Below, one piece after another: positions 1 through 64,000 of a DNA stretch of 64,000 bases. The stretch spans positions 372,001 to 436,000 of the forward strand of contig NZ_JACCFQ010000001.1 of the NCBI RefSeq assembly GCF_013410215.1, written 5' to 3'. This stretch comes from Nesterenkonia sandarakina (GTDB lineage: Bacteria; Actinomycetota; Actinomycetes; Actinomycetales; Micrococcaceae). Numbering within the stretch: position 1 is the first letter of the stretch; each line of letters starts with the position of its first letter. Under the pieces are notes generated by a model, which saw nothing but the letters and a program-made list of their open reading frames with translations, was not told where the DNA came from and searched no databases. The translations under genes and the position numbers were made by a program.

Positions 1-283
1 CATCGGCACCCTCACGGGCGAAGGCGACGGCAGTGGCCGCGCCGATCCCTGAGTCACCGCCGGTCACCAGAGCCTTCCGGCCCTGCAGGCGACCCAGTCC
101 GCGGTAGGAGTCCAGCCCGATGTCCGGCGTCGGCTCGGCGTCCACCTCCAGGCCCGGCTCGGCCTGATCCTGCTTCGGCGGGGAGATCTTGCTGTGCCGG
201 GTGGTGGGATCGTCGAAGGCCAGCTGGGTGCCCTGCAGCTCGCTGATGGCGGGGAAGGATGTCTGGGTTGATTCGGTGCTCAT
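1..283 (-). CDS. SDR family oxidoreductase, N-terminal part (cut by window edge)
   Basis: The gene runs off the left edge, so only about 94 N-terminal residues are visible, starting at the ATG read from 283. After a roughly 70-residue leader rich in Pro, Glu and Asp comes the Rossmann glycine motif GRKALVTGGDSGIGAATAV, the NAD(P)-binding signature of short-chain dehydrogenases. A long leader followed by a TGGDSGIG motif is typical of the glucose/ribitol-dehydrogenase-like group (YhdF, YgdG), often stress-linked cytosolic oxidoreductases. The substrate cannot be read from this fragment. A sigma-70-like promoter sits just upstream at 308-337. Confidence 0.85.
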   Translation of the reverse strand, partial: MSTESTQTSFPAISELQGTQLAFDDPTTRHSKISPPKQDQAEPGLEVDAEPTPDIGLDSYRGLGRLQGRKALVTGGDSGIGAATAVAFAREGAD

Positions 284-307
284 GCCTTCGACTGTATGGC
301 CGCAGCC

Positions 308-337
308 AGAATACCCGCAAGGACCGTCTCACGACAA
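308..337 (-). promoter_or_regulatory. Candidate promoter of the SDR gene
   Basis: On the minus strand TTGTCG (332-337) and TATTCT (308-313) are separated by 18 bp and lie 25 bp upstream of the ATG at 283. The -10 is preceded by GGG (GGGTATTC), which also resembles general-stress sigma promoters of actinobacteria, but no matching GTTT -35 was found. Confidence 0.4.
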
Positions 338-394
338 TGCCCATGAGGTTTCCCACACCGGTCTCGGGAATGAACCGCAGCGTCCAGCACCGCA

Positions 395-449
395 GGTGGC
401 GCCCAGCCCCCTCGGTGGGACCGGTGGTGCCCAGCCCCCTCGGTGGGAC
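395..449. repeat. Two tandem 28-bp direct repeats in an intergenic region
   Basis: Positions 395-421 and 423-449 carry the same 27-base G+C-rich unit with one C/T difference (GGTGGCGCCC versus GGTGGTGCCC at the start of the unit). They fill part of the 222-bp gap between the SDR start and the end of the DUF1445 gene. No function is apparent. Confidence 0.7.
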
Positions 450-505
450 GCGTGGCGCCCGGCAGGCCCGCGCCACAAGCGCGCTGATGTCTGGTGGCCC
501 GAGGC

Positions 506-1318
506 TCAGGGCACCTGCAGCGCCGTGTTGGGCAGGTCGGTGATCAACATGTGCCCCGGGGCGTGGCTGATCGCCAGCTCCGGTGCAGACTCCATCACCG
601 CCGCCTGCGGGGTGACCCCGCAGGCCCAGAACACCGGGGTCCAGCCCGCGGGGATCTGCACCGGATCCCCGAAGTCCGGCGCGTCGAGGTCCGTGATGCC
701 CAGATCGGCGGGGCTGCCGATGTGCACCGGAGCGCCGTGCACCCCGGGGTAACGCGAGGTGATCCGGACCGCGTCGGCGATCAGATGCGCCGGCAGCGGG
801 CGCATCGAGACCACCAGGGGTCCGCTGAGCCGGCCCGCCGGTTCACAGCGGATGGCGGTCTTGTACATCGGCACGTTCACGCCCTGCTCGATGTGGGCGA
901 TCGGGATCCCGGACTCGAGCAGCGGGGCCTCGAAGGTGAAGCTGCACCCGATCAGGAAGGCCACCAGGTCCTCGCGCCAGTGCTGTGTTGCGTCACCAGG
1001 TTCGGCGGTGAGCTCACCCTCGCGGTAGACCCGGTAGGCCGGGATGTCGGTGCGCAGATCACCCTCTGCCAGCAGCGGATTCGCCGCGCCGGCGTCGTGG
1101 AACTGCCCGGGTTCAAAGACGCCGAGCACCGGGCAGGACTTCGGGTTGCGCTGGGCGAAGAGCAGCATGTCGAAGGCCAGCTCTCGGGGCAGCGCCAGCA
1201 GGTTGACCTGGGCGAAGCCAGGGCTGATCCCACTGGTGGGCCGCCGCAGCCCGGCGCGGAACTGGGCGCGGGCTGCGGCGGGACTCAGCGCAGCTGTGGA
1301 ACCTGCGGCCTGGCTCAT
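506..1318 (-). CDS. DUF1445 / YcsI-like putative hydro-lyase (D-glutamate cyclase family)
   Basis: 270 residues, the usual length of the DUF1445 family (B. subtilis YcsI; some members are annotated as D-glutamate cyclase, which interconverts D-glutamate and 5-oxo-D-proline). Family hallmarks visible are [14 protein letters not shown] near the N-terminus, [10 protein letters not shown] in the middle, [12 protein letters not shown], and the C-terminal WACGVTPQ followed by [11 protein letters not shown]. The start ATG at 1318 overlaps the stop of the upstream Nramp gene (ATGA), so the two are probably translationally coupled. The Nramp/DUF1445 pairing reproduces ycsG-ycsI of B. subtilis, which lies beside ycsF (pxpA) and kipI-kipA (pxpB-pxpC). 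A role in pyroglutamate or glutamate-cyclisation metabolism is inferred from that context. Confidence 0.88.
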
Positions 1319-2595
1319 CCTTCGGTCCAGAGGCTGGCCAGACCGCCCAGCGAGTTGTAGCCCATGTAGATGGTCAGCAGCCAGACCAGCACGCCGAGGA
1401 TCAGCAGCCACTTGGGGTACTTATAGCCCTGGAGCAGGTCACGGCGGCGCCAGGCGGCGTAGAGGATCACGGCGAAGCCCAGCGGCAGCACGGTGCCGTT
1501 GAAGGCTCCGGCCATGATCAGCAGGGTCTGTGGTGCCTGACCCAGCATCAGGAATACGCCGGTGGTGAGCACCAGGAATCCCAGGAAGTACCAGTTCTTG
1601 GTCCGGGCCGTGGTGTTCTTCGTCGTCAGGAAGGACACCGTGGTGTACGTGCAGCCCAGGACCGAGGTGATCGCGGCGACCCAGAAGACCGCGCCGAAGA
1701 CGCGCAGCCCGATCTCGCCGAGCGCCACGGAGAACGCGTCCGCGGCGACGTTGTCCTCAGCCAGGACCACACCGGTGGAGACCACGCCGAGCACGGCGAG
1801 GAAGAGCAGGAAGCGGATCACGGTGGCCACCACGATGCCCAGGATGGAGGTCTGGGAGATCGCCTTGACGTTCTCGACCCCGGTGTTGCCCGAGGCGATC
1901 AGCCGGTGGGCGCCGGCATAGGTGATGTATCCGCCCACGGTGCCGCCGATCAGGGTGGTGATCACCAGGAACTCCACCTGGTCGGGCACGAAGGTCTGGC
2001 GCAGCGCCTCGCCCAGCGGCGGGGCGGTGGTGGCGGCCATGAAGATCATCAGCAGGATCAGCACGGCGCCACAGGCCACCACGATCCGGTCCAGCGCGAC
2101 CCCGGCCTTCTTGGAGAGGAAGATCAGCAGCGCGAAGATCACCGAGAGGCCGCCGCCGATGCGGGCGTCCATGCCGGTCATCGCGTTCAGGCCCAGCCCG
2201 GCACCGGCGATGTTGCCGATGTTGAACACGACCCCGCCGAAGAAGATCAGCGCGGCCAGCGCCCAGCCCAGTCCGGGAAGGATCCGGTTGCCCAGGGTCT
2301 GCGCGTAGAGCCCGGAGACCCCGAGCACCCGCCAGACGTTGAGCTGCACGGCGATGTCCACCAGCACCGAGATCAGGATGGCGAAGCCGAAGGCGGCGCC
2401 GAGCTGGTAGGTGAAGGTGGCGGTCTGGGTGATGAAGCCCGGACCCACGGCGCTGGTGGCCATCAGGAACATGGCACCCAGCAGCGCGGTGCGACGGGTG
2501 CGGATCAGCACCGGTCCGCTGGGTTCGGGAGTCTCGGTCTGGGAGCTGCGGGGTGCATCCGCGGCAGAGGATCTGGGGGTTGAGGCGTCAGCCAC
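1315..2595 (-). CDS. Nramp-family (YcsG-like) membrane transporter
   Basis: 426 residues from a GTG at 2595, chosen because GGAGGG lies 5 bases upstream; an in-frame extension to 2727 would translate through the operator region. About 11 hydrophobic segments follow a 35-residue polar N-terminus. The first helix has the Nramp-like signature [17 protein letters not shown] in place of the metal-binding DPGN, so this looks like the divergent YcsG branch rather than a classical Mn/Fe transporter. Its substrate is unknown. The link to DUF1445 and pxp genes makes 5-oxoproline or a related amino-acid derivative a reasonable guess. It is first in a two-gene operon with DUF1445, and two inverted repeats sit in its promoter. 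Confidence 0.85.
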
Positions 2596-2683
2596 AGGAG
2601 CCCTCCGGGGTGAGTAGGGGGAACACCGTGGGCACTGCGCCGGTGGCACATGTGACGCACGTCTATTCCGTGGATCACAGCTC

Positions 2684-2712
2684 ACAGTACTGTTGTTCAA
2701 CAATCCAGGCAA
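2684..2712 (-). promoter_or_regulatory. Promoter of the Nramp-DUF1445 operon
   Basis: Minus-strand TTGCCT (2707-2712) and TACTGT (2684-2689) are spaced by exactly 17 bp, and those 17 bp (2690-2706) are one of the operator copies. A bound repressor would block RNA polymerase directly. The promoter lies about 90 bp upstream of the GTG at 2595. Confidence 0.55.
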
Positions 2713-2730
2713 GGGATTGTGGAACAATCC
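2690..2730. promoter_or_regulatory. Two GntR-type operator copies upstream of the Nramp gene
   Basis: Site 1 (2690-2706) is CTGTTGTTCAACAATCC and site 2 (2714-2730) is GGATTGTGGAACAATCC. The right half AACAATCC is identical in both, and the left halves match its complement at 5/8 and 7/8 positions. Centres are 24 bp apart, close to two helical turns. The perfect version of this palindrome occurs upstream of pxpA at 13494-13510. Arms of the ATTGT...ACAAT kind are typical of FadR-like (FCD) GntR regulators, and such a regulator is encoded at 8310-8987. Confidence 0.65.
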
Positions 2731-2777
2731 GCCCAGGTTTTACATGCCCGTCACACGCCCGGCGGCTTGGAGCACGG

Positions 2778-3008
2778 TCAGGTCCCGGAGAGGATCCGCT
2801 GGTTGATGCCGTGGCCGAACCCGAACCAGATCAGTGTGCCCATGATCGGAAAGCCCACCAGCACGATCACCCAGCACACCCGCAGCACCGGGGGCAGCAG
2901 CGGTTCGCGAGCCACCTGGATCAGGGCGACCACGATGAAGGCGATGACGGCGATGACTGCTCCGAGCCCGAAGATCAGCATCAGGCTGGACATGGCGGCG
3001 TTGGTCAT
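2778..3008 (-). CDS. Small two-helix membrane protein, PLDc_N-like
   Basis: 76 residues from ATG 3008 (a second in-frame ATG at 2993 is also possible). There are two long hydrophobic helices (about 8-30 and 42-62) around a short loop with REPLLPPVLRVCWV. Length and pattern match the phospholipase D-nuclease N-terminal (PLDc_N) family of small actinobacterial membrane proteins, whose role is unknown. It stands alone on the minus strand, divergent from the ABC exporter and not clearly co-transcribed with the Nramp gene because an operator and promoter separate them. Confidence 0.65.
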   Translation of the reverse strand: MTNAAMSSLMLIFGLGAVIAVIAFIVVALIQVAREPLLPPVLRVCWVIVLVGFPIMGTLIWFGFGHGINQRILSGT

Positions 3009-3170
3009 GTGTGTGACCCTAAGCGGCGGCGACTCCACGCTCAAGGGCGGGCTGACCTGGGGTGGGGCGCGGCATCGGAATGCGAGTAGCGTGGTGTCGG
3101 TTGTGGCCTGTGCGCTCAACGGTGCCGTCGCAGCCAGCGCGGCACCCGGGAAGATCTTGGGGGTTAGTGC

Positions 3171-5090
3171 GTGAGCATGGAACGCGCGGCATGGGGCTCG
3201 CTGTACAGCATGACCCACGCGAAGAAGGACTACCGGCCGTTCAACCGGGAGACGCTGACCCGGATCGGCCGGTTCGCCCGCCCGCATCGCACCAGGCTGA
3301 TCTGGTTCCTGATCCTCTCGGTGGTCACCGCCGCACTGGCGGTGGCGACTCCGCTGCTGGCAGGCCAGGTCATCAACGCGATCACCAGCTCCGCGGAGGT
3401 GGGGGTCGTGATCCGACTCGCCGTGCTGATCGCGATCATCGCCGTGGCCGACGCCGGGTTCAACATCCTGAGCCGCTGGCTCTCCTCACGGATCGGCGAG
3501 GGCCTGATCCTGGATCTGCGCACCGCCGTGTTCGACCACGTGCAGAAGATGCCGATCGCGTTCTTCACCCGCACCCGCACCGGAGCGCTGGTGAGCCGGT
3601 TGAACAACGACGTCATCGGTGCTCAGCGCGCCTTCAGCGGCACCCTCTCCGGCGTCGTCGGGAACCTGGTGATGGTGCTGCTCACCATCATCGCGATGCT
3701 CTCGCTGTCCTGGCAGGTCACGCTGCTGGCCCTGGTGCTGCTTCCGGTGTTCGTGGTGCCTGCTCGTCTGATGGGCGGCCGGCTGGCCAAGCTGCAGCGC
3801 GAGGCGGCAAACCACAACGCCACCATGGGCACCCAGATGACCGAACGCTTCTCTGCCCCGGGCGCCACACTGATCAAGCTCTTCGGACGCCCCGAGGAGG
3901 AGTCCGCGGAGTTCGAGCGGCGCGCCCGCCGGGTGCAGGACATCGGAGTCAAGACCGCGATGCTGCAGTCCACCTTCATCACCGCGCTGACCCTGGTCTC
4001 CGCGCTGGCCCTGGCTCTGGTCTATGGCCTGGGCGGCTTCTACGCGATCGCCGGCGACCTCGAGGCTGGCGCCGTGGTCTCCCTGGCGCTGCTGCTCACC
4101 CGGCTCTACGCGCCGCTGACCGCCCTGGCCAGCGCCCGGGTCGAGGTGATGAGTGCGCTGGTCAGCTTCGAGCGCGTCTTCGAGGTCTTGGACCTCAAGC
4201 CGCTGATCACCGAGAAGGAAGACGCCCAGCCGCTGCCCAAGGGCCCCACCGCCGTCGAGTTCGAGAACGTCAGCTTCTCCTACCCCTCCGCGGAGAAGGT
4301 CTCGCTGGCCTCCCTGGAAGAGGTCGCCACACTGGACCAGCGCGGCGGCGAGGAGGTGCTGCACGGCATCAGCCTGCGGGTGGAGCCCGGTCAGACCGTG
4401 GCCATCGTGGGGTCCTCCGGGGCCGGGAAGTCCACCATCGCCGCGCTGCTGGCCCGGCTCTACGATGTGGACTCCGGCGCGGTGCGCATGGCCGGCGTGG
4501 ACCTGCGCGAGACCACCTTCGACTCGCTGCGCGCGACCCTCGGTGTGGTCACCCAGGACGGACACCTGTTCCACGACACCATCCGGGCCAACCTCACCCT
4601 GCCGGCGCCGGATTCCACCGACGAGCAGGTCTGGGACGCGATCCGCCGGGCCCGACTGGAGGAGGTCGTGCATTCCATGCCCGATGGCCTCGACACCGTG
4701 GTCGGGGAACGCGGCTACCGGCTCTCCGGCGGCGAGCGCCAGCGGATGACCCTGGCCCGGCTCCTCCTGGCCCAGCCCCAGGTGGTGATCCTCGATGAGG
4801 CCACCGCCGCCCTGGACTCCACCTCCGAGGCCGCCGTGCAGGCGGCCCTGACCGAGGCACTGGTGGGCCGGACCGCCCTGGTGATCGCCCACCGGCTCTC
4901 CACCGTGCGCGCAGCGGATGCGATCCTGGTGGTCGAGGCCGGGAAGATCGTCGAGCGCGGCACGCACACCGAGCTGCTTGCCGCCGATGGCCGCTACGCC
5001 GAGCTCTACCGGACCCAGTTCGCCACCGAGGGTTCGACGACCCCTCCCCCGCACGAGACGACCCCTACCCGAGGAGAGACCCCCGCATGA
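3171..5090 (+). CDS. ABC transporter, fused permease-ATPase (multidrug/lipid exporter type)
   Basis: 639 residues from GTG 3171 (ATG 3177 or 3210 are alternatives). A six-helix ABC exporter membrane domain spans about residues 40-345 and the nucleotide-binding domain about 355-610. Walker A GSSGAGKST is at 414-422, the signature LSGGE at 518-522, Walker B VVILDE at 538-543 and the H-loop His at 574, so the ATPase should be active. An insertion of about 20 residues lies between the first strand of the ATPase domain and Walker A. The C-terminal tail is Pro/Thr/Glu-rich. It would work as a homodimer or with an unlinked partner half-transporter. The substrate is not evident. The stop overlaps the next start by 4 bases. 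Confidence 0.92.
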   Translation: MSMERAAWGSLYSMTHAKKDYRPFNRETLTRIGRFARPHRTRLIWFLILSVVTAALAVATPLLAGQVINAITSSAEVGVVIRLAVLIAIIAVADAGFNILSRWLSSRIGEGLILDLRTAVFDHVQKMPIAFFTRTRTGALVSRLNNDVIGAQRAFSGTLSGVVGNLVMVLLTIIAMLSLSWQVTLLALVLLPVFVVPARLMGGRLAKLQREAANHNATMGTQMTERFSAPGATLIKLFGRPEEESAEFERRARRVQDIGVKTAMLQSTFITALTLVSALALALVYGLGGFYAIAGDLEAGAVVSLALLLTRLYAPLTALASARVEVMSALVSFERVFEVLDLKPLITEKEDAQPLPKGPTAVEFENVSFSYPSAEKVSLASLEEVATLDQRGGEEVLHGISLRVEPGQTVAIVGSSGAGKSTIAALLARLYDVDSGAVRMAGVDLRETTFDSLRATLGVVTQDGHLFHDTIRANLTLPAPDSTDEQVWDAIRRARLEEVVHSMPDGLDTVVGERGYRLSGGERQRMTLARLLLAQPQVVILDEATAALDSTSEAAVQAALTEALVGRTALVIAHRLSTVRAADAILVVEAGKIVERGTHTELLAADGRYAELYRTQFATEGSTTPPPHETTPTRGETPA

Positions 5091-5809
5091 TCGCACGGTT
5101 CGAAGAGCTGGACTGGCAGCAGACCCCGATGGGTGAACTGATGCTGCGTCGGCGCACCGAGCCCGGCACCGGCACGCAGATCTATGAGGTCAAGCTCGGC
5201 GAGGAGTTCCTCATGTCGAGCCTGTTCACCGTGGCGGAGGAACAGATGTCGGTGCTGGGTCTGGCTGCGACCAGGGGCGAGCAGCTCGACGTCGTCGTCG
5301 GCGGTCTGGGCCTGGGCTACACGGCGGTGACCGCGCTCGGTGATCCCCGGGTCCATCGGCTGCAGGTGATCGACGCGCTCCCAGCGGTCATCGACTGGCA
5401 CCGGCGCAAGCTGCTGCCGGTCTCAGCAGAGCTCGTCGATGACCCTCGCACCACCCTGCGCCACGACGACTTCTTCGCGGTGATGGGAACCCCGCCGGCC
5501 CCTGATGCAGCTGGCCATGACCTGATCCTGCTCGACGTCGACCACTCCCCTCGGCACACGCTTCACCCCAGCCACGCCGATCTCTACACCACCGACGGGC
5601 TGGGCGTCCTCGCGCAGCATCTCACCGAGCGCGGGGTCTTCACCCTGTGGTCCGATGATCGGCCTGATGAGCAGTTCATGGCCACTCTCGGGACGGTCTT
5701 CGATGACACCGCGGCGCACGTGGTGGAGTTCGCCAATCACCTCACCGGTGGGATCTCCTCGAACACGGTCTATGTGGGGGTGCGGCGGGATGACCCGCCC
5801 CGGGCCTGA
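5087..5809 (+). CDS. Spermidine-synthase-fold SAM-binding protein
   Basis: 240 residues, translationally coupled to the ABC exporter through ATGA at 5087-5090. It resembles polyamine-synthase-like methyltransferase-fold proteins: the cofactor loop VVVGGLGLGYTA is near residues 68-79, VHRLQVIDALPAVIDWH follows as the acidic second strand, and LILLDVDHSP is the fourth-strand motif. The N-terminal strand region with MSSLFTVAEEQM fits the spermidine synthase tetramerisation part. Whether it makes polyamines is unknown, since many actinobacterial members lack proof. Co-expression with an exporter suggests a product that is made and then exported, which is only an inference. Confidence 0.7.
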   Translation: MIARFEELDWQQTPMGELMLRRRTEPGTGTQIYEVKLGEEFLMSSLFTVAEEQMSVLGLAATRGEQLDVVVGGLGLGYTAVTALGDPRVHRLQVIDALPAVIDWHRRKLLPVSAELVDDPRTTLRHDDFFAVMGTPPAPDAAGHDLILLDVDHSPRHTLHPSHADLYTTDGLGVLAQHLTERGVFTLWSDDRPDEQFMATLGTVFDDTAAHVVEFANHLTGGISSNTVYVGVRRDDPPRA

Positions 5810-5866
5810 GACCAGTTCTCTCAGACCACCCAGCCGAGGTGCGGCCGCCCCGAAGCGATGGTGCGA

Positions 5867-6349
5867 TCAGCCTTCGAGCTCACCGATCTCAAGCTCGGCC
5901 AACTGGGATTCAGGGGCGGAGTCCCCGCCGTGCTGGGCTCCGAAGTCCTCGGTGGCGTCGGTGCCGCAGAGCTGCTCGATGCGCGCCTCGCCGCCGGGGT
6001 GTTCCTCGATCCAGGTCGTCAGGTCATAGACCGTCTCATCCAGGACGGCCCAGCAGGAGTCTGGTGAGTCGTTGGACTCCACCTCGGCCATGGAGATCGC
6101 CTGCCCCGCACCCTCGGAGTCAGTGCCCTCGGGCTGCTCCTCCTCGGCCTGCTCCTCCTCGACAGGGTCCTCGCCGGGGGCAGTCTCATCGAGCTCTGTC
6201 GTCTCCGCCTGCTCCGCCTCCTGGTCCTCGGCCGGGGACTGTTCCTGGGAGCTCTCGCCACAGGAGGTGAGCAGCAGCAGAGCCGGCAGGGCCAGGGACG
6301 CCAGCAGGGTCTTGGGCAGCGCAGCGCTCGGGGCAGAATCAGTCATCAT
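5867..6349 (-). CDS. Lipoprotein with cytochrome b5-type heme-binding domain
   Basis: 160 residues. A signal sequence ends in the lipobox LLTSC with Cys at about residue 30, so the protein should be lipid-anchored outside the membrane. A roughly 60-residue Glu-rich linker follows. The C-terminal domain has the bacterial cytochrome b5 pattern: SCWAVLDETVYDLTTWI, then EHPGG carrying the first heme-ligand His, then LCGTDATEDFGAQH with the second His. Both axial ligands are therefore present. AAGGA lies 5 bases before ATG 6349. It overlaps the upstream membrane-protein gene by 11 bases, so the pair is one operon, plausibly an electron-transfer module at the cell surface. Confidence 0.85.
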   Translation of the reverse strand: MMTDSAPSAALPKTLLASLALPALLLLTSCGESSQEQSPAEDQEAEQAETTELDETAPGEDPVEEEQAEEEQPEGTDSEGAGQAISMAEVESNDSPDSCWAVLDETVYDLTTWIEEHPGGEARIEQLCGTDATEDFGAQHGGDSAPESQLAELEIGELEG

Positions 6350-6788
6350 GGTCTTCCTTCTCGGAGAGTCTCGCGCCGCGGGTCGGCGTCGAGCGGGCGG
6401 TGGGCGTCGAGGGACGGGGCGTCAGGGTGGTCGAGAACGTCCAGAAGGCGAGTCCCGCTGCCATCAGGGTCAGCACGACAGAGCCGGAGATGTGCTGCGC
6501 GATGTCCAGTCCGCTGCCCAAGGATGCCTGGAGGAACGTCAGGGCGAACAGCGCCACCGATACCGCGGCCGCGACTCGACCGGTCTTCGCACGCCAGGCC
6601 AGCACCAGGAGGTTCAGGGCCAACACCCCCGAGGTGACATGGAACGCGATGGCGCCGAATCCATGGACCCCCAGGGCGCGGGACTCCTCCACCAGGAGCC
6701 CGGCGGAGACGAAGAGCAGGATCACCACGGCCACGTTGATCAGGGCGGTGACTCTCGCCGCCACCAGCAGCTTCTGGGAAAGATCCAT
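6339..6788 (-). CDS. Four-helix membrane protein, possible heme b partner of the b5 lipoprotein
   Basis: 149 residues with four predicted transmembrane helices (about 10-32, 41-65, 70-90, 97-118) and a basic, Pro/Thr-rich cytoplasmic tail. His residues lie within or near helices at HGFGAIAFH and AQHISGS, a spacing reminiscent of small diheme b561/DUF6220-like proteins, but the assignment is not firm. It is the first gene of a two-gene operon with the cytochrome-b5 lipoprotein, which supports a role in moving electrons across the membrane. I do not recognise a characterised homologue. Confidence 0.6.
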   Translation of the reverse strand: MDLSQKLLVAARVTALINVAVVILLFVSAGLLVEESRALGVHGFGAIAFHVTSGVLALNLLVLAWRAKTGRVAAAVSVALFALTFLQASLGSGLDIAQHISGSVVLTLMAAGLAFWTFSTTLTPRPSTPTARSTPTRGARLSEKEDHDD

Positions 6789-7124
6789 GTCAGCACCTTA
6801 CTTGCCGGGACAGACCGGTGCTCTTCTGTGACTCGGCATCCTCTCGGCAGCGCCACAGGCAGTCCCGCTTCGCCGCGTTCCTCGGAGTCGCCGGTGCACT
6901 TCGGAGCACTTGGAGACAGCGTCGGAGCGACACCGGGGTGCAGACGCTCCTGCGCGGCGACACCTGGTCGCACGGCCGGTCATGTAATACGACGTAATGT
7001 GAGGTCAGCGGCACGCGAGGTCTTCCCAACCGGGCTTCTCCGAGTGATGATGACGGTGAGCGAGAGCTCACCGATCCTCTGCACCGCAGCCATGCGGCGC
7101 CGACATTGTTCAGGAGAAGCAGCC
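6789..7124. other. 336-bp divergent intergenic region with a hairpin
   Basis: No convincing gene was found. TAATAC at 6985-6990 could be a plus-strand -10, but no good -35 precedes it. A perfect 8-bp stem CGGTGAGC/GCTCACCG (7054-7061 and 7066-7073) closes a GAGA (GNRA) tetraloop about 50 bp before the start of the 80-residue gene. It may be a 5' leader hairpin. The rest carries no recognisable motif. Confidence 0.4.
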
Positions 7125-7367
7125 ATGACTGAGAGCACCCGCCCCGAGAGCGTGAACCCACAGGGAAACCAGCCCCACCAGATCGGTGACTGGGCAGATC
7201 TCGGCCAGGAGATGTGGTCTTACCTCACCGGCCGGGGCGCCGTGGTGAACTACACGCTCCAAGACATGACCGTAGAGGTCCCCCGCGACATCGGCCCGGA
7301 CGCTCCACGGGCGATCTGGAAGTTCAACGGCACCCTGCGGGTGACCACCAGCGACGACGCAAGCTGA
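7125..7367 (+). CDS. Small conserved-looking hypothetical protein (80 aa)
   Basis: 80 residues from ATG 7125 with AGGAG 9 bases upstream. The N-terminus is polar, followed by WADLGQEMWSYLTGRGAVVN and a beta-rich stretch ending in WKFNGTLRVTT. There is no signal peptide, Cys or membrane segment. It lies 27 bp upstream of the FHA-domain gene on the same strand, so the two are probably co-transcribed and may interact. The fold is not recognised. Proteins of this kind beside FHA genes are common hypothetical pairs in Micrococcaceae, which I state from general impression only. Confidence 0.6.
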   Translation: MTESTRPESVNPQGNQPHQIGDWADLGQEMWSYLTGRGAVVNYTLQDMTVEVPRDIGPDAPRAIWKFNGTLRVTTSDDAS

Positions 7368-7394
7368 CGGTGAACGACTGAGGTTGGAGGAGCC

Positions 7395-8246
7395 ATGCGT
7401 CTAGACATCGATCTTGCCGTGAGTCTCACCCAGGTCGCAGAGGACGGCACCCCGGCTGCGCCGGTGAACGCCACCATCACAGCAGCCGGCCGCCACATCG
7501 AGGTCCGCACGGACGATTCTTCCCTGCTCGATGGGATGCCGCGCTCGATCACCCGCGTCGCCGACGGATTCGCCAGTCAGCTCGCGGCGCGGGACCTGAC
7601 GCTCTCCATCATCGGTCCCGACGGGGAGATCGTGAGCCTCGGGGCGGTGAAGCCCACGATGATGAGCCGGGTGCTGACCCGGTCGAAGCATATCCGGCTG
7701 GGTTCGCTGAAGTCTCTGCCGCGCTTCGCCGGTGCCGGATCGGGTGACACCCAGGGCGCCTCTTCGCTGATCCCGCCGGAGACCCCCTGGCCCCCGGCTC
7801 CGACCTTCAACCGCATGATCCGACGCCGGGTCACGACCACCCACGCCCCGCGAGGGGCGGGACGTCCCCGGCTGATCATGAGCCGGACGGACTACCCCGG
7901 GGCGGGCCCGCTGGAGTTCAACCTGGTCTCGGATCGAACCCTGATCGGCAGCGATGAATCCTCGGATCTCCTGCTCTCGGGGTTGGAGCCGCTTCATGCC
8001 GAGATCCTGCATGATGAGTTCGACGAGTATGTGATCGTCCGGCACGGCTCCATCGGCGGCTCTCGGAGCGCCGAGCCCGGAGCTCCGGTCACCCTGCGCA
8101 CCGGTTCCCGGATCGACCTGGGCGTCTGGCGGGTGGTGTTCCTGCGCGAGGAGTACGCCGATCACGGTCGCCCATACGGGGGACGCCAGGGTGGAGAGTA
8201 CGCCTACCAGAAGCCGCAGTTCGATCCCTACCGGCAGAAACGCTGA
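7395..8246 (+). CDS. FHA-domain protein
   Basis: 283 residues from ATG 7395 preceded by GGAGG. The N-terminal 100 residues form an uncharacterised alpha/beta segment with a Ser/Thr-rich core. The C-terminal part (about 165-260) has the forkhead-associated pattern: an RTLIGSDESSDLLLSG strand, LHAEILHDE, GSIGGSR, and RIDLGVWRVVF. The canonical GR.....I motif reads LIGSDESSD and the SxxH motif reads LEPLHAE, so phosphothreonine binding is likely but the motif is slightly degenerate. In actinobacteria FHA proteins couple Ser/Thr kinases to cell-wall or secretion machinery. No kinase is encoded here, but a PP2C phosphatase is at 45192-45971. Confidence 0.82.
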   Translation: MRLDIDLAVSLTQVAEDGTPAAPVNATITAAGRHIEVRTDDSSLLDGMPRSITRVADGFASQLAARDLTLSIIGPDGEIVSLGAVKPTMMSRVLTRSKHIRLGSLKSLPRFAGAGSGDTQGASSLIPPETPWPPAPTFNRMIRRRVTTTHAPRGAGRPRLIMSRTDYPGAGPLEFNLVSDRTLIGSDESSDLLLSGLEPLHAEILHDEFDEYVIVRHGSIGGSRSAEPGAPVTLRTGSRIDLGVWRVVFLREEYADHGRPYGGRQGGEYAYQKPQFDPYRQKR

Positions 8247-8247
8247 T

Positions 8248-8282
8248 CTTCGGGGCTGAACCCTTCAGGTCCAGCCCCGAAG
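8248..8282. terminator. Bidirectional terminator between FHA and gntR genes
   Basis: Perfect 11-bp stem CTTCGGGGCTG (8248-8258) / CAGCCCCGAAG (8272-8282) with a 13-base loop, 1 base after the FHA stop. The convergent gntR gene ends at 8310, so the hairpin can serve both. Confidence 0.7.
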
Positions 8283-8309
8283 AACCCGTCAGCTCCAGCC
8301 CCGTCGAGC

Positions 8310-8987
8310 TCAGCTGTCCAGGTGTTCCAGCAGCTCGGCCTCGGCCGCGTCGAGGTAGCTCAGCAGGTACGCCTCGGCGGCGGCCCGATCACCCTGGCTC
8401 AGCAGCCGTGCCAGCTCTCGGTTGCGCACGATGTAGGTGTGATGGAAGCTCGGCTGCTCGGACTTGGCGTAGAACGCCAGTCGCATCCGCGCCAGCACCT
8501 GTTCCATGAGCGCGTCGATCATCGCGCTGCGCACCTGGGCGGCGATGGTGCGGTGGAAGACCTGGTTCGCCTGCGCCATGGCGGGGATGTCTCCGCGCTC
8601 GCGCGCCAGCTCGGCGGCAGAGACGATCCGATGCAGCTGCTCCAGCTCCTCCGGAGGAAAATCCGCGGTCCGCACGGCCCCGACCTCCAGCACCCGGCGG
8701 ACCCGGTAGACCTCCACGACGTCGGCCGCCGTGGGCTGGTGCACGAATACCCCGCGGTTGGGGTGCCGCTCCACCAGGCCTTCCGAGGCCAGGATCTGGA
8801 AGCCGCTGCGCAGCGTGTGTCGAGAGATGTCCAGCTGCCGGGTGAGCTCCACCTCGGGGAGCTTCGACCCCGGACGGATGGTGCCGGCTGAGATCGCTCC
8901 GCGCAGCAGCTCCGCGACTCGTTCCGGCGCCTGAGCGTGCTCATGCAGCCCTTCGGCGGACAAGGAGCTCCACGTCACGTCGGTCAT
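8310..8987 (-). CDS. GntR-family regulator, FadR/FCD subfamily
   Basis: 225 residues. The N-terminal winged helix (about 20-85) has the GntR pattern GAISAGTIRPGSKLPEVEL, ISRHTLRSGFQILASEGLV and NRGVFV. The C-terminal all-helical FCD ligand domain (about 95-220) has its conserved residues in YRVRRVLEVGA, FHRTIA and the H..Y/H..L stretch near FHHTYIVRNRELARLL, which usually coordinate a metal and bind a carboxylic acid. It is the last gene behind pxpA, pxpBC and the biotin carboxylase on the same strand (54-bp gap). It is the obvious candidate to bind the shared GGATTGTT-N-AACAATCC palindromes with 5-oxoproline or glutamate as effector. No operator copy was found immediately upstream of the gene itself. 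Confidence 0.9.
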   Translation of the reverse strand: MTDVTWSSLSAEGLHEHAQAPERVAELLRGAISAGTIRPGSKLPEVELTRQLDISRHTLRSGFQILASEGLVERHPNRGVFVHQPTAADVVEVYRVRRVLEVGAVRTADFPPEELEQLHRIVSAAELARERGDIPAMAQANQVFHRTIAAQVRSAMIDALMEQVLARMRLAFYAKSEQPSFHHTYIVRNRELARLLSQGDRAAAEAYLLSYLDAAEAELLEHLDS

Positions 8988-9041
8988 GACCTCAATCTAT
9001 CCGAGACGCCTCCCCTGCACCTCAACGTCTGGCAGTCCGTG

Positions 9042-10832
9042 TCATTCGATGCTGCCGAGCACCTGACCGGCCTGCAGCGCCGCACCCGGCGCGAGGTCCT
9101 CCCGGTGGAATCGTCCACCGCGCGGCGCCGCCACAGTGGACTCCATCTTCATCGCCTCCACCACCGCGATCGGATCCCCTGCGGCGACCTCGGCCCCGTC
9201 CTGGACCGCGAAGCTGACCAGGCTGCCCGCCAGCTTCGAGACCACGGCGCCGGGTGCGGTCTGCCCCGGGGTGGTGGCCGCGGCGTCGTCGTCCGGGCTG
9301 GTCGCCTGACTGCCGCCGGCGTTGAGCAGGTTCAGCAGAGCCCCGGGCAGTCCCAGGCTCACGGCTCGGCCGTCGATCTCCACGGTGGTGCGACGCATCC
9401 GCTGCTCACGGTGGCGCAGCGCCGCGGCCAGATGCTCGGACTCGGCCATGGACTCGCCGTAGGCGGCCTCGAACTCGGTCTCGATCCAGCGGGTATGGAC
9501 GCGGAAGCTCTCGGCTCCCTCGGCGGCGAGGAAGTCCTCGGCCTCCAGGACCTGGCGGTGGAAGGGCAGCACGGTGGGCAGGCCCTCGATGCGCATCTCG
9601 GCCAGGGCCATCTGGGCGCGGCGCAGCGTGGTCGCCCGATCCGGGCCGGTCACCACGAGCTTGGCCAGCATCGAGTCGAAGGCCCCGGAGATCTCATCAC
9701 CGCTGCGCACCCCGGTGTCCACGCGGATGCCGGGCCCGGTGGGCGCGGCGAAGAGCTCCACCGGCCCCGGGGTGGGCAGGAACCCGTGGGCTGGCTCCTC
9801 GGCGTTGAGCCGGAACTCCACCGAGTGTCCGCGCGAGGGCGGATCCTCGGTGAAGCGCAGCGGCTGGCCCTCGGCGATGCGCAGCTGCTCAGCCACCAGG
9901 TCCACGCCGGAGGTCTCCTCGGTCACCGGATGCTCCACCTGGAGCCGCGTGTTGACCTCCAGGAAGCTCAGGAGTCCGGGCTGCTCCCCCTGGCCGGGGC
10001 TGAGCAGGTACTCCACGGTGCCCGCCCCGATGTAGCCCGCCTCGGCGCAGATCGCGCGGGCGGAGCGGTGGATCTCCGCGCGCTGGTCCTTGCTGAGGAA
10101 CGGCGCGGGGGCCTCCTCGACCAGCTTCTGGTTGCGCCGCTGCAGCGAGCAGTCGCGCGTGCCGATGACGACGACGTTGCCCTGGGTGTCCGCGAGGACC
10201 TGAGCCTCCACGTGCCGGGGCCGGTCCAGGAAGCGCTCCACGAAGCACTCCCCGCGACCGAAGGCCGATTCTGCCTCCCGCACGGCCGAGGCGAAGGCGT
10301 CTTCGATCTCAGCCTCCTCGCGGACGATGCGCATGCCGCGCCCGCCGCCGCCGTGTGCGGCCTTGATCGCCACCGGCAGACCGTGCTCGGCCACGAACCG
10401 GCGGATCTCCTCGGCGCCGGCGACCGGGCCGTCGGTGCCGGGCACCAGGGGTGCACCGACCTTGACCGCGAGCGCCCGGGCGGTGACCTTGTTCCCTAGC
10501 GATTCGATGGTCTCCGGTCGGGGTCCGATCCAGGTGAGCCCGGCATCGATGACCGCCCGGGCGAAGTCGGCGTTCTCGGAGAGGAAGCCGTAACCCGGGT
10601 GGATCGCGTCGGCGTCGACCTCGCGGGCCGCGGCGAGCAGCTTCTGCTGATCCAGATAACTCTGGGCCGGGGTGGTGCCGTGCAGCGCGACGGCGTCGTC
10701 GGCGAGCTGCACGTGCAGCGAATCAGCGTCCTGATCCGCGTAGACGGCTGCGGCGTGATACCCGGACTCGCGGGCGCTGCGGATGATGCGGACGGCGATC
10801 TCGCCACGGTTGGCGATCAGGATGCGCTTCAT
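9042..10832 (-). CDS. Biotin carboxylase with C-terminal BCCP, linked to 5-oxoprolinase genes
   Basis: 596 residues. The biotin carboxylase part covers about 1-450: [13 protein letters not shown] at the N-terminus, the ATP-grasp glycine loop [28 protein letters not shown], and the cap region through [13 protein letters not shown] variable linker follows, then a biotinyl domain with EAMKMES, Lys 562 being the biotinylation site. The ATG at 10832 overlaps the stop of the fused pxpBC gene (ATGA). No carboxyltransferase of the AccA/AccD kind is adjacent. Its neighbour is instead an AHS1-AHS2 protein, the same fold as the carboxyltransferase part of urea carboxylase. A paralogue at 53722-55602 belongs to the acyl-CoA carboxylase locus. 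A dedicated role in ATP/biotin-dependent 5-oxoproline cleavage is inferred. Confidence 0.9.
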
Positions 10833-12658
10833 GGGGAGGTCTTCTCTTCTGCGTCAGGGGTCGTGGCGGTCTGGGTGGCAGGGGCTGCCGGAGTGTCCGG
10901 GACAGTCGGGTCGTGGGGACCTGGCAGCGGGGTGAGCGTGTCGGGGTCCACCGGCAGGAGCGTGATCTGGTCTCCAGGGGCCAGCTGGGCCGCGCGGGGC
11001 AGGTCTTCGTCGATCACCACTCCGATCACGGGGTATCCCCCGGTCACGGGGTGGTCGTTGAGGAAGAGCACCGGGGTGCCCGCCGGGGGCATCTGCAGCG
11101 AACCACGGACCACGCCCTCACTGGGCAGCTCGCCCTCCTTCAGCCGGCGCAGCGGGCGCATGGCTCCGGCGGCCTCATCGGTGTCGTGCTCGGGGACCCC
11201 GAGTCGGATGCCGATCCGGTTCGAGGACTGGGACACGGACCAGGGCTGAGCCGCCAGCCGGGCGGCCTCCTCGGGGCTGAACCAGTCGGCGCGGGGGCCG
11301 TAGGTGAAGCGCAGCACGGGACCGGCCTCGGTGGAGCCGTGCTCCGCCCCGGGCTGGGGTCCGGGGTCCATCGGCGGCTCGACGGCGCCGCGGACGGCCC
11401 CGGCGGTGCGCAGCCGGTCGCCGACCGCGAGCGGGTCGGGGCCCAGCCCAGACATGGTGTCTGCTGAGACGCTGCCCAGCACCGGGGTGGCGTGGACACC
11501 TCCGCGCAGGCCGATCACGCTGCGCAGTCCACGCTCGGGGCTCCCCAGTCTCAGGATCTCCCCCGCGCTCAGGGCGAAGGGGGCGCGCAGCGGGACGCTC
11601 CGGCTGGCGCCGTCGGGGGCGGTGACCTGCATCGGCACCTGGGCACCGGACACGGCGAGCACCACGGTGGCCTCTGCCTGGAGGGTGAGTCCGCCGTGCA
11701 GCGCTTCGATCACCGCGGCCTGCGGGGCGTTGCCGAGAAGCCGGTTCACCTGGCGGGCGGCGGCTTCGTCGGCGACCCCCGCGCGGGAGACGCCGAGGTC
11801 GCTGAGCCCGCTGCGGCCGAGGTCCTGGATCAGGGCCTGCAGGCCCGGGTCCAGGACCGTGAGCGCGGCGTCCTCCTCCTGCTGGGTCTCTTGCCTTGAG
11901 GCGGGCTGCTCGGAGGTGGATCCGCTGGTGACCGACCGGGCGGGCACGGGCTTATAGCGCACCGAGTCTCCTGGGCGGACCAGCGCCGGTGACTCCCCGT
12001 CGGCTTCGCGGGAGAGGTCCCACATGGTGGCCTGGGTGTGGCCGATCAGCTGCCAGCCGCCCGGGGAGACTCGCGGGTAGACCGCGGAGAACTCACCGGC
12101 CAGGGCGACGGCACCGGCGGGCACGGCGGTGCGTGGGCTGCTGCGGCGCGGCACGTCGAACCGCCCGGACGCCACCGAGGCGGACTCGTCCGAGACAGCA
12201 TCGCCGGACTCGTCCGGGAGGTCCTGACCGGACTGGCCCGAGAGGTCCTGACCGGACCCGGCGCTGGGCACGCAGTAGGCGAACCCCGGGGCGAAGCCGC
12301 CGAAGGCGCCGGTCCAGGTGGTGCTGCTGTGCCAGTGGATCAGTGCCTCGGCGCTGATCCCCAGCTCGGAGGCCAGGTCCTCGAGGTCCGCGCCGTCGTA
12401 GACCACCTCCAGCTCCACGTGGCGGGCGTCTGCGGCGGAGAACTCCCCGAAGGTCAGGGTGGAGAGGCTCTCTCGCGCCTGGCGCAGCGCCGGACGGGCG
12501 GTGAAGCGCAGCAGGATGGTGCGCGCCGCCGCGACGGCCTCCAGCTGACCGGGCAGCGGTTCGCGGCGCAGCTGCTGGTGGCAGGCGAGCACCTCATCTA
12601 GGGTCTGGAACTCCAGCAGCAGCGCGCGGGGGCCGGCCTCTCGAACGGAGCTGATCAT
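10829..12658 (-). CDS. Fused 5-oxoprolinase subunits PxpB-PxpC (AHS1-AHS2, KipI-KipA)
   Basis: 609 residues from ATG 12658, which overlaps the pxpA stop (ATGA). The first half (about 4-236) is the KipI/AHS1 domain with [28 protein letters not shown] and [11 protein letters not shown]. The second half (about 266-585) is the KipA/AHS2 domain with [40 protein letters not shown] and [14 protein letters not shown] Gln/Glu/Ser-rich linker joins them. In most bacteria these are two proteins forming ATP-dependent 5-oxoprolinase with PxpA. The same two domains form the carboxyltransferase half of urea carboxylase. AHS1 carries an unusual Ser/Gly/Asp-rich insertion at about 132-166 with an imperfect SGQDL repeat. 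Confidence 0.92.
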
Positions 12659-13425
12659 GCGAAGCTGCGGATCTCGACTCCGGCGCCCTCCAGGGCGGTG
12701 CGCACCGCGTGCGCCATGGCCACCGCCCCGGCCGTGTCGCCGTGGGTGCAGATGGACTCGGCGCGGGTCTCGATGCGGGTGCCGTCCCGGGCGATCAGCA
12801 CCGACTCCTCGGCCAAGCGCAGCATGTTCTCCACGATCTGCTCGGTGTCGTGGAGCACCGCGTCGGGTTCGCGCCGGGAGACCAGTGTGCCGTCGGGGTT
12901 GTAGCTGCGATCGGCGAAGGCCTCGGAGACCCCGCGCAGACCGGCTTCGGCAGCGAAGTCCAGGGCGATCGAGCCCGGCAGCAGCAGCACCGGCAGATCG
13001 CGTCCGGTGCTGCGCTGATAGGCCGCAATGGTGTCGATGACGGCGTGGGCGTGCTCGGTGTGCGAGATCATCGAGTGGTAGAGGGCACCGTGGGGCTTCA
13101 CGTAGCGGATCTGGGAGCCGGCCGCGGCCGCGATCCCCTCCAGCGCGCCGAGCTGGTAGAGCACATCGGCGGCAAGCTCGTCCCGGGAGCATTCCAGGTG
13201 CCTGCGGCCGAATCCGGCCAGATCGCGGTAGCCGATATGCGCACCGATGACGGCATCGTTCGCCACCGCTTCGGCGGCGGTGGCACGAATGGTCATCGGG
13301 TCCCCGGCATGGAATCCACAGGCGATGTTCGCGCTCGAGACGGTGCGCAGGATCGCGGCGTCGTCGCCGATGGTCCAGTTGCCGAAGGACTCTCCGACGT
13401 CGCTGTTCAGGTCGATCTGTGCCAC
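12655..13425 (-). CDS. pxpA: 5-oxoprolinase subunit PxpA (LamB/YcsF family)
   Basis: 256 residues from GTG 13425, chosen because AGGAGG lies 6 bases upstream and the LamB/YcsF fold starts right there with IDLNSDVGESFG. Other family motifs are SANIACGFHAGDP, GAHIGYRDLAGFGRR, VKPHGALYH, EAFADRSYNPDGTLVSR and CTHGDTAGAV. His and Asp residues in these motifs would line the metal-dependent active site. PxpA with PxpB/PxpC converts 5-oxo-L-proline to glutamate at the cost of ATP. First gene of the operon pxpA-pxpBC-biotin carboxylase-gntR, with three consecutive start/stop junctions at or near overlap. Its promoter carries a perfect copy of the shared operator. Confidence 0.95.
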   Translation of the reverse strand: MAQIDLNSDVGESFGNWTIGDDAAILRTVSSANIACGFHAGDPMTIRATAAEAVANDAVIGAHIGYRDLAGFGRRHLECSRDELAADVLYQLGALEGIAAAAGSQIRYVKPHGALYHSMISHTEHAHAVIDTIAAYQRSTGRDLPVLLLPGSIALDFAAEAGLRGVSEAFADRSYNPDGTLVSRREPDAVLHDTEQIVENMLRLAEESVLIARDGTRIETRAESICTHGDTAGAVAMAHAVRTALEGAGVEIRSFA

Positions 13426-13475
13426 AGGGTCCTCCTTGAGCAGATGTTGCCCACGTCTCAGTGTGAGCTGAGTCA

Positions 13476-13510
13476 AGAATGCCTGACTCCGCAGGATTGT
13501 TCAACAATCC
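13476..13510 (-). promoter_or_regulatory. pxpA promoter with perfect GntR-type operator
   Basis: The palindrome GGATTGTTCAACAATCC (13494-13510) has 8-bp perfect arms around one base. On the minus strand its centre supplies the -35 TTGAAC (13499-13504), and CATTCT (13476-13481) follows after 17 bp as the -10. Binding would therefore occlude the -35. The site lies about 77 bp upstream of the pxpA GTG. The same motif occurs twice upstream of the Nramp gene at 2690-2730. Confidence 0.7.
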
Positions 13511-13568
13511 AACTCGGGATTTCCCCGCCCGGATGCACCCGGACAGGCCCGGCCGTCCACCAGGATGC

Positions 13569-15119
13569 TCAGTCCTGACGCGAGTGCCGCTCCAGGAACT
13601 CATAGACCTCGGTGGTGTCCACTCCGGGAAACGCTCCCTGCGGCATGGCCGCGAGCAGGTGGCTGTTGGCGCGCGCCGCCGGCCATGCCTGACCCTCCCA
13701 GCGAGCGGCGAGCTCGGTCGGGGGCTGCCGGCAGCAGGTCGGATCATCGGGGCAGCGGGAGGCGGATCGGGAGGTGGTGTCGGAGCCGCGGAACCACTTC
13801 ACATGCTCGAAGGGCACGCCGATGGAGAGCGAGTAAAGCCCCGAGGAGTGCGCCTCGGTGCGCGCAGTGCACCAGAAGGTGCCCACCGTGGTGTCGGTGT
13901 ACTGGTGGAAGGAGCGGAACTTGTCGTCGACCTCGAAGACCTGCCGTGAGGTCCACTGCCGGCAGATGGTCTGGCCTTCGATGGCCCCGGAGTGATCCGC
14001 CGGGAAGTTCACGCCGTCGTTCTCATAGGCCTTGTGCAAGATCCCGGACTCATGGACCTTCTGGAAATGACACGTGATGCCCAGATGCTCGGTCGCGAGA
14101 TTGGTGAACCGGTGTGCCGCCGACTCGTAGGAGACCGCAAAGGCATCCCGCAGGTCCTCGATCGCGATCTCCTTGCGCGCCTTGGACTCCTGGAGGAACT
14201 TCACCGTGGTGGCCTGGGGCATCAGCAGACTCGCCGCGAAGTAGTTGGTGTAGACCCGCTGACGCAGGAACTCCGAGTAGTCCTCCGGCTCGGTGTGACC
14301 CAGCACCTGGTGACCCAGCGCCTGGAGCAGCACCGAACGCGCGTCCCACTGCCGGGAGGCGCCCTGGGTGAGATAGATGATCCGGTTCTTCTGATCCGTC
14401 AGCGAGCGGGTGGACTCCGGCAGGTTCTTCACGAAGCGCAGCGAGAACCCCAGATGCGCCGCGATGTCCGCGGCGACGTGGTGGGACAGCGGACCGTCGC
14501 GGTGATCCACCGCCTCCAGCAGCCCCTGGGCGGCAGCCTCGATCTCGGGATAGTAGTTGTGCTTGGCGCGCATCTCTTCGCGCAGCTCGGTATTGGCTCG
14601 CCGCGCCTCCTCGGGAGTCGCGGCCTGCTCCTCCAGACGACGGCGCAGCTCGCGCTGCAGCGCCACCAGGGATTCCAAGACGTCCATGGGCAGCCGGTTG
14701 CTGATCCGCACCGGGGGAAGGTTCAGCGCTGCGTAGAGCGGGCCGCGCTGCGCCTTCTCCAGCTCGATCTCCAGGGCGGCGCGCTTCGAAGGCGGCTCGG
14801 CGCCGAAGAGGTCGTCGAAGCTGACCTCGAGCACCTTCGCCAGCTGCTGCAGCTGCGAGAGCTTGGGTTCGCGGCGACCGTTCTCCAGCAGCGAGAGCTG
14901 GCTCGGCGCGGTGCCCAGCGCCTCCGCGAGGGCATCGAGGGTCATTCCGGCCTGTTTGCGCAGGTGGCGCACACGCCTGCCGAGCGCGATCAGATCGAAG
15001 CCGTCCTCTTCAGACTCGACCGAGGCGCGCTCGATGGAGCGCAGCTGCCCGGAGGTGACCGGAGGTCTGGATGGTGTCGGGGCGGACCTCGGTGTCCGCT
15101 GCGGCTGAGCTGTGCTCAT
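13569..15119 (-). CDS. ramB: RamB-like regulator of acetate/glyoxylate metabolism
   Basis: 516 residues. An XRE helix-turn-helix occupies about 47-104 (RRVRHLRKQAGMTLDALAEA, then SQLSLLENGRREPKLSQL). A long helical stretch follows, then an ImmA/IrrE-like middle domain in which the HExxH zinc motif is degenerate (GHQVLGH), as in other RamB/ScfR proteins. A C-terminal domain follows with Cys-rich CPDDPTCC near the end. RamB controls aceA, aceB and acetate genes in Corynebacterium and Mycobacterium in response to carbon source. Here it lies two genes from aceA on the same strand, as expected. A 35-residue Pro/Thr-rich N-terminal extension is variable in the family. Confidence 0.9.
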   Translation of the reverse strand: MSTAQPQRTPRSAPTPSRPPVTSGQLRSIERASVESEEDGFDLIALGRRVRHLRKQAGMTLDALAEALGTAPSQLSLLENGRREPKLSQLQQLAKVLEVSFDDLFGAEPPSKRAALEIELEKAQRGPLYAALNLPPVRISNRLPMDVLESLVALQRELRRRLEEQAATPEEARRANTELREEMRAKHNYYPEIEAAAQGLLEAVDHRDGPLSHHVAADIAAHLGFSLRFVKNLPESTRSLTDQKNRIIYLTQGASRQWDARSVLLQALGHQVLGHTEPEDYSEFLRQRVYTNYFAASLLMPQATTVKFLQESKARKEIAIEDLRDAFAVSYESAAHRFTNLATEHLGITCHFQKVHESGILHKAYENDGVNFPADHSGAIEGQTICRQWTSRQVFEVDDKFRSFHQYTDTTVGTFWCTARTEAHSSGLYSLSIGVPFEHVKWFRGSDTTSRSASRCPDDPTCCRQPPTELAARWEGQAWPAARANSHLLAAMPQGAFPGVDTTEVYEFLERHSRQD

Positions 15120-15276
15120 GGAGTCGAGTCTACCCAGTGAGGTGCCACACAGTTTCCTCTCGCGCGCAGCGGGACTCCCCGCCCCAGTCGCCCTCCGAAG
15201 GACCCGGCCGACCTGCCGGTTTCTTCTTCAAGCCTCGGGGACGGGGAGCGCACGCTGACGTTGATCATCGAGCCGC

Positions 15277-15936
15277 TCAGCGGGCCCGCTTCTGCAGCAG
15301 GACGGCCCCGCCGGCGTCGTCCTGCTCGGCGCTGAACGTGATGGCCCGGATGGTGCCGGCGGGAAGTCCGACCAGCTCCTCGGCGCGGGTGAACATCTCC
15401 TGCCAGATCTCGAGCTCCTGCTCACCCTCGATGCCGAGCAGCGAGATGAACGGAGCCCTGCCCTCCGAGACCAGGCGACGGGCCCGGCGCTGGATGTGCA
15501 GCGCGAAGTCGACCAGTCCGGCCGAGAGCGGCTGCCCCTGCGAGAAGATCCGGTCCTCGGACCGGGTCAGTCGCCGGGGCGTCGTGAAGGCCGCGGGTGG
15601 CTCCACCAGGTACCGCTCGACCAGCGCCTTCCAGGAGGCCTCGGCCTCCTCCGCACTGCCGCGCCGGCCCGTCGGGCTCGGTGCGAAGTTCCGCTGCGGC
15701 TGCAGCTCCGGCGCCTGAAGTTCGGCGATGCGTGTGCCGAATTCGCGGTGCAGGGTGCTCAGGAAGGTCAGCGCATCCGCGGTGAACACCTCGTTCTGCC
15801 GCGGTGCCCGCGGTGCCGTGAGGGTGATCCCGTTGATGGTGATGCCGGTGCTCTGCGTCTCCTCGGTGGGACCGGCGATGCTCTCATTGCGGCGTTCGGT
15901 GCTGGACTGGATGGATGTGCTGGTCTGGGCGTTCAT
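15277..15936 (-). CDS. Truncated malate-synthase-derived protein
   Basis: 219 residues from ATG 15936, with AAAGGAG 7 bases upstream. The N-terminal stretch ITINGITLTAPRAPRQNEVF, then TADALTFLSTLHREFG, matches the start of malate synthase A. The stretch from about residue 110, RIFSQGQPLSAGLVDFALHI, then RRARRLVSEGRAPFISLLG, LEIWQEMFTRAEELVGLPAG and TIRAI, matches the region just before the catalytic core (family: GGVVDFGLYFFHNARRL, GKGPYFYLPK, ARLWNDIF, GIPQGTIRATV). About 120 residues between them have shrunk to about 40, and the whole C-terminal half (about 270 residues) is absent, so malate synthase activity is not expected. The frame is open and the ribosome site good. It lies 28 bp downstream of aceA, where aceB is often found. 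It may be a domesticated remnant. Confidence 0.75.
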   Translation of the reverse strand: MNAQTSTSIQSSTERRNESIAGPTEETQSTGITINGITLTAPRAPRQNEVFTADALTFLSTLHREFGTRIAELQAPELQPQRNFAPSPTGRRGSAEEAEASWKALVERYLVEPPAAFTTPRRLTRSEDRIFSQGQPLSAGLVDFALHIQRRARRLVSEGRAPFISLLGIEGEQELEIWQEMFTRAEELVGLPAGTIRAITFSAEQDDAGGAVLLQKRAR

Positions 15937-15964
15937 GGCTGACTCCTTTGTCAATGCCGGTGGA

Positions 15965-17332
15965 TCAATGAAATTGTCCTGCTTCGGTGGAGCCCTTATA
16001 GGCCACCGTGGAGGACTCGGGGTTCAACGTGGTGGAGATGGCGTCGAAGTAACCGGTGCCGACCTCGCGCTGGTGCTTGGTGGCGGTGTAGCCCTCGGCC
16101 TCTGCGGCGAACTCCTTCTCCTGGAGCTCCACATAGGCCTTCATCTGGTTCTCCTTGTATCCGCGTGCCAGCTCGAACATCGAGTAGTTCAGCGCGTGGA
16201 AGCCGGCCAGGGTGATGAACTGGAAGGTGAAGCCCATGGCGCCGAGCTCGCGCTGGAACTTCGCGATGGTCTCGTCGTCGAGGTGCTTCTTCCAGTTGAA
16301 GGAGGGCGAGCAGTTGTACGCCAGCATCTGGTCGGGGTATTCGGCCTTGACCGCCTCGGCGAACTGCTTGGCGTACTCCAGGTCCGGGGTGCCGGTCTCC
16401 ATCCAGATCAGGTCCGCGTAGGGCGCGTAGGCCTTGGCGCGGGCGATGCAGGGTTCGATGCCGTTGCGCACCTTGTAGAAGCCCTCGGCGGTGCGCTCCC
16501 CGGTGATGAAGGGAGTGTCACGCTCGTCGACGTCGGAGGTGATCAGGGTGGCCGCCTCGGCGTCGGTGCGGGCGATGACCACGCTGGGGGTGTTGTGCAC
16601 ATCTGCGGCCAGCCGGGCCGACTGCAGCGTGCGCACGTGCTGACCGGTGGGGATCAGGACCTTGCCGCCGAGGTGTCCGCACTTCTTCTCCGAGGCGAGC
16701 TGGTCTTCCCAGTGCACACCGGCCGCGCCGGAGGCGATCATGGACTTCATCAGCTCGTAGGCGTTCAGCGGCCCGCCGAAGCCGGCCTCGGCGTCGGCGA
16801 TGATCGGGACCAGGTAGTCCTCCACGGTGCGAGTGCCCTCGAGGTAATCGATCTGATCCGCGCGCAGCAGCGCGTTGTTGATCCGGCGCACCACAGAGGG
16901 CACCGAGTTCGCCGGGTAGAGCGACTGGTCCGGGTAGGTGTGCCCGGAGAGGTTGGCATCACCGGCGACCTGCCAGCCGGAGAGGTAGATGGCGCGCAGC
17001 CCGGCCTTGACCTGCTGGACCGCCATGTTCCCGGTCAGTGCGCCCAGGGAGTTGGTGTACTTGCCCTCGGCGTGCTCTGCGGTGAGCTGGCTCCAGAGCT
17101 TCTCGGAGCCGCGCTTGGCCAGCGTGTGCTCCTCCTGGACGTTGCCCTGCAGCTTGATGACCTCGGCTGCGGAGTAGTCACGCGTGGTGTGCTCCCAGCG
17201 CGGGTTGGTGTCCCAGTCCTGCTGCAGCGCGTCGACCTTCTGCTGGAAGACCTCTTGGGTCTCGGGGCTGAGCGTGCCCTGGGGCTGCGAGGTCTGCGAT
17301 GTCTCGAACTGCGGAGTAAGTGTCTCGGTCAT
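15965..17332 (-). CDS. aceA: Isocitrate lyase
   Basis: 455 residues from ATG 17332 (AAAGGAG upstream); a longer reading to 17383 lacks a ribosome site. It cleaves isocitrate to glyoxylate and succinate in the glyoxylate shunt. The catalytic Cys motif KKCGH is at 216-220. [25 protein letters not shown] and [11 protein letters not shown] are all standard. No malate synthase is intact nearby; the gene downstream is a truncated derivative, so glyoxylate would need a malate synthase elsewhere. Control by RamB (13569-15119) is expected. TTTGCGCAA lies about 100 bp upstream. Confidence 0.97.
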
Positions 17333-17433
17333 CTGAATCTCCTTTGAATCGTGGACCGTTTTTCGGGGACAACCCCAGTTCACGCCCTGTGAACCCCCAA
17401 GACCAGAGATTCTTCATCAAAGATCTGCGATTC

Positions 17434-17442
17434 TTTGCGCAA
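17434..17442. promoter_or_regulatory. Candidate RamB-type site upstream of aceA
   Basis: TTTGCGCAA (17434-17442) contains the palindrome TTGCGCAA and resembles the RamB core TTTGCAAA reported for Corynebacterium, with CG inserted. The same octamer appears upstream of the AGCS symporter at 40186-40193. Weak evidence. Confidence 0.3.
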
Positions 17443-17477
17443 TCGAAGAAACTGCGGAAGATTCGAGCCGATCCCAT

Positions 17478-17496
17478 CTTCTACACTGTGTAGAAG
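17478..17496. promoter_or_regulatory. 19-bp perfect palindrome in the aceA divergent region
   Basis: CTTCTACACTGTGTAGAAG has 9-bp perfect arms around a central T. It lies 48 bp before the small membrane protein gene and about 145 bp before aceA. The form CTACAC-N-GTGTAG suits a TetR-like dimer. No TetR gene is in the window. Confidence 0.55.
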
Positions 17497-17543
17497 ACGC
17501 AGGACCCCGAGATTCAGCCCATCCGAGACCACGAGGAGCACCC

Positions 17544-17969
17544 ATGACAAACCCCGAAACCTCCACACACCCGACGACGACGCCGGCCGCCCCCTCCAGC
17601 CCGATGCCGCGGCTGACCCTGATCGTGGGCGGGCTGCTGCTGGTGGTCGGCATCATCGGCTACGTGGCCACCTCCTTTGCGAGCATGACCGCACTGATCC
17701 CCTCGGTGGTGGGTGTGCTGCTGCTGATCAGCGGCGGCATCGCGCTGAAGAACCGCAAGCTCGGGGTGCACATCGCCCTGGTGGTCGCGCTGCTGGGCGC
17801 ACTCGGCATGATCATGCCGCTGATGAGCCTGCCCGAGCTATTCGCCGGCGAGTCCGAGAACCCTGGCGCCGTGATCTCCGCCCTGGTCACCGTGATCGTG
17901 CTGGTGGTCTACATCATCCTGGGCGTGCGCAGCTTCATCGCTGCGCGCCGCTGGAGGAACGCACGCTGA
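17544..17969 (+). CDS. Small four-helix membrane protein
   Basis: 141 residues. After a polar Thr/Pro-rich N-terminus of about 22 residues come four hydrophobic helices (about 24-44, 49-68, 75-95, 110-132), and the tail is basic (RRWRNAR). There is no signal for cleavage and no recognised family motif; it resembles generic DUF4190/YrhK-like small integral membrane proteins. It is transcribed divergently from aceA with a 19-bp palindrome 48 bp upstream of its start, so it probably has its own regulator. Function unknown. Confidence 0.7.
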   Translation: MTNPETSTHPTTTPAAPSSPMPRLTLIVGGLLLVVGIIGYVATSFASMTALIPSVVGVLLLISGGIALKNRKLGVHIALVVALLGALGMIMPLMSLPELFAGESENPGAVISALVTVIVLVVYIILGVRSFIAARRWRNAR

Positions 17970-18020
17970 GACTGACTGAACTGGGCAGAGCTGTTCCGAG
18001 CCGCGCCGGATCGCACCGAG

Positions 18021-18042
18021 CTGGCTGAGCGAACTCAGCCGG
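18021..18042. terminator. Hairpin terminator between convergent genes
   Basis: GGCTGAG (18023-18029) / CTCAGCC (18034-18040) with a CGAA tetraloop, extended by one G-T and one C-G pair. It lies 50 bp after the membrane-protein stop and covers the stop codon of the LytR_C gene. Confidence 0.5.
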
Positions 18043-18562
18043 TGGAGCAGCGCAGCTGGCCGGGGACCATCTCGAGGTCCCCGGCCTCTTCCATGTCCAG
18101 GACCGAGAACTCAGATCCCAGGATCAGATCCACGCTGTAATCATCGCGCTCATCGACGTCGACCATCGTGCCGGGGATGTGCTGCTGGAGGGTGTACGCC
18201 TGGCGCAGACCCCGGTCCCCCACCCGGATGATCCCGGCGAAGCCGGTGTCCGCGAAATAGTCGTTGTCCACCTCGGCGACTCGGAAGCTGCGATCACGGA
18301 GCTCGTCCGCCACCTCGTGGGCGAGCCCGGCGGCGTTGGTGGTGTTGAACACCGAGATCCGCACCCGCTCGGGCACCACCGGCTGCTGCGTGCTGGAGGG
18401 GCACTGCTCGGCGGTCGGGATCGATCCGCGGCCGAAGATGCTCAGCGGAAGCGTCCCGTTGATCATCAGCCAGCTGGCCCCGCTGATCATCCCGATCACC
18501 GCGAAGGTGCCCAGCCAGATGAGGAGCCTTCGGGTGCGCGTGCTCGCGGGCCGGTGATCCAT
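18035..18562 (-). CDS. LytR_C-domain membrane-anchored protein
   Basis: 175 residues. A basic N-terminus (HRPASTRTRRL) and one transmembrane helix (about 12-34) anchor it with the rest outside. The extracellular part (about 60-150) matches the LytR/CpsA C-terminal (LytR_C) domain: RVRISVFNTTNAAGLAHEVA, then DELRDRSFRVAEV, FAGIIRVGDRGLRQAYTL and VDLILGSEF. Such stand-alone proteins are found in actinobacteria, where LytR_C accompanies enzymes that attach polymers to peptidoglycan, but their own role is unknown. Just upstream on the same strand lies the SRP RNA gene. Confidence 0.88.
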   Translation of the reverse strand: MDHRPASTRTRRLLIWLGTFAVIGMISGASWLMINGTLPLSIFGRGSIPTAEQCPSSTQQPVVPERVRISVFNTTNAAGLAHEVADELRDRSFRVAEVDNDYFADTGFAGIIRVGDRGLRQAYTLQQHIPGTMVDVDERDDYSVDLILGSEFSVLDMEEAGDLEMVPGQLRCSTG

Positions 18563-18636
18563 GGGTTCGATTCTAGAAGCTCACAGCGGCCGCAGGTCCT
18601 GCCCCGGTCGAACCTGGCGCGCCGGAGACATGAAGA

Positions 18637-18722
18637 GCCCCACGTGCACCTGCCAGAGCCCACTTACCCTTGCTACCTTCCGGTCCTGGGGGAGTTCAGC
18701 AGGATGGCACCGCACGTGGGGC
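18637..18722 (-). ncRNA. ffs: Signal recognition particle RNA (4.5S type)
   Basis: Read on the minus strand, the ends CCCCACGTGC and GCACGTGGGG pair perfectly. The apical part contains the highly conserved Ffh-binding sequence AGGACCGGAAGGTAGCAAGG with its GGAA tetraloop and the asymmetric AGCA bulge. Size about 86 nt, typical of the short bacterial SRP RNA. It binds Ffh and helps target membrane proteins. Exact ends may extend a few bases on each side. It sits in the gap between the decarboxylase and LytR_C genes. Confidence 0.92.
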
Positions 18723-18767
18723 CGGGGTTCATCGTATCTCGGCCTCAGGGTCCAAGGCCAATGGAGC

Positions 18768-20480
18768 TCATCGCTTGAGCGCGTTGGCCACATCTTCGAG
18801 CAGCTGCGGGATGTCATCGCGGTCGGTGATCGCCTCGATGAAGACCAGCTTCTCGCGGTTGCTCATGGTGTCCTTGCAGGCCGCCAGCAGCTCCGCCTCG
18901 GTGGTGACCCGGCGGTAGAGGTAGTCCTCCTCTTCCGCGCCGAAGAGCCGGGGCACCAGCTCCCAGCGCCAGGGAGCGATGTCGTTGTAGATCTCGTCGG
19001 GTCCGTGGATGGCGCGCTCCACGGTGTAGCCGTCGTTGTTCACCAGCACCACCACCACGGGCAGCTTCTCGCGGATCATCACGCCCATCTCCTGGATGGT
19101 CAGCTGCGCAGAGCCGTCACCGATCAGCAACACCGGGCGGCGGCTGGGATCGGCGAGACCGGCACCGATGATCGCGGGCAGGGTGTAACCGATGGAGCCC
19201 CACATGGGCTGTCCGATGAACGTGGACTTCGCCGGGAACCGGTGGGAGGCCATCCCGAAGTAGCTGGTGCCCTGGTCGGCCGCGACGATGTTCGCAGATT
19301 CCAGCTGGGAGGCCAGCACGGACCACAGACCGTCCTGGGTCAGCGGACCCTCGGCCGGATCCCGTGGCGTCTGGGTGGCCGGGGCATGCGCCGCGGGCAT
19401 GGGGGCGACGTCGTCGAGCTCGGTGGTCACTCGGTGCAGCACCGCCAGCGCGTCCTGCAGCGAGATCGGGGTGAAGACCTCGTCCCCGACCCGGGCGCCG
19501 AAGCGGGAGACGTCGATCATCCGTGCCGGATCGAGATCCATGGAGAAGCCCGCGGTGGTGTTGTCGGTGTATTCCACTCCCAGGGTGATCAGCGCATCGG
19601 CTCCCTCGATGACCTCGCGCACCCTCTCCTGCGAGGCGGCTCCGGCGTAGATGCCCACGAAGTTCGGGTCCGATTCATCGACCAGGGTCTTGCCCCAGGC
19701 GAGGGTGGCGAAGGGCAGCTCGGAGTCGGTGAGGAAGGAGGCCAGCTCCTCGGTGGCGCCGAGCCGGTGGACCAGCAGATCGGCGAGCACGGCGGTGCGC
19801 CGTCCGGGCAGGAAACGGCGCACGGCGTCTTCGAAGGCGGCGACGGCGCGCGGGGTGGTCACCGGGAGATCGGTGGTCAGCGGCTCCGAGGGCGGGTAGG
19901 CGGCCACCTCGGCGACGTCGGCGGCGAGCATCAGATAGCCGGGGCGACGGCGGAAGACGACGTCGCGCAGGACGCGGTCGATCTCCCAGGTGGCGGTGGG
20001 AGCATCGAGATCGGCGTGGGCGCAGGTGACCTCTTCGGCCATGCGCAGGAAGTGCTTGAAGTCGCCGTCGCCCAGGGAGTGGTGGATCTTCCGGCCCGAG
20101 GCCTGGGTCTCCTTCGGCGGGGCCCCGACGATCTGGACCACCGGGACTGATTCGGCGTAGGAGCCGGCCACCGCGTTGATCGCGGAGAGCTCCCCGACCC
20201 CGTAGGTGGTCAGGAACGCGCCGATGCCGCGGATCCGGGCATAGCCGTCGGCGCTGTAGCCGGCGTTGAGCTCGTTCGCGGAGCCGACCCAGCGGATGCT
20301 GCGGTGGGCGACGACGTGGTCCAGGAAGTGCAGGTTGAAGTCTCCGGGGACGCCGAACAACTCGGTCAGGCCGAGCTCGGCCAACCGATCCAGCAGGTAG
20401 TCACCGATGGTGTAGTTCTCGAGGGACTCTTCCTGGGTGACTTCGGTCTTGTTCTCTTCGGGCATGGGTCTCGCCTTCAT
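18768..20480 (-). CDS. Thiamine-diphosphate 2-oxo acid decarboxylase (pyruvate/indolepyruvate type)
   Basis: 570 residues from ATG 20480 (ATG 20465 equally possible). Three-domain ThDP enzyme: ELFGVPGDFNLHFLD and the catalytic Glu in SANELNAGYSADGYAR in the pyrimidine domain, the adjacent His pair IHHSLGDGDF characteristic of pyruvate/indolepyruvate decarboxylases, and the cofactor motif GDGSAQLTIQEMG followed by NNDGYTVE in the diphosphate domain. It non-oxidatively decarboxylates a 2-oxo acid to an aldehyde. Pyruvate, indolepyruvate, phenylpyruvate or branched-chain keto acids are all possible. A divergent MDR oxidoreductase gene shares the 160-bp promoter region and could reduce a product, though this is speculative. 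Confidence 0.9.
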   Translation of the reverse strand: MKARPMPEENKTEVTQEESLENYTIGDYLLDRLAELGLTELFGVPGDFNLHFLDHVVAHRSIRWVGSANELNAGYSADGYARIRGIGAFLTTYGVGELSAINAVAGSYAESVPVVQIVGAPPKETQASGRKIHHSLGDGDFKHFLRMAEEVTCAHADLDAPTATWEIDRVLRDVVFRRRPGYLMLAADVAEVAAYPPSEPLTTDLPVTTPRAVAAFEDAVRRFLPGRRTAVLADLLVHRLGATEELASFLTDSELPFATLAWGKTLVDESDPNFVGIYAGAASQERVREVIEGADALITLGVEYTDNTTAGFSMDLDPARMIDVSRFGARVGDEVFTPISLQDALAVLHRVTTELDDVAPMPAAHAPATQTPRDPAEGPLTQDGLWSVLASQLESANIVAADQGTSYFGMASHRFPAKSTFIGQPMWGSIGYTLPAIIGAGLADPSRRPVLLIGDGSAQLTIQEMGVMIREKLPVVVVLVNNDGYTVERAIHGPDEIYNDIAPWRWELVPRLFGAEEEDYLYRRVTTEAELLAACKDTMSNREKLVFIEAITDRDDIPQLLEDVANALKR

Positions 20481-20640
20481 GGTCTTGGCCGGCTCCAGCG
20501 ATGCGGGTGGTTCGACTGGGCGGCCAACGGTCTACGGTGCGCTCAGTCTACGTGGGAGCCGTCACAGCAGATTGCCGCAGGAATAGGCGTCCGCGATCTC
20601 CTGTTTTCGAGCGCATACCCCCGAATGGAAGTAGGAGAAG

Positions 20641-21618
20641 ATGCGCGCAGTCACCCAGCAGACCTTCGGAGAGCCCTGGGACGTCCTTGACGTCGAAGAG
20701 GTCTCCACCCCGGAACCCGGTGCCGGCGAGGTGCGGGTGCGGACCCTGCTCTCCCCGATCCACAATCACGACCTCTGGACCATCCGCGGGTCCTACGGCT
20801 TCAAGCCGGAGCTGCCGGCCCGCACCGGGTCTGAGGCCGTCGGGGTCATCGACGCCCTCGGCGAGGGCGTGGAGAACCTCGAGCTGGGTCAGCGGGTCGC
20901 CGCTGGTGGCGTCTTCGGCGCCTGGGCGGAGTCCTTCACCGCGCCGGCGGCGGGCCTGATTCCGGTGGACGACGACGCCGACGACGAGGTCGCCGCTCAG
21001 CTGGTCGCGATGCCCTTCTCCACCATCGCGCTGCTGGACTGGTTGGATCTGAAGGAGGGCGACTGGATCATCCAGAACGCCGCCAACGGCGCCGTGGGGC
21101 GGATGCTGGCCCAGCTCGCGCCGACCAGGGGCATCAACGTGCTCGGCCTGGTGCGTCGCGACGACGGCGTCGAGGAGCTCAACGCTCAGGGCATCGACCA
21201 GGTCGTCTCCACCGAGTCATCGGGCTGGCAGGACCGCGTCGCCGAGATCACCGGCGGGGCGAGGGTCGTCGCCGGCATCGACTCTGTGGGCGGGGATGCG
21301 AGCAACCATGTGCTCTCCCAGCTGGGCGAGGACGCGACACTGGTGATCTTCGGCGCGATGGCCGGGGGCACCATGGGACTGAACTCCGGGGCCATCATCT
21401 TCAACAACATCACCGTCAAGGGCTTCTGGGGCTCCCGCGTGATGAGCGAGCTGGCGCCGCAGCGCCGGGGCGAGCTGTTCACCGAGCTGCTCACCCGCGT
21501 CAAGGACGGCACCCTCTCGCTCACCGCCGAGGCGACCTACCCCTTCGATCAGGTGCGCGAGGCGTCGAAGGCGAACTTCGTCCCAGGCCGCAAGGGCAAG
21601 ATCCTGCTGCGGCCCTGA
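20641..21618 (+). CDS. MDR-superfamily zinc-free oxidoreductase (quinone reductase/2-enoyl reductase-like)
   Basis: 325 residues from ATG 20641 with AGGAG 6 bases upstream. Medium-chain dehydrogenase/reductase layout: GroES-like N-terminal domain with ARTGSEAVGVIDALGEGVE, then a Rossmann domain with NAANGAVGRMLAQLA. No zinc-binding Cys cluster is visible, and the pattern IQNAANGAVGRM with NNITVKGFWGSR resembles trans-2-enoyl-CoA reductase/quinone oxidoreductase members using NADPH. The substrate is unknown. Divergent from the 2-oxo acid decarboxylase. Confidence 0.88.
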   Translation: MRAVTQQTFGEPWDVLDVEEVSTPEPGAGEVRVRTLLSPIHNHDLWTIRGSYGFKPELPARTGSEAVGVIDALGEGVENLELGQRVAAGGVFGAWAESFTAPAAGLIPVDDDADDEVAAQLVAMPFSTIALLDWLDLKEGDWIIQNAANGAVGRMLAQLAPTRGINVLGLVRRDDGVEELNAQGIDQVVSTESSGWQDRVAEITGGARVVAGIDSVGGDASNHVLSQLGEDATLVIFGAMAGGTMGLNSGAIIFNNITVKGFWGSRVMSELAPQRRGELFTELLTRVKDGTLSLTAEATYPFDQVREASKANFVPGRKGKILLRP

Positions 21619-21689
21619 GTCCCAGCGGGGGCCCGGGGTCTGGACTGACCAGGGCATCGACTTCCCGGGGTATCGACCCTCAGGGGGTG

Positions 21690-22622
21690 TCAGCTGGCCG
21701 GGGGCTGAAACACCCACGGTTCGCTGGGCAGCGCCTGCGGGTCGAAGGACCTCAGGGCCCGGTCCAGCGGGCCCGCGGGCAGTCCCAGTGAGACCAGCAG
21801 CAGGTCGCGCAGCGCCTCGGCGTCGACCCCCTGGTCCTTCAGCGCGGCGCGGGTCACGGCGCCGTCGCGCTTGGCCAGGCGTTTGCCCTCGGTGTTGAGC
21901 ACCAGCGGCACGTGGGCGTACTGCACCTGCGCGGCGGCCTCGGCGCCGTAGAGCAGTCCGCGCAGATAGGCCTGGTTCGGCGTGGAGGAGGCCAGGTCGT
22001 CTCCGCGAACCACCTGGTCCACCGCGGTGAGCTGATCATCGACCACCACCGCAAGGTTGTAGGCCGGGGCGCCGTCGTTGCGTCGGATCACGAAGTCATC
22101 CACCGCGGTGGTGATCCGGCCCAGCAGCACGTCCTCGGCGGAGAACTCCTCTGCGACGCCCGCTCCGGACCGGGGGGCCCGCAGCCGCAGCGCGGCTGGC
22201 CGCTGCGCCCGACGGAGCGCCCGCTGGTCCTCGCTGAGGTTCCGACAGGTGCCCGGGTATACGCCGGTGGGCGCGTGGGGTGCTCGGGTCGCCTCGCGGA
22301 TCTCTCGGCGCGAGCAGAAGCACTCGTAGGTCATCCCGTTCTGCGTGAGCTCTGCGATGGCCGCGGCATAGCGATCCATCCGTTCTGACTGCCGGATCAG
22401 CCCGGCGCCGTCCTGGTCGTCGAAGCTGACTCCCATCGCGCGCAGATCCTCGGCCTGCTGCTCCTCCGCCCCGGGCACGGTGCGCTCGAGGTCGAGGTCT
22501 TCGAAGCGCAGCAGGAATCTCCGGCCGGTGGAGCGGGCGAAGAGCCAGGCCAGCATCGCGGTGCGCAGATTGCCCAGATGCAGCTCCCCTGAGGGACTCG
22601 GTGCGTAGCGTCCGGCGGGCAT
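21690..22622 (-). CDS. gluQ: Glutamyl-Q tRNA(Asp) synthetase
   Basis: 310 residues, the size of GluQRS, a paralogue of the glutamyl-tRNA synthetase catalytic core without anticodon domain. It attaches glutamate to queuosine 34 of tRNA-Asp. Motifs are RYAPSPSGELHLGNLRTA (class I HIGH-like HLGN), the zinc ligands CFCSRRE...YPGTC, FVIRRNDGAPAYNLAVVVDD, and KRLAKRDGA (KMSKS equivalent). ATG 22622 matches the conserved N-terminus. Monocistronic; the neighbouring gene is convergent. Confidence 0.95.
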   Translation of the reverse strand: MPAGRYAPSPSGELHLGNLRTAMLAWLFARSTGRRFLLRFEDLDLERTVPGAEEQQAEDLRAMGVSFDDQDGAGLIRQSERMDRYAAAIAELTQNGMTYECFCSRREIREATRAPHAPTGVYPGTCRNLSEDQRALRRAQRPAALRLRAPRSGAGVAEEFSAEDVLLGRITTAVDDFVIRRNDGAPAYNLAVVVDDQLTAVDQVVRGDDLASSTPNQAYLRGLLYGAEAAAQVQYAHVPLVLNTEGKRLAKRDGAVTRAALKDQGVDAEALRDLLLVSLGLPAGPLDRALRSFDPQALPSEPWVFQPPAS

Positions 22623-22763
22623 CGGTATCCCCTCTCCTCAGGTCAGATCACGGCAGTGACCCATCCTACGGGGGCCCGATGTGCATTATGCGTCGGTTCT
22701 CCGCTAGTATGAAGTCTGCTCTCGAGGGCCGTGCCGATAAGGCAGGCCAGCGGGGAGCAGCCA

Positions 22764-22848
22764 GGAGGATTCGCCTAGCGGCCTATGGCGCACGCTTGGA
22801 ACGCGTGTTGGGTTCACGCCCTCGGGGGTTCAAATCCCCCATCCTCCG
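22764..22848 (+). tRNA. tRNA-Ser (anticodon GGA)
   Basis: Acceptor stem GGAGGAT/ATCCTCC (22764-22770 and 22841-22847) with discriminator G. Anticodon stem CACGC/GCGTG with loop TTGGAAC puts GGA at 22798-22800. A long class II variable arm (GGGTTCACGCCC) follows, and the T arm has GGGGGTTCAAATCCCCC. The long variable arm and G73 identify serine. The gene encodes the next two bases CC, but not a full CCA. A -10-like TAGTAT lies at 22706-22711 without a good -35. Confidence 0.97.
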
Positions 22849-22931
22849 CCGATGGAAGCCCGTCAGTCTGAGAGATCAGACCGGCGGGCTTCTTCGTGTC
22901 TTCACCCGCGCCTGGCACCAGCGGGACAGGT

Positions 22932-23093
22932 TCAGCGGCCGAAGATCCGGCTGAAGAACCCGCTCGAGGGTGCCGGCTCGTGCCCCGGACAGCGCTGGGC
23001 GGCACTGACCCCGCGCATCACCTGATCCACGTGCTGGCCGCATCCGGCCCAGGTGGTCTTTCCGCAGGTCTTACAGGTCACGGCTCGGCACAT
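22932..23093 (-). CDS. Cys-rich miniprotein (53 aa) behind a CsoR-like operator
   Basis: 53 residues from ATG 23093, with AAGGAG 6 bases upstream (a longer reading to 23129 has no ribosome site). It contains CRAVTCKTCGKTTWAGCGQH, then RCPGHE: five Cys and two His within about 35 residues, a likely zinc- or copper-binding knuckle. The C-terminus SSGFFSRIFGR is a short amphipathic tail. Similar short CRAVTCKxCxKxTWAGCG proteins occur in Micrococcaceae as hypotheticals, by my recollection. The palindrome at 23131-23146 just upstream suggests induction by copper or by reactive sulfur species. Function unknown. Confidence 0.75.
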   Translation of the reverse strand: MCRAVTCKTCGKTTWAGCGQHVDQVMRGVSAAQRCPGHEPAPSSGFFSRIFGR

Positions 23094-23130
23094 GGTGGCT
23101 CCTTCTTCTCGGGGGAACAGTGACTCCATA

Positions 23131-23146
23131 ATACCCCAGGGGGTAT
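23131..23146. promoter_or_regulatory. CsoR/CstR-like operator
   Basis: ATACCCCAGGGGGTAT has 7-bp perfect arms (ATACCCC/GGGGTAT) around AG. This is the operator type bound by the CsoR-RicR-CstR repressor family (ATACCC...GGGTAT). It lies 38 bp upstream of the Cys-rich miniprotein start. The remaining stretch up to the nuclease gene (23147-23384) holds no other recognisable signal. No csoR gene is in the window. Confidence 0.65.
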
Positions 23147-23384
23147 ACAGGGTCCGCCGTCCGCTTCGCCGCCGCGAGGCACAACGGTTCGCGTGCTCGC
23201 CGCCGAGCTGGAGGAAGGGGGTTTCCCTCGCCGTAGCATCCTGTTCACATGACTTTGCTTGGATTCGAGGTGGTCCCGGTCGGCGGCGGTCTGCTCGCGG
23301 CCCGCCCGACCCTTGGATGCAGCACTGACGTGACCATCGGTGAGCGCAGGACGATCACCTAGACCCGAAGAGGACTCCACCTTG

Positions 23385-26300
23385 ATGAACACCTCCCGCG
23401 ACGTCTCCCCACCCGGGCGAGGACGACCACTCCCCCGCGCACTTGCCGCGCTGGGGCTCAGCGCGGCCCTGCTGGCCCCAGCTCCGGCCTTCGGCTCCAC
23501 CGCCCCACCAGCCCCCGAGGAGACCGACAGCGAGGGCGGCGCGAACTGCGTCGTCATCAACGAGGCCTTCCCCAACGGCGGCAGCGGTTCCGCTGCACTC
23601 TCCCACCGGTTCGTGGAGCTGCTGAACACCTGCGAGGTGGCCGTGGACCTCAGCGAGTGGTCCCTGCAGTACCGGGCCAGGACGACGACGGGCGCGCCGA
23701 GCACGACGATTCCGCTCGGCGGGGAGATCGCCCCCAATGGCCACTACCTGATCCAGGGCGGCGGCAACAACGGCGACGGCGCCACCCTGCCCACCCCGGA
23801 TGCCCAGACCGGAGCGGCCATCGGCGCGGCTGCCGGAGGCACCTTCATCCTGGCCAGCACCTCCGAGACGCTCAGCGAGCTGCCCGTGGACTCGGTGGTG
23901 AACCACGACCAGGTGGCAGACCTGCTGGGCTTCGGCACCAGCAACACCTTCGAGACGGCACCGGCTTCCACCGGCACGAACGCCACATCGATCAGCCGCA
24001 CCTCCGGTGCTGACACCGATGACAACTCCGCTGACTTCACCCGTGGCGAGCCCTCTCCGACCAACGCCGCCGGGGAGACCCTGGGAGAGCCGGGCGAGCC
24101 GGAACCCACTGAGCCGGGCGAGCCTGAGCCGACGGATCCGGACGAGCCCGGTGAACCGGGACCCAGCGAGCCCGCCGATCCGGAACCCACAGACCCTGAG
24201 CCCACGGATCCCGAGCCCACCGATCCCGAGCCCACCGATCCCGATGAGCTCGAGATCGCCGAGATCAACCAGGCCCTGGACGGCGCCGGTGAGGAGGACC
24301 TCCCGGTGACCACCCGCGGCGTGGTCACCGCGGTCTACCCTGCGCAGCAGAGCTTCAACGGCTTCTACCTGCAGACCGCCGGCACCGGCGGGGACGTGGA
24401 TCTCGAAGACCACGAGACCTCGGATGCGATCTTCGTCTACTCCCCCACTGCGATCGCTGAAGACAGCGTTCAGATCGGTGACTTCGTGGAGATCACCGGC
24501 GACGCCACGGTCTACTTCGACAACCCGCAGATCGCGCTCTACCCGGGGTCCACGCAGACCCCGCACCACGAGCTCGCACTGATCCAGGACGAGCCCTTCG
24601 AGGCGGTGAAGCCGGCCTCCATCGAGGTCCCGGAGAATGCGGAACAGCGTGCATCGCTGCTGGGCATGCTGCTGGACCCGCAGGGAACCTACACCGTGAC
24701 CGACCACTACACGCTGAACCAGTATGGCGAGATCGGCATCGTGCTCGGCGAGGAGCCGCTGGTGAATCCCACCTCGGCGTTCCGGCCCGGACCTGAGGCC
24801 CAGGCGCTGGCCGCTCAGAACGAGGAACGGGTGATCTACCTCGATGACGCGGCGTCGACCTCCTGGCAGTCCTGGAGCGCAGACCGCGCACAGCCCCTGC
24901 CGTACCTGACCATCGAGGATCCGATCCGGGTCGGCGCCGAGGTGCTCTGGGAGACCGACGTGATCATGGACTACCGCTTCGAGGAATGGCGTCTGCAGCC
25001 GCTCTCCAAGCTGACCCCGGAGACCGCCGAGCAGGTCCAGCCGGCCAGCTTCGAGAACACCCGGGAAGGCAACGAGTCCCCGGCGGAGCGCGAGGGCGAT
25101 GTGCGAATCGCCGGATTCAACGTGCTCAACTACTTCATCTCCCTGGGTGAGGATGAGCCGGGCTGTGAGTTCTACACCGACATCGACGGCGAGCCCACCA
25201 CGAACGACTTCTGCGATGCCCGGGGCGCCTACAGCCAGGCCAGCTTCGAGCGTCAGGAGTCCAAGATCGTCGCGGCGATCTCCGGGCTCGACGCCGACGT
25301 CGTCGCGCTCCAGGAGATCGAGAACACCCGGCACTTCTTCGAAGACGGCGGCCGGGACCATGCCCTGGCGGCACTGGTCCAGGCGCTGAACCAGGCCGAG
25401 GGCAGCGCAGGTACCTGGGACTACGTGGAATCCCCGGAGCAGGTGCCCGCGGCGGAAGACGTGATCCGCAACGGATTCATCTACCGCACCGACCGGGTGG
25501 CCCCGGAAGGGGATTCCCGGATCCTCTTCGAGGACGGCGTGGAAGACCTGGACCAGAGCCAGCTCGGGGAGCTGGACCTGGACGCGATCTTCTCCAACGC
25601 CCGTGAGCCGCTGGCCCAGGAGTTCACCGCGGTGGACGCAGGGGCACAGGGAGGCCAGGCAGAGTCTGAGGACAGCTTCCTGGCGATCGTGAACCACTTC
25701 AAGTCCAAGGGCGGCAGCGGCAGCGGAGACAACGCCGACACCAACGGGCAGGGCTCCTTCAACGGGGACCGGGTGCGCCAGGCCGAGGCGCTGGTGGCCT
25801 TCGCCGAGGCCCTGGAGGAGGAGGCCGAGACCGAGAAGGTCTTCCTGATGGGCGACTTCAACTCCTATGAGATGGAGGACCCGATCCAGGTCATCGCCGA
25901 CGCCGGCTATGCGAACCTCTCCGCGGAGACCGGCGGGTACAGCTACATGTTCGGCGGCGCCGTGGGGTCCCTGGATCACCTCTTCGCCTCCGAGGCCGCT
26001 GCGGCGGACGTGGTGCAGACCGAGATCTGGAACATCAACGCCGTGGAGCCCCTGGCGCTGGAGTACAGCCGGTACAACTCGGTGGGCACCTTGCTGCACA
26101 CCCCGGACCAGTGGCGCTCCTCCGACCACGACCCGATCCTCGCCGACCTGGCGCTCTCCGGCCCCGCGGCCCCCGGAGACGGTGACGACGGAGACGATGA
26201 GGGCGACGGAGACACCGGCGAGACCCCCGAGCACCCGGCCTGGGACTCGGCGGCGGTCTACACCAACGGGGACACCGTGAGTCACGAGGGCGGGGTCTAC

Positions 26301-26540
26301 CGGGCGCTCTGGTACACCCAGAACCAGACCCCGGGAGCCACCCCGTGGAGCGCCTGGTCGCAGATCGGTGCGCCCACCATGTGCGGCGGCGAGAGCCTGC
26401 CGCAGTGGGCGCCGAGTTCCCAGTTCGACGGCGGCGAGACCATCGTGCACGAGGGGCTCAGCTACACCGCGAAGTGGTACACCCGGAACCAGGAGCCGGG
26501 GAACCAGTACGGCCCCTGGGAAGCGGCCGGCAGCTGCTGA
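23385..26540 (+). CDS. Secreted ExeM/NucH-family extracellular nuclease with chitin-binding-like repeats
   Basis: 1051 residues from ATG 23385 (TTG 23382 also possible). The order is: signal peptide (RALAALGLSAALLAPAPAFG, cleavage near residue 37); a lamin-tail-like domain (about 50-215: VVINEAFPNGG, FVELLNTCEVAVDLSEWSLQ); a Pro/Glu/Thr/Asp linker; an OB-fold domain (TTRGVVTAVYPAQQSFNGFY); an endonuclease/exonuclease/phosphatase domain (about 565-920) with VRIAGFNVLNYF, DVVALQEIEN, MGDFNSYEMEDP and SSDHDPILADL holding the catalytic Asn, Glu, Asp and His. The end carries two repeats of CBM5/12 type (WDSAAVYTNGDTVSHEGGVY, and WAPSSQFDGGETIVHEGLSY). The protein likely degrades extracellular DNA for nutrients or biofilm release. 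Confidence 0.9.
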   Translation: MNTSRDVSPPGRGRPLPRALAALGLSAALLAPAPAFGSTAPPAPEETDSEGGANCVVINEAFPNGGSGSAALSHRFVELLNTCEVAVDLSEWSLQYRARTTTGAPSTTIPLGGEIAPNGHYLIQGGGNNGDGATLPTPDAQTGAAIGAAAGGTFILASTSETLSELPVDSVVNHDQVADLLGFGTSNTFETAPASTGTNATSISRTSGADTDDNSADFTRGEPSPTNAAGETLGEPGEPEPTEPGEPEPTDPDEPGEPGPSEPADPEPTDPEPTDPEPTDPEPTDPDELEIAEINQALDGAGEEDLPVTTRGVVTAVYPAQQSFNGFYLQTAGTGGDVDLEDHETSDAIFVYSPTAIAEDSVQIGDFVEITGDATVYFDNPQIALYPGSTQTPHHELALIQDEPFEAVKPASIEVPENAEQRASLLGMLLDPQGTYTVTDHYTLNQYGEIGIVLGEEPLVNPTSAFRPGPEAQALAAQNEERVIYLDDAASTSWQSWSADRAQPLPYLTIEDPIRVGAEVLWETDVIMDYRFEEWRLQPLSKLTPETAEQVQPASFENTREGNESPAEREGDVRIAGFNVLNYFISLGEDEPGCEFYTDIDGEPTTNDFCDARGAYSQASFERQESKIVAAISGLDADVVALQEIENTRHFFEDGGRDHALAALVQALNQAEGSAGTWDYVESPEQVPAAEDVIRNGFIYRTDRVAPEGDSRILFEDGVEDLDQSQLGELDLDAIFSNAREPLAQEFTAVDAGAQGGQAESEDSFLAIVNHFKSKGGSGSGDNADTNGQGSFNGDRVRQAEALVAFAEALEEEAETEKVFLMGDFNSYEMEDPIQVIADAGYANLSAETGGYSYMFGGAVGSLDHLFASEAAAADVVQTEIWNINAVEPLALEYSRYNSVGTLLHTPDQWRSSDHDPILADLALSGPAAPGDGDDGDDEGDGDTGETPEHPAWDSAAVYTNGDTVSHEGGVYRALWYTQNQTPGATPWSAWSQIGAPTMCGGESLPQWAPSSQFDGGETIVHEGLSYTAKWYTRNQEPGNQYGPWEAAGSC
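24084..24246 (+). repeat. Coding repeat: Pro-Glu/Asp-Thr linker of the nuclease
   Basis: A run of 12- to 15-base units encodes GEPEPTEP, GEPEPTDP and then four successive DPEPT units. It links the lamin-tail-like and OB domains. Copy number is likely to vary by slippage. Confidence 0.75.
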
Positions 26541-26591
26541 GCTGGTCCAGCCGTCGCTGAAGCCGGCGCAGCGGGTGAGGCGTCGGTGAGC

Positions 26592-26650
26592 AGGGTGGGA
26601 TGTCGCAGGGTGGGATGTTGCAGGGCGTGAGCCCCGCGGCATCCCACCCT
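26592..26650. terminator. Terminator region with one inverted and one direct copy of an 11-mer
   Basis: AGGGTGGGATG occurs at 26592-26602 and again at 26607-26617, and its complement CATCCCACCCT at 26640-26650. Either direct copy can pair with the inverted one, giving alternative 11-bp hairpins. It lies between the nuclease stop and the convergent membrane-protein gene. Confidence 0.6.
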
Positions 26651-26667
26651 CGCGCCGAGAGCAGGTT

Positions 26668-27123
26668 CTAGGACAGACCCCGAGCGGCGCGGCGGGCGGC
26701 GATGGCCCCGGACTTCCGCAGGCCCAGCCAGGTCAGCACGGCGACGGGCAGGCTGGTCGCCAACAGGCCCAGGACGCTGGCCATGCCGCCCCAGGAGAAG
26801 ATCCCGAGCGACATGCCCAGCGCCACCACGGCGGCCCCCAGCAGGGGCTCGAAGCGCACAGTCTTCTCAGTCCCGGAGAATCTGCGCAGGAGCTGCACTG
26901 CGAGCACGGCAGCGCCGGCGCTGAGCAGCGCGGGAAACACCACGATGATGAACACCACCGGGTAGAAGCCCCAGGTGGCGGCGCTGGTCGACCCGGCGAG
27001 GAGCACCTCGCCCAGGCCGACCAGCAGAAGTCCCCCGGCCACGCCCAGTACGGCAGCCGCGAGGCACATCAGGGCGTCGAGGCCCACTATCCTGCGGGCA
27101 GCCGGAGCCAGATTCTGAGTCAT
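26668..27123 (-). CDS. Hypothetical four-helix membrane protein
   Basis: 151 residues with four hydrophobic helices (about 15-40, 50-78, 92-112, 115-132) and basic ends (RRIVGLDA at the start, KSGAIAARRAARGLS at the end). No catalytic or binding motif is recognised, and there is no cleavable signal. It lies 28 bp downstream of guaB3 in the opposite sense of usefulness: it starts at 27123, just after guaB3 ends at 27152, on the same strand, so read-through from the guaB-guaB3 operon is likely. Function unknown. Confidence 0.65.
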   Translation of the reverse strand: MTQNLAPAARRIVGLDALMCLAAAVLGVAGGLLLVGLGEVLLAGSTSAATWGFYPVVFIIVVFPALLSAGAAVLAVQLLRRFSGTEKTVRFEPLLGAAVVALGMSLGIFSWGGMASVLGLLATSLPVAVLTWLGLRKSGAIAARRAARGLS

Positions 27124-27151
27124 GGACCGGATACTACCCAGCGGTGCGATC

Positions 27152-28294
27152 TCAGCGGGTCTGCTGGCCCATCGGGGAGACGATCGCGTCCACGCGCTGG
27201 AAGGACTTCAGGTCCACGTAGCCGGTGGAGGCCATCGCGTGGCGCAGCCCGCCCATCAGGTTCGAGGAGCCGTCGGTGTGGTGCGCGGGGCCCCAGAGGA
27301 CCTCCTGCAGCGGCGCCACGGTGCCCACCCGGGTGCGGTGCCCGCGCGGGAAGTCCGGGTGCACCGCTTCGAGTCCCCAGTGCCAGCCCTTCCCCGGCGC
27401 CTCCTCGGCGCGGGCCAGGGTGGTCCCGAGCATCACAGCGTCGGCGCCCATGGCGAGCGCCTTGACCAGATCCCCGGAGGAGCCCATGCCGCCGTCGGCG
27501 ATCACATGGACATAGCGGCCTCCGGACTCATCCAGATAGTCCCGGCGGGCAGCGGCGATATCGCTGATCGCGGTGGCCATCGGGACTCGGATCCCCATGG
27601 CGCGGCGGGTGGTGGTCGCGGCGCCGCCGCCGAAGCCCACCAGCACCCCGGCCGCACCGGTGCGCATCAGGTGCAGCGCCGGGGTGTACCCGGCGGCCCC
27701 ACCGACGATCACCGGCACGTCGAGCTCGTAGATGAACTCCTTGAGGTTCAGCGGGTCACCGTTCTGCGCGACGTGCTCGGCCGAGACGGTGGTGCCGCGG
27801 ATGACGAACATGTCCACCCCGGCCTCGATGACCGTGCGGTAGAACTCCTGGGTGCGCTGGGGAGTCAGCGAGCCGGAGACGACGACGCCGGCCTCGCGGA
27901 TCTCGGCCAGCCGTGCGGTGATCAGCTCGGCCTTGATCGGCTCGGAGTAGAGCTGCTGGAGCCGTCGGGTGTTCTCTGCCGAGACCTCCTCGGCGCCCAG
28001 CGCCGCGATCTCGGCGAGCACCGGGGCCGGGTCCTCGTAGCGGGTCCAGAGCCCTTCGAGGTTGAGCACGCCCAGCCCGCCCTGCCGGCCCAGCTCGATG
28101 GCGGTGGCCGGGGACATCACCGAGTCCATCGGCGCGCCGATCACCGGCATGGAGAAGTTATACGCATCGATGCGCCAGTCCAGACTCACGTCTGCGGGGC
28201 TGCGAGTGCGCCGGTTCGGGACGATGGCGACATCGTCCAGAGCCCAGGCCCGACGGCCGTTCTTGGCCAGGCCGATGGGGATCTCGTTGCTCAA
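27152..28294 (-). CDS. guaB3: GuaB3 family IMP dehydrogenase-related protein
   Basis: 380 residues from a TTG at 28294, with AAAGGAG 6 bases upstream and no closer ATG. TIM-barrel IMPDH relative without CBS domains: DDVAIVPNRRTR, SMPVIGAPMDSV, VIADGGMGSSGDLVKALAMGADAVMLG. The loop that holds the catalytic Cys in IMPDH (GPGSICTT) reads GFGGGAATTTR, so that Cys is missing, as is usual for the actinobacterial GuaB3 branch. Its reaction in actinobacteria is not settled. It follows guaB by 13 bp and is surely co-transcribed, consistent with a role in guanine-nucleotide balance. Confidence 0.93.
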   Translation of the reverse strand: MSNEIPIGLAKNGRRAWALDDVAIVPNRRTRSPADVSLDWRIDAYNFSMPVIGAPMDSVMSPATAIELGRQGGLGVLNLEGLWTRYEDPAPVLAEIAALGAEEVSAENTRRLQQLYSEPIKAELITARLAEIREAGVVVSGSLTPQRTQEFYRTVIEAGVDMFVIRGTTVSAEHVAQNGDPLNLKEFIYELDVPVIVGGAAGYTPALHLMRTGAAGVLVGFGGGAATTTRRAMGIRVPMATAISDIAAARRDYLDESGGRYVHVIADGGMGSSGDLVKALAMGADAVMLGTTLARAEEAPGKGWHWGLEAVHPDFPRGHRTRVGTVAPLQEVLWGPAHHTDGSSNLMGGLRHAMASTGYVDLKSFQRVDAIVSPMGQQTR

Positions 28295-28307
28295 AGCTGC
28301 TCCTTTA

Positions 28308-29924
<1,617 letters not shown>

Positions 29925-29951
29925 TTAGCACTCTGCTTGACCGAGTGCTAA
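29925..29951. promoter_or_regulatory. CIRCE operator (HrcA binding site) of groESL
   Basis: Perfect consensus TTAGCACTC (29925-29933), 9-base spacer, GAGTGCTAA (29943-29951). HrcA binds this element and represses chaperonin genes without heat stress. hrcA is not in the window. Confidence 0.97.
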
Positions 29952-29964
29952 GGCCGTCTATAAA
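29937..29964 (+). promoter_or_regulatory. groESL promoter
   Basis: TTGACC (29937-29942) lies in the CIRCE spacer, and TATAAA (29959-29964) follows after 16 bp. HrcA on the CIRCE would therefore cover the -35. The leader to the groES start is then about 215 bases. Confidence 0.75.
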
Positions 29965-29971
29965 GTCAGAC

Positions 29972-29998
29972 TTAGCACTCGGGACCCTCGGGTGCCAG
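29972..29998. promoter_or_regulatory. Second, half-degenerate CIRCE
   Basis: A perfect left arm TTAGCACTC (29972-29980) is followed by 9 bases and GGGTGCCAG, which matches the right arm at 6 of 9 positions. It lies right after the -10, so it could add a weaker HrcA site or be a decaying copy. Confidence 0.6.
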
Positions 29999-30187
29999 CT
30001 TGTCCGTGGGCCGTCAACCTGCGGAGATCAGCCTGACGGGGCACCATCCGGCACCGCGACGACGGTTGGCCACTCCTAAGGCGTGCGAGAAGATTTCGGC
30101 TCGTCGAGCACCCCGGACGCACCGGGAGGCTCAGCACGGGCCTGTGCAGATAAACCGAATCCACACCACGCAAAGGAGAGTACTGAC

Positions 30188-30484
30188 GTGTCAGTCTCCA
30201 TCAAGCCTCTCGAAGACCGCATCGTTGTCCGCCCCCTGGAAGCAGAGCAGACCACCGCTTCCGGTCTGGTCATCCCCGACACCGCCAAGGAGAAGCCCCA
30301 GGAGGGCAAGGTCGTCGCCGTGGGCCCAGGCCGCTTCGATGAGAAGGGCAAGCGCATCCCGGTCGACGTCTCCGAGGGCGACGTCGTCATCTACTCCAAG
30401 TTCGGCGGCACCGAGGTCAAGGTCAGCGGCGAAGAGTACCTGGTGCTCAACGCTCGCGACGTCCTGGCCATCATCGAGAAGTAA
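30188..30484 (+). CDS. groES: Co-chaperonin GroES
   Basis: 98 residues from GTG 30188, with AAGGAGAG upstream. Cpn10 landmarks are [21 protein letters not shown] with the mobile loop, [23 protein letters not shown], and the C-terminal [16 protein letters not shown]. It caps the GroEL barrel in the ATP-driven folding cycle. First gene of groES-groEL, 73 bp before groEL, under CIRCE control. Confidence 0.97.
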
Positions 30485-30554
30485 GAACGGACCGCTGAAG
30501 GCTCTTCACGGATCGCCTCACGTTCCGATTCTCACACTCTCAAAGGAGCACTAA

Positions 30555-32153
<1,599 letters not shown>

Positions 32154-32171
32154 CCTCGCCTGAACCCTGAC

Positions 32172-32211
32172 CACGTGGGGCCCTGACCGTTCTCGGTCAG
32201 GGCCCCACGTG
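32172..32211. terminator. Strong bidirectional terminator after groEL
   Basis: A perfect 17-bp stem (32172-32188 with 32195-32211, core GGGGCCCTGACC/GGTCAGGGCCCC) closed by one more G-C pair over a TTCT loop. It lies 18 bp after the groEL stop and just before the end of the convergent protease gene. Confidence 0.9.
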
Positions 32212-32219
32212 CGTCGCAG

Positions 32220-33062
32220 CTACTGCAGCGAGGCCAGCCGCAGCACCAGCGGGAACGCCAGGAACGCCACCACATCGAGCAGCAGGTGGGCGATCACCAG
32301 CGGCATCACCCGTCCGTAGCGCTGATAGAGCCACCCGAAGATGATCCCCATCAAAAGATTCCCGATGCCCGGGCCGAAGCCCTGGTAGAGGTGATACGCC
32401 CCGCGCAGCAGCGCGGCGGCCAGGATGATCAGCCAGATCCCCGCTCGGGGCCAGATCCGACGAGCGCGGTCGAAGAGGTAGGCGACCATGATCACCTCCT
32501 CCAGCAGCGAATGCCGCAGCGCGGCGAGGATCAGCACCGGGGAGGTCCACCAGTGCTCCCCGACGTCGGCCGGGATGATTTCGGTGGTGATCCCCGCGGC
32601 CCGCCCGGCGCCGTAGACCACCAGCGTGCCCAGCCCGATGATCAGGAAGAGCCCGACGCCGAGGCTGAGGTCCCGGGCCGGCCGGCGCAGGTCAAGCCCG
32701 AAGCGACGGAACGGGTTCACCCCCTGGAGGAAGAACAGGTAGCAGACCAGCGCGACCGGGAAGAGCGCGAACAGCGAGTCCAGCACCTGATAGCTGAGGT
32801 CGAAGAACTCCGCCCGCGACCGTGAGGTCTGCACCGTGGCGCTCTGCTCTGCCAGTGGGGCCAGCGTCAGGCGCTCCGCGAGCTGGAGCACCGCATAGAC
32901 CGCCGAGCGCCCCAGCGAGAGCCCCAGCACGATCGCCAGCTCCCAGCCCAGGAAGCGCCGCGTCATCGACATCGGTCCTCCCGCCGAGTTCTCAGCGGTG
33001 GTGGCGGGGGTGCTGGCGGGCTGCGGACCGGAGACCTCCGGCGTCGTGGGCTTCACGCTCAT
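32220..33062 (-). CDS. CPBP-family intramembrane metalloprotease
   Basis: 280 residues with a Pro/Thr/Ala-rich cytoplasmic N-terminus (about 33 residues) and about seven hydrophobic helices. The Abi/CAAX protease motifs are present: SLLEEVIMVAYLFDR (EExxxxxxR form), LRGAYHLYQGFG (His of the second motif) and IAHLLLDVV (HxxxD). These residues chelate zinc in the membrane. Bacterial members process or immunise against peptides, or act on prenylated substrates; the target here is unknown. Divergent from the phosphatase gene with only about 46 bp between the starts. Confidence 0.88.
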   Translation of the reverse strand: MSVKPTTPEVSGPQPASTPATTAENSAGGPMSMTRRFLGWELAIVLGLSLGRSAVYAVLQLAERLTLAPLAEQSATVQTSRSRAEFFDLSYQVLDSLFALFPVALVCYLFFLQGVNPFRRFGLDLRRPARDLSLGVGLFLIIGLGTLVVYGAGRAAGITTEIIPADVGEHWWTSPVLILAALRHSLLEEVIMVAYLFDRARRIWPRAGIWLIILAAALLRGAYHLYQGFGPGIGNLLMGIIFGWLYQRYGRVMPLVIAHLLLDVVAFLAFPLVLRLASLQ

Positions 33063-33108
33063 GAGTCTAGATCTGCCCGCGGCCGATCAGTGTGGTCAGA
33101 TGGAAGAT

Positions 33109-33687
33109 ATGACTGAGACCTACACCCTGCTCGCCGTCTGCACCGGGAACATATGCCGCTCCCCCGCCATGGACCGGCTGCTCGCCCACGTCTTCGCCTC
33201 CGAGGACGGCATCGAGGTGCGCTCGGCCGGCACCCAGGCGCATGTCGGAGACGATATGGAGCCCCAGATGAAGCACCGACTTCTCGACTACGGGGCCGTC
33301 ACCGAGAACTTCGTGGCCGAACAGCTCAGCCCCGAGATGATTTACGGCTCCGAGCTCGTGCTCACCGCCACCCGCGGGCATGTACGCGATATCCTCACCG
33401 ACGTCCCCGAGAGCGAACCGAAGGTCTTCACGCTGCGCGAGTTTGCGCGGCTGCTGGATTCCCTGGAGCCAGCCGCCCTCACCGAGGTGATGGCATCCTC
33501 GGAGACCACCGCGCAGAAGCTCGCGGCCCTGGTCCCGCTGGTGGCGGGCCAGCGTAATCACGCTGCGACCGCCACGGCGCAGGACGACGTGGTGGACCCG
33601 TACCTGATGCCCGATGAGGTCTTCGACGAGTCCTTCGCCCAGGTCCGCGGCCCGATCGAGACGCTGCGCGACGCCCTGCAGCGCTGA
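33109..33687 (+). CDS. Low-molecular-weight protein tyrosine phosphatase family
   Basis: 192 residues from ATG 33109 (ATG 33100 is an alternative). The P-loop VCTGNICRSP places the nucleophile Cys at 11 and Arg at 17. The distal DPYLMPDEVFDE supplies the general-acid Asp as in the DP(Y/W) motif. It is about 40 residues longer than E. coli Wzb, with an insertion around SLEPAALTEVMASSETTAQK. It dephosphorylates tyrosine, or possibly arginine (McsB-type), residues; the Cys-Thr-Gly-Asn-Ile loop fits both. Isolated gene with no polysaccharide cluster nearby. Confidence 0.88.
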   Translation: MTETYTLLAVCTGNICRSPAMDRLLAHVFASEDGIEVRSAGTQAHVGDDMEPQMKHRLLDYGAVTENFVAEQLSPEMIYGSELVLTATRGHVRDILTDVPESEPKVFTLREFARLLDSLEPAALTEVMASSETTAQKLAALVPLVAGQRNHAATATAQDDVVDPYLMPDEVFDESFAQVRGPIETLRDALQR

Positions 33688-33703
33688 GCAGGCGACCCAG
33701 CGC

Positions 33704-37789
<4,086 letters not shown>

Positions 37790-37794
37790 GCCCC

Positions 37795-38370
37795 ATGCCG
37801 CAGCGATCGAATCAGCACGCCGGGCCGGCCCCGGCGCGGCACGGGCTTGCGCCGATGCGGATCCGCGCCGCCACCGAGGCCGACTGGGACCGGATCGCGG
37901 AGCTCACCGTGGCCGCCTACGTCGACGGCGGCTTCCTCACTGCCGGGGACTCCTATGTGGCCCACCTCAGCGACGTGGCGACCCGTGCCCGCGGCTCGCA
38001 GCTGCTGGTCGCCGAGGTCAGCACCGCCGATGGTCCCGCCGTGGCCGCCTCGGTGGCGGTCACCGACGCCGGGGGTCCGATGGCGGAGGTCTCCCTGCCC
38101 GGGGAGATGGAGTTCCGGATGCTCGCCGTGGCGCCGGAGCACCAGGGCCGTGGGATCGCTCGGGCGATGCTGCGCCACATCATCGACCTGGCCGAATCAC
38201 GACCGGAGATCCAAGCGCTGACCCTGTGCAGCCTGACCTCGATGACCGCAGCCCACGCGCTCTACCGCTCGGAGGGCTTCCACGCGATGCCCGAGCGGGA
38301 CTTCTATCTGCCGGAGAAGTCGGCACGCTTCCCGTTCTTCCTGCGCAGCACGGTCCAAGACCCGGTCTGA
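37795..38370 (+). CDS. GNAT-family N-acetyltransferase
   Basis: 191 residues from ATG 37795; a TTG at 37786 overlapping the previous stop and ATG 37855 are alternatives. The acetyl-CoA loop is FRMLAVAPEHQGRGIARAML (the Q/R-x-x-G-x-G/A motif). N-terminal MRIRAATEADWDRIAELT and C-terminal HALYRSEGF complete the fold. The acceptor is unknown. Third gene of the ligA operon, 5 bp behind the phosphatase gene. Confidence 0.88.
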   Translation: MPQRSNQHAGPAPARHGLAPMRIRAATEADWDRIAELTVAAYVDGGFLTAGDSYVAHLSDVATRARGSQLLVAEVSTADGPAVAASVAVTDAGGPMAEVSLPGEMEFRMLAVAPEHQGRGIARAMLRHIIDLAESRPEIQALTLCSLTSMTAAHALYRSEGFHAMPERDFYLPEKSARFPFFLRSTVQDPV

Positions 38371-38476
38371 GCCGCAGCACAGCTCCTGGACCGCAGGACG
38401 TCGAACCCAGCGCCCTCCTCCAGCGCCGCGGTCCAGCCCCCTCCTTCAGCGCCGCGACTGCTCTGCTCCAGGCACG

Positions 38477-38525
38477 AAGAAGCCCGGTGGCCCCTCTCCC
38501 CTCGAGAGGTGCCACCGGGCTTCTT
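38477..38525. terminator. Strong bidirectional terminator
   Basis: 15-bp stem AAGAAGCCCGGTGGC (38477-38491) / GCCACCGGGCTTCTT (38511-38525) with a second stem CCTCTC/GAGAGG inside. It ends in a T-rich tract on both strands. It separates the ligA operon from the convergent symporter gene. Confidence 0.93.
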
Positions 38526-38564
38526 GCTCGGCTCAGCGCGAGGTCTCGCGCTGGGCCATCAGGA

Positions 38565-40118
38565 TCAGCGGCGCTCCGCCAGCTCGTGCGGAAGCGGCTC
38601 CGGATCCTCCAGCAGACGGCCGGCCTTGCGGTCTGACATGTACTGCTTCATCTCTTCCTTGACCTTGGGCGCCAGGATGACCAGGCCGATCACATTGATG
38701 AAGATGCACATGAACAGCGCCGAGTCGGCGAAGTCGAAGATGTTCTGCGTGGAGACCAGGCAGCCGATGACGACCAGGACCAGTGCGATCGAACGGAAGA
38801 TCGCATCACCGACCTTGGTGGTGCCGAAGAGGTGGCGCCAGGCCTGGATGCCGTAGTACGCCCAGGTGATCAGCGTGGAGTAGGCGAACAGCAGCACTGC
38901 GATGGTCAGCACGATGTTGAAGCCCGGCAGGAACGAGTCGAAGGCCGCCGAGGTCAGCCCCACAGGGTTGTCCGCGCCGCCGGCGTCGAGTGCTTCCTGG
39001 TACTCCGGGGTCCAGGCGAAGATGATGACCAGCGCGGTCATGGTGCAGATCACGACGGTGTCGATGAAGGGCTCCAGGGCGGCGTTGAAGCCCTCGGAGA
39101 TCGGTCGACGGGTCTTCACCGCAGAGTGTGCGATCGGTGCGGAGCCGATGCCGGCCTCGTTGGAGAACGCCGCACGGGTGACACCGATGATGATCACGCC
39201 CAGCACGCCGCCGGAGATGCCCTCCGGGGAGAACGCGCCGCTGATGATCGCACCGAAGGCCTCGCCGATGTTGCCGAAGTTGACCGCGATCACGATCAGG
39301 CAGGCACCGACGTAGATGATCGCCATGGCGGGAACGAGCTTGGCCGTCACCGAGCCGATGGATTTGATGCCACCGATGATGACCACGCCGACCAGTGCGG
39401 CGAACACGACGCCGAAGATCAGCGCTGCCAGGTCCGAGCCGAAGACGCCCTCTTCGCCGCCGGTGGCTGCGCGCAGCTGGCCGAAGGCCTGGTTGGCCTG
39501 GAACATGCCGCCGCCGACCACGCCGAAGAGCATGATGGCGATGGCGAAGAGTCCGGTGATGATGGCCACCGGGATGCGGCCCAGCTTGTGGTAGGCCACC
39601 TTGAGGTACTGGAAGGGTCCGCCGTGGACCACCCCGTTCTCATCGATGTAGCGGTACTTCACACCCAGGGTGCACTCCACGAACTTGGTGCACATCCCGA
39701 AGAGACCGGCGACGATCATCCAGAAGGTGGCGCCGGGGCCGCCCAGAGAGACCGCGGCAGCCACACCGGCGATGTTGCCCAGGCCCACGGTGGCGGAGAC
39801 TGCAGAGGTCAGCGCCTGGAAGTGTGAGACCTCGCCCGGGTCCTTCTCGGTGGTCCACTTGCCGCGGACGACCTCGAGGCTGATCAGGGGCGTGCGGAAC
39901 TGGACGAATCCGAAATAGATCGTGAAACCGATGGCGGCCAGAATCGACCACAGCACCACGACCGGTGCGTCGAAGCCGCCCAGCGGGACGGTGGCGAAGA
40001 TGATTCCGGCGAAAAACTCAGTGATTCCCGCGAACCAGCCGTCCACGGTGGTGGCGGCCCCTTGCAGCGCGGATTCCTCCGTGGCTGCCGCCGAGATAAA
40101 TGCACTCATGGTGCTCAT
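38565..40118 (-). CDS. Alanine/glycine:cation symporter (AGCS family)
   Basis: 517 residues with about 11 helices. AGCS hallmarks are SATVGLGNIAGVAAAVSLGGPGATFWM, F-x-K-x-x-E (TKFVECTLGVKYR), GGPFQYL and TRAAFSNEAGIGSAPIAHSA, which form the substrate and Na+ sites of AlsT/AgcS. GAGGGA lies 7 bases before ATG 40118. It imports alanine or glycine with Na+. Monocistronic, with several inverted repeats in its 286-bp upstream region. The C-terminal tail is basic then acidic. Confidence 0.95.
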   Translation of the reverse strand: MSTMSAFISAAATEESALQGAATTVDGWFAGITEFFAGIIFATVPLGGFDAPVVVLWSILAAIGFTIYFGFVQFRTPLISLEVVRGKWTTEKDPGEVSHFQALTSAVSATVGLGNIAGVAAAVSLGGPGATFWMIVAGLFGMCTKFVECTLGVKYRYIDENGVVHGGPFQYLKVAYHKLGRIPVAIITGLFAIAIMLFGVVGGGMFQANQAFGQLRAATGGEEGVFGSDLAALIFGVVFAALVGVVIIGGIKSIGSVTAKLVPAMAIIYVGACLIVIAVNFGNIGEAFGAIISGAFSPEGISGGVLGVIIIGVTRAAFSNEAGIGSAPIAHSAVKTRRPISEGFNAALEPFIDTVVICTMTALVIIFAWTPEYQEALDAGGADNPVGLTSAAFDSFLPGFNIVLTIAVLLFAYSTLITWAYYGIQAWRHLFGTTKVGDAIFRSIALVLVVIGCLVSTQNIFDFADSALFMCIFINVIGLVILAPKVKEEMKQYMSDRKAGRLLEDPEPLPHELAERR

Positions 40119-40184
40119 GTGATTCCCTCACTCGATGATCGGTGCAAAGCGCGTGCGAACTGACACTCCAGGGCCAGGCCCTGG

Positions 40185-40296
40185 GTTGCGCAACAATCTA
40201 CTCCCCCACTATTACCGCGAGTTTGCGACACGCAATGATTGTGTATCGTGCATGTTTCCAGGTGGTGGAATATTGCACAAGAGAGAATTGTGCCAT
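40185..40296. promoter_or_regulatory. Inverted repeats upstream of the AGCS symporter
   Basis: Three elements in a relatively A+T-rich stretch: GTTGCGCAAC (40185-40194, perfect), TTGCG-aca-CGCAA (40223-40235), and ATTGCACAA-N7-TTGTGCCAT (40272-40296, 8 of 9 paired). They suggest control by one or more dimeric regulators. The first contains the TTGCGCAA octamer also found upstream of aceA. Confidence 0.4.
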
Positions 40297-40307
40297 AGAA
40301 CACAGAA

Positions 40308-40346
40308 ACGGCCCAGAATCGCGCATGGGGGCGGATTCCGGGCCGT
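40308..40346 (-). terminator. Terminator of the gatCAB operon
   Basis: ACGGCCCAGAATC (40308-40320) pairs with GATTCCGGGCCGT (40334-40346) at 12 of 13 positions around a 13-base loop, with T residues after it on the minus strand. It lies 58 bp after the gatB stop. Confidence 0.75.
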
Positions 40347-40404
40347 CTAAGGGTGTGTCAGTGGCTCTGCGGCTCAGCCGGGGTGAGGCCTGCGCAGCAA
40401 GGGG

Positions 40405-41925
40405 TCAGCCGTCGATCCCCAGCTTCGCCAGGACGATCTCGCGGACCTTGCCGGCGTCGGCCTGGCCGCGGGTCTCCTTCATCACCGGACCGATGAGCGC
40501 GCCGATGGCCTTGAGCTTGCCGGCGGCGATCTTCTCCACCACGTCGGGGTTCTCGGCCATCGCCTTCTCCACGGCGGCGGTGAGCGCTCCGGAGTCATCC
40601 GAGACGACCTCCAGGCCGCGGGCGGTGACGATCTCCTCGGGGGTGCCCTCGCCGGCGATCACGTGTTCCAGGACCTGCCGGGCGATCTTGTCATTGATCC
40701 GGCCCTCTTCGATCAGTGCGTTCAGGGCGCTGATCGTGGCGGGCTGCACCCCAAGGGCGGACGGTTCCAGGTCCCGGGCGTTGGCGAGCCGGGAGATCTC
40801 ACCCATCCACCATTTCCGCGCCACGCTGGGGGCGACCCCGGTGGCCACGGTCTGATCGATCTCATCGAGCAGGCCAGCGGCGATCACGTCACGGAACTCC
40901 TGGTCCGAGAAGCCCCAGGCGGCGAGCAGCCGACGGCGGCGCTCGGCCGGGGGCTCGGGCAGCTGGGAGCGCAGCTCCTCCACCCAGGCGGCGGTGGTGA
41001 CGATCGGCACCAGGTCCGGCTCGGGGAAGTAGCGGTAGTCATCGGCGTCGGACTTCGGGCGGCCCGAGCTGGTGGTGCGGGTGCCCTCCTGCCAGTGCCG
41101 GGTCTCCTGCACGATTGTCCCGCCGGCGGCGAGGATCCCGGCGTGCCGGCGCATCTCGTAGCTGACCGCGTGCTCCACGGCGCGCATCGAGTTCACGTTC
41201 TTGGTCTCGGAGCGGGTGCCGAAGGTGGTGCTGCCCTTGGGCATCATCGAGACGTTGGCGTCACAGCGCACATTGCCGCGCTCCATCTTCGCGTCCGAGA
41301 TGTCCAGGGCCTTGACGATGTCGCGCACCGCGGAGACATAGGCGCGCGCCAGCTCCGGGGCCCGGGCGCCGGCGCCCACGATGGGCTTGGTCACGATCTC
41401 CACCAGCGGGATACCGGAGCGGTTGTAGTCCACCAGGGAGTAGTCCGCGCCCTGGATCCGGCCGGAGGTCCCGGCGTGGGTCAGCTTGCCGGCGTCTTCC
41501 TCCATATGGGCACGCTCGATCTCCACGCGGAAGACCTCCCCGTCGGCGAGCTCGATGTCGAGGTAGCCGTCGAAGGCGATGGGCTCGTCGTACTGCGAGG
41601 TCTGCCAGTTCTTCGGGGTGTCCGGGTAGAAGTACTGCTTGCGGGCGAAGCGGCAGCGCTCGGCGATCTCGCAGTTCAGCGCGAGACCGAGCTTGACCGC
41701 ATACTCCACCGCCTTGCCGTTGACCACAGGCAGGGTGCCGGGCAGGCCCAGGCAGACCTCGTTGACATTGGTGTTGGGCTCGTCGCCGAAGGCATTGGGC
41801 GCCGAGGAGAACATCTTGGTCTTGGTGTTGAGCTCCACGTGGACCTCGAAGCCGAGCACCGGGTCGAACTTCTCCAGTGCCTCCTCGAAGCTCAGCGGGG
41901 CTGCCTCAGTCAGCGTCTGCGTCAT
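40405..41925 (-). CDS. gatB: Asp-tRNA(Asn)/Glu-tRNA(Gln) amidotransferase subunit B
   Basis: 506 residues from ATG 41925 (GGAAGAG upstream). It binds misacylated tRNA and activates its side-chain carboxylate with ATP. Motifs include GFEVHVELNT, CLGLPGTLPVVN, DYNRSGIPLVEIVT, and the YqeY-like helical tail GALIGPVMKETRGQAD. It begins 8 bp after the gatA stop in the order gatC-gatA-gatB. Confidence 0.97.
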   Translation of the reverse strand: MTQTLTEAAPLSFEEALEKFDPVLGFEVHVELNTKTKMFSSAPNAFGDEPNTNVNEVCLGLPGTLPVVNGKAVEYAVKLGLALNCEIAERCRFARKQYFYPDTPKNWQTSQYDEPIAFDGYLDIELADGEVFRVEIERAHMEEDAGKLTHAGTSGRIQGADYSLVDYNRSGIPLVEIVTKPIVGAGARAPELARAYVSAVRDIVKALDISDAKMERGNVRCDANVSMMPKGSTTFGTRSETKNVNSMRAVEHAVSYEMRRHAGILAAGGTIVQETRHWQEGTRTTSSGRPKSDADDYRYFPEPDLVPIVTTAAWVEELRSQLPEPPAERRRRLLAAWGFSDQEFRDVIAAGLLDEIDQTVATGVAPSVARKWWMGEISRLANARDLEPSALGVQPATISALNALIEEGRINDKIARQVLEHVIAGEGTPEEIVTARGLEVVSDDSGALTAAVEKAMAENPDVVEKIAAGKLKAIGALIGPVMKETRGQADAGKVREIVLAKLGIDG

Positions 41926-41933
41926 CTCTTCCT

Positions 41934-43493
41934 TCACTTCCCGGCGGGGTGAGCCGCCGCTTCCGATGTCTCCGCGAGCTCCGGGGCCTGGGCCCAGAGC
42001 GGTTCAGCGTCCTGGGTCAGCAGCTTCTCCAGGGCGGCGCCGGCGCGGTAGACCCGTGCGTCCTCCCGGATCGGGGCGAGGAACTGGATGCCCACCGGAA
42101 GGCCCTCGGAGAGTCCGCCCGGCACCGAGAGGCCGGGGATGCCGGCGAGGTTGGCGGGGATGGTGGCCACGTCGTTGAGGTACATCGCCAGCGGATCGTC
42201 GTCCTTCTCACCCAGCGGGAACGCCACAGTGGGCGAGGTCGGGGAGATCAACACGTCGGTCTTGGTGAAGGCGGCGTCGAAGTCCTGCTGGATCAGCGTG
42301 CGGACCTTCTGCGCGGAGCCGTAGTAGGCGTCGTAGTAGCCGGCCGAGAGCGCGTAGGTGCCCAGGATGATCCGGCGCTTGACCTCGTCGCCGAACCCGG
42401 CGGCGCGGGTGGAGCCCATGACCCGTTCGATGGTCATCGGGCCATCCTCGGGCAGCACCCGAGTGCCGTAGCGCACGCCGTCGAACTTCGCGAGGTTGGA
42501 GGAGGCCTCGGAGGGCATGATCAGGTAGTAGGCGCCCAGCGCGTAGTCGAAGCTGGGGCAGTCGACCTCCACAATCTCGGCCCCGGCAGCGCGCAGCGCG
42601 TCCAGCGCCTCGTGGAAGCGGGCGAGCACGCCCTCCTGGTAGCCCTCGCCCTGAAGCTGCTTGATCACCCCGATCCGCAGGCCGGCCACATCGGCGCCGC
42701 GGACGGTCTCGGCCAGGGCCGGGACCTCTCCGGTGAGCGAGGTGGAGTCCTTCGGGTCGTGTCCGGCGATCAGCTCATGCAGCAGCGCGGCGTCTTCGGT
42801 GGTCCGGGCCACCGGGCCGATCTGGTCCAGCGAGGAGGCCATCGCGATGGCTCCGTAGCGGGAGACCGCGCCGTAGGTGGGCTTCCCGCCCACAGTGCCG
42901 GTCATCGCGCCGGGCTGGCGGATGGAGCCACCGGTGTCGGTGCCCAGCGCCAGCGGGGCCTCGAAGGCGGCCACCGCGGCGGCGGACCCGCCGCCGGATC
43001 CGCCGGGGATCCGGCTGAGGTCCCAGGGGTTGCGGGTCACGCCGTAGGCGGAGTGCTCGGTGGAGGAGCCCATCGCGAACTCGTCCAGGTTGGTCTTGCC
43101 CAGGATGGGCAGCATCGCGGCGCGCAGCCTGGTCACCACGGTGGCGTCGTAGGGGCTCATCCAGCCGTCGAGCATCTTGGACCCGGCGGTGGTGGGCTGG
43201 CCCTGTGTGACGATCAGGTCTTTGACCGCGATCGGCACCCCGGCCAGCGGGTGCAGGGCCTCGGCCTCGGCGCCACCGGCGGCGCGGATCGCGTCGACCT
43301 CGGCGGCGGTGCGCAGCGCCTCCTCGGCGGAGACATGCAGGAAGGCGTTGATGCCGCGCTCACCGGCGTCGACGGCGGCGATCCGGTCCAGGTGCGCCTG
43401 GGTCAGCTCCACCGAGGTGATCTCCCCGGCGCGCAGCTTCGCGGCCATCTCGGCGGCGGTGAGCCGGATCAGCTCATGGGTGTGGGTGCTCAT
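41934..43493 (-). CDS. gatA: Asp-tRNA(Asn)/Glu-tRNA(Gln) amidotransferase subunit A
   Basis: 519 residues from ATG 43493 (GAGGAG 11 bases upstream); a GTG at 43505 overlapping gatC is an alternative. Amidase-signature enzyme releasing ammonia from glutamine: catalytic Lys in [12 protein letters not shown], the Gly/Ser-rich stretch [12 protein letters not shown], and nucleophile Ser in [28 protein letters not shown] is typical of GatA. Confidence 0.97.
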
Positions 43494-43501
43494 ATCGGGG
43501 G

Positions 43502-43798
43502 TCACTCCTCGTCCAGGATCGCCGGGACCTTGAAACGGCCGGCTTCAGCGTCAGGTGCATTGAGCAGCGACTGTTCTTCGGTGAAGACATGCCCGACCTC
43601 GTCCTCACGGAAGACGTTGGTCAGCGGCAGCGGGTGGCTGGTGGCGTGGACCTCGCCGGAGACGGCCTCAGAGACGGTCGCCACGGAGTCCACGATCACG
43701 GCCAGCTCCCCGGCCATCTTCTCCAGCTCCTGCTCGGTCATGCTGATGTGGGCCAGTTTTGCCAGATGCTCGACGTCTGCGCGCGAGATCTCAGACAT
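43502..43798 (-). CDS. gatC: Asp-tRNA(Asn)/Glu-tRNA(Gln) amidotransferase subunit C
   Basis: 98 residues, standard for GatC, the belt peptide that stabilises GatA-Gat[21 protein letters not shown] at the N-terminus and the C-terminal NVFREDEVG are characteristic. First gene of gatCAB. Confidence 0.95.
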
Positions 43799-43856
43799 GC
43801 AGCTCCCTCGGGGATCGGTGGTGGATGAACTCGGTCCAGTCTATCGGCCAGGACAC

Positions 43857-43902
43857 GACGACGGCGGCCGCTCACCTGTTCAGGTGGGCGGCCGCCGTCG
43901 TC
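43857..43902. terminator. Strong terminator between the baeRF gene and gatC
   Basis: A 14-bp stem ACGACGGCGGCCGC (43858-43871) / GCGGCCGCCGTCGT (43888-43901), extended by one G-C pair, surrounds a second 6-bp stem CACCTG/CAGGTG with a TT loop. It follows the baeRF gene on the minus strand. Confidence 0.85.
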
Positions 43903-44015
43903 ATGTGGTTAGGCTGATCAGTCGATTCGACCGGTGGCTCGGAGCGCTGTCTTGAAGCAGCGTCTTAGGCGCCTGTCCCGGTCAAGCTGGTCAGCCCTCA
44001 GATTCTGCCCTGGGC

Positions 44016-45074
44016 TCAGTCCGCGACGTCCTGGACCGGAGCCTGGTAGCGCAGGATCGCGGCAACGTCCCCGGAGACCGGGGCGCCGACCAGGCCGAAG
44101 GAGGCGCCGCCAGCGGTGGCGTCCGCCAGCAGCTGGTCCTCGCCCTCGGCGCGCTCGTGCTGGCGCAGCAGCAGGGTCTCGACCGCACCCAGCCGGATCG
44201 CTGCCCGGACCTCTTCGGCGCCCTCGGCGGAGCGGCCGTGTCCGGTGGCCTCGCCGTAGCGGTCGGTCGCCTCCTTGCTGCGGGCGATCACGACGCGGCG
44301 AGCGATCACGGTGAGCTCGTCACGCAGCGCCTCCTCGGTGCCCTCGTCGGCGCTGCCGGAGGGGATGCCGCCGCCGGTCTCGGCCTCGACGGTGAGTTCC
44401 TGCAGGGCCTTGGGGAGCTCCTCGTGGAGTCCGCGTCGGCCCTGGGTCTCACCGGCGACCACGATCACGTCGGGGTTCCAGGAGTCTGCGATCTTCGCGA
44501 CCCGCTGGGAGATGTCCCGGATGTTCTGGGTGGCGGCCTCGTCGGCGGAGCGCTGGATCTGCTTGTGGCTCAGCGCGCCCTGGCGCGGCTTGTGCACCGA
44601 CTCGCTGCTGCTGCCCTGGACCGATTCCTCGGCGCCGGAGGCGAGCAGGTCATCGCCGGAGACCACCAGGCGGCGGATCACGGCCTGCTGCTGGTCAGCG
44701 ATGACCACCAGCATCCGGGCGGCGCCGAGGCGGTGCCGGACGTAGTCCCCGAGCTGCGGTGGCTCGCCGACGGTCGCGATGTCCCCGGAGCCCTGGGCGG
44801 CGTCGAAGTGCTCATCCAGGATCACCCGGTTCTGATCGGCGACCAGGACACGGCCCTCGGTGTGGACCTCGGTGGGTGCCGGGCCGGTGACGGACTCGTC
44901 CAGCTCGCTCAGGGCCGCGTCCGGGGTGCCGGCGTCGGCGAGCTGGCTGCGCAGGTCCTGCCAGCGCAGACGGAGCTGGTCCTCGGCGTCGGCGGCGGGG
45001 GAACGTGCTTCAAGATAGACGGTGGCGAACGGGCCCTGGGCCTCGTAGACGCCTCGTAGATTGGTCAGCTGCAT
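44016..45074 (-). CDS. baeRF family 2 (Vms1/release-factor-like) protein, Rv2629-like
   Basis: 352 residues from ATG 45074 (AGGAAGGAG upstream). It matches the bacterial archaeo-eukaryotic release-factor 2 family (Rv2629 type): the N-terminus LRGVYEAQGPFATVYLEARS, RLRWQDLRSQLADAGTP, and the eRF1-like middle with SHKQIQRSADEAATQNIRDI and DVIVVAGETQGRR. A C-terminal domain follows with VETLLLRQ. The relatives of Vms1/eRF1 act on peptidyl-tRNA in stalled ribosomes. Rv2629 belongs to the dormancy regulon in M. tuberculosis. The catalytic GGQ-like loop is not clear here (LSHKQIQR), so hydrolase activity is uncertain. Confidence 0.8.
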   Translation of the reverse strand: MQLTNLRGVYEAQGPFATVYLEARSPAADAEDQLRLRWQDLRSQLADAGTPDAALSELDESVTGPAPTEVHTEGRVLVADQNRVILDEHFDAAQGSGDIATVGEPPQLGDYVRHRLGAARMLVVIADQQQAVIRRLVVSGDDLLASGAEESVQGSSSESVHKPRQGALSHKQIQRSADEAATQNIRDISQRVAKIADSWNPDVIVVAGETQGRRGLHEELPKALQELTVEAETGGGIPSGSADEGTEEALRDELTVIARRVVIARSKEATDRYGEATGHGRSAEGAEEVRAAIRLGAVETLLLRQHERAEGEDQLLADATAGGASFGLVGAPVSGDVAAILRYQAPVQDVAD

Positions 45075-45191
45075 CGTGAGCTCCTTCCTGCGCCCATGAT
45101 GCGGCGGAAGCTGAGCTTCGCACCGTGGGACGCGAGCTGTTGGTGGCAACAGGTGACTGTCTTCGACGCTATCGAGGACGGAAAGGCAGGG

Positions 45192-45971
45192 TCAAACGAC
45201 CTGTTCCTGGACGTCGACGACGACGACGGTCACGTTGTCCCGGCCCCCCGCGCGCAGCGCCTGGTGGATCAACCAGTCGACGGTGTCCTGGGCATTGCGC
45301 CCGGCGCCGAGGATCTTCTCGATCTCGGAGTCGTTGAGCTCTCCGCTGAGACCGTCGGAGCAGATCATCAGCCGCTGCCCGGCGCGCACCGGGGCGCTGA
45401 AGTAGTCGGCGTCCCACATGTCTCCGGCACCCAGCGCCCGGGTGATCACGTTGCGCTGGGGATGACTGTGCAGCTCCTCGGCGGTGATCAGTCCGGACTC
45501 GAACATGTCCTGGACCTGGGAGTGGTCTCGGCTGAGCTGCCTCAGAGCGGAATCCTCGAAGAGGTAGGTGCGGGAGTCCCCGATGTTGAAGACGGTCCAG
45601 TTCAGGCCCTCGCCCTGGTCTTCGAGCAGCGCACCGGAGACCGTGGTGCCGGCCTTGGAGTCGGTGGCCTCGCGGATCCGCCGGTCCGCCTCGGTGAGGA
45701 ACCCCTGGATCTCGTCCCGGGAGATCCGCCCCTCGGCCTGGTTCCAGCCGTCGGCCAGGGTCTGCACGGCCAGCGCCGAAGCGACCTCGCCCGCCTCGTG
45801 TCCGCCCATGCCGTCGGCCACCGCGAAGAGCGTGTCGGTGATCACCGAGGAGTCCTCGTTGAGCTCGCGGCGCAGGCCCACATGGGACCCGTATCCGTAG
45901 TCGAGGTAGAGGCCTGCGGGCGGGGTCTGCTGCTCCCGGGGTTCCTCTGAGCTGTCTGTGCTGGCTGCCAC
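45192..45971 (-). CDS. PP2C-family Ser/Thr phosphatase
   Basis: 259 residues from GTG 45971. All PPM metal-binding motifs are in order: RELNEDS, FAVADGMGGHEAGEVAS, GTTVSGALLEDQ, NIGDSRTYLF, ICSDGLSGEL and GGRDNVTVVVVDV. It would dephosphorylate Ser/Thr kinase substrates (PstP-like), but lacks a membrane segment and is shorter than PstP. It lies between the cyclase and baeRF genes on the same strand. No kinase is encoded in the window. Confidence 0.93.
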   Translation of the reverse strand: MAASTDSSEEPREQQTPPAGLYLDYGYGSHVGLRRELNEDSSVITDTLFAVADGMGGHEAGEVASALAVQTLADGWNQAEGRISRDEIQGFLTEADRRIREATDSKAGTTVSGALLEDQGEGLNWTVFNIGDSRTYLFEDSALRQLSRDHSQVQDMFESGLITAEELHSHPQRNVITRALGAGDMWDADYFSAPVRAGQRLMICSDGLSGELNDSEIEKILGAGRNAQDTVDWLIHQALRAGGRDNVTVVVVDVQEQVV

Positions 45972-45992
45972 ACGCCCATCTTGTCACGGGGT

Positions 45993-46010
45993 CGGTCACT
46001 GTGGTGACCG
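45993..46010. other. Palindrome upstream of the PP2C gene
   Basis: CGGTCACTGTGGTGACCG forms 7-bp perfect arms around TGTG, 22 bp before the PP2C start and 49 bp after the cyclase stop. It may be a short hairpin terminator or an operator. It is not a CRP-type TGTGA-N6-TCACA site. Confidence 0.4.
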
Positions 46011-46058
46011 TATGGCGCGTTTCGCGGCCCCTCGCCCGTGCTCAGCGGGATCTTGTGA

Positions 46059-47813
46059 TCAGCGAGGCTCTGTGCTGATCCCAGCGCCCTGGCCGCGCAG
46101 CAGCATGTTCGGCTGGACCTCGCCGAAGCCGCGCACGATCCGTGGCGGCTGCGGCACCAGCAGGTAGTCCGGGTTGGACTCCAGGGTCTGGGCGGTGACT
46201 TGGTCCACCAGGATGGTGCCAGGGTCTGCCAGTGCGGTGAGTCGGGCCGCCAGGTTCACGGTGGGACCGTAGATGTCCCCCATCCGGGAGAGCACCCGGC
46301 CCCAGACCACTGAGACCCGCGCCTCAGGCAGGACGCCGTCGGCGGCGATCGACTCTGCCAGGGCCAACGCGATCTCGGCTCCGGCCTCAGGGGTCTCCGC
46401 GTTGTAGAGCACCTCGTCCCCCACTGTCTTGACCAGTCGGCCGCCGCCGATGGAGATGATCTCGGCGCATTTGGACTCGAAGTGCTGGACCATGTGGGCC
46501 AGGGTGCGTTCGTTCATCTGCCGTGAGAGTGAGGTGTAGGAGACCAGGTCCGCGAAGCCGACGGCCCGGGCCAGCGGCAGGGCGGCGTCGTCCTCGGCGC
46601 CGGTGCGTCCCTGCTCGGTGGCCGCCAGACCCGATTCCACTCGGACCGTGAGGCGCTGCAGGGCCGCGGAGAGCTGGCGCCGCCAGGTGTAGCCCATGAG
46701 CTTCTGGATCGGCTCGATCAGCTGCGGCAGCGTCTCCACCACCTGGGACCGAGCCACCGCGTCGGAGAGCTGACCGTTGGCGATCTTGTCCTCGACCAGG
46801 GCCTCGATCTGCCAGACCACCATGCGGTCGGTCATCTGACCCACCGAGCGGGTCATCGAGATCGCGGTCTCCTCGTTGAGGTGCCCGTCCCGGACCAGCT
46901 CGATCATCGTGGCCAGGGCCTCGACGTCGGTCTTGGTGAAGGCCTTGACGTCGTCGTCGAGGTTGGGGAAGCCCAGGGCACGCCAGAGCCGCCTGGCCGA
47001 GCGGGTGGAGACGCCCAGCTGATCGGCCATCTGCCGGTAGGTCAGGGTGCGTTCGGCGCCGAGCAGCCGGTGCTCCAGCTCACGGATGGTCCGGTGCCAT
47101 TCGCGCTGCTCCATGCTGGGAATCGGGATCGCGGCGGTCTCCGGCGAGCGCTCGTGACCGTTGAACGCCGCGGCGTTTGTCTTGGTCGAGCTCCGGGTGC
47201 CGGTGTCAGCGCCGGTGCCCAGACCGGTGTTGGTGTCCGTGCCAGTGCCCGGCGCGCGCTGGTCGGAGCGATCGGCGCCGACCTCCGGCCGGTCCTGGTC
47301 GGCGACGCCGGGGCCGCGATCGGCGAGACCCTCTGCGGGGACTCGCGGTTCCGGGCTCACGGTGATCCGGGCCTCGCCGGCCTCCTGCAGAACCGTCCGG
47401 CGGACCCGGCCCTGGAGTCGGGGGGAATGGAAGTCGGACCAGTCCTGGCGGGCAGCCTCGAGCTCCGCGGAGGAGTAATGGGCCGAGACCTCGTTGGAGG
47501 GACCGTCGGCTTCCGCGGCCTCTGCAGATCCGGCGGCCTCCGCAGAGATCCGCATCGGTTCACCGCTGAGCTCGAGGCCGTGGCTGGCTCCGGGCGGGGT
47601 GAAGCGCACCGCCCGCCAGGAGGCGTCGGTGTCCTCCCCGCCGAGATAGATCGGCGGAGCATCCGGGCGCGCGAGCGACTCAGGCCGCTCGTGGCCCGGC
47701 GATTCCGAGCGAGCGGGCGACTCGGTCCGCTCATGGCCCGACGATTCCGAGCGAGCGGGCGACTCAGGCCGCTCATGGCCCGGCGATTCGGCTCCCGTGC
47801 GGGGCTCAGGCAT
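46059..47813 (-). CDS. Class III adenylate cyclase with Rv1264-like regulatory domain
   Basis: 584 residues. The N-terminal 50 residues hold a three-copy repeat, followed by a variable Asp/Gly/Thr-rich region to about 225. Then comes the adenylate cyclase regulatory domain (about 230-410: LTYRQMADQLGVSTRSARRL and FTKTDVEALATMIELVRDGH), which in Rv1264 senses pH and fatty acids. The catalytic domain (about 420-570) has metal-binding Asp in GFADLVSYTSL, substrate Lys and the second Asp in LVKTVGDEVLY, and GDIYGPTVNLAARL with the Asp, Asn and Arg of active adenylate cyclases. It should make cAMP. It overlaps the PH-domain gene upstream by 8 bp. Confidence 0.93.
   Translation of the reverse strand: MPEPRTGAESPGHERPESPARSESSGHERTESPARSESPGHERPESLARPDAPPIYLGGEDTDASWRAVRFTPPGASHGLELSGEPMRISAEAAGSAEAAEADGPSNEVSAHYSSAELEAARQDWSDFHSPRLQGRVRRTVLQEAGEARITVSPEPRVPAEGLADRGPGVADQDRPEVGADRSDQRAPGTGTDTNTGLGTGADTGTRSSTKTNAAAFNGHERSPETAAIPIPSMEQREWHRTIRELEHRLLGAERTLTYRQMADQLGVSTRSARRLWRALGFPNLDDDVKAFTKTDVEALATMIELVRDGHLNEETAISMTRSVGQMTDRMVVWQIEALVEDKIANGQLSDAVARSQVVETLPQLIEPIQKLMGYTWRRQLSAALQRLTVRVESGLAATEQGRTGAEDDAALPLARAVGFADLVSYTSLSRQMNERTLAHMVQHFESKCAEIISIGGGRLVKTVGDEVLYNAETPEAGAEIALALAESIAADGVLPEARVSVVWGRVLSRMGDIYGPTVNLAARLTALADPGTILVDQVTAQTLESNPDYLLVPQPPRIVRGFGEVQPNMLLRGQGAGISTEPR
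47664..47789 (-). repeat. Three tandem 42-bp coding repeats
   Basis: Residues 9-22, 23-36 and 37-50 of the cyclase are copies of ESPGHERPESPARS (second ESSGHERTESPARS, third ESPGHERPESLARP). The DNA units are near-identical, so copy number probably varies between strains. Confidence 0.85.
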
Positions 47814-48381
47814 AGCGCGGCTCTCCGTATCCTCCAGGAGCAGGCGCCTGGCTCGCGTACTGCGCGGCGACGTGGCGTCGGTACTGGCCCAGTTCCTCGG
47901 CGATGACGGTCTGAAAATGCGCGGCGTCGGGCATGTTGCTCAGCCGCGTGCGCTGATGCTGCCCATACGCGCCGTGGAGCAGGAGCAGTTCCCCGGCCTC
48001 CGACATGGCCTGCAGCCGGGACTGCTTCAGCTGCACCTCAGAGAGCAGCCCCAGGGGCACCACGCTCGCTTGCGCCGCCCCGATCAGGTTTTTCTGCACC
48101 ACACGGTGGCTGGTGAGATACGTCATCCGGTTGGCCCAGGTAAGCAGGGGCTTGAGCGTGCCGAAGGCGAGCGCGAGGAGCCCCCCGGCCCAGATCAGGA
48201 ACACCCCGATGTGGTGATAGTGCGCGATGAACGCTGGCTGGTCCGCGCGGGCGATGTAGCCCAGCAGGAAGCTCATCACCATCACCACGATGAGAAAGTT
48301 CAGCAGTGCCGGGAGCAGGGCACGGTGATGGGCACGGGTGCGGATGATCACCTGCTCGCCGTCGACCAGCTTGAGCTTCAT
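47806..48381 (-). CDS. Bacterial PH-domain membrane protein
   Basis: 191 residues. The N-terminal KLKLVDGEQVIIRTRAHHRA and two helices (about 22-45 and 55-75) precede a bPH2-like domain (TYLTSHRVVQKNLIGAAQAS and VPLGLLSEVQLKQSRLQAM, then GELLLLHGAYG). Such PH proteins are membrane-associated and often unlinked to a known pathway. It overlaps the adenylate cyclase gene by 8 bp, so the two are co-translated and may be functional partners, for example membrane recruitment of the cyclase. That is inference. Confidence 0.82.
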   Translation of the reverse strand: MKLKLVDGEQVIIRTRAHHRALLPALLNFLIVVMVMSFLLGYIARADQPAFIAHYHHIGVFLIWAGGLLALAFGTLKPLLTWANRMTYLTSHRVVQKNLIGAAQASVVPLGLLSEVQLKQSRLQAMSEAGELLLLHGAYGQHQRTRLSNMPDAAHFQTVIAEELGQYRRHVAAQYASQAPAPGGYGEPRYA

Positions 48382-48521
48382 CGTGAGCCACAGCCTCCTG
48401 CCGGTCCTTGTCCACCCCTGGCTCCCCGAGCCAGGTCGTGCCAGTTGATGTGCGTGCTGAAGCCAAGTCTACCGGGGGTCGCTGAGCACGAGCTTGACCC
48501 CTCCCCCACCCCACCCCCAGC

Positions 48522-48590
48522 TTTTACCGGGCCCGCCGTGGATGACCGGGCCCACCGTCGGGCAGGTATCCCACCTATGGCCCGGTAAAA
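48522..48590. repeat. Long-range inverted repeat in the birA-PH gap
   Basis: TTTTACCGGGCC (48522-48533) and GGCCCGGTAAAA (48579-48590) are perfect 12-bp inverted copies 45 bp apart, with a third ACCGGGCC at 48545-48552 inside. Just after it, ACGTCAGGGGTGGG and ACGTCAGGGGGTGGG repeat directly, the second running into the birA stop. On the minus strand the structure ends in TAAAAGC, not a clear U-run. It may be a terminator or a mobile palindromic unit. Confidence 0.6.
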
Positions 48591-48611
48591 CGTCAGGGGT
48601 GGGCAAATACG

Positions 48612-49763
48612 TCAGGGGGTGGGTCGGAGGTGGGTCACGTCCCCGGCGGAGAAGGCTGCGAGCGCAGGCATCACCGGCGTCCACTCCAGCTCCGGTGCTG
48701 CGCGACGGTCCGTCACCTCCACCTGCAGCGCACCCAGCGGTGTGAGGCCGACGGCGACGCCGCGCTGGGCGCTGCCGTCGGGAAGCTCCACCCGGACCTG
48801 CTGACCGAGCGTGGCCAGCACCTCGGAGACCTGCGCGATCAGCAGCTGCGGCACCGTCTCCGGGTCCCGCTCGGCGGCGGATTCGACGCAGTGCAGAAGG
48901 GCCGCGAAGCGCTCCAGAAAACTGCACAGCAGCTCGGTGCGCAGCGGTCCCAGCTCCGAGCTGCCCAGCTCCAGGCTGCTCGACTGCGGGCTGCTCGACT
49001 GCGCGCTGCTCGCCTCGAGCCCGGCTCCCTGTGGTCCCCGCGGTCCATGAGCGGCGCGGCGGCGCAGCTCGATCAGCACCGAGGTGGAGTTCTCGATGGG
49101 CAGCTGCTCCGGAGTGAGCAGCACGTTGATCCCCACTCCCAGCACGACGGCGCCCGGCCCGGTCCGCCGGGGCCCGGTGGACCCTGCCGAAGTCACCGCC
49201 GCCCGGGCGCCGGTCGAGACGGGTCCGAGCGGGATGGCTGATGAGCCGGGGGCAACTGATCGGGCGGCTGTGGCGGATGAGGCCGGGGAGACCGCAGCGG
49301 CGAGGATTCCGCTGATCTTCTTCGCCGGTCCCTCGGCCTGGGTCACCTGAACATCGTTGGGCCACTTCAGGATCGCGCGCTGGCCCTCGGCGTCCAGCCC
49401 GCAGTCCTGGCGCAGCGTGTCCACGAGCGCGCGCCCGGCCAGCATGGATAGCCAGCCCAGGTGAGCAGGGTCCAGCTGCGGGCGCAGCACGATCGAACTC
49501 GAGAGGGACGCGCCCTTCGGTGAGCTCCAGGCCCGCCCGAGCCGGCCCCGCCCGCTGGTCTGTTCCTCCACAGTGAGCACCGAGAGATGCGGCCACGCAG
49601 TGCCCCGCTGCTCGGTGGCCTCGGCGGTGAGCGCCTGGGTCAGCCACTGATTGGTGGACCCGACCGAGTCCATCCGTTGGATCCGGGAGTAGGCGCCGCC
49701 GGCATCGGTGAGCAGTCGTCGGGCGAGCAGCCCCTCGTCGAGCGGGGGCAGGGCGGCAGTCAT
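48612..49763 (-). CDS. birA: Biotin--[biotin carboxyl carrier protein] ligase
   Basis: 383 residues, class I BirA without an N-terminal DNA-binding domain. The active-site loop SGRGRLGRAWSSPKG, KWPNDVQV with the catalytic Lys, KKISGILAAAV and VLGVGINVLL are standard. Two low-complexity Ser/Gly/Ala/Pro insertions occur, one about 155-205 and one about 240-275 (GLEASSAQSSSPQSSSLELG), which explains the extra 100 residues over the usual 270. It biotinylates BCCP domains such as those at 9042-10832 and 53722-55602. Adjacent to the acyl-CoA carboxylase locus, as in many actinobacteria. Confidence 0.93.
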   Translation of the reverse strand: MTAALPPLDEGLLARRLLTDAGGAYSRIQRMDSVGSTNQWLTQALTAEATEQRGTAWPHLSVLTVEEQTSGRGRLGRAWSSPKGASLSSSIVLRPQLDPAHLGWLSMLAGRALVDTLRQDCGLDAEGQRAILKWPNDVQVTQAEGPAKKISGILAAAVSPASSATAARSVAPGSSAIPLGPVSTGARAAVTSAGSTGPRRTGPGAVVLGVGINVLLTPEQLPIENSTSVLIELRRRAAHGPRGPQGAGLEASSAQSSSPQSSSLELGSSELGPLRTELLCSFLERFAALLHCVESAAERDPETVPQLLIAQVSEVLATLGQQVRVELPDGSAQRGVAVGLTPLGALQVEVTDRRAAPELEWTPVMPALAAFSAGDVTHLRPTP

Positions 49764-49798
49764 CTGCTCAGATTAGGCCACGGAGCCCCCACCCTGCC

Positions 49799-50836
49799 TC
49801 AGAGGAAGGCGTCGGCGATCAACTCGGCGTCGGGGTCCACGGCGTAGTCCGTGAAGTCCTCGACGCCGAGCCGGCGCAGGACCTGCTCATCGGTGAGGAA
49901 GGCTCCGCTGATCGGCCGTTGCGAGCCGTCGGGCGCCGTCTCGCGCACCTGGCCGGAGAGCATGGCCACGGCGGCGTCGGCGACGATGTCCACCCGACGG
50001 GCGCCGCGGATCATGGTCTCGCCCTGTTCCCCGGCGAGCGCGGCGAGGTTCCGGATGGCGGCGGTGTCGATGTAGGTGGCGGGCCACAGTGAGTTCACCA
50101 CCACGCCGTCGGGCTCGAGCTCGGCCGCCAGACCCACCGTGGTCATCGACATCCCGTATTTGGACATCGTGTACCCCAGGTGCCGGCCCAGCCAGACCGG
50201 ATCCAGGCCGGACTCGCGCAGCGCCAGCGGCGGCGAGAGGGTCAGGATCTGCGGGGTGAAGCCTTCCTGTGCCGCCGCTGCCGCGGCTGGGCCGGCCGCC
50301 CCGGAAGCCGAGCGCGCGTCGTCGTCGGTGCTGGCGTCGGTGCCGGCGCGGTGCTTTGCGGCGCTGGTGCGCAGGTGTGGGGCGGCGGTCTTGGAGAGCA
50401 GGAAGGTTCCCCGGACGTTGATGTCATGCATCAGGTCATAGCGCTTCATGTCCAGCACCTCGGTGGGTGAGAGATCGATGGCCGAGGCGTTGTTGATCAC
50501 GATGTCGATCCCGCCGAAGGCCTGGACGGTCTGCTCCACGGCGGCGATCACGTCCTCATCGCGGCGCACGTCGCCGACCACGGCCAGCCCCTGGCCTCCG
50601 GCGGCCTGGATGTCCTCCACGGCGGTGTGCACCGTGCCAGCGAGCTTGGGGTGCGGGGTGTCGGTCTTGGCCAGCAGGGCGACATTGGCTCCGCGGGCGG
50701 CCAGCGCGACGGCGATGGCATGACCGATGCCGCGGGATCCGCCGGAGATCAGCGCGGTGCGTCCGGTGAGGTCGTCGGTGGCGGCCAGGCTCGGCGCCAC
50801 GGCCGGGGCGCTCTCGGAAGGTGTGAACTGAGTCAT
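49799..50836 (-). CDS. SDR-family oxidoreductase, HSDL2-like
   Basis: 345 residues. NADP-binding GGSRGIGHAIAVAL, VINNASAIDL, catalytic Tyr and Lys in YTMSKYGMSM, and LSPPLAL with the catalytic Ser region. The sequence resembles hydroxysteroid-dehydrogenase-like protein 2 enzymes (tri-basic SDR with LLAKTDTPHPKLAGT near residue 60). An alanine/aspartate-rich insertion of about 35 residues (HRAGTDASTDDDARSASGAA) lies between the NNAS and Ser motifs and is unusual. The substrate is unknown, perhaps an acyl or 3-hydroxyacyl compound. Divergent from the carboxylase beta gene. Confidence 0.9.
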   Translation of the reverse strand: MTQFTPSESAPAVAPSLAATDDLTGRTALISGGSRGIGHAIAVALAARGANVALLAKTDTPHPKLAGTVHTAVEDIQAAGGQGLAVVGDVRRDEDVIAAVEQTVQAFGGIDIVINNASAIDLSPTEVLDMKRYDLMHDINVRGTFLLSKTAAPHLRTSAAKHRAGTDASTDDDARSASGAAGPAAAAAAQEGFTPQILTLSPPLALRESGLDPVWLGRHLGYTMSKYGMSMTTVGLAAELEPDGVVVNSLWPATYIDTAAIRNLAALAGEQGETMIRGARRVDIVADAAVAMLSGQVRETAPDGSQRPISGAFLTDEQVLRRLGVEDFTDYAVDPDAELIADAFL

Positions 50837-51015
50837 GGCGACACCCTACCGGTGGGTAACCTCACGTGGAAGCGTCCGACCCGGTCGGAGCACGCAAGTC
50901 CCGCCGGGCTTTTTGTAGAGAGTCCACAGCGGAACCACCCTCGGCCGTGGATAGACTGGCCGCTGAATTGTGGACTTCCTCCAGCCTGCGATCGGAAAGG
51001 TGCCCCCGCGCAGCC

Positions 51016-52599
51016 ATGACGTCAGATCTCACCACCACCGCCGGCAAACTGGCAGACTTCCGCCGGCGCCGCGACAAGACCCATGCCCCAGCCGGGGAGG
51101 AAGCCGTGGCCAAGCAGCACAGCCGCGGGAAGAACACGGCTCGCGAGCGGATCGACATGCTGCTGGACCCCGACTCCTTCGTGGAGCTCGACGCGCTGGC
51201 GGTGCACCGCTCCACCTCCTTCGGGATGGAGACCCGCCATCCGCTCGGGGACGGCCTGGTCTCGGGCTACGGGACCATCGATGGCCGACTGGTCGCGGTC
51301 TACTCCCAGGACTTCACCGTCTTCGGTGGCTCGCTCTCGAAGGTCAACGGCGAGAAGATCGTCAAGGTCCAGGAGTTCGCGGCCCGCAACGGCTGCCCGG
51401 TGATCGGGATCAACGACGGCGGCGGCGCGCGCATCCAGGAGGGCGTGGCCTCACTGGCGATGTTCGCCGACATCTTCCGGAACAACGTGCACTCCTCCGG
51501 AGTGGTCCCGCAGATCACCCTGATCATGGGACCTGCCGCCGGCGGCGCGGCCTACTCTCCTGCCCTGACCGACTTCGTGATCATGGTGGACAAGACCTCG
51601 CACATGTTCATCACCGGACCCGACGTCATCAAGTCGGTCACCGGTGAGGACGTGGACATGGAGACCCTGGGCGGGGCCCGTTCCCATTCCACGGTCACCG
51701 GGACTGCCGCGTATATGGCCTCCGACGAGGCCGACGCCGTGGAGTTCGCCAAGGAGCTCCTGGAGTTCCTGCCGCTGAACAACCTCGCCGAGGCCCCCAT
51801 CGAGGACCACGAGGAGCGGCCCAAGATCGAGACCGGGGACGAGGCGCTGAACGCGCTGATCCCGGATGCCTCCTCCGCGCCCTATGACATGCGCACGCTG
51901 ATCGAGCAGATCCTCGACGACGGCCACTACCTGGAGCTGCAGAGCCTCTACGCGCCCAATGTCAGCATCGGCTTCGGCCGGGTGGAGGGCCGCTCGGTCG
52001 GCGTGGTCGCCAACCAGCCCTCGCAGTTCGCCGGCACCCTGGACATCGCGGCCTCCGAGAAGGCCGCCCGCTTCGTCCGGTTCTGTGACTCCTTCAACAT
52101 CCCGATCCTGACCCTGGTCGACGTCCCGGGTTTCCTGCCCGGCACCGACCAGGAGTTCAACGGGATCATCCGGCGCGGCGCGAAGCTGCTCTACGCCTAC
52201 GCCGAGGCCACCGTCCCGAAGATCACGGTGATCACCCGCAAAGCCTTCGGCGGCGCCTACATCGTGATGGGATCCAAGAAGCTCGGCGCCGATGTGAACC
52301 TGGCCTGGCCCACGGCGCAGATCGGCGTGATGGGCGCTCAGGGCGCGGTGAACATCCTCTACCGACGGGACCTCGCTGCAGTGGAGAAGTCCGGCGGCGA
52401 TGTCGAGGGACGCCGGAAGTCCCTGATCGCTGACTACGAGGCCGAGCTGCTGAACCCCTACCAGGCTGCCGAGCTGGGCTACATCGACGCGGTGATCGAA
52501 CCCGCCGAGACCCGCTGGCAGATCGCCAACGCGCTGCGCGCCACCCAGCACAAGCGCGAGGCGCTGCCGGCCAAGAAGCACGGGAACATTCCGCTCTAG
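51016..52599 (+). CDS. Acyl-CoA carboxylase, carboxyltransferase (beta) subunit
   Basis: 527 residues from ATG 51016, the family-typical N-terminus ([20 protein letters not shown]). Carboxyltransferase fold with [66 protein letters not shown] and [14 protein letters not shown]. It transfers carboxyl from biotin to acetyl- or propionyl-CoA (AccD5/PccB-like) for fatty acid synthesis. First gene of beta-epsilon-maf-alpha. The ATG has no strong Shine-Dalgarno: only GGAAAGG about 20 bases upstream. Confidence 0.95.
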
Positions 52600-52613
52600 G
52601 AGGGCCCCAGAAC

Positions 52614-52997
52614 ATGACCGATGCGACCCTGGACACCGAGACCGAGCACACCGCCGCGACGGGCACCGCTGCCGACTCCGCCGTCGACTCCGAGGTGAGC
52701 CCCGATCTCGACCCCGAGACTGACCCGGAGGCCGAGAACGAGGACGAGGCTGAGGACGGGCAGACCACCGGAGCCGAGGAGGGATCGGACCTGCAGCTGG
52801 CCGGAGGGTCCCTCACCGCGGAGGAGCTCGCCGCGGTGACCGCCCTGCTGGGCACCCTTGCCGGGGCCGCTGAGACCCAGGACACCGGGGCCGGCAGCAC
52901 CGGGCCGAAGGACCGCACGCTGCAGCGGCGCCGTCGGCTCGGCCTGTGGGGTCGGCCCGGACCGGACTCCTGGCGGCATGCGGCGGGCCTGCGGTGA
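52614..52997 (+). CDS. Acyl-CoA carboxylase epsilon subunit
   Basis: 127 residues with AGGAGG before ATG 52614. A long acidic, low-complexity N-terminus (about 70 residues) precedes the AccE core: LQLAGGSLTAEELAAVTALL and the C-terminal RRRRLGLWGRPGPDSWRHAAGLR-type end (Trp-Gly and Trp-Arg). Epsilon stabilises and stimulates the alpha-beta carboxylase of actinobacteria. It is 14 bp behind beta and overlaps maf (GTGA). Longer acidic tail than in mycobacteria. Confidence 0.9.
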   Translation: MTDATLDTETEHTAATGTAADSAVDSEVSPDLDPETDPEAENEDEAEDGQTTGAEEGSDLQLAGGSLTAEELAAVTALLGTLAGAAETQDTGAGSTGPKDRTLQRRRRLGLWGRPGPDSWRHAAGLR

Positions 52998-53638
52998 CCC
53001 GCCTGATCCTCGGCTCCGCCTCAAGCAGCCGGGCGCGGATCCTGACCCAGGCCGATATCAGCTTCACCGTGCGCGTCTCTGATGTGGACGAACCCGCTGC
53101 GGTCGCCGCCGCGACGTCCACGCTCGACGGCGAGCAGCTCACCCCCGCCCTGGAGGCGCAGCTGCTCGCGGACCTGAAGGCCGCCGCCGTCGCGAACCTG
53201 CCCGGGATCAACGGCCGGCCCTCGGTCCTGGTGCTCGGCTGCGACTCGGTCTTCGAGCTCGACGGCGAGAGCTACGGCAAGCCCTTCGAGGTGTCGGTGG
53301 CGGTGCAGCGCTGGAAACAGATGCGTGGCCGCACCGGGGTGCTGCACACCGGCCATACTCTGGTGGACGCGGCCAGCGGCGCTCGGGCCCAGCGCACGCT
53401 CTCCACCCGGGTCAGCTTCGCAGAGCCCAGCGACGCCGAGATCCTGCGCTATGCCGAATCTGGTGAGCCGCTGCACTGCGCCGGAGGGTTCACCATCGAC
53501 GGGCGCGGCTCCGCCTTCATCGAGGAGATCGAGGGTGACCACCTCTCCGTGATCGGTGTCTCCCCCGCCGCACTGCGCTCGATGCTCTCCGAGCTGGGGC
53601 ACTCCATCACCGACCTCTGGTCTCCGCCGACGCGGTGA
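52994..53638 (+). CDS. maf: Maf-family nucleotide pyrophosphatase
   Basis: 214 residues from GTG 52994, overlapping the epsilon stop. Conserved features are LILGSASSSRARIL at the N-terminus, VLGCDSVFELDGESYGKP, WKQMRGRTGVLHTGHTLV and GEPLHCAGGFTIDGRG. Maf hydrolyses non-canonical or house-cleaning nucleotides (dTTP, UTP, m7GTP) to monophosphates. Its place between carboxylase genes is conserved in many actinobacteria. Confidence 0.95.
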   Translation: MTRLILGSASSSRARILTQADISFTVRVSDVDEPAAVAAATSTLDGEQLTPALEAQLLADLKAAAVANLPGINGRPSVLVLGCDSVFELDGESYGKPFEVSVAVQRWKQMRGRTGVLHTGHTLVDAASGARAQRTLSTRVSFAEPSDAEILRYAESGEPLHCAGGFTIDGRGSAFIEEIEGDHLSVIGVSPAALRSMLSELGHSITDLWSPPTR

Positions 53639-53721
53639 CCACCCCCTGACACACACCAGGTGCGGGACGTCCCGCGCCCACACACCCACCGACGGGTGAG
53701 AACGACACAGAAAGAGGAACC

Positions 53722-55602
53722 ATGACCGAGTTCACCAAGGTCCTGATCGCCAACCGCGGCGAGATCGCCGTGCGCGTGATCCGCGCCGCCCAGGACGAGG
53801 GGCTCACCGCCGTCGCCGTCTACGCCGACCCGGACCGTGACTCGGTGCATGTGCGCATGGCCGAGGAGGCCTACGCCTTGGGCGGCGCCACGGCTGCCGA
53901 GAGCTACCTGAGCATCCCCAAGATCCTCGCCGCGGCCCGCGCCACCGGCGCCGACGCGGTGCACCCGGGCTACGGGTTCCTCTCCGAGAACGCCGAGTTC
54001 GCCCAGGCAGTGATCGAAGCCGGGCTGACCTGGATCGGGCCTCCGCCGAAGGCCATCGACACCCTCGGTGACAAGGTCTCAGCACGCCAGCTCGCGGAAC
54101 GGGTCGGCGCGCCGCTGGCTCCGGGGACGAAGGAGCCGGTCAAGGACGCCAAGGAGGTCCTGCGCTTCGCCGAGAAGCAGGGACTGCCGCTGGCCATCAA
54201 GGCCGCCTACGGCGGCGGCGGGCGCGGGATCAAGGTGGTCCGCGAGTACGACGAGATCGCCGAGCTCTACGAATCCGCGGTGCGCGAAGCCGTCTCAGCC
54301 TTCGGGCGCGGCGAATGCTTCATCGAACGATTCCTGGACTCCCCGCGCCACGTGGAGACCCAGTGCCTGGCGGACGAGCACGGCAACGTCGTCGTGGTCT
54401 CCACCCGCGACTGCTCGCTGCAGCGGCGGAACCAGAAGCTCGTGGAGGAGGCCCCCGCGCCGTTCCTGACCCGGGCGCAGAACCGACAGCTCTACCGCGC
54501 CTCGAAGGCCATCCTGAAGGAGGCCGGCTATGTGGGCGCCGGCACCTGCGAGTTCCTCATCGGCCAGGACGGCACCATCAGCTTCCTGGAGGTCAACACC
54601 CGGCTGCAGGTCGAGCACCCGGTCTCCGAGGAGGTCACCGGCATCGACCTGGTCCGCGAGCAGTTCCGGATCGCGCGCGGCGAGCGTCTGGGCTATGAGG
54701 ATCCGGAGATCCGCGGGCACAGCATCGAGTTCCGCATCAACGGCGAGGACCCGGGCCGGAACTTCATGCCGGCACCGGGCACCCTGGAGGTCTTCGACCT
54801 GCCGCACGGACCAGGGGTCCGGGTGGACTCCGGGGTCCACGCCGGAGAGACCATCTCCGGGGCCTTCGACTCCATGATCGCCAAGGTCATCATCACCGGC
54901 GCCACCCGCGAGCAGGCGCTGCGCCGCGCCCGACGCGCGCTGAAGGAGATGAAGGTCGAAGGCATGCCCACAGTGCTGCCCTTCCACCGCGCGGTGCTCG
55001 AAGACAGCGCGTTCGCTCCGGAGCTGGTCTCAGAGGGCGCCGGCTCGGCCTCCAGCAGCTCCGCTACAGCCGGTGGCCACGGCAACGCGGTCTCCCAGGC
55101 GGCGGAGCGACTGGCACGACGACGGGCGCAGGCCCCGGAGCGCTTCCATGTGCACACGCGATGGATCGAGACCGAGTTCAACAACCAGATCCCGCCCTAT
55201 AACGCGCTGATGGCCCACCCGGCGCACGAGCACGAAGCCCCGCGCGAGTCAGTCGTGATGGAGGTCAACGGCAAACGGATCACCGTGAACCTGCCCGCCG
55301 CCCTCTCCGGCGGCAAGCTTGGGGGCAAGCCGGCCGGGGGCAGGAAGCGGCGCAAGACCCGCAGCGCCGCGGCCGCCGCGGCCTCCGGAGATGACCTGAC
55401 CTCGCCGATGCAGGGCACGATCGTCAAAGTGGCCGCGAAGGACGGCGCGAAGGTCGCCGAGGGCGATCTGGTGCTGGTGCTGGAGGCGATGAAGATGGAG
55501 CAGCCGATCACGGCGCACAAGGCCGGACGACTCAAGGGGCTCAAGGCGAAGGCCGGCTCCACGGTGACCGCCGGCCAGGTCGTGGCCAGCATCGTCGACT
55601 GA
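53722..55602 (+). CDS. Acyl-CoA carboxylase alpha subunit (biotin carboxylase-BCCP)
   Basis: 626 residues, AccA3/PccA-like. Biotin carboxylase (about 1-450): [70 protein letters not shown]. The C-terminal biotinyl domain has EAMKMEQ with Lys 591. An extra Ser/Gly-rich insertion at about 440-465 and a Lys/Gly-rich linker (about 535-550) precede BCCP. It carboxylates biotin with ATP and bicarbonate for the beta subunit at 51016-52599. The paralogue at 9042-10832 serves the pxp operon instead. Confidence 0.95.
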
Positions 55603-55655
55603 GCCCCACCGGCACACGCAGACGATCAGGCCCGCCCCGGCGGTCTGTCGCATGC

Positions 55656-55707
55656 CTGTGCCATGTCCCATCGTTGTTTCCGTCTAAAACGAGGGGACAT
55701 GGCACAG
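55656..55707. terminator. Bidirectional terminator after the carboxylase operon
   Basis: 14-bp perfect stem CTGTGCCATGTCCC (55656-55669) / GGGACATGGCACAG (55694-55707) with a smaller TCGTT/AACGA pair inside the 24-base loop. It separates the carboxylase genes from the convergent mtlD. Confidence 0.85.
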
Positions 55708-55736
55708 CGGTGCGACGGATGCGGACGGGGCCGCGG

Positions 55737-56879
55737 TCAGCGCTGCCGCGCGGCGACCAGCTCGCGGACCCTGCTGAACAGCGGATCCGCCGGGCCCAGG
55801 CCCGTGACCTCGGTGGTCAGCGCGTCGGCGTCGAGCTCGGTGAGCAGCTTCTGCAGCTGCTGGGCCTGCTCGTCCTCCGCGGATTCGAAGTGCAGGGCCG
55901 CCTCGATCACCGCGAGCAGCCCCTCCACGCGCAGCCCTCGTTCCTGAGCCTGAACGGCGGGGCCGATCAGACGCTCATGCCGGGAGAGCTTGCGCAGCGG
56001 CTGCCGCCCCACCCGGTCCACGGTGTCGGGCAGCTCCGGATTGCGGAAGCGCTCCAGGATGGTCTCCCGGTATTCCGCCATCTCCGCCTCGGCGAAGCCG
56101 TGCTTGGCCACCAACAGCGCTGAGGTCTCCTCCAGCGCCGCCCGCACTCCGGCGAACACCGCCTCATCGGCCAGCGCCTCGGCGATCTTGCTGCGGCCCG
56201 CGCGGGAGCCCAGGTAGGCCGCGGCCGCGTGCCCGGTGTTCACTGTGAAGAGCTTGCGCTCGATATACGGTCCCAGGTCCTCCACGAAGTGGGCCCCCGG
56301 GATGTGTGGACGGTCCGCACCGAAGGGCCCGGATTCGATGGCCCACTCGTAGAAGGGCTCCACGGTGACATCGATCCCGGCGTCGGCGGGCTGTCCCGGC
56401 ACGATCCGGTCCACCGCGGTGTTGGCGAAGACCGCCCGGGCGGAGAACTCCTCCCACTGGTCCCCGGCCAGGTCCTGGATGTGTCCGCGCAGCGTGTCGG
56501 TCGCACCCAGGGCGTTCTCACACGCCATCACCTGCAGCGGTTTGGCCTCGGCAGGACGCTGCAGCAGTCCCGCGAGGACATGGGGAGCGATGAACCGCAG
56601 GATCGCAGGACCCACGGCCGTGGTGACCACATCGGCCGCGGCGACCTCGGCGGCCACCGCCTCAGGATCCTCCGCGCTGTTGATCGCCCGGAAGTTCTCC
56701 ACCTCCCGGTCGACGCCGCCGGCTCCGACCTCGTGGACGGTGTAGCTCTGCGCCGCGGACAGCGCGTCCACCAGGGGTGCGGCGACGTCGGAGAAGACCA
56801 CCTCATAGCCGCCCTCGTGCAACAGAGTGCCTACGAAGCCTCGACCGATGTTTCCCGCGCCGAAATGGACTGCCAGCAT
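55737..56879 (-). CDS. mtlD: Mannitol-1-phosphate 5-dehydrogenase
   Basis: 380 residues from ATG 56879 with AGGAG 5 bases upstream (a longer reading to 56912 lacks a site). NAD-binding N-terminus MLAVHFGAGNIGRGFVGTLL, then VVTTAVGPAILRFIAP and the catalytic Lys in IERKLFTVNTGHA. C-terminal all-helical domain with FRNPELPDTVDRVGRQPLRKL. It oxidises mannitol-1-phosphate to fructose-6-phosphate after PTS uptake. It follows mtlA, but a strong hairpin lies between them. Confidence 0.95.
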   Translation of the reverse strand: MLAVHFGAGNIGRGFVGTLLHEGGYEVVFSDVAAPLVDALSAAQSYTVHEVGAGGVDREVENFRAINSAEDPEAVAAEVAAADVVTTAVGPAILRFIAPHVLAGLLQRPAEAKPLQVMACENALGATDTLRGHIQDLAGDQWEEFSARAVFANTAVDRIVPGQPADAGIDVTVEPFYEWAIESGPFGADRPHIPGAHFVEDLGPYIERKLFTVNTGHAAAAYLGSRAGRSKIAEALADEAVFAGVRAALEETSALLVAKHGFAEAEMAEYRETILERFRNPELPDTVDRVGRQPLRKLSRHERLIGPAVQAQERGLRVEGLLAVIEAALHFESAEDEQAQQLQKLLTELDADALTTEVTGLGPADPLFSRVRELVAARQR

Positions 56880-56928
56880 GTTGACTCCTGAAGATTGAGT
56901 GCTCAGATTCATGTCGTGTGTACAGATG

Positions 56929-56976
56929 CGAAGGGGGTGCGCCCCCGGGGTGACCCGGCGTGACGCACCCCCTTCG
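56929..56976 (-). terminator. Hairpin between mtlA and mtlD
   Basis: 13-bp perfect stem CGAAGGGGGTGCG (56929-56941) / CGCACCCCCTTCG (56964-56976) with a 22-base loop, 37 bp after the mtlA stop and 50 bp before mtlD. It would reduce mtlD relative to mtlA, or stabilise the mtlA message end. Confidence 0.75.
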
Positions 56977-57013
56977 GCTCAGCTGGTGCGCGCAGGCACC
57001 GGCAGCAGCGGAC

Positions 57014-59044
57014 TCAGCTCGCGTTGACCGCCGAGAGCAGCTGCAGCAGCTCCTCCTCGGTGGAGGCCTGCTTCAGCCGGGCCACCTCCGCATCGTCGGA
57101 GAAGAGCTCCGCGATCTTGGAGAGGATCTCCAGGTGCTCGTCGCCGACCCCGGCGATGCCGATCACGAAGGTGACCTTCTCCCCGGACCAGTCCACGCCG
57201 CCGTCGTAGCGGGTCACCGAGAGGGCCGAGGCCTTGATCGCCGACTTCGCGTCGTTGGTGCCGTGCGGGATGGCCAGCTCGTTGCCCATGTAGGTGGAGA
57301 CCGTGGCCTCGCGCTCCTTCATGGCCGAGAGGTACTCCCCGGTGACCGCGCCGGCCGCGCCGAGGATCTCGGCGGCTTCGGTGAGCGCCTCGTCCTGGGT
57401 GGCAGAGCCGGCGTGGATCCGGACCTGGGAGCGGGTCAGGATCTGCGCCTCGCTGCGCACCCGGGTGTCTGTGGCGACTCCCCCGGCGGATGCGTCCTGT
57501 GTATCCGTGGTCCCCTCCGGGTTGGACCCAGAGGACTGGGCCTCGCTCTCGCGGATCAGCTCGACGACGTCGTCGTACTCCGGGGCGTTCATGAAACTGT
57601 CCACGGAGACATGCACGGCCTGGGGCTCCTTGGCGCGCGCCCGGTCGGTGAGCTGCTGCTGGGTGATGACCAGATCAGCGTTGCCCGGCAGGGAGGCGAC
57701 GGCCTTGTTAGTGACCGTGACACCCTCGATGCCGGCACCGATGATCTTCTTGCGCAGCACCGAGGCGCCCATGGCGGAGGACCCCATTCCGGCGTCGCAG
57801 GCGAAGATCACATTGGTGATCTTCTGCGCCGGGACCTGGGCCGCGGCAGAGAGGTTCGCAAGATGTGAGGAGGACTTGCCCTTATTCGCGGCGGTCTTCG
57901 CCACCGCGGCGGAGAAGCCGTCCTCGGTGGCCAGGAGGTCACGCTTGCGGCTGGAGAGCAGGATCGCCGAGGCCACCGCGAAGGTGACACCTGCGGAGAA
58001 GATCACCGAGAGGATGACGCCCACGTAGGAGTCCGATGCCGTCTGCAGCATCACTGCAAAGATGGAACCTGGCGCAGCGGGGGCGCGCAGTCCGGCGTCG
58101 AAGACCATGTTGGTGCCGACACCGGTGGCGCCGCCGGCGACGACTGCCAGCAGCAGCGCAGGCTTCATCAGCACGTAGGGGAAGTAGACCTCGTGGATGC
58201 CGCCGAGGAACTGAATGAGGATCGCGCCCGGTGCCGTGGCCCGCGCAACTCCGGTGCCGAAGACGGTGAAGGCCAACAGCACACCCAGCCCTGGGCCGGG
58301 GTTGGCCTCGAGCAGGAAGAGGATCGACTTGCCGTTCTCGGCGGCGTCCGCGATGCCCAGTGGCGTCAGGACGCCGTGGTTGATGGCGTTGTTGAGGAAG
58401 AAGACCTTCGCGGGTTCGATGATGACCGAGGTCAGGGGCAACAGGTTGGTCTCGATGAGCCAGCGCACCGCCGTGCCCATGACGTCCATCAGCGCGTTGA
58501 TCACCGGAGCCAGCCAGTAGAAACCGGCCAGAGCAAGCAGGAATCCACCGATGCCAGCGGAGAACATGTTGACCAGCATCTCGAAGCCGGACTTGATCTT
58601 GCCCTCCCACAGACCGTCCAGTGCCTTGATCGCATAGGCACCCAGCGGGCCCATGATCATCGCGCCGATGAACATGTGCACTGGATTCAGCTCAGCCGCA
58701 CCTTCGGGGAGGGTCGCATTGAACTGCAGGACGAGCCAGTCGGAGCCTGCGATGACGCCCATGGTGGCGATGGCGCCGACCACCGCGCCGCGGGTCTCAT
58801 AGATCATCCGTCCGCCCTGCATGGCGATCAGGATCGGCAGCAGATAGTGGATCATCGGTCCGACGATCGAGGCCAGACCTTCATTCGGGAACGGACCGAC
58901 GTCGATGAACAGCGCGGTCACGATGCCCCAGGCGATCAGGGCCGGAATATTGGGCATGATCATGCCCGAGAGGAACGAGCCGAATCTCTGGACGGCTACT
59001 CGGGCGCCGCCCGTCTTCTTCGTCTCAGCTGACACCGTTGTCAT
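57014..59044 (-). CDS. mtlA: Mannitol PTS enzyme IICBA
   Basis: 676 residues, all three mannitol EII domains fused. IIC (about 15-365) with GGRMIYETRGAVVGAIA and GGIHEVYFPYVLMKP (281-295). IIB (about 408-500) with phosphorylated Cys 416 in CDAGMGSSAMG. An acidic linker follows. IIA (about 530-676) with phosphorylated His 594 in GNELAIPHGT. It imports and phosphorylates mannitol using phosphate from HPr. Upstream lie ptsI, ptsH and a IIB gene on the same strand; 125 bp separate mtlA from ptsI. Confidence 0.97.
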   Translation of the reverse strand: MTTVSAETKKTGGARVAVQRFGSFLSGMIMPNIPALIAWGIVTALFIDVGPFPNEGLASIVGPMIHYLLPILIAMQGGRMIYETRGAVVGAIATMGVIAGSDWLVLQFNATLPEGAAELNPVHMFIGAMIMGPLGAYAIKALDGLWEGKIKSGFEMLVNMFSAGIGGFLLALAGFYWLAPVINALMDVMGTAVRWLIETNLLPLTSVIIEPAKVFFLNNAINHGVLTPLGIADAAENGKSILFLLEANPGPGLGVLLAFTVFGTGVARATAPGAILIQFLGGIHEVYFPYVLMKPALLLAVVAGGATGVGTNMVFDAGLRAPAAPGSIFAVMLQTASDSYVGVILSVIFSAGVTFAVASAILLSSRKRDLLATEDGFSAAVAKTAANKGKSSSHLANLSAAAQVPAQKITNVIFACDAGMGSSAMGASVLRKKIIGAGIEGVTVTNKAVASLPGNADLVITQQQLTDRARAKEPQAVHVSVDSFMNAPEYDDVVELIRESEAQSSGSNPEGTTDTQDASAGGVATDTRVRSEAQILTRSQVRIHAGSATQDEALTEAAEILGAAGAVTGEYLSAMKEREATVSTYMGNELAIPHGTNDAKSAIKASALSVTRYDGGVDWSGEKVTFVIGIAGVGDEHLEILSKIAELFSDDAEVARLKQASTEEELLQLLSAVNAS

Positions 59045-59169
59045 GACGGGGCCTCTTTCTTGTACTGGTGCGACGCTCCCGAGGGAGCCTCAAAGGTGGT
59101 GGCCCTCGGATGAGGGACCAGTTTCAGTGATTCAGGCAGTGCTTCATTCAGTTGTGGCCCCGCCGTGGC

Positions 59170-60861
59170 TCAATGCGGCACCGCGGGCTGGACCGTGTCC
59201 TGGACTGCGTCCTGAGCGGCCTGCTGCGCGGTCTCCCGGGCCTGTCCCGCCGTGGCGGCGGTGAGCGCGGCGGCCGCGATCCCGCGCGCCTGCTCCAAGG
59301 TGTGCAGCTTCAGCTCGGCACGGACCTCGGCGAGCGCCGCCGGAGACATCGAGAGCGTGTTCACCCCGAGCCCGACCAGGACGACGGCGAGCAGCGGGTC
59401 AGCGGCCGCCTCGCCGCAGACTCCCACCGGCTTTCCGGAGGCGATTCCCGCTGCGCCGACTTCACGGATGAGCCGCAGCACCGCGGGGTGCCAGGGATCC
59501 TGCAGCGAGGCCACGGAGCCGAGCAGCCGGTCGGCCGCCATCGTGTACTGGGTCAGGTCATTGGTCCCGATGGAGGCGAAGTCGGTGCGCGAGAGCAGCT
59601 CGTCGGCCATCAGCGCGATGGAGGGAACCTCCACCATCACCCCGGCAGTGGCCAGGCCGTGCTCCTTGGCCAGGGCGGTGAACGCCTCGGCCTCCTCCAC
59701 GGTGGAGACCATCGGAGCCATCACCCAGACATCGGCCTCGGTGCTCTCCTGGGCCTGGGCCAGGGCGGTGAGCTGGTCGCGAAGGATCTGCTCGTTGGCC
59801 ATCAGTGCGCGCAGCCCGCGCAGGCCCAGTGCCGGGTTCTCCTCGGGTGCGTCGTTGAGGAAGCTCAACGGCTTGTCCGCACCCGCGTCGAGAGCCCGGA
59901 CCACGACCTTCTGGCCCGGGAAGGCCTCGAGCACGGACTGGTAGGCCTCGCGCTGTTCCTCGACTGAGGGGGCTTCGTCGGCGCTGAGGAAGAGGAACTC
60001 GGTCCGGAAGAGCCCCACGCCTTCGGCGCCCAGCGCCACGGCCTTCTCGGTGCTCTTGGCGGAGCCGAGGTTCGCCAGCAGCGGCACCGCGGTGCCGTCT
60101 GCCAGGGCGCCGGGGGTGATCGGCGCCTCGGCCTGCGCCGCGTGTGCCGCGCGGCGGGCCTGGGCCTCGTCGAGCTGCTCCTGAGTGGGTTCGGTGATCA
60201 CGGCACCTGCTCCGGCGTCCACGATCACCTGCTGGCCCTCGGTGAGGCTCGCGGCCTCGGCGACGCCGACGATGGCGGTGATCGACTTCTCCCGGGCCAG
60301 GATCGCGGTGTGCGAGGTCGGCCCGCCCTGGATGGTCACCAGGGCCTGGACCTGGTCCAGGTTCAGCAGCGCGGTGTCCGCCGGCGCCAGGTCCTCGGCC
60401 ACCAGGATGAACGGGTGGCCGGGGTCCGGCACGCCTGGGGCGGGGAGCCCGCGCAGGCTGGCGATCACCCGCTGGGAGACGTCGGAGAGGTCCGAGGCGC
60501 GCTCACCCAGGTATCCGCCGAGCTCTTCAAGCGTGGCGCGGAACTCGGCGAAGGCCTCATGCACGGCGTACTCACCGGTCTTGCCGGCCTGAAGCCGGGT
60601 CGCGACAGCCTCGTGCAGGGTCGGGTCCTGGGCCATCATGGCTTGGGCCTCGAGCACGTCGCGCGCCATGCCCCCGGCGGTGCGGCCGCGGGCTTCAAGC
60701 TCGGCCGCCACCTCGGCGACCGCCTTCTGCACACGCTCGGTCTCGGCCGCGGCGCTGCGCTCGGAGGCTTCATCGGCGGGCGCCGGCGGCGGAGGGGACA
60801 TCCGTGCCACGGGTCCCGCGGCGATGCCCCTTCCGACGCCGATTCCGGAGAGCTCCGGCAT
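59170..60861 (-). CDS. ptsI: PTS enzyme I (phosphoenolpyruvate-protein phosphotransferase)
   Basis: 563 residues. The phosphohistidine is His 184 in IQGGPTSHTAILAR. The PEP-binding barrel has EGVGLFRTEFLFL, KPLSFLNDAPEENPALGLRG, SIGTNDLTQYTMAADR and GVCGEAAADP with the catalytic Cys. It transfers phosphate from PEP to HPr. The C-terminal tail after about 540 is Ala/Gln/Thr rich. It starts one base before the ptsH stop. Confidence 0.97.
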   Translation of the reverse strand: MPELSGIGVGRGIAAGPVARMSPPPPAPADEASERSAAAETERVQKAVAEVAAELEARGRTAGGMARDVLEAQAMMAQDPTLHEAVATRLQAGKTGEYAVHEAFAEFRATLEELGGYLGERASDLSDVSQRVIASLRGLPAPGVPDPGHPFILVAEDLAPADTALLNLDQVQALVTIQGGPTSHTAILAREKSITAIVGVAEAASLTEGQQVIVDAGAGAVITEPTQEQLDEAQARRAAHAAQAEAPITPGALADGTAVPLLANLGSAKSTEKAVALGAEGVGLFRTEFLFLSADEAPSVEEQREAYQSVLEAFPGQKVVVRALDAGADKPLSFLNDAPEENPALGLRGLRALMANEQILRDQLTALAQAQESTEADVWVMAPMVSTVEEAEAFTALAKEHGLATAGVMVEVPSIALMADELLSRTDFASIGTNDLTQYTMAADRLLGSVASLQDPWHPAVLRLIREVGAAGIASGKPVGVCGEAAADPLLAVVLVGLGVNTLSMSPAALAEVRAELKLHTLEQARGIAAAALTAATAGQARETAQQAAQDAVQDTVQPAVPH

Positions 60862-61133
60862 CAGGAGGCCTCGTCGTGGTCGGTGGTGAGGAACTGCTCC
60901 AGGCTGTCCAGGGTCTGCTCCTCGTTCTCGCCCTCGGCGGTGAGCTGCACCTGGTCATCGCGCTCCACGCCCAGCGAGAGCACGCCGAGGATGCTGGCCG
61001 CGTTCACGGACTTCTCACCCTTGGCGATGCTCACCTGTGCACCGGAGGCCTGGGCGGCCTCCACGAACAGCTTGGCCGGGCGGGCGTGCAGGCCCTGGGA
61101 GGAGGCGACGGTGACAGTGCGAGTTGAGCTCAT
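60861..61133 (-). CDS. ptsH: PTS phosphocarrier protein HPr
   Basis: 90 residues with phosphorylated His 16 in SSQGLHARPA. KSVNAASILGVLSLGV carries the residue corresponding to regulatory Ser 46 (Ser 47 here), but HPr kinase is usually absent in actinobacteria. It overlaps both ptsI (1 base) and the IIB gene (ATGA), so the three form a tight unit. Confidence 0.96.
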   Translation of the reverse strand: MSSTRTVTVASSQGLHARPAKLFVEAAQASGAQVSIAKGEKSVNAASILGVLSLGVERDDQVQLTAEGENEEQTLDSLEQFLTTDHDEAS

Positions 61134-61477
61134 GAGAGTCCCTTTCGGGTTGATGCGGCGGCAGCCACGTCGGGCATGGGGAGCACCTCGAGGATCAGCG
61201 CCAGTGCGCTGGTCCCCTCGAGGTCGGTGTAGATGTCTTCAGGAAGCAGCCTCACCTGGGTGCCTGCCGGCGCGGTGAGACCTCGGATGTCCTCAAGCGA
61301 GTCCGCGAGGTGCGGGCCCAGCAGGATCAGATCCGCGGAGTCGAGATCATGGAGCAGGGAGGCCTGGTTTCCGGCGCGCACCGCGTAGGGGACGCCGGAT
61401 GAGCGCATCGCCTGCTTCAGACGTTGCGCGACGAAGGTGCTGGACGCACCAGCACCGCAGACCACCAGGATCTCCAT
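61130..61477 (-). CDS. Orphan lactose/cellobiose-type PTS IIB protein
   Basis: 115 residues. N-terminus MEILVVCGAGASSTFVAQRL places the phosphorylation Cys at residue 7-8 in the lactose/cellobiose IIB loop. ADLILLGPHLADSLEDIRGL and LEGTSALALILEVL complete the Rossmann-like fold. The tail after about 103 is Ala/Arg rich. No matching IIA or IIC of this family is in the window. It is first in an operon with ptsH and ptsI by a 4-base overlap and faces the PRD regulator across 132 bp. A regulatory IIB, handing phosphate to the PRD protein or sensing sugar flux, is possible. Confidence 0.85.
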   Translation of the reverse strand: MEILVVCGAGASSTFVAQRLKQAMRSSGVPYAVRAGNQASLLHDLDSADLILLGPHLADSLEDIRGLTAPAGTQVRLLPEDIYTDLEGTSALALILEVLPMPDVAAAASTRKGLS

Positions 61478-61609
61478 TGATCACACACTCCTTCCTCTTC
61501 GATTGTGCAGTGATTCAGGGCACACCGCACCGGGATGGGGCCGAGAGTTCTTTCCGCCGGGGAGGAAATAACGAGTCCCCCCTAGACGGGTGCCCGGTAA
61601 GGTTTGAGC

Positions 61610-63550
61610 GTGGAGAGGATGAACAGACGCCAGGAGCAGCTGATCACTGTGCTCCTGCGTGAGCCCGGATGGATCACCGCCGGCTCCCTGGCCGATCTGC
61701 TCGGCGTCACCCCGCGCAGCGTCCGCTCCTATATCGCACAGCTCAATGCCCGCGTCCCCGCCGGTGCCCGCGCAGCCGACTCGCAGACGGCCCTGATCGA
61801 ATCCGGCCCCGCGGGGTACCGAGCGGACCGGGCCGCGCTGGCGTCCCTGCGCAGTGACTCTGGTCGCGCATCGACCCGAGACCGGCTCCACGGTCTGGTG
61901 CGCGATCTGCTCGAGGCGCAGAACGGAGTCGATCTGCGTCGGACTGCCGAACGGCTCTACGTCTCGGTGGCCACGGTGGAAGCAGATCTGGGACGGGTCC
62001 GCGAGCTGCTCGCGGGCACCGGCAACACCGTCCACCGATCAGGCTCCCGTGCGTTCCTGGTCGGTGATGAGCTGGCCCAGCGGCGGCTGGTCTCGAAGCT
62101 CGCCCATGAGGAGATGGAGCACGGATCCTTCGACGGCGAAGGACTGCGCCGCGCGGCAGGGCTGGGGTCCCTGGAGGCGGAGGCCTTCGGTCCGTTCAAG
62201 CGCGAGCTGGCGACACAGCTGGCCGAGCAGGGCTACTACGTCAACGAGTTCGCCTCCACGGACGTGGTCCTGCACGTGGCCATCGCCGCGGATCGGGTCA
62301 GTCACGGCCACCCCCTGGCGGGGACCCATCTTCAGCCCAGCGCCCAGCAGGAGCGGCTGGCCGGCGTCGTCGGGAAGCTGGCGTCTGCGCATTTCGGAGT
62401 CAGCCTGGGCCAGGGCGACCTGCAGCATCTGGCCTCGCTGGTGCTGACCCGGGTGGTCGCCTCCGACGGCAGCGCGGGCACCGAGGTGCCGCTGGACGCC
62501 GAGGTGGAACGCGCGGTGGTCCGCGCCGTGGGCCACGCCGCAGAGGAGTATCTGGTGGACATCGCTCACGCGGACTTCATCCGGCGGCTGAGCCTGCACG
62601 TGCAGAACCTGGTCCACCGGGCACGGGAGCAGGCGTTCTCACGCAACCCGCTGACCAAGTCGCTGAAGTCCACCTATCCGATGATCTTCCAGGTGGCGGT
62701 CTCCATCGCCAGTGACATCGCTGAGCAGCTGGATGTGCTGATCCGTGAGGATGAGATCGCCTATATCGCCATGCATGTGGGCGGACGCCTGGAGCGCAGC
62801 CGCCGCACCGAGGCGGCGCTGACCGCGACCATCGTGTGCCCCGGCTACTACGAGCTGCACGACCTGCTGCGCTCCCGGCTCGATGAGTCCCTCGGTCCGG
62901 GCATCGAGGTCACCGCAGTGGAGACCCGGACCGACCCGGATTGGGCCTCCATGGCCACCGATCTGGTGCTGACCACGATCGAACCGCCGGTGCCCGATGA
63001 GCGCACCGTGCAGCTGGCCCCGTTCATCACCGACGCTGACATCCAGCGCATCGCCGCGGTGGCCTCGAAGCGGCGTCGCGCCCGGCGGCTGACCCGGCTG
63101 CGCGGGGAGCTTGAGCGGTATTTCAGCCCCGAGGCGTTCATCCGCCCGCTCAAGGCCAAGGATGAGGAGGACGCGATCCGCCAGCTCAGCGCCCCGCTGC
63201 TGGCACAGGACATCATCGATGAGGACTATCTGCGCGGCACCATCGAGCGCGAACGTCTCTCCTCCACGGCCTTCACGGAATCGCTCGCGGTCCCGCACGC
63301 GCTGAGAATGACCGCCCGGCGCACCGCGCTCTCCATCGGAATCGCCGAGGGCTCGATCCGCTGGGGCGAAGGAAGGATCCAGGTCGTGGCCCTGGCGGCA
63401 TTCTCCGAGTCCGAGCGCGACGCGTTCCAGACCATCTTCGAACAGCTCGTCGAGGTGCTCAGCGAACGTGACTCGCTGCAGCGGATCCTGCGCCGCGGCA
63501 CCGACTTCGGTGGATTCCTCGATGAGCTGGTCGCGGTGATCGACGGCTGA
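61610..63550 (+). CDS. PRD-domain transcriptional regulator (MtlR/BglG-type activator)
   Basis: 646 residues from GTG 61610 with AAGG 8 bases upstream; TTG 61604 and ATG 61619 are alternatives. Two N-terminal HTH segments (VLLREPGWITAGSLADLLG and LHGLVRDLLEAQNGVDLRRT), two PRD modules (conserved His in HADFIRRLSLHVQNL and in AYIAMHVGGRLER), a GatB-like IIB domain (TIVCPGYYELHDLLRSRL with its Cys) and a C-terminal mannitol/fructose-type IIA domain (FTESLAVPHALRM with its His). This is the MtlR layout, in which phosphorylation by HPr and EII adjusts DNA binding. Divergent from the IIB-ptsH-ptsI operon and close to mtlA-mtlD, so control of mannitol PTS genes is likely. Confidence 0.9.
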   Translation: MERMNRRQEQLITVLLREPGWITAGSLADLLGVTPRSVRSYIAQLNARVPAGARAADSQTALIESGPAGYRADRAALASLRSDSGRASTRDRLHGLVRDLLEAQNGVDLRRTAERLYVSVATVEADLGRVRELLAGTGNTVHRSGSRAFLVGDELAQRRLVSKLAHEEMEHGSFDGEGLRRAAGLGSLEAEAFGPFKRELATQLAEQGYYVNEFASTDVVLHVAIAADRVSHGHPLAGTHLQPSAQQERLAGVVGKLASAHFGVSLGQGDLQHLASLVLTRVVASDGSAGTEVPLDAEVERAVVRAVGHAAEEYLVDIAHADFIRRLSLHVQNLVHRAREQAFSRNPLTKSLKSTYPMIFQVAVSIASDIAEQLDVLIREDEIAYIAMHVGGRLERSRRTEAALTATIVCPGYYELHDLLRSRLDESLGPGIEVTAVETRTDPDWASMATDLVLTTIEPPVPDERTVQLAPFITDADIQRIAAVASKRRRARRLTRLRGELERYFSPEAFIRPLKAKDEEDAIRQLSAPLLAQDIIDEDYLRGTIERERLSSTAFTESLAVPHALRMTARRTALSIGIAEGSIRWGEGRIQVVALAAFSESERDAFQTIFEQLVEVLSERDSLQRILRRGTDFGGFLDELVAVIDG

Positions 63551-63629
63551 GCCGACCTGCGACGTCCCGCTGCCAGCCCTAAGACACAGCATTGCCCCGC
63601 CCCAGGAACGCCGCTCACCCCAGACACAG

Positions 63630-63671
63630 AGCTGCCCCGCCCCTGGCTCACGAACCGGGGACGGGGCAGCT
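63630..63671. terminator. Bidirectional terminator between PRD regulator and MFS genes
   Basis: A 17-base arm starting AGCTGCCCCG (63630-63646) pairs with 63655-63671 (ending CGGGGCAGCT) at 15 of 17 positions, one a wobble, over an 8-base loop. Confidence 0.75.
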
Positions 63672-63683
63672 GGGGCCGGCTGA

Positions 63684-64000
63684 TTACTTGGCGGCCTCGG
63701 TGTAGAGCGACTTCTTCGAGGTCTCCGGGGCCAGGATCAGCGCGATCAGAGTCAGCACGCCCAGGCCTGCCAGGTAGAGCCCGACCGCACCGACCCCGTA
63801 GGCCTGGACCAGCCAGGCGGCGACGAAGGGAGTCAGCGCCGCACCCAGGATGGAGGCGGCGTTATAGGCCACGCCAGATCCGGTGTAGCGGGTGTTGGTG
63901 GGGAAAAGCTCCGGCAGCACTGCCGACATCGGGCCGAAGGTCAGCCCCATCAGCGACATGCCCACGGCCAGGAAGGCCAGCATCTGCCAGACGTTGAGGT
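63684..64000 (-). CDS. MFS transporter, C-terminal part (cut by window edge)
   Basis: About 105 C-terminal residues; the gene continues past 64000. Hydrophobic helices with GLTFGPMSAVLPELFPTNTR and YTGSGVAYNAASILGAALTP, the signature of the metabolite:H+ symporter (MHS) subfamily of the major facilitator superfamily. Such proteins import small carboxylates or osmolytes such as citrate, shikimate or proline/betaine. The tail ends in ETSKKSLYTEAAK. The substrate cannot be read from this end. Confidence 0.88.
   Translation of the reverse strand, partial: LNVWQMLAFLAVGMSLMGLTFGPMSAVLPELFPTNTRYTGSGVAYNAASILGAALTPFVAAWLVQAYGVGAVGLYLAGLGVLTLIALILAPETSKKSLYTEAAK

Follow-up and report, generated by a model that had tools for sequence, protein, structure and literature searches.

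Within the window, which is the whole 64,000-nucleotide stretch of Nesterenkonia sandarakina DNA analysed here, four genes lie on the minus strand in the order pxpA, fused pxpB-pxpC, a gene for a biotin carboxylase with a biotin carrier domain (BC-BCCP) and gntR. The pxpA gene (12655-13425), which has a GTG start with AAGGAGG immediately upstream, encodes a 256-aa LamB/YcsF family protein, 5-oxoprolinase subunit A, that matched Pfam PF03746 (LamB_YcsF) far over the cut-off (308 bits) and NCBIfam NF003814 with 331 bits against a cut-off of 226. The pxpB-pxpC fusion (10829-12658; 609 aa; PxpBC) carries the Pfam domains CT_C_D then CT_A_B (155 and 244 bits; cut-offs 22 and 25), and the AccA3-type BC-BCCP (9042-10832; 596 aa) comprises Biotin_carb_N, CPSase_L_D2, Biotin_carb_C and Biotin_lipoyl, far over their Pfam cut-offs. 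Both inner junctions, pxpA/pxpBC and pxpBC/BC-BCCP, are 4-base ATGA overlaps, and gntR (8310-8987; Pfam GntR and FCD) follows 54 bases behind BC-BCCP; its product, by analogy with C. glutamicum PxpR, is a candidate repressor responsive to 5-oxoproline. Coordinates, Pfam matches and ATGA junctions bear out the gene set, order, overlaps and trailing GntR gene of the original prediction, and its statement that the operon carries every kind of urea-carboxylase module (BC, BCCP, CT_A_B and CT_C_D) likewise holds on the Pfam matches.

The PxpA, PxpB and PxpC domains and the 5-oxoproline context are shared with PxpABC of B. subtilis, E. coli and C. glutamicum (pxpTABC), and the NRAMP transporter and GntR regulator with the C. 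glutamicum system. Here, in contrast, PxpB and PxpC are fused and a dedicated AccA3-type BC-BCCP lies in the operon, whereas the C. glutamicum and E. coli pxp operons, as described or annotated, are without BC-BCCP.

Biotin carboxylase of the operon and other biotin enzymes of the genome

The closest solved chains to BC-BCCP were 5mlk and AccA3 (E about 1e-200, residues 2-595). Twelve of the 13 BC positions checked, a set of catalytic biotin carboxylase residues in E. coli numbering, are kept (K116, K159, H209, E211, Q237, K238, E276, E288, N290, R292, V295 and R338), and the thirteenth, 236, is variable and varies in other BCs too. The same 12 were invariant across 45 linked sequences, bar one gap at R338 that we take to be L133, whose BC is truncated. 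An AMKM biotin site is present in the window protein, and an AMKM-like site in 44 of the 45 linked BC-BCCPs, the exception being L133. Judged by these residues, the catalytic and biotin sites of the window protein appear intact. A biotin ligase gene also lies within the window.

Three genes of the genome carry Biotin_carb_C: the operon copy, an acyl-CoA carboxylase alpha subunit (53722-55602) and a 1168-aa frame that we take, by size only, as pyruvate carboxylase. The genome's only Carboxyl_trans (AccD) match, a frame at window positions 50866-52599 with its start taken as 51016, sits beside the alpha subunit, and AccD was not found in 80, 28 and 14 linked or comparison regions scanned with a positive control. 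The earlier remarks that no AccD adjoins the operon and that the acyl-CoA carboxylase has a separate alpha subunit were therefore correct.

Linkage and shared history of the pxp and biotin carboxylase genes

Other genomes share the gene arrangement. Of the 25 others in the genus, 18 carry the operon, with a GntR-type match behind BC-BCCP at all 18 BC-linked loci, and six genus genomes are BC-less. A comparative search for BC-BCCP beside pxpBC, suggested in the original prediction, found the pairing more widely: among the best 80 of at least 584 pxpA loci, BC was linked in 39, the aligned BC start lying ≤20 bases from the pxpC stop in 25 of the 39 and ≤195 bases in every one. In this set, linkage was found at 19 of 19 Pseudomonadota loci vs 20 of 47 classifiable loci in Actinomycetota (Fisher test, p 4e-6, loci counted without regard to descent and omitting nine that lack PxpC and five near a contig end). 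Since the proteobacterial copies form one clade, the weight falls on retention rather than on 19 separate gains. A PxpBC-seeded search placed an operon-type BC next door at 15/15 loci in two proteobacterial orders, and at 13/13 after removal of the seed genomes (G028 and G029, picked from BC-linked loci). In the order of a Mycobacterium genome, by contrast, an operon-type BC lay beside PxpBC at 0/30 loci (best 30 matches, 141 genomes, ≤1.5 kb beyond the match). Two of those 30 loci do contain BC sequence, of the AccC type in L191 and as a fragment at the locus edge in L188.

Type-I PxpBC was present in 2 of 145 Pseudomonadales genomes, one of them the seed and the other G063. Among 39 Pseudomonadaceae genomes sampled, 31 have CT_A_B; urea carboxylases account for many of these genes, and the majority of the others lack a close BC match among the matches listed. 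Thirty Pseudomonadaceae loci were read, comprising 22 urea carboxylases, one BC-linked Lys-type locus and seven E. coli-like or L. plantarum-like loci, the last with no BC in the stretch read. Frames of 537-573 aa with a BC match within 2 kb were found in G026, G727 and G734, the latter two judged type I by frame length only, and G738 (557 aa) had no BC on its contig among the matches listed. These counts indicate that BC linkage is the property of a lineage and not of all PxpABC.

Distances among the PxpBC proteins are congruent with those among the BCs (Mantel r 0.88, p 0.0001, n 37, with L133 and L140 left out). In the BC tree (FastTree, without the truncated L133), branch support was taken for two nodes: proteobacterial BCs form one clade (0.98), nested in a group with actinobacterial AccA3-type subunits, and all linked copies share a node with five housekeeping ones (0.70). 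Such mixing of linked and housekeeping copies would fit BC-BCCP being a spare acyl-CoA carboxylase alpha subunit, placed in the operon by chance and serving AccD-type transferases. Its domain order, length and sequence are indeed those of AccA3-type alpha subunits, and it resembles the housekeeping alpha subunit (63-64%) about as much as it does many linked copies. It differs from AccA3-type alpha subunits in its locus, which is without an AccD partner, and in its linkage to PxpBC; moreover, the sole AccD of the genome has its own alpha subunit, the scanned regions yielded no AccD, the gene junctions are tight and BC appears to have been transferred together with PxpBC into Proteobacteria. On this evidence, we consider a spare subunit very improbable.

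The carboxyltransferase-like protein and its substrate

The AlphaFold model of PxpBC (pLDDT 87) matched TTHA0988, MSMEG_0435-0436, YbgJK and urea carboxylase in Foldseek, in agreement with the predicted fold shared with the urea-carboxylase carboxyltransferase. By its title and chain sequences, PDB 9yx5 is the M. smegmatis long chain acyl-CoA carboxylase complex with MSMEG_0435-MSMEG_0436 bound, and includes AccA3; it thus combines homologues of PxpC and PxpB with a BC-BCCP of the operon's type. It differs from the present system in that its AccA3 belongs to an acyl-CoA carboxylase and a search of its chains found no PxpA. The structure could reflect regulation or chance binding, and the portion of a mycobacterial PII paper covered here mentions AccA3 and MSMEG_0435 without tying them together.

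K1605 of K. lactis urea carboxylase is the proposed general base of the carboxyltransferase (CT) site (PMC5770610). In a residue alignment with the K1605 column placed by counting, window PxpB has R171 at this position, Arg occurs in 39/39 BC-linked type-I PxpB rows aligned, and Lys is kept in L071, L075 and L076. Only five columns differ between BC-linked and BC-less PxpBC by the filter used. The clearest of these, in PxpC, is Pro in 34/39 linked sequences, Arg in 21/29 BC-less ones and Lys in urea carboxylase, and in the window it is Ala560 rather than the commonest linked residue. Four BC-less members (L086, L089, L090 and L111) fall within the clade of BC-linked PxpBC (FastTree, without L087, L099 and L140, which were too short, and L102, which had no PxpB match), and three of the four also have Pro, so the column was rejected as a mark of BC linkage because it tracks descent instead. 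This result counts against a mechanism confined to the BC-linked form. With so few differing columns, an almost identical protein has to work in systems that lack a linked BC as well.

The close similarity of BC-linked and BC-less PxpBC, and Arg in place of the urea-carboxylase base Lys, also favour the accepted model, in which PxpBC phosphorylates 5-oxoproline and PxpA opens the ring; BC-BCCP would then be bound for regulation, or to couple the system to carboxylase or biotin status, with no chemical transfer. Phosphorylation is the model in the literature, which in the parts covered here reports ATP hydrolysis by PxpB/PxpC, and 9yx5 is evidence of binding, not of transfer. A regulator, however, would need neither intact BC catalysis nor a biotin site, yet every copy of sufficient length to be assessed has both, and this model leaves unexplained both the retention at 15/15 proteobacterial loci and the fold common to PxpBC and urea-carboxylase carboxyltransferase domains. 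We therefore regard a purely regulatory BC-BCCP as somewhat unlikely.

5-Oxoproline arises spontaneously from glutamine and glutamate (PMC13274462). The gene context points to this compound as the substrate. An NRAMP-family transporter of the PxpT/YcsG kind (1315-2640, minus strand, start codon not fixed; Pfam Nramp 51.8 vs 29.8 bits), a candidate 5-oxoproline importer, shares 51% identity over 393 aa with the NRAMP protein of a Klebsiella plasmid pxp operon. A D-glutamate cyclase (PF07286; 506-1363, minus strand, start codon not fixed; 217.7 bits), the product of which is 5-oxo-D-proline, is 61.5% identical over 252 aa to the corresponding gene inside that Klebsiella plasmid operon. In other pxp operons this gene is annotated as 'putative hydro-lyase'.

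Alternatively, the complex may use biotin to carboxylate some other lactam or a urea-like compound, in which case 5-oxoproline would be an annotation simply carried over. PxpB and PxpC score below their NCBIfam equivalog cut-offs (TIGR00370, 101.6 vs 145.55 bits; NF045499, 140.4 vs 500 bits), and BC-less and BC-linked systems occur together in some genomes (G002, G013 and G024), suggesting divided roles. Among the best 80 of at least 584 pxpA loci, NRAMP, pyroglutamyl peptidase or DUF979 lay near 25/39 BC-linked vs 9/32 BC-less loci, and NRAMP near 8/32 BC-less loci, so 5-oxoproline genes are not limited to BC-linked ones. Within the genus, however, a PxpT-like transporter lies near 17/18 BC-linked loci vs 0/8 regions with BC-less loci only, and D-glutamate cyclase and pyroglutamyl peptidase genes occur inside pxp operons, making a different substrate distinctly improbable.

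Proposed reaction and its significance

That BC-BCCP is a partner of PxpABC, with PxpBC as its carboxyltransferase-like counterpart, is well supported by conserved linkage across phyla, proteobacterial retention, congruent distances, loci without AccD, the single AccD of the genome and 9yx5. This part of the original interpretation stood, whereas R171 and the few PxpBC differences weigh against the operon as a plain copy of urea carboxylase. Both systems combine BC, BCCP and a CT_A_B/CT_C_D carboxyltransferase with a hydrolase, which in the urea carboxylase and allophanate hydrolase pair acts on the N-carboxylated product. The present system, unlike urea carboxylase, has three chains rather than one or two, CT halves in the opposite order, PxpA in place of an amidase-type allophanate hydrolase, and Arg for the proposed general-base Lys. 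The single-chain urea carboxylase model TIGR02712 matched two separate proteins here, with 516.6 and 145.1 bits, under its cut-off of 1303.85.

The likeliest mechanism, unproven and held with moderate confidence, is that the operon encodes a biotin-coupled 5-oxoprolinase that N-carboxylates 5-oxoproline before hydrolysis by PxpA. BC-BCCP would use ATP and bicarbonate to form carboxybiotin on its own carrier domain, PxpBC would act as the urea-carboxylase carboxyltransferase does and pass the carboxyl group to the lactam, PxpA, the proposed hydrolase, would open the activated ring, and N-carboxyglutamate would yield glutamate and CO2. We infer both that 5-oxoproline receives the carboxyl group and in what order the steps run; the proposed chemistry is sound. 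The findings suggest that in this lineage the ring is activated via CO2 from biotin and not by direct phosphorylation. The net reaction would be ATP + 5-oxoproline + 2 water -> ADP + phosphate + glutamate, which is identical to the accepted ATP-dependent reaction, so the two mechanisms are easily confused. B. subtilis PxpABC has reportedly been reconstituted from recombinant proteins alone, which counts against a biotin-coupled mechanism.

A broader reading, that PxpBC is a biotin-dependent lactam carboxyltransferase throughout, that BC-less genomes borrow a housekeeping BC, as 9yx5 suggests for mycobacteria, and that phosphorylation is wrong or applies to only part of the family, seems to us unlikely. 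Were it true, the classical enzyme of Pseudomonas putida could itself have been a complex of this kind: an excerpt of PMC8453981 gives chains of 64 and 51 kDa for its component A and 82 kDa for component B. Pseudomonas BC-BCCP (61-62 kDa) and PxpBC (54-57 kDa) are near component A in mass, and three PxpA chains (81-82 kDa) near component B, although the excerpt describes PxpA as probably a tetramer.

A full-text search of the open-licence literature found no proposal of a biotin role in PxpABC in the titles, abstract openings and passages covered. A paper on L. pentosus, in the part covered here, assigns an additional BC/BCCP pair to acetyl-CoA carboxylase and considers pxpB and pxpC separately from it. 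ATP-dependent lactam opening is also carried out by caprolactamase CapAB, which according to an excerpt of PMC8453981 requires bicarbonate, and by eukaryotic-type 5-oxoprolinase, but these belong to an unrelated protein family without biotin. PxpABC is described in part of PMC13274462 as the 5-oxoprolinase type encoded by most prokaryotic genomes analysed. Should a large lineage prove to open the ring through biotin carboxylation, biotin would gain a new role, acting on a lactam; the carboxyltransferase fold of PxpB and PxpC would be accounted for, and 5-oxoproline clearance would depend on biotin and bicarbonate. The biotin-coupled reading also offers an explanation for the puzzling structure 9yx5 and opens the PxpBC mechanism to direct testing.

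Linkage of a biotin carboxylase to PxpBC

The four genes and start/stop overlaps of the original prediction were borne out, with pxpA (12655-13425), a fused pxpB-pxpC gene encoding PxpBC (10829-12658), a biotin carboxylase-biotin carrier gene (BC-BCCP, 9042-10832) and a GntR/FCD gene (8310-8987) all on the minus strand, ATGA overlaps at both inner junctions and a strong ribosome site before pxpA. PxpA scored over its NCBIfam subfamily cut-off; PxpB and PxpC fell below their equivalog cut-offs, making the fused protein PxpBC-like rather than a standard member. BC-BCCP was assigned to the AccA3 type by its best solved relatives, mycobacterial AccA3 chains that matched residues 2-595. Across 45 linked sequences (BC beside PxpBC), 12 of the 13 BC positions checked were invariant, one gap aside, and the biotin site was found in 44 and was absent only from a copy cut short by the end of its contig.

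The comparative search proposed in the original prediction showed that BC-BCCP recurs beside fused pxpBC. Within the genus (26 genomes, including the source), 19 carried the BC-linked operon, six only BC-less pxp loci and one no match. A PxpA profile search over 84,980 species genomes yielded at least 584 loci, and among the best 80 of the 584 listed we found 39 BC-linked, 32 with PxpC without BC (5 of them too close to a contig end for a call) and 9 without PxpC nearby; BC linkage within these 80 was universal in Pseudomonadota (19/19), compared with 20 of 47 classifiable Actinomycetota loci. Because the PxpA search was biased to the window, it was rerun with PxpBC as query. Two proteobacterial orders were covered, with matches (E 1e-50 or better) in 7 of 199 genomes of one and 7 of 200 of the other, and an AccA3-type BC lay directly behind PxpC in all 15 loci (13/13 once the two seed genomes are set aside). 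The order to which a Mycobacterium genome belongs gave PxpBC matches in 141 of 150 genomes (E 1e-40 or better), and the 30 loci read there contained no AccA3-type BC beside PxpBC and an AccC-type BC in one. The linkage of BC to PxpBC is no accident.

Genomic context and 5-oxoproline as the probable substrate

An NRAMP gene near the window start encodes a protein 51% identical to the NRAMP of a Klebsiella pxp operon, and is accompanied by a D-glutamate cyclase gene. Neither gene featured in the original prediction. In Corynebacterium glutamicum, the NRAMP relative PxpT is described as necessary for growth on 5-oxoproline, and the GntR regulator PxpR as binding this compound (PMC13274462). Across the genus, NRAMP was present in the fetched region of 17 of 18 BC-linked loci versus none of eight regions with only BC-less loci, a contrast that weakened among the best 80 of 584 loci (18/39 BC-linked, 8/32 BC-less). 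The same 80 loci had pyroglutamyl peptidase near three BC-linked versus no BC-less loci, and DUF979 near six versus one. Pyroglutamyl peptidase releases 5-oxoproline, and its gene lies within the operon of a Comamonadaceae record and others.

Several further arrangements were observed. Genes for the membrane proteins DUF969 and DUF979, in some cases together with one for pyroglutamyl peptidase, lie ahead of pxpA at locus L069 (2080-4519) and at L115, L126, L135 and L142; the two membrane proteins are possibly a 5-oxoproline or peptide transporter. One genus member (G002) has a BC-linked operon with a pyroglutamyl peptidase match nearby and no pxpA found alongside (L045), and elsewhere a BC-less locus with pxpA (L061). 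In the source genome, a second, reduced PxpB-PxpC gene (G000:C1:368558-369949), whose PxpB part can be recognised over its first 55 residues only, lies ~2 kb beyond the low end of the window, a few kb from the D-glutamate cyclase and PxpT-like NRAMP genes (window 506-2640). Second CT_A_B copies also occur 10-15 kb from the main copy in several other genus genomes. The window additionally encodes a bacterial small SRP RNA (Rfam RF00169; 18630-18726, minus strand).

Shared history of PxpBC and BC-BCCP

In the PxpBC tree, the BC-linked fused proteins formed one group, that of locus L097 excepted, with four BC-less actinobacteria nested within it. In the BC tree, one AccA3 group (support 0.70) held the linked copies together with the housekeeping alpha subunits of actinobacteria, the proteobacterial copies being a single clade inside it (support 0.98), and distances for PxpBC and BC-BCCP were concordant (Mantel r 0.88, p 0.0001, n 37). 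Proteobacteria use AccB/AccC. The simplest reading of these phylogenies is that PxpBC and BC-BCCP moved together into Proteobacteria and were kept together there, the linked copy being dispensable in actinobacteria because AccA3 is present. An AccA3-type subunit (L236-L238), 60-62% identical to the window BC, was found elsewhere in the genome in all three nested BC-less members checked, those other than L111.

Carboxylation or phosphorylation by PxpBC

That no AccD-type carboxyltransferase adjoins the operon was confirmed: an AccD query (E 1e-8) had no match in any of the 80 loci, in 28 regions from the genus or in 14 from annotated records (13 plasmid, 1 E. coli), and the genome's single AccD has an adjacent alpha subunit of its own. 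At the operon, no protein with a carboxyltransferase fold was found other than PxpBC. Distances of ~1 kb and ~4 kb separate a gene for biotin protein ligase (48612-49763) from accD and from the alpha gene of acyl-CoA carboxylase, respectively. Foldseek matched the predicted structure of PxpBC (AlphaFold, mean pLDDT 87) to TTHA0988, MSMEG_0435-0436, E. coli YbgJK, urea carboxylase and entry 9yx5. The latter, known here from its title and chains alone, is 'Structure of the long chain acyl-CoA carboxylase complex from Mycobacterium smegmatis with MSMEG_0435-MSMEG_0436 bound', and by sequence contains AccA3 with PxpC and PxpB homologues; entry-name searches of open-licence literature returned no paper on it.

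Under the proposed mechanism, BC-BCCP would make carboxybiotin, PxpBC would carboxylate 5-oxoproline and PxpA would hydrolyse the activated ring. The predicted likeness to urea carboxylase stands as a working analogy, with urea carboxylase plus allophanate hydrolase as the model, but not as membership: urea carboxylase is one chain, whereas the operon proteins are separate chains under the family cut-off, and Arg171 of the window PxpBC replaces Lys K1605, its proposed general base (PMC5770610). A second PxpB/PxpC-like family keeps this lysine in a PKYxxPRT motif (L071, L075, L076), with PxpA in all three; its Haladaptatus and Rhizobium johnstonii members (L075, L076) also lie beside BC and BCCP. 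In Rhizobium phaseoli and Lactiplantibacillus plantarum, BC and BCCP accompany separate-gene versions; on an R. phaseoli plasmid (L067, 4271-8997), two carrier-protein genes flank one AccC-type BC, followed by pxpB, pxpC and pxpA. Genome G011 holds, besides a BC-linked operon with fused PxpBC of the window kind (type I), a distant BC/PxpC/PxpA locus (L044; 49, 28 and 31% identity).

Against carboxylation stands the accepted model, phosphorylation by PxpBC. B. subtilis PxpABC has reportedly been reconstituted from recombinant proteins, which speaks for BC being dispensable in that branch. The PxpBC proteins of BC-less and BC-linked loci show very little difference; the clearest, in the PxpC column at residue 560 of the window PxpBC (Pro in 34/39 BC-linked and Arg in 21/29 BC-less sequences, with Lys in urea carboxylase and Ala in the window itself), largely tracks descent. 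So small a difference means that both forms use biotin, or neither does, or one site supports two chemistries; in the first case, a housekeeping carboxylase would be lent to the BC-less form. The classical Pseudomonas putida 5-oxoprolinase is described as a component A, a hexamer of 64 + 51 kDa dimers with 5-oxoproline-dependent ATPase activity, and an 82 kDa component B required for hydrolysis (PMC8453981). Computed masses for type-I Pseudomonas proteins are 61-62 kDa (BC-BCCP), 54-57 kDa (PxpBC) and 27 kDa (PxpA; 81-82 kDa for three chains). As PxpA is probably a tetramer (PMC8453981), of ~108 kDa versus 82 kDa for component B, the resemblance of components A and B to BC-BCCP/PxpBC and PxpA is suggestive at most, being one of mass and not of that strain's genes.

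That PxpBC is a biotin-dependent lactam carboxyltransferase throughout its family, with BC-less genomes borrowing a housekeeping BC, appears unlikely, and slightly more so in view of the published account of the P. putida enzyme. For the BC-linked lineage, BC-BCCP is very probably a true working partner of PxpBC, and we somewhat favour the view that carboxylation of 5-oxoproline operates there.
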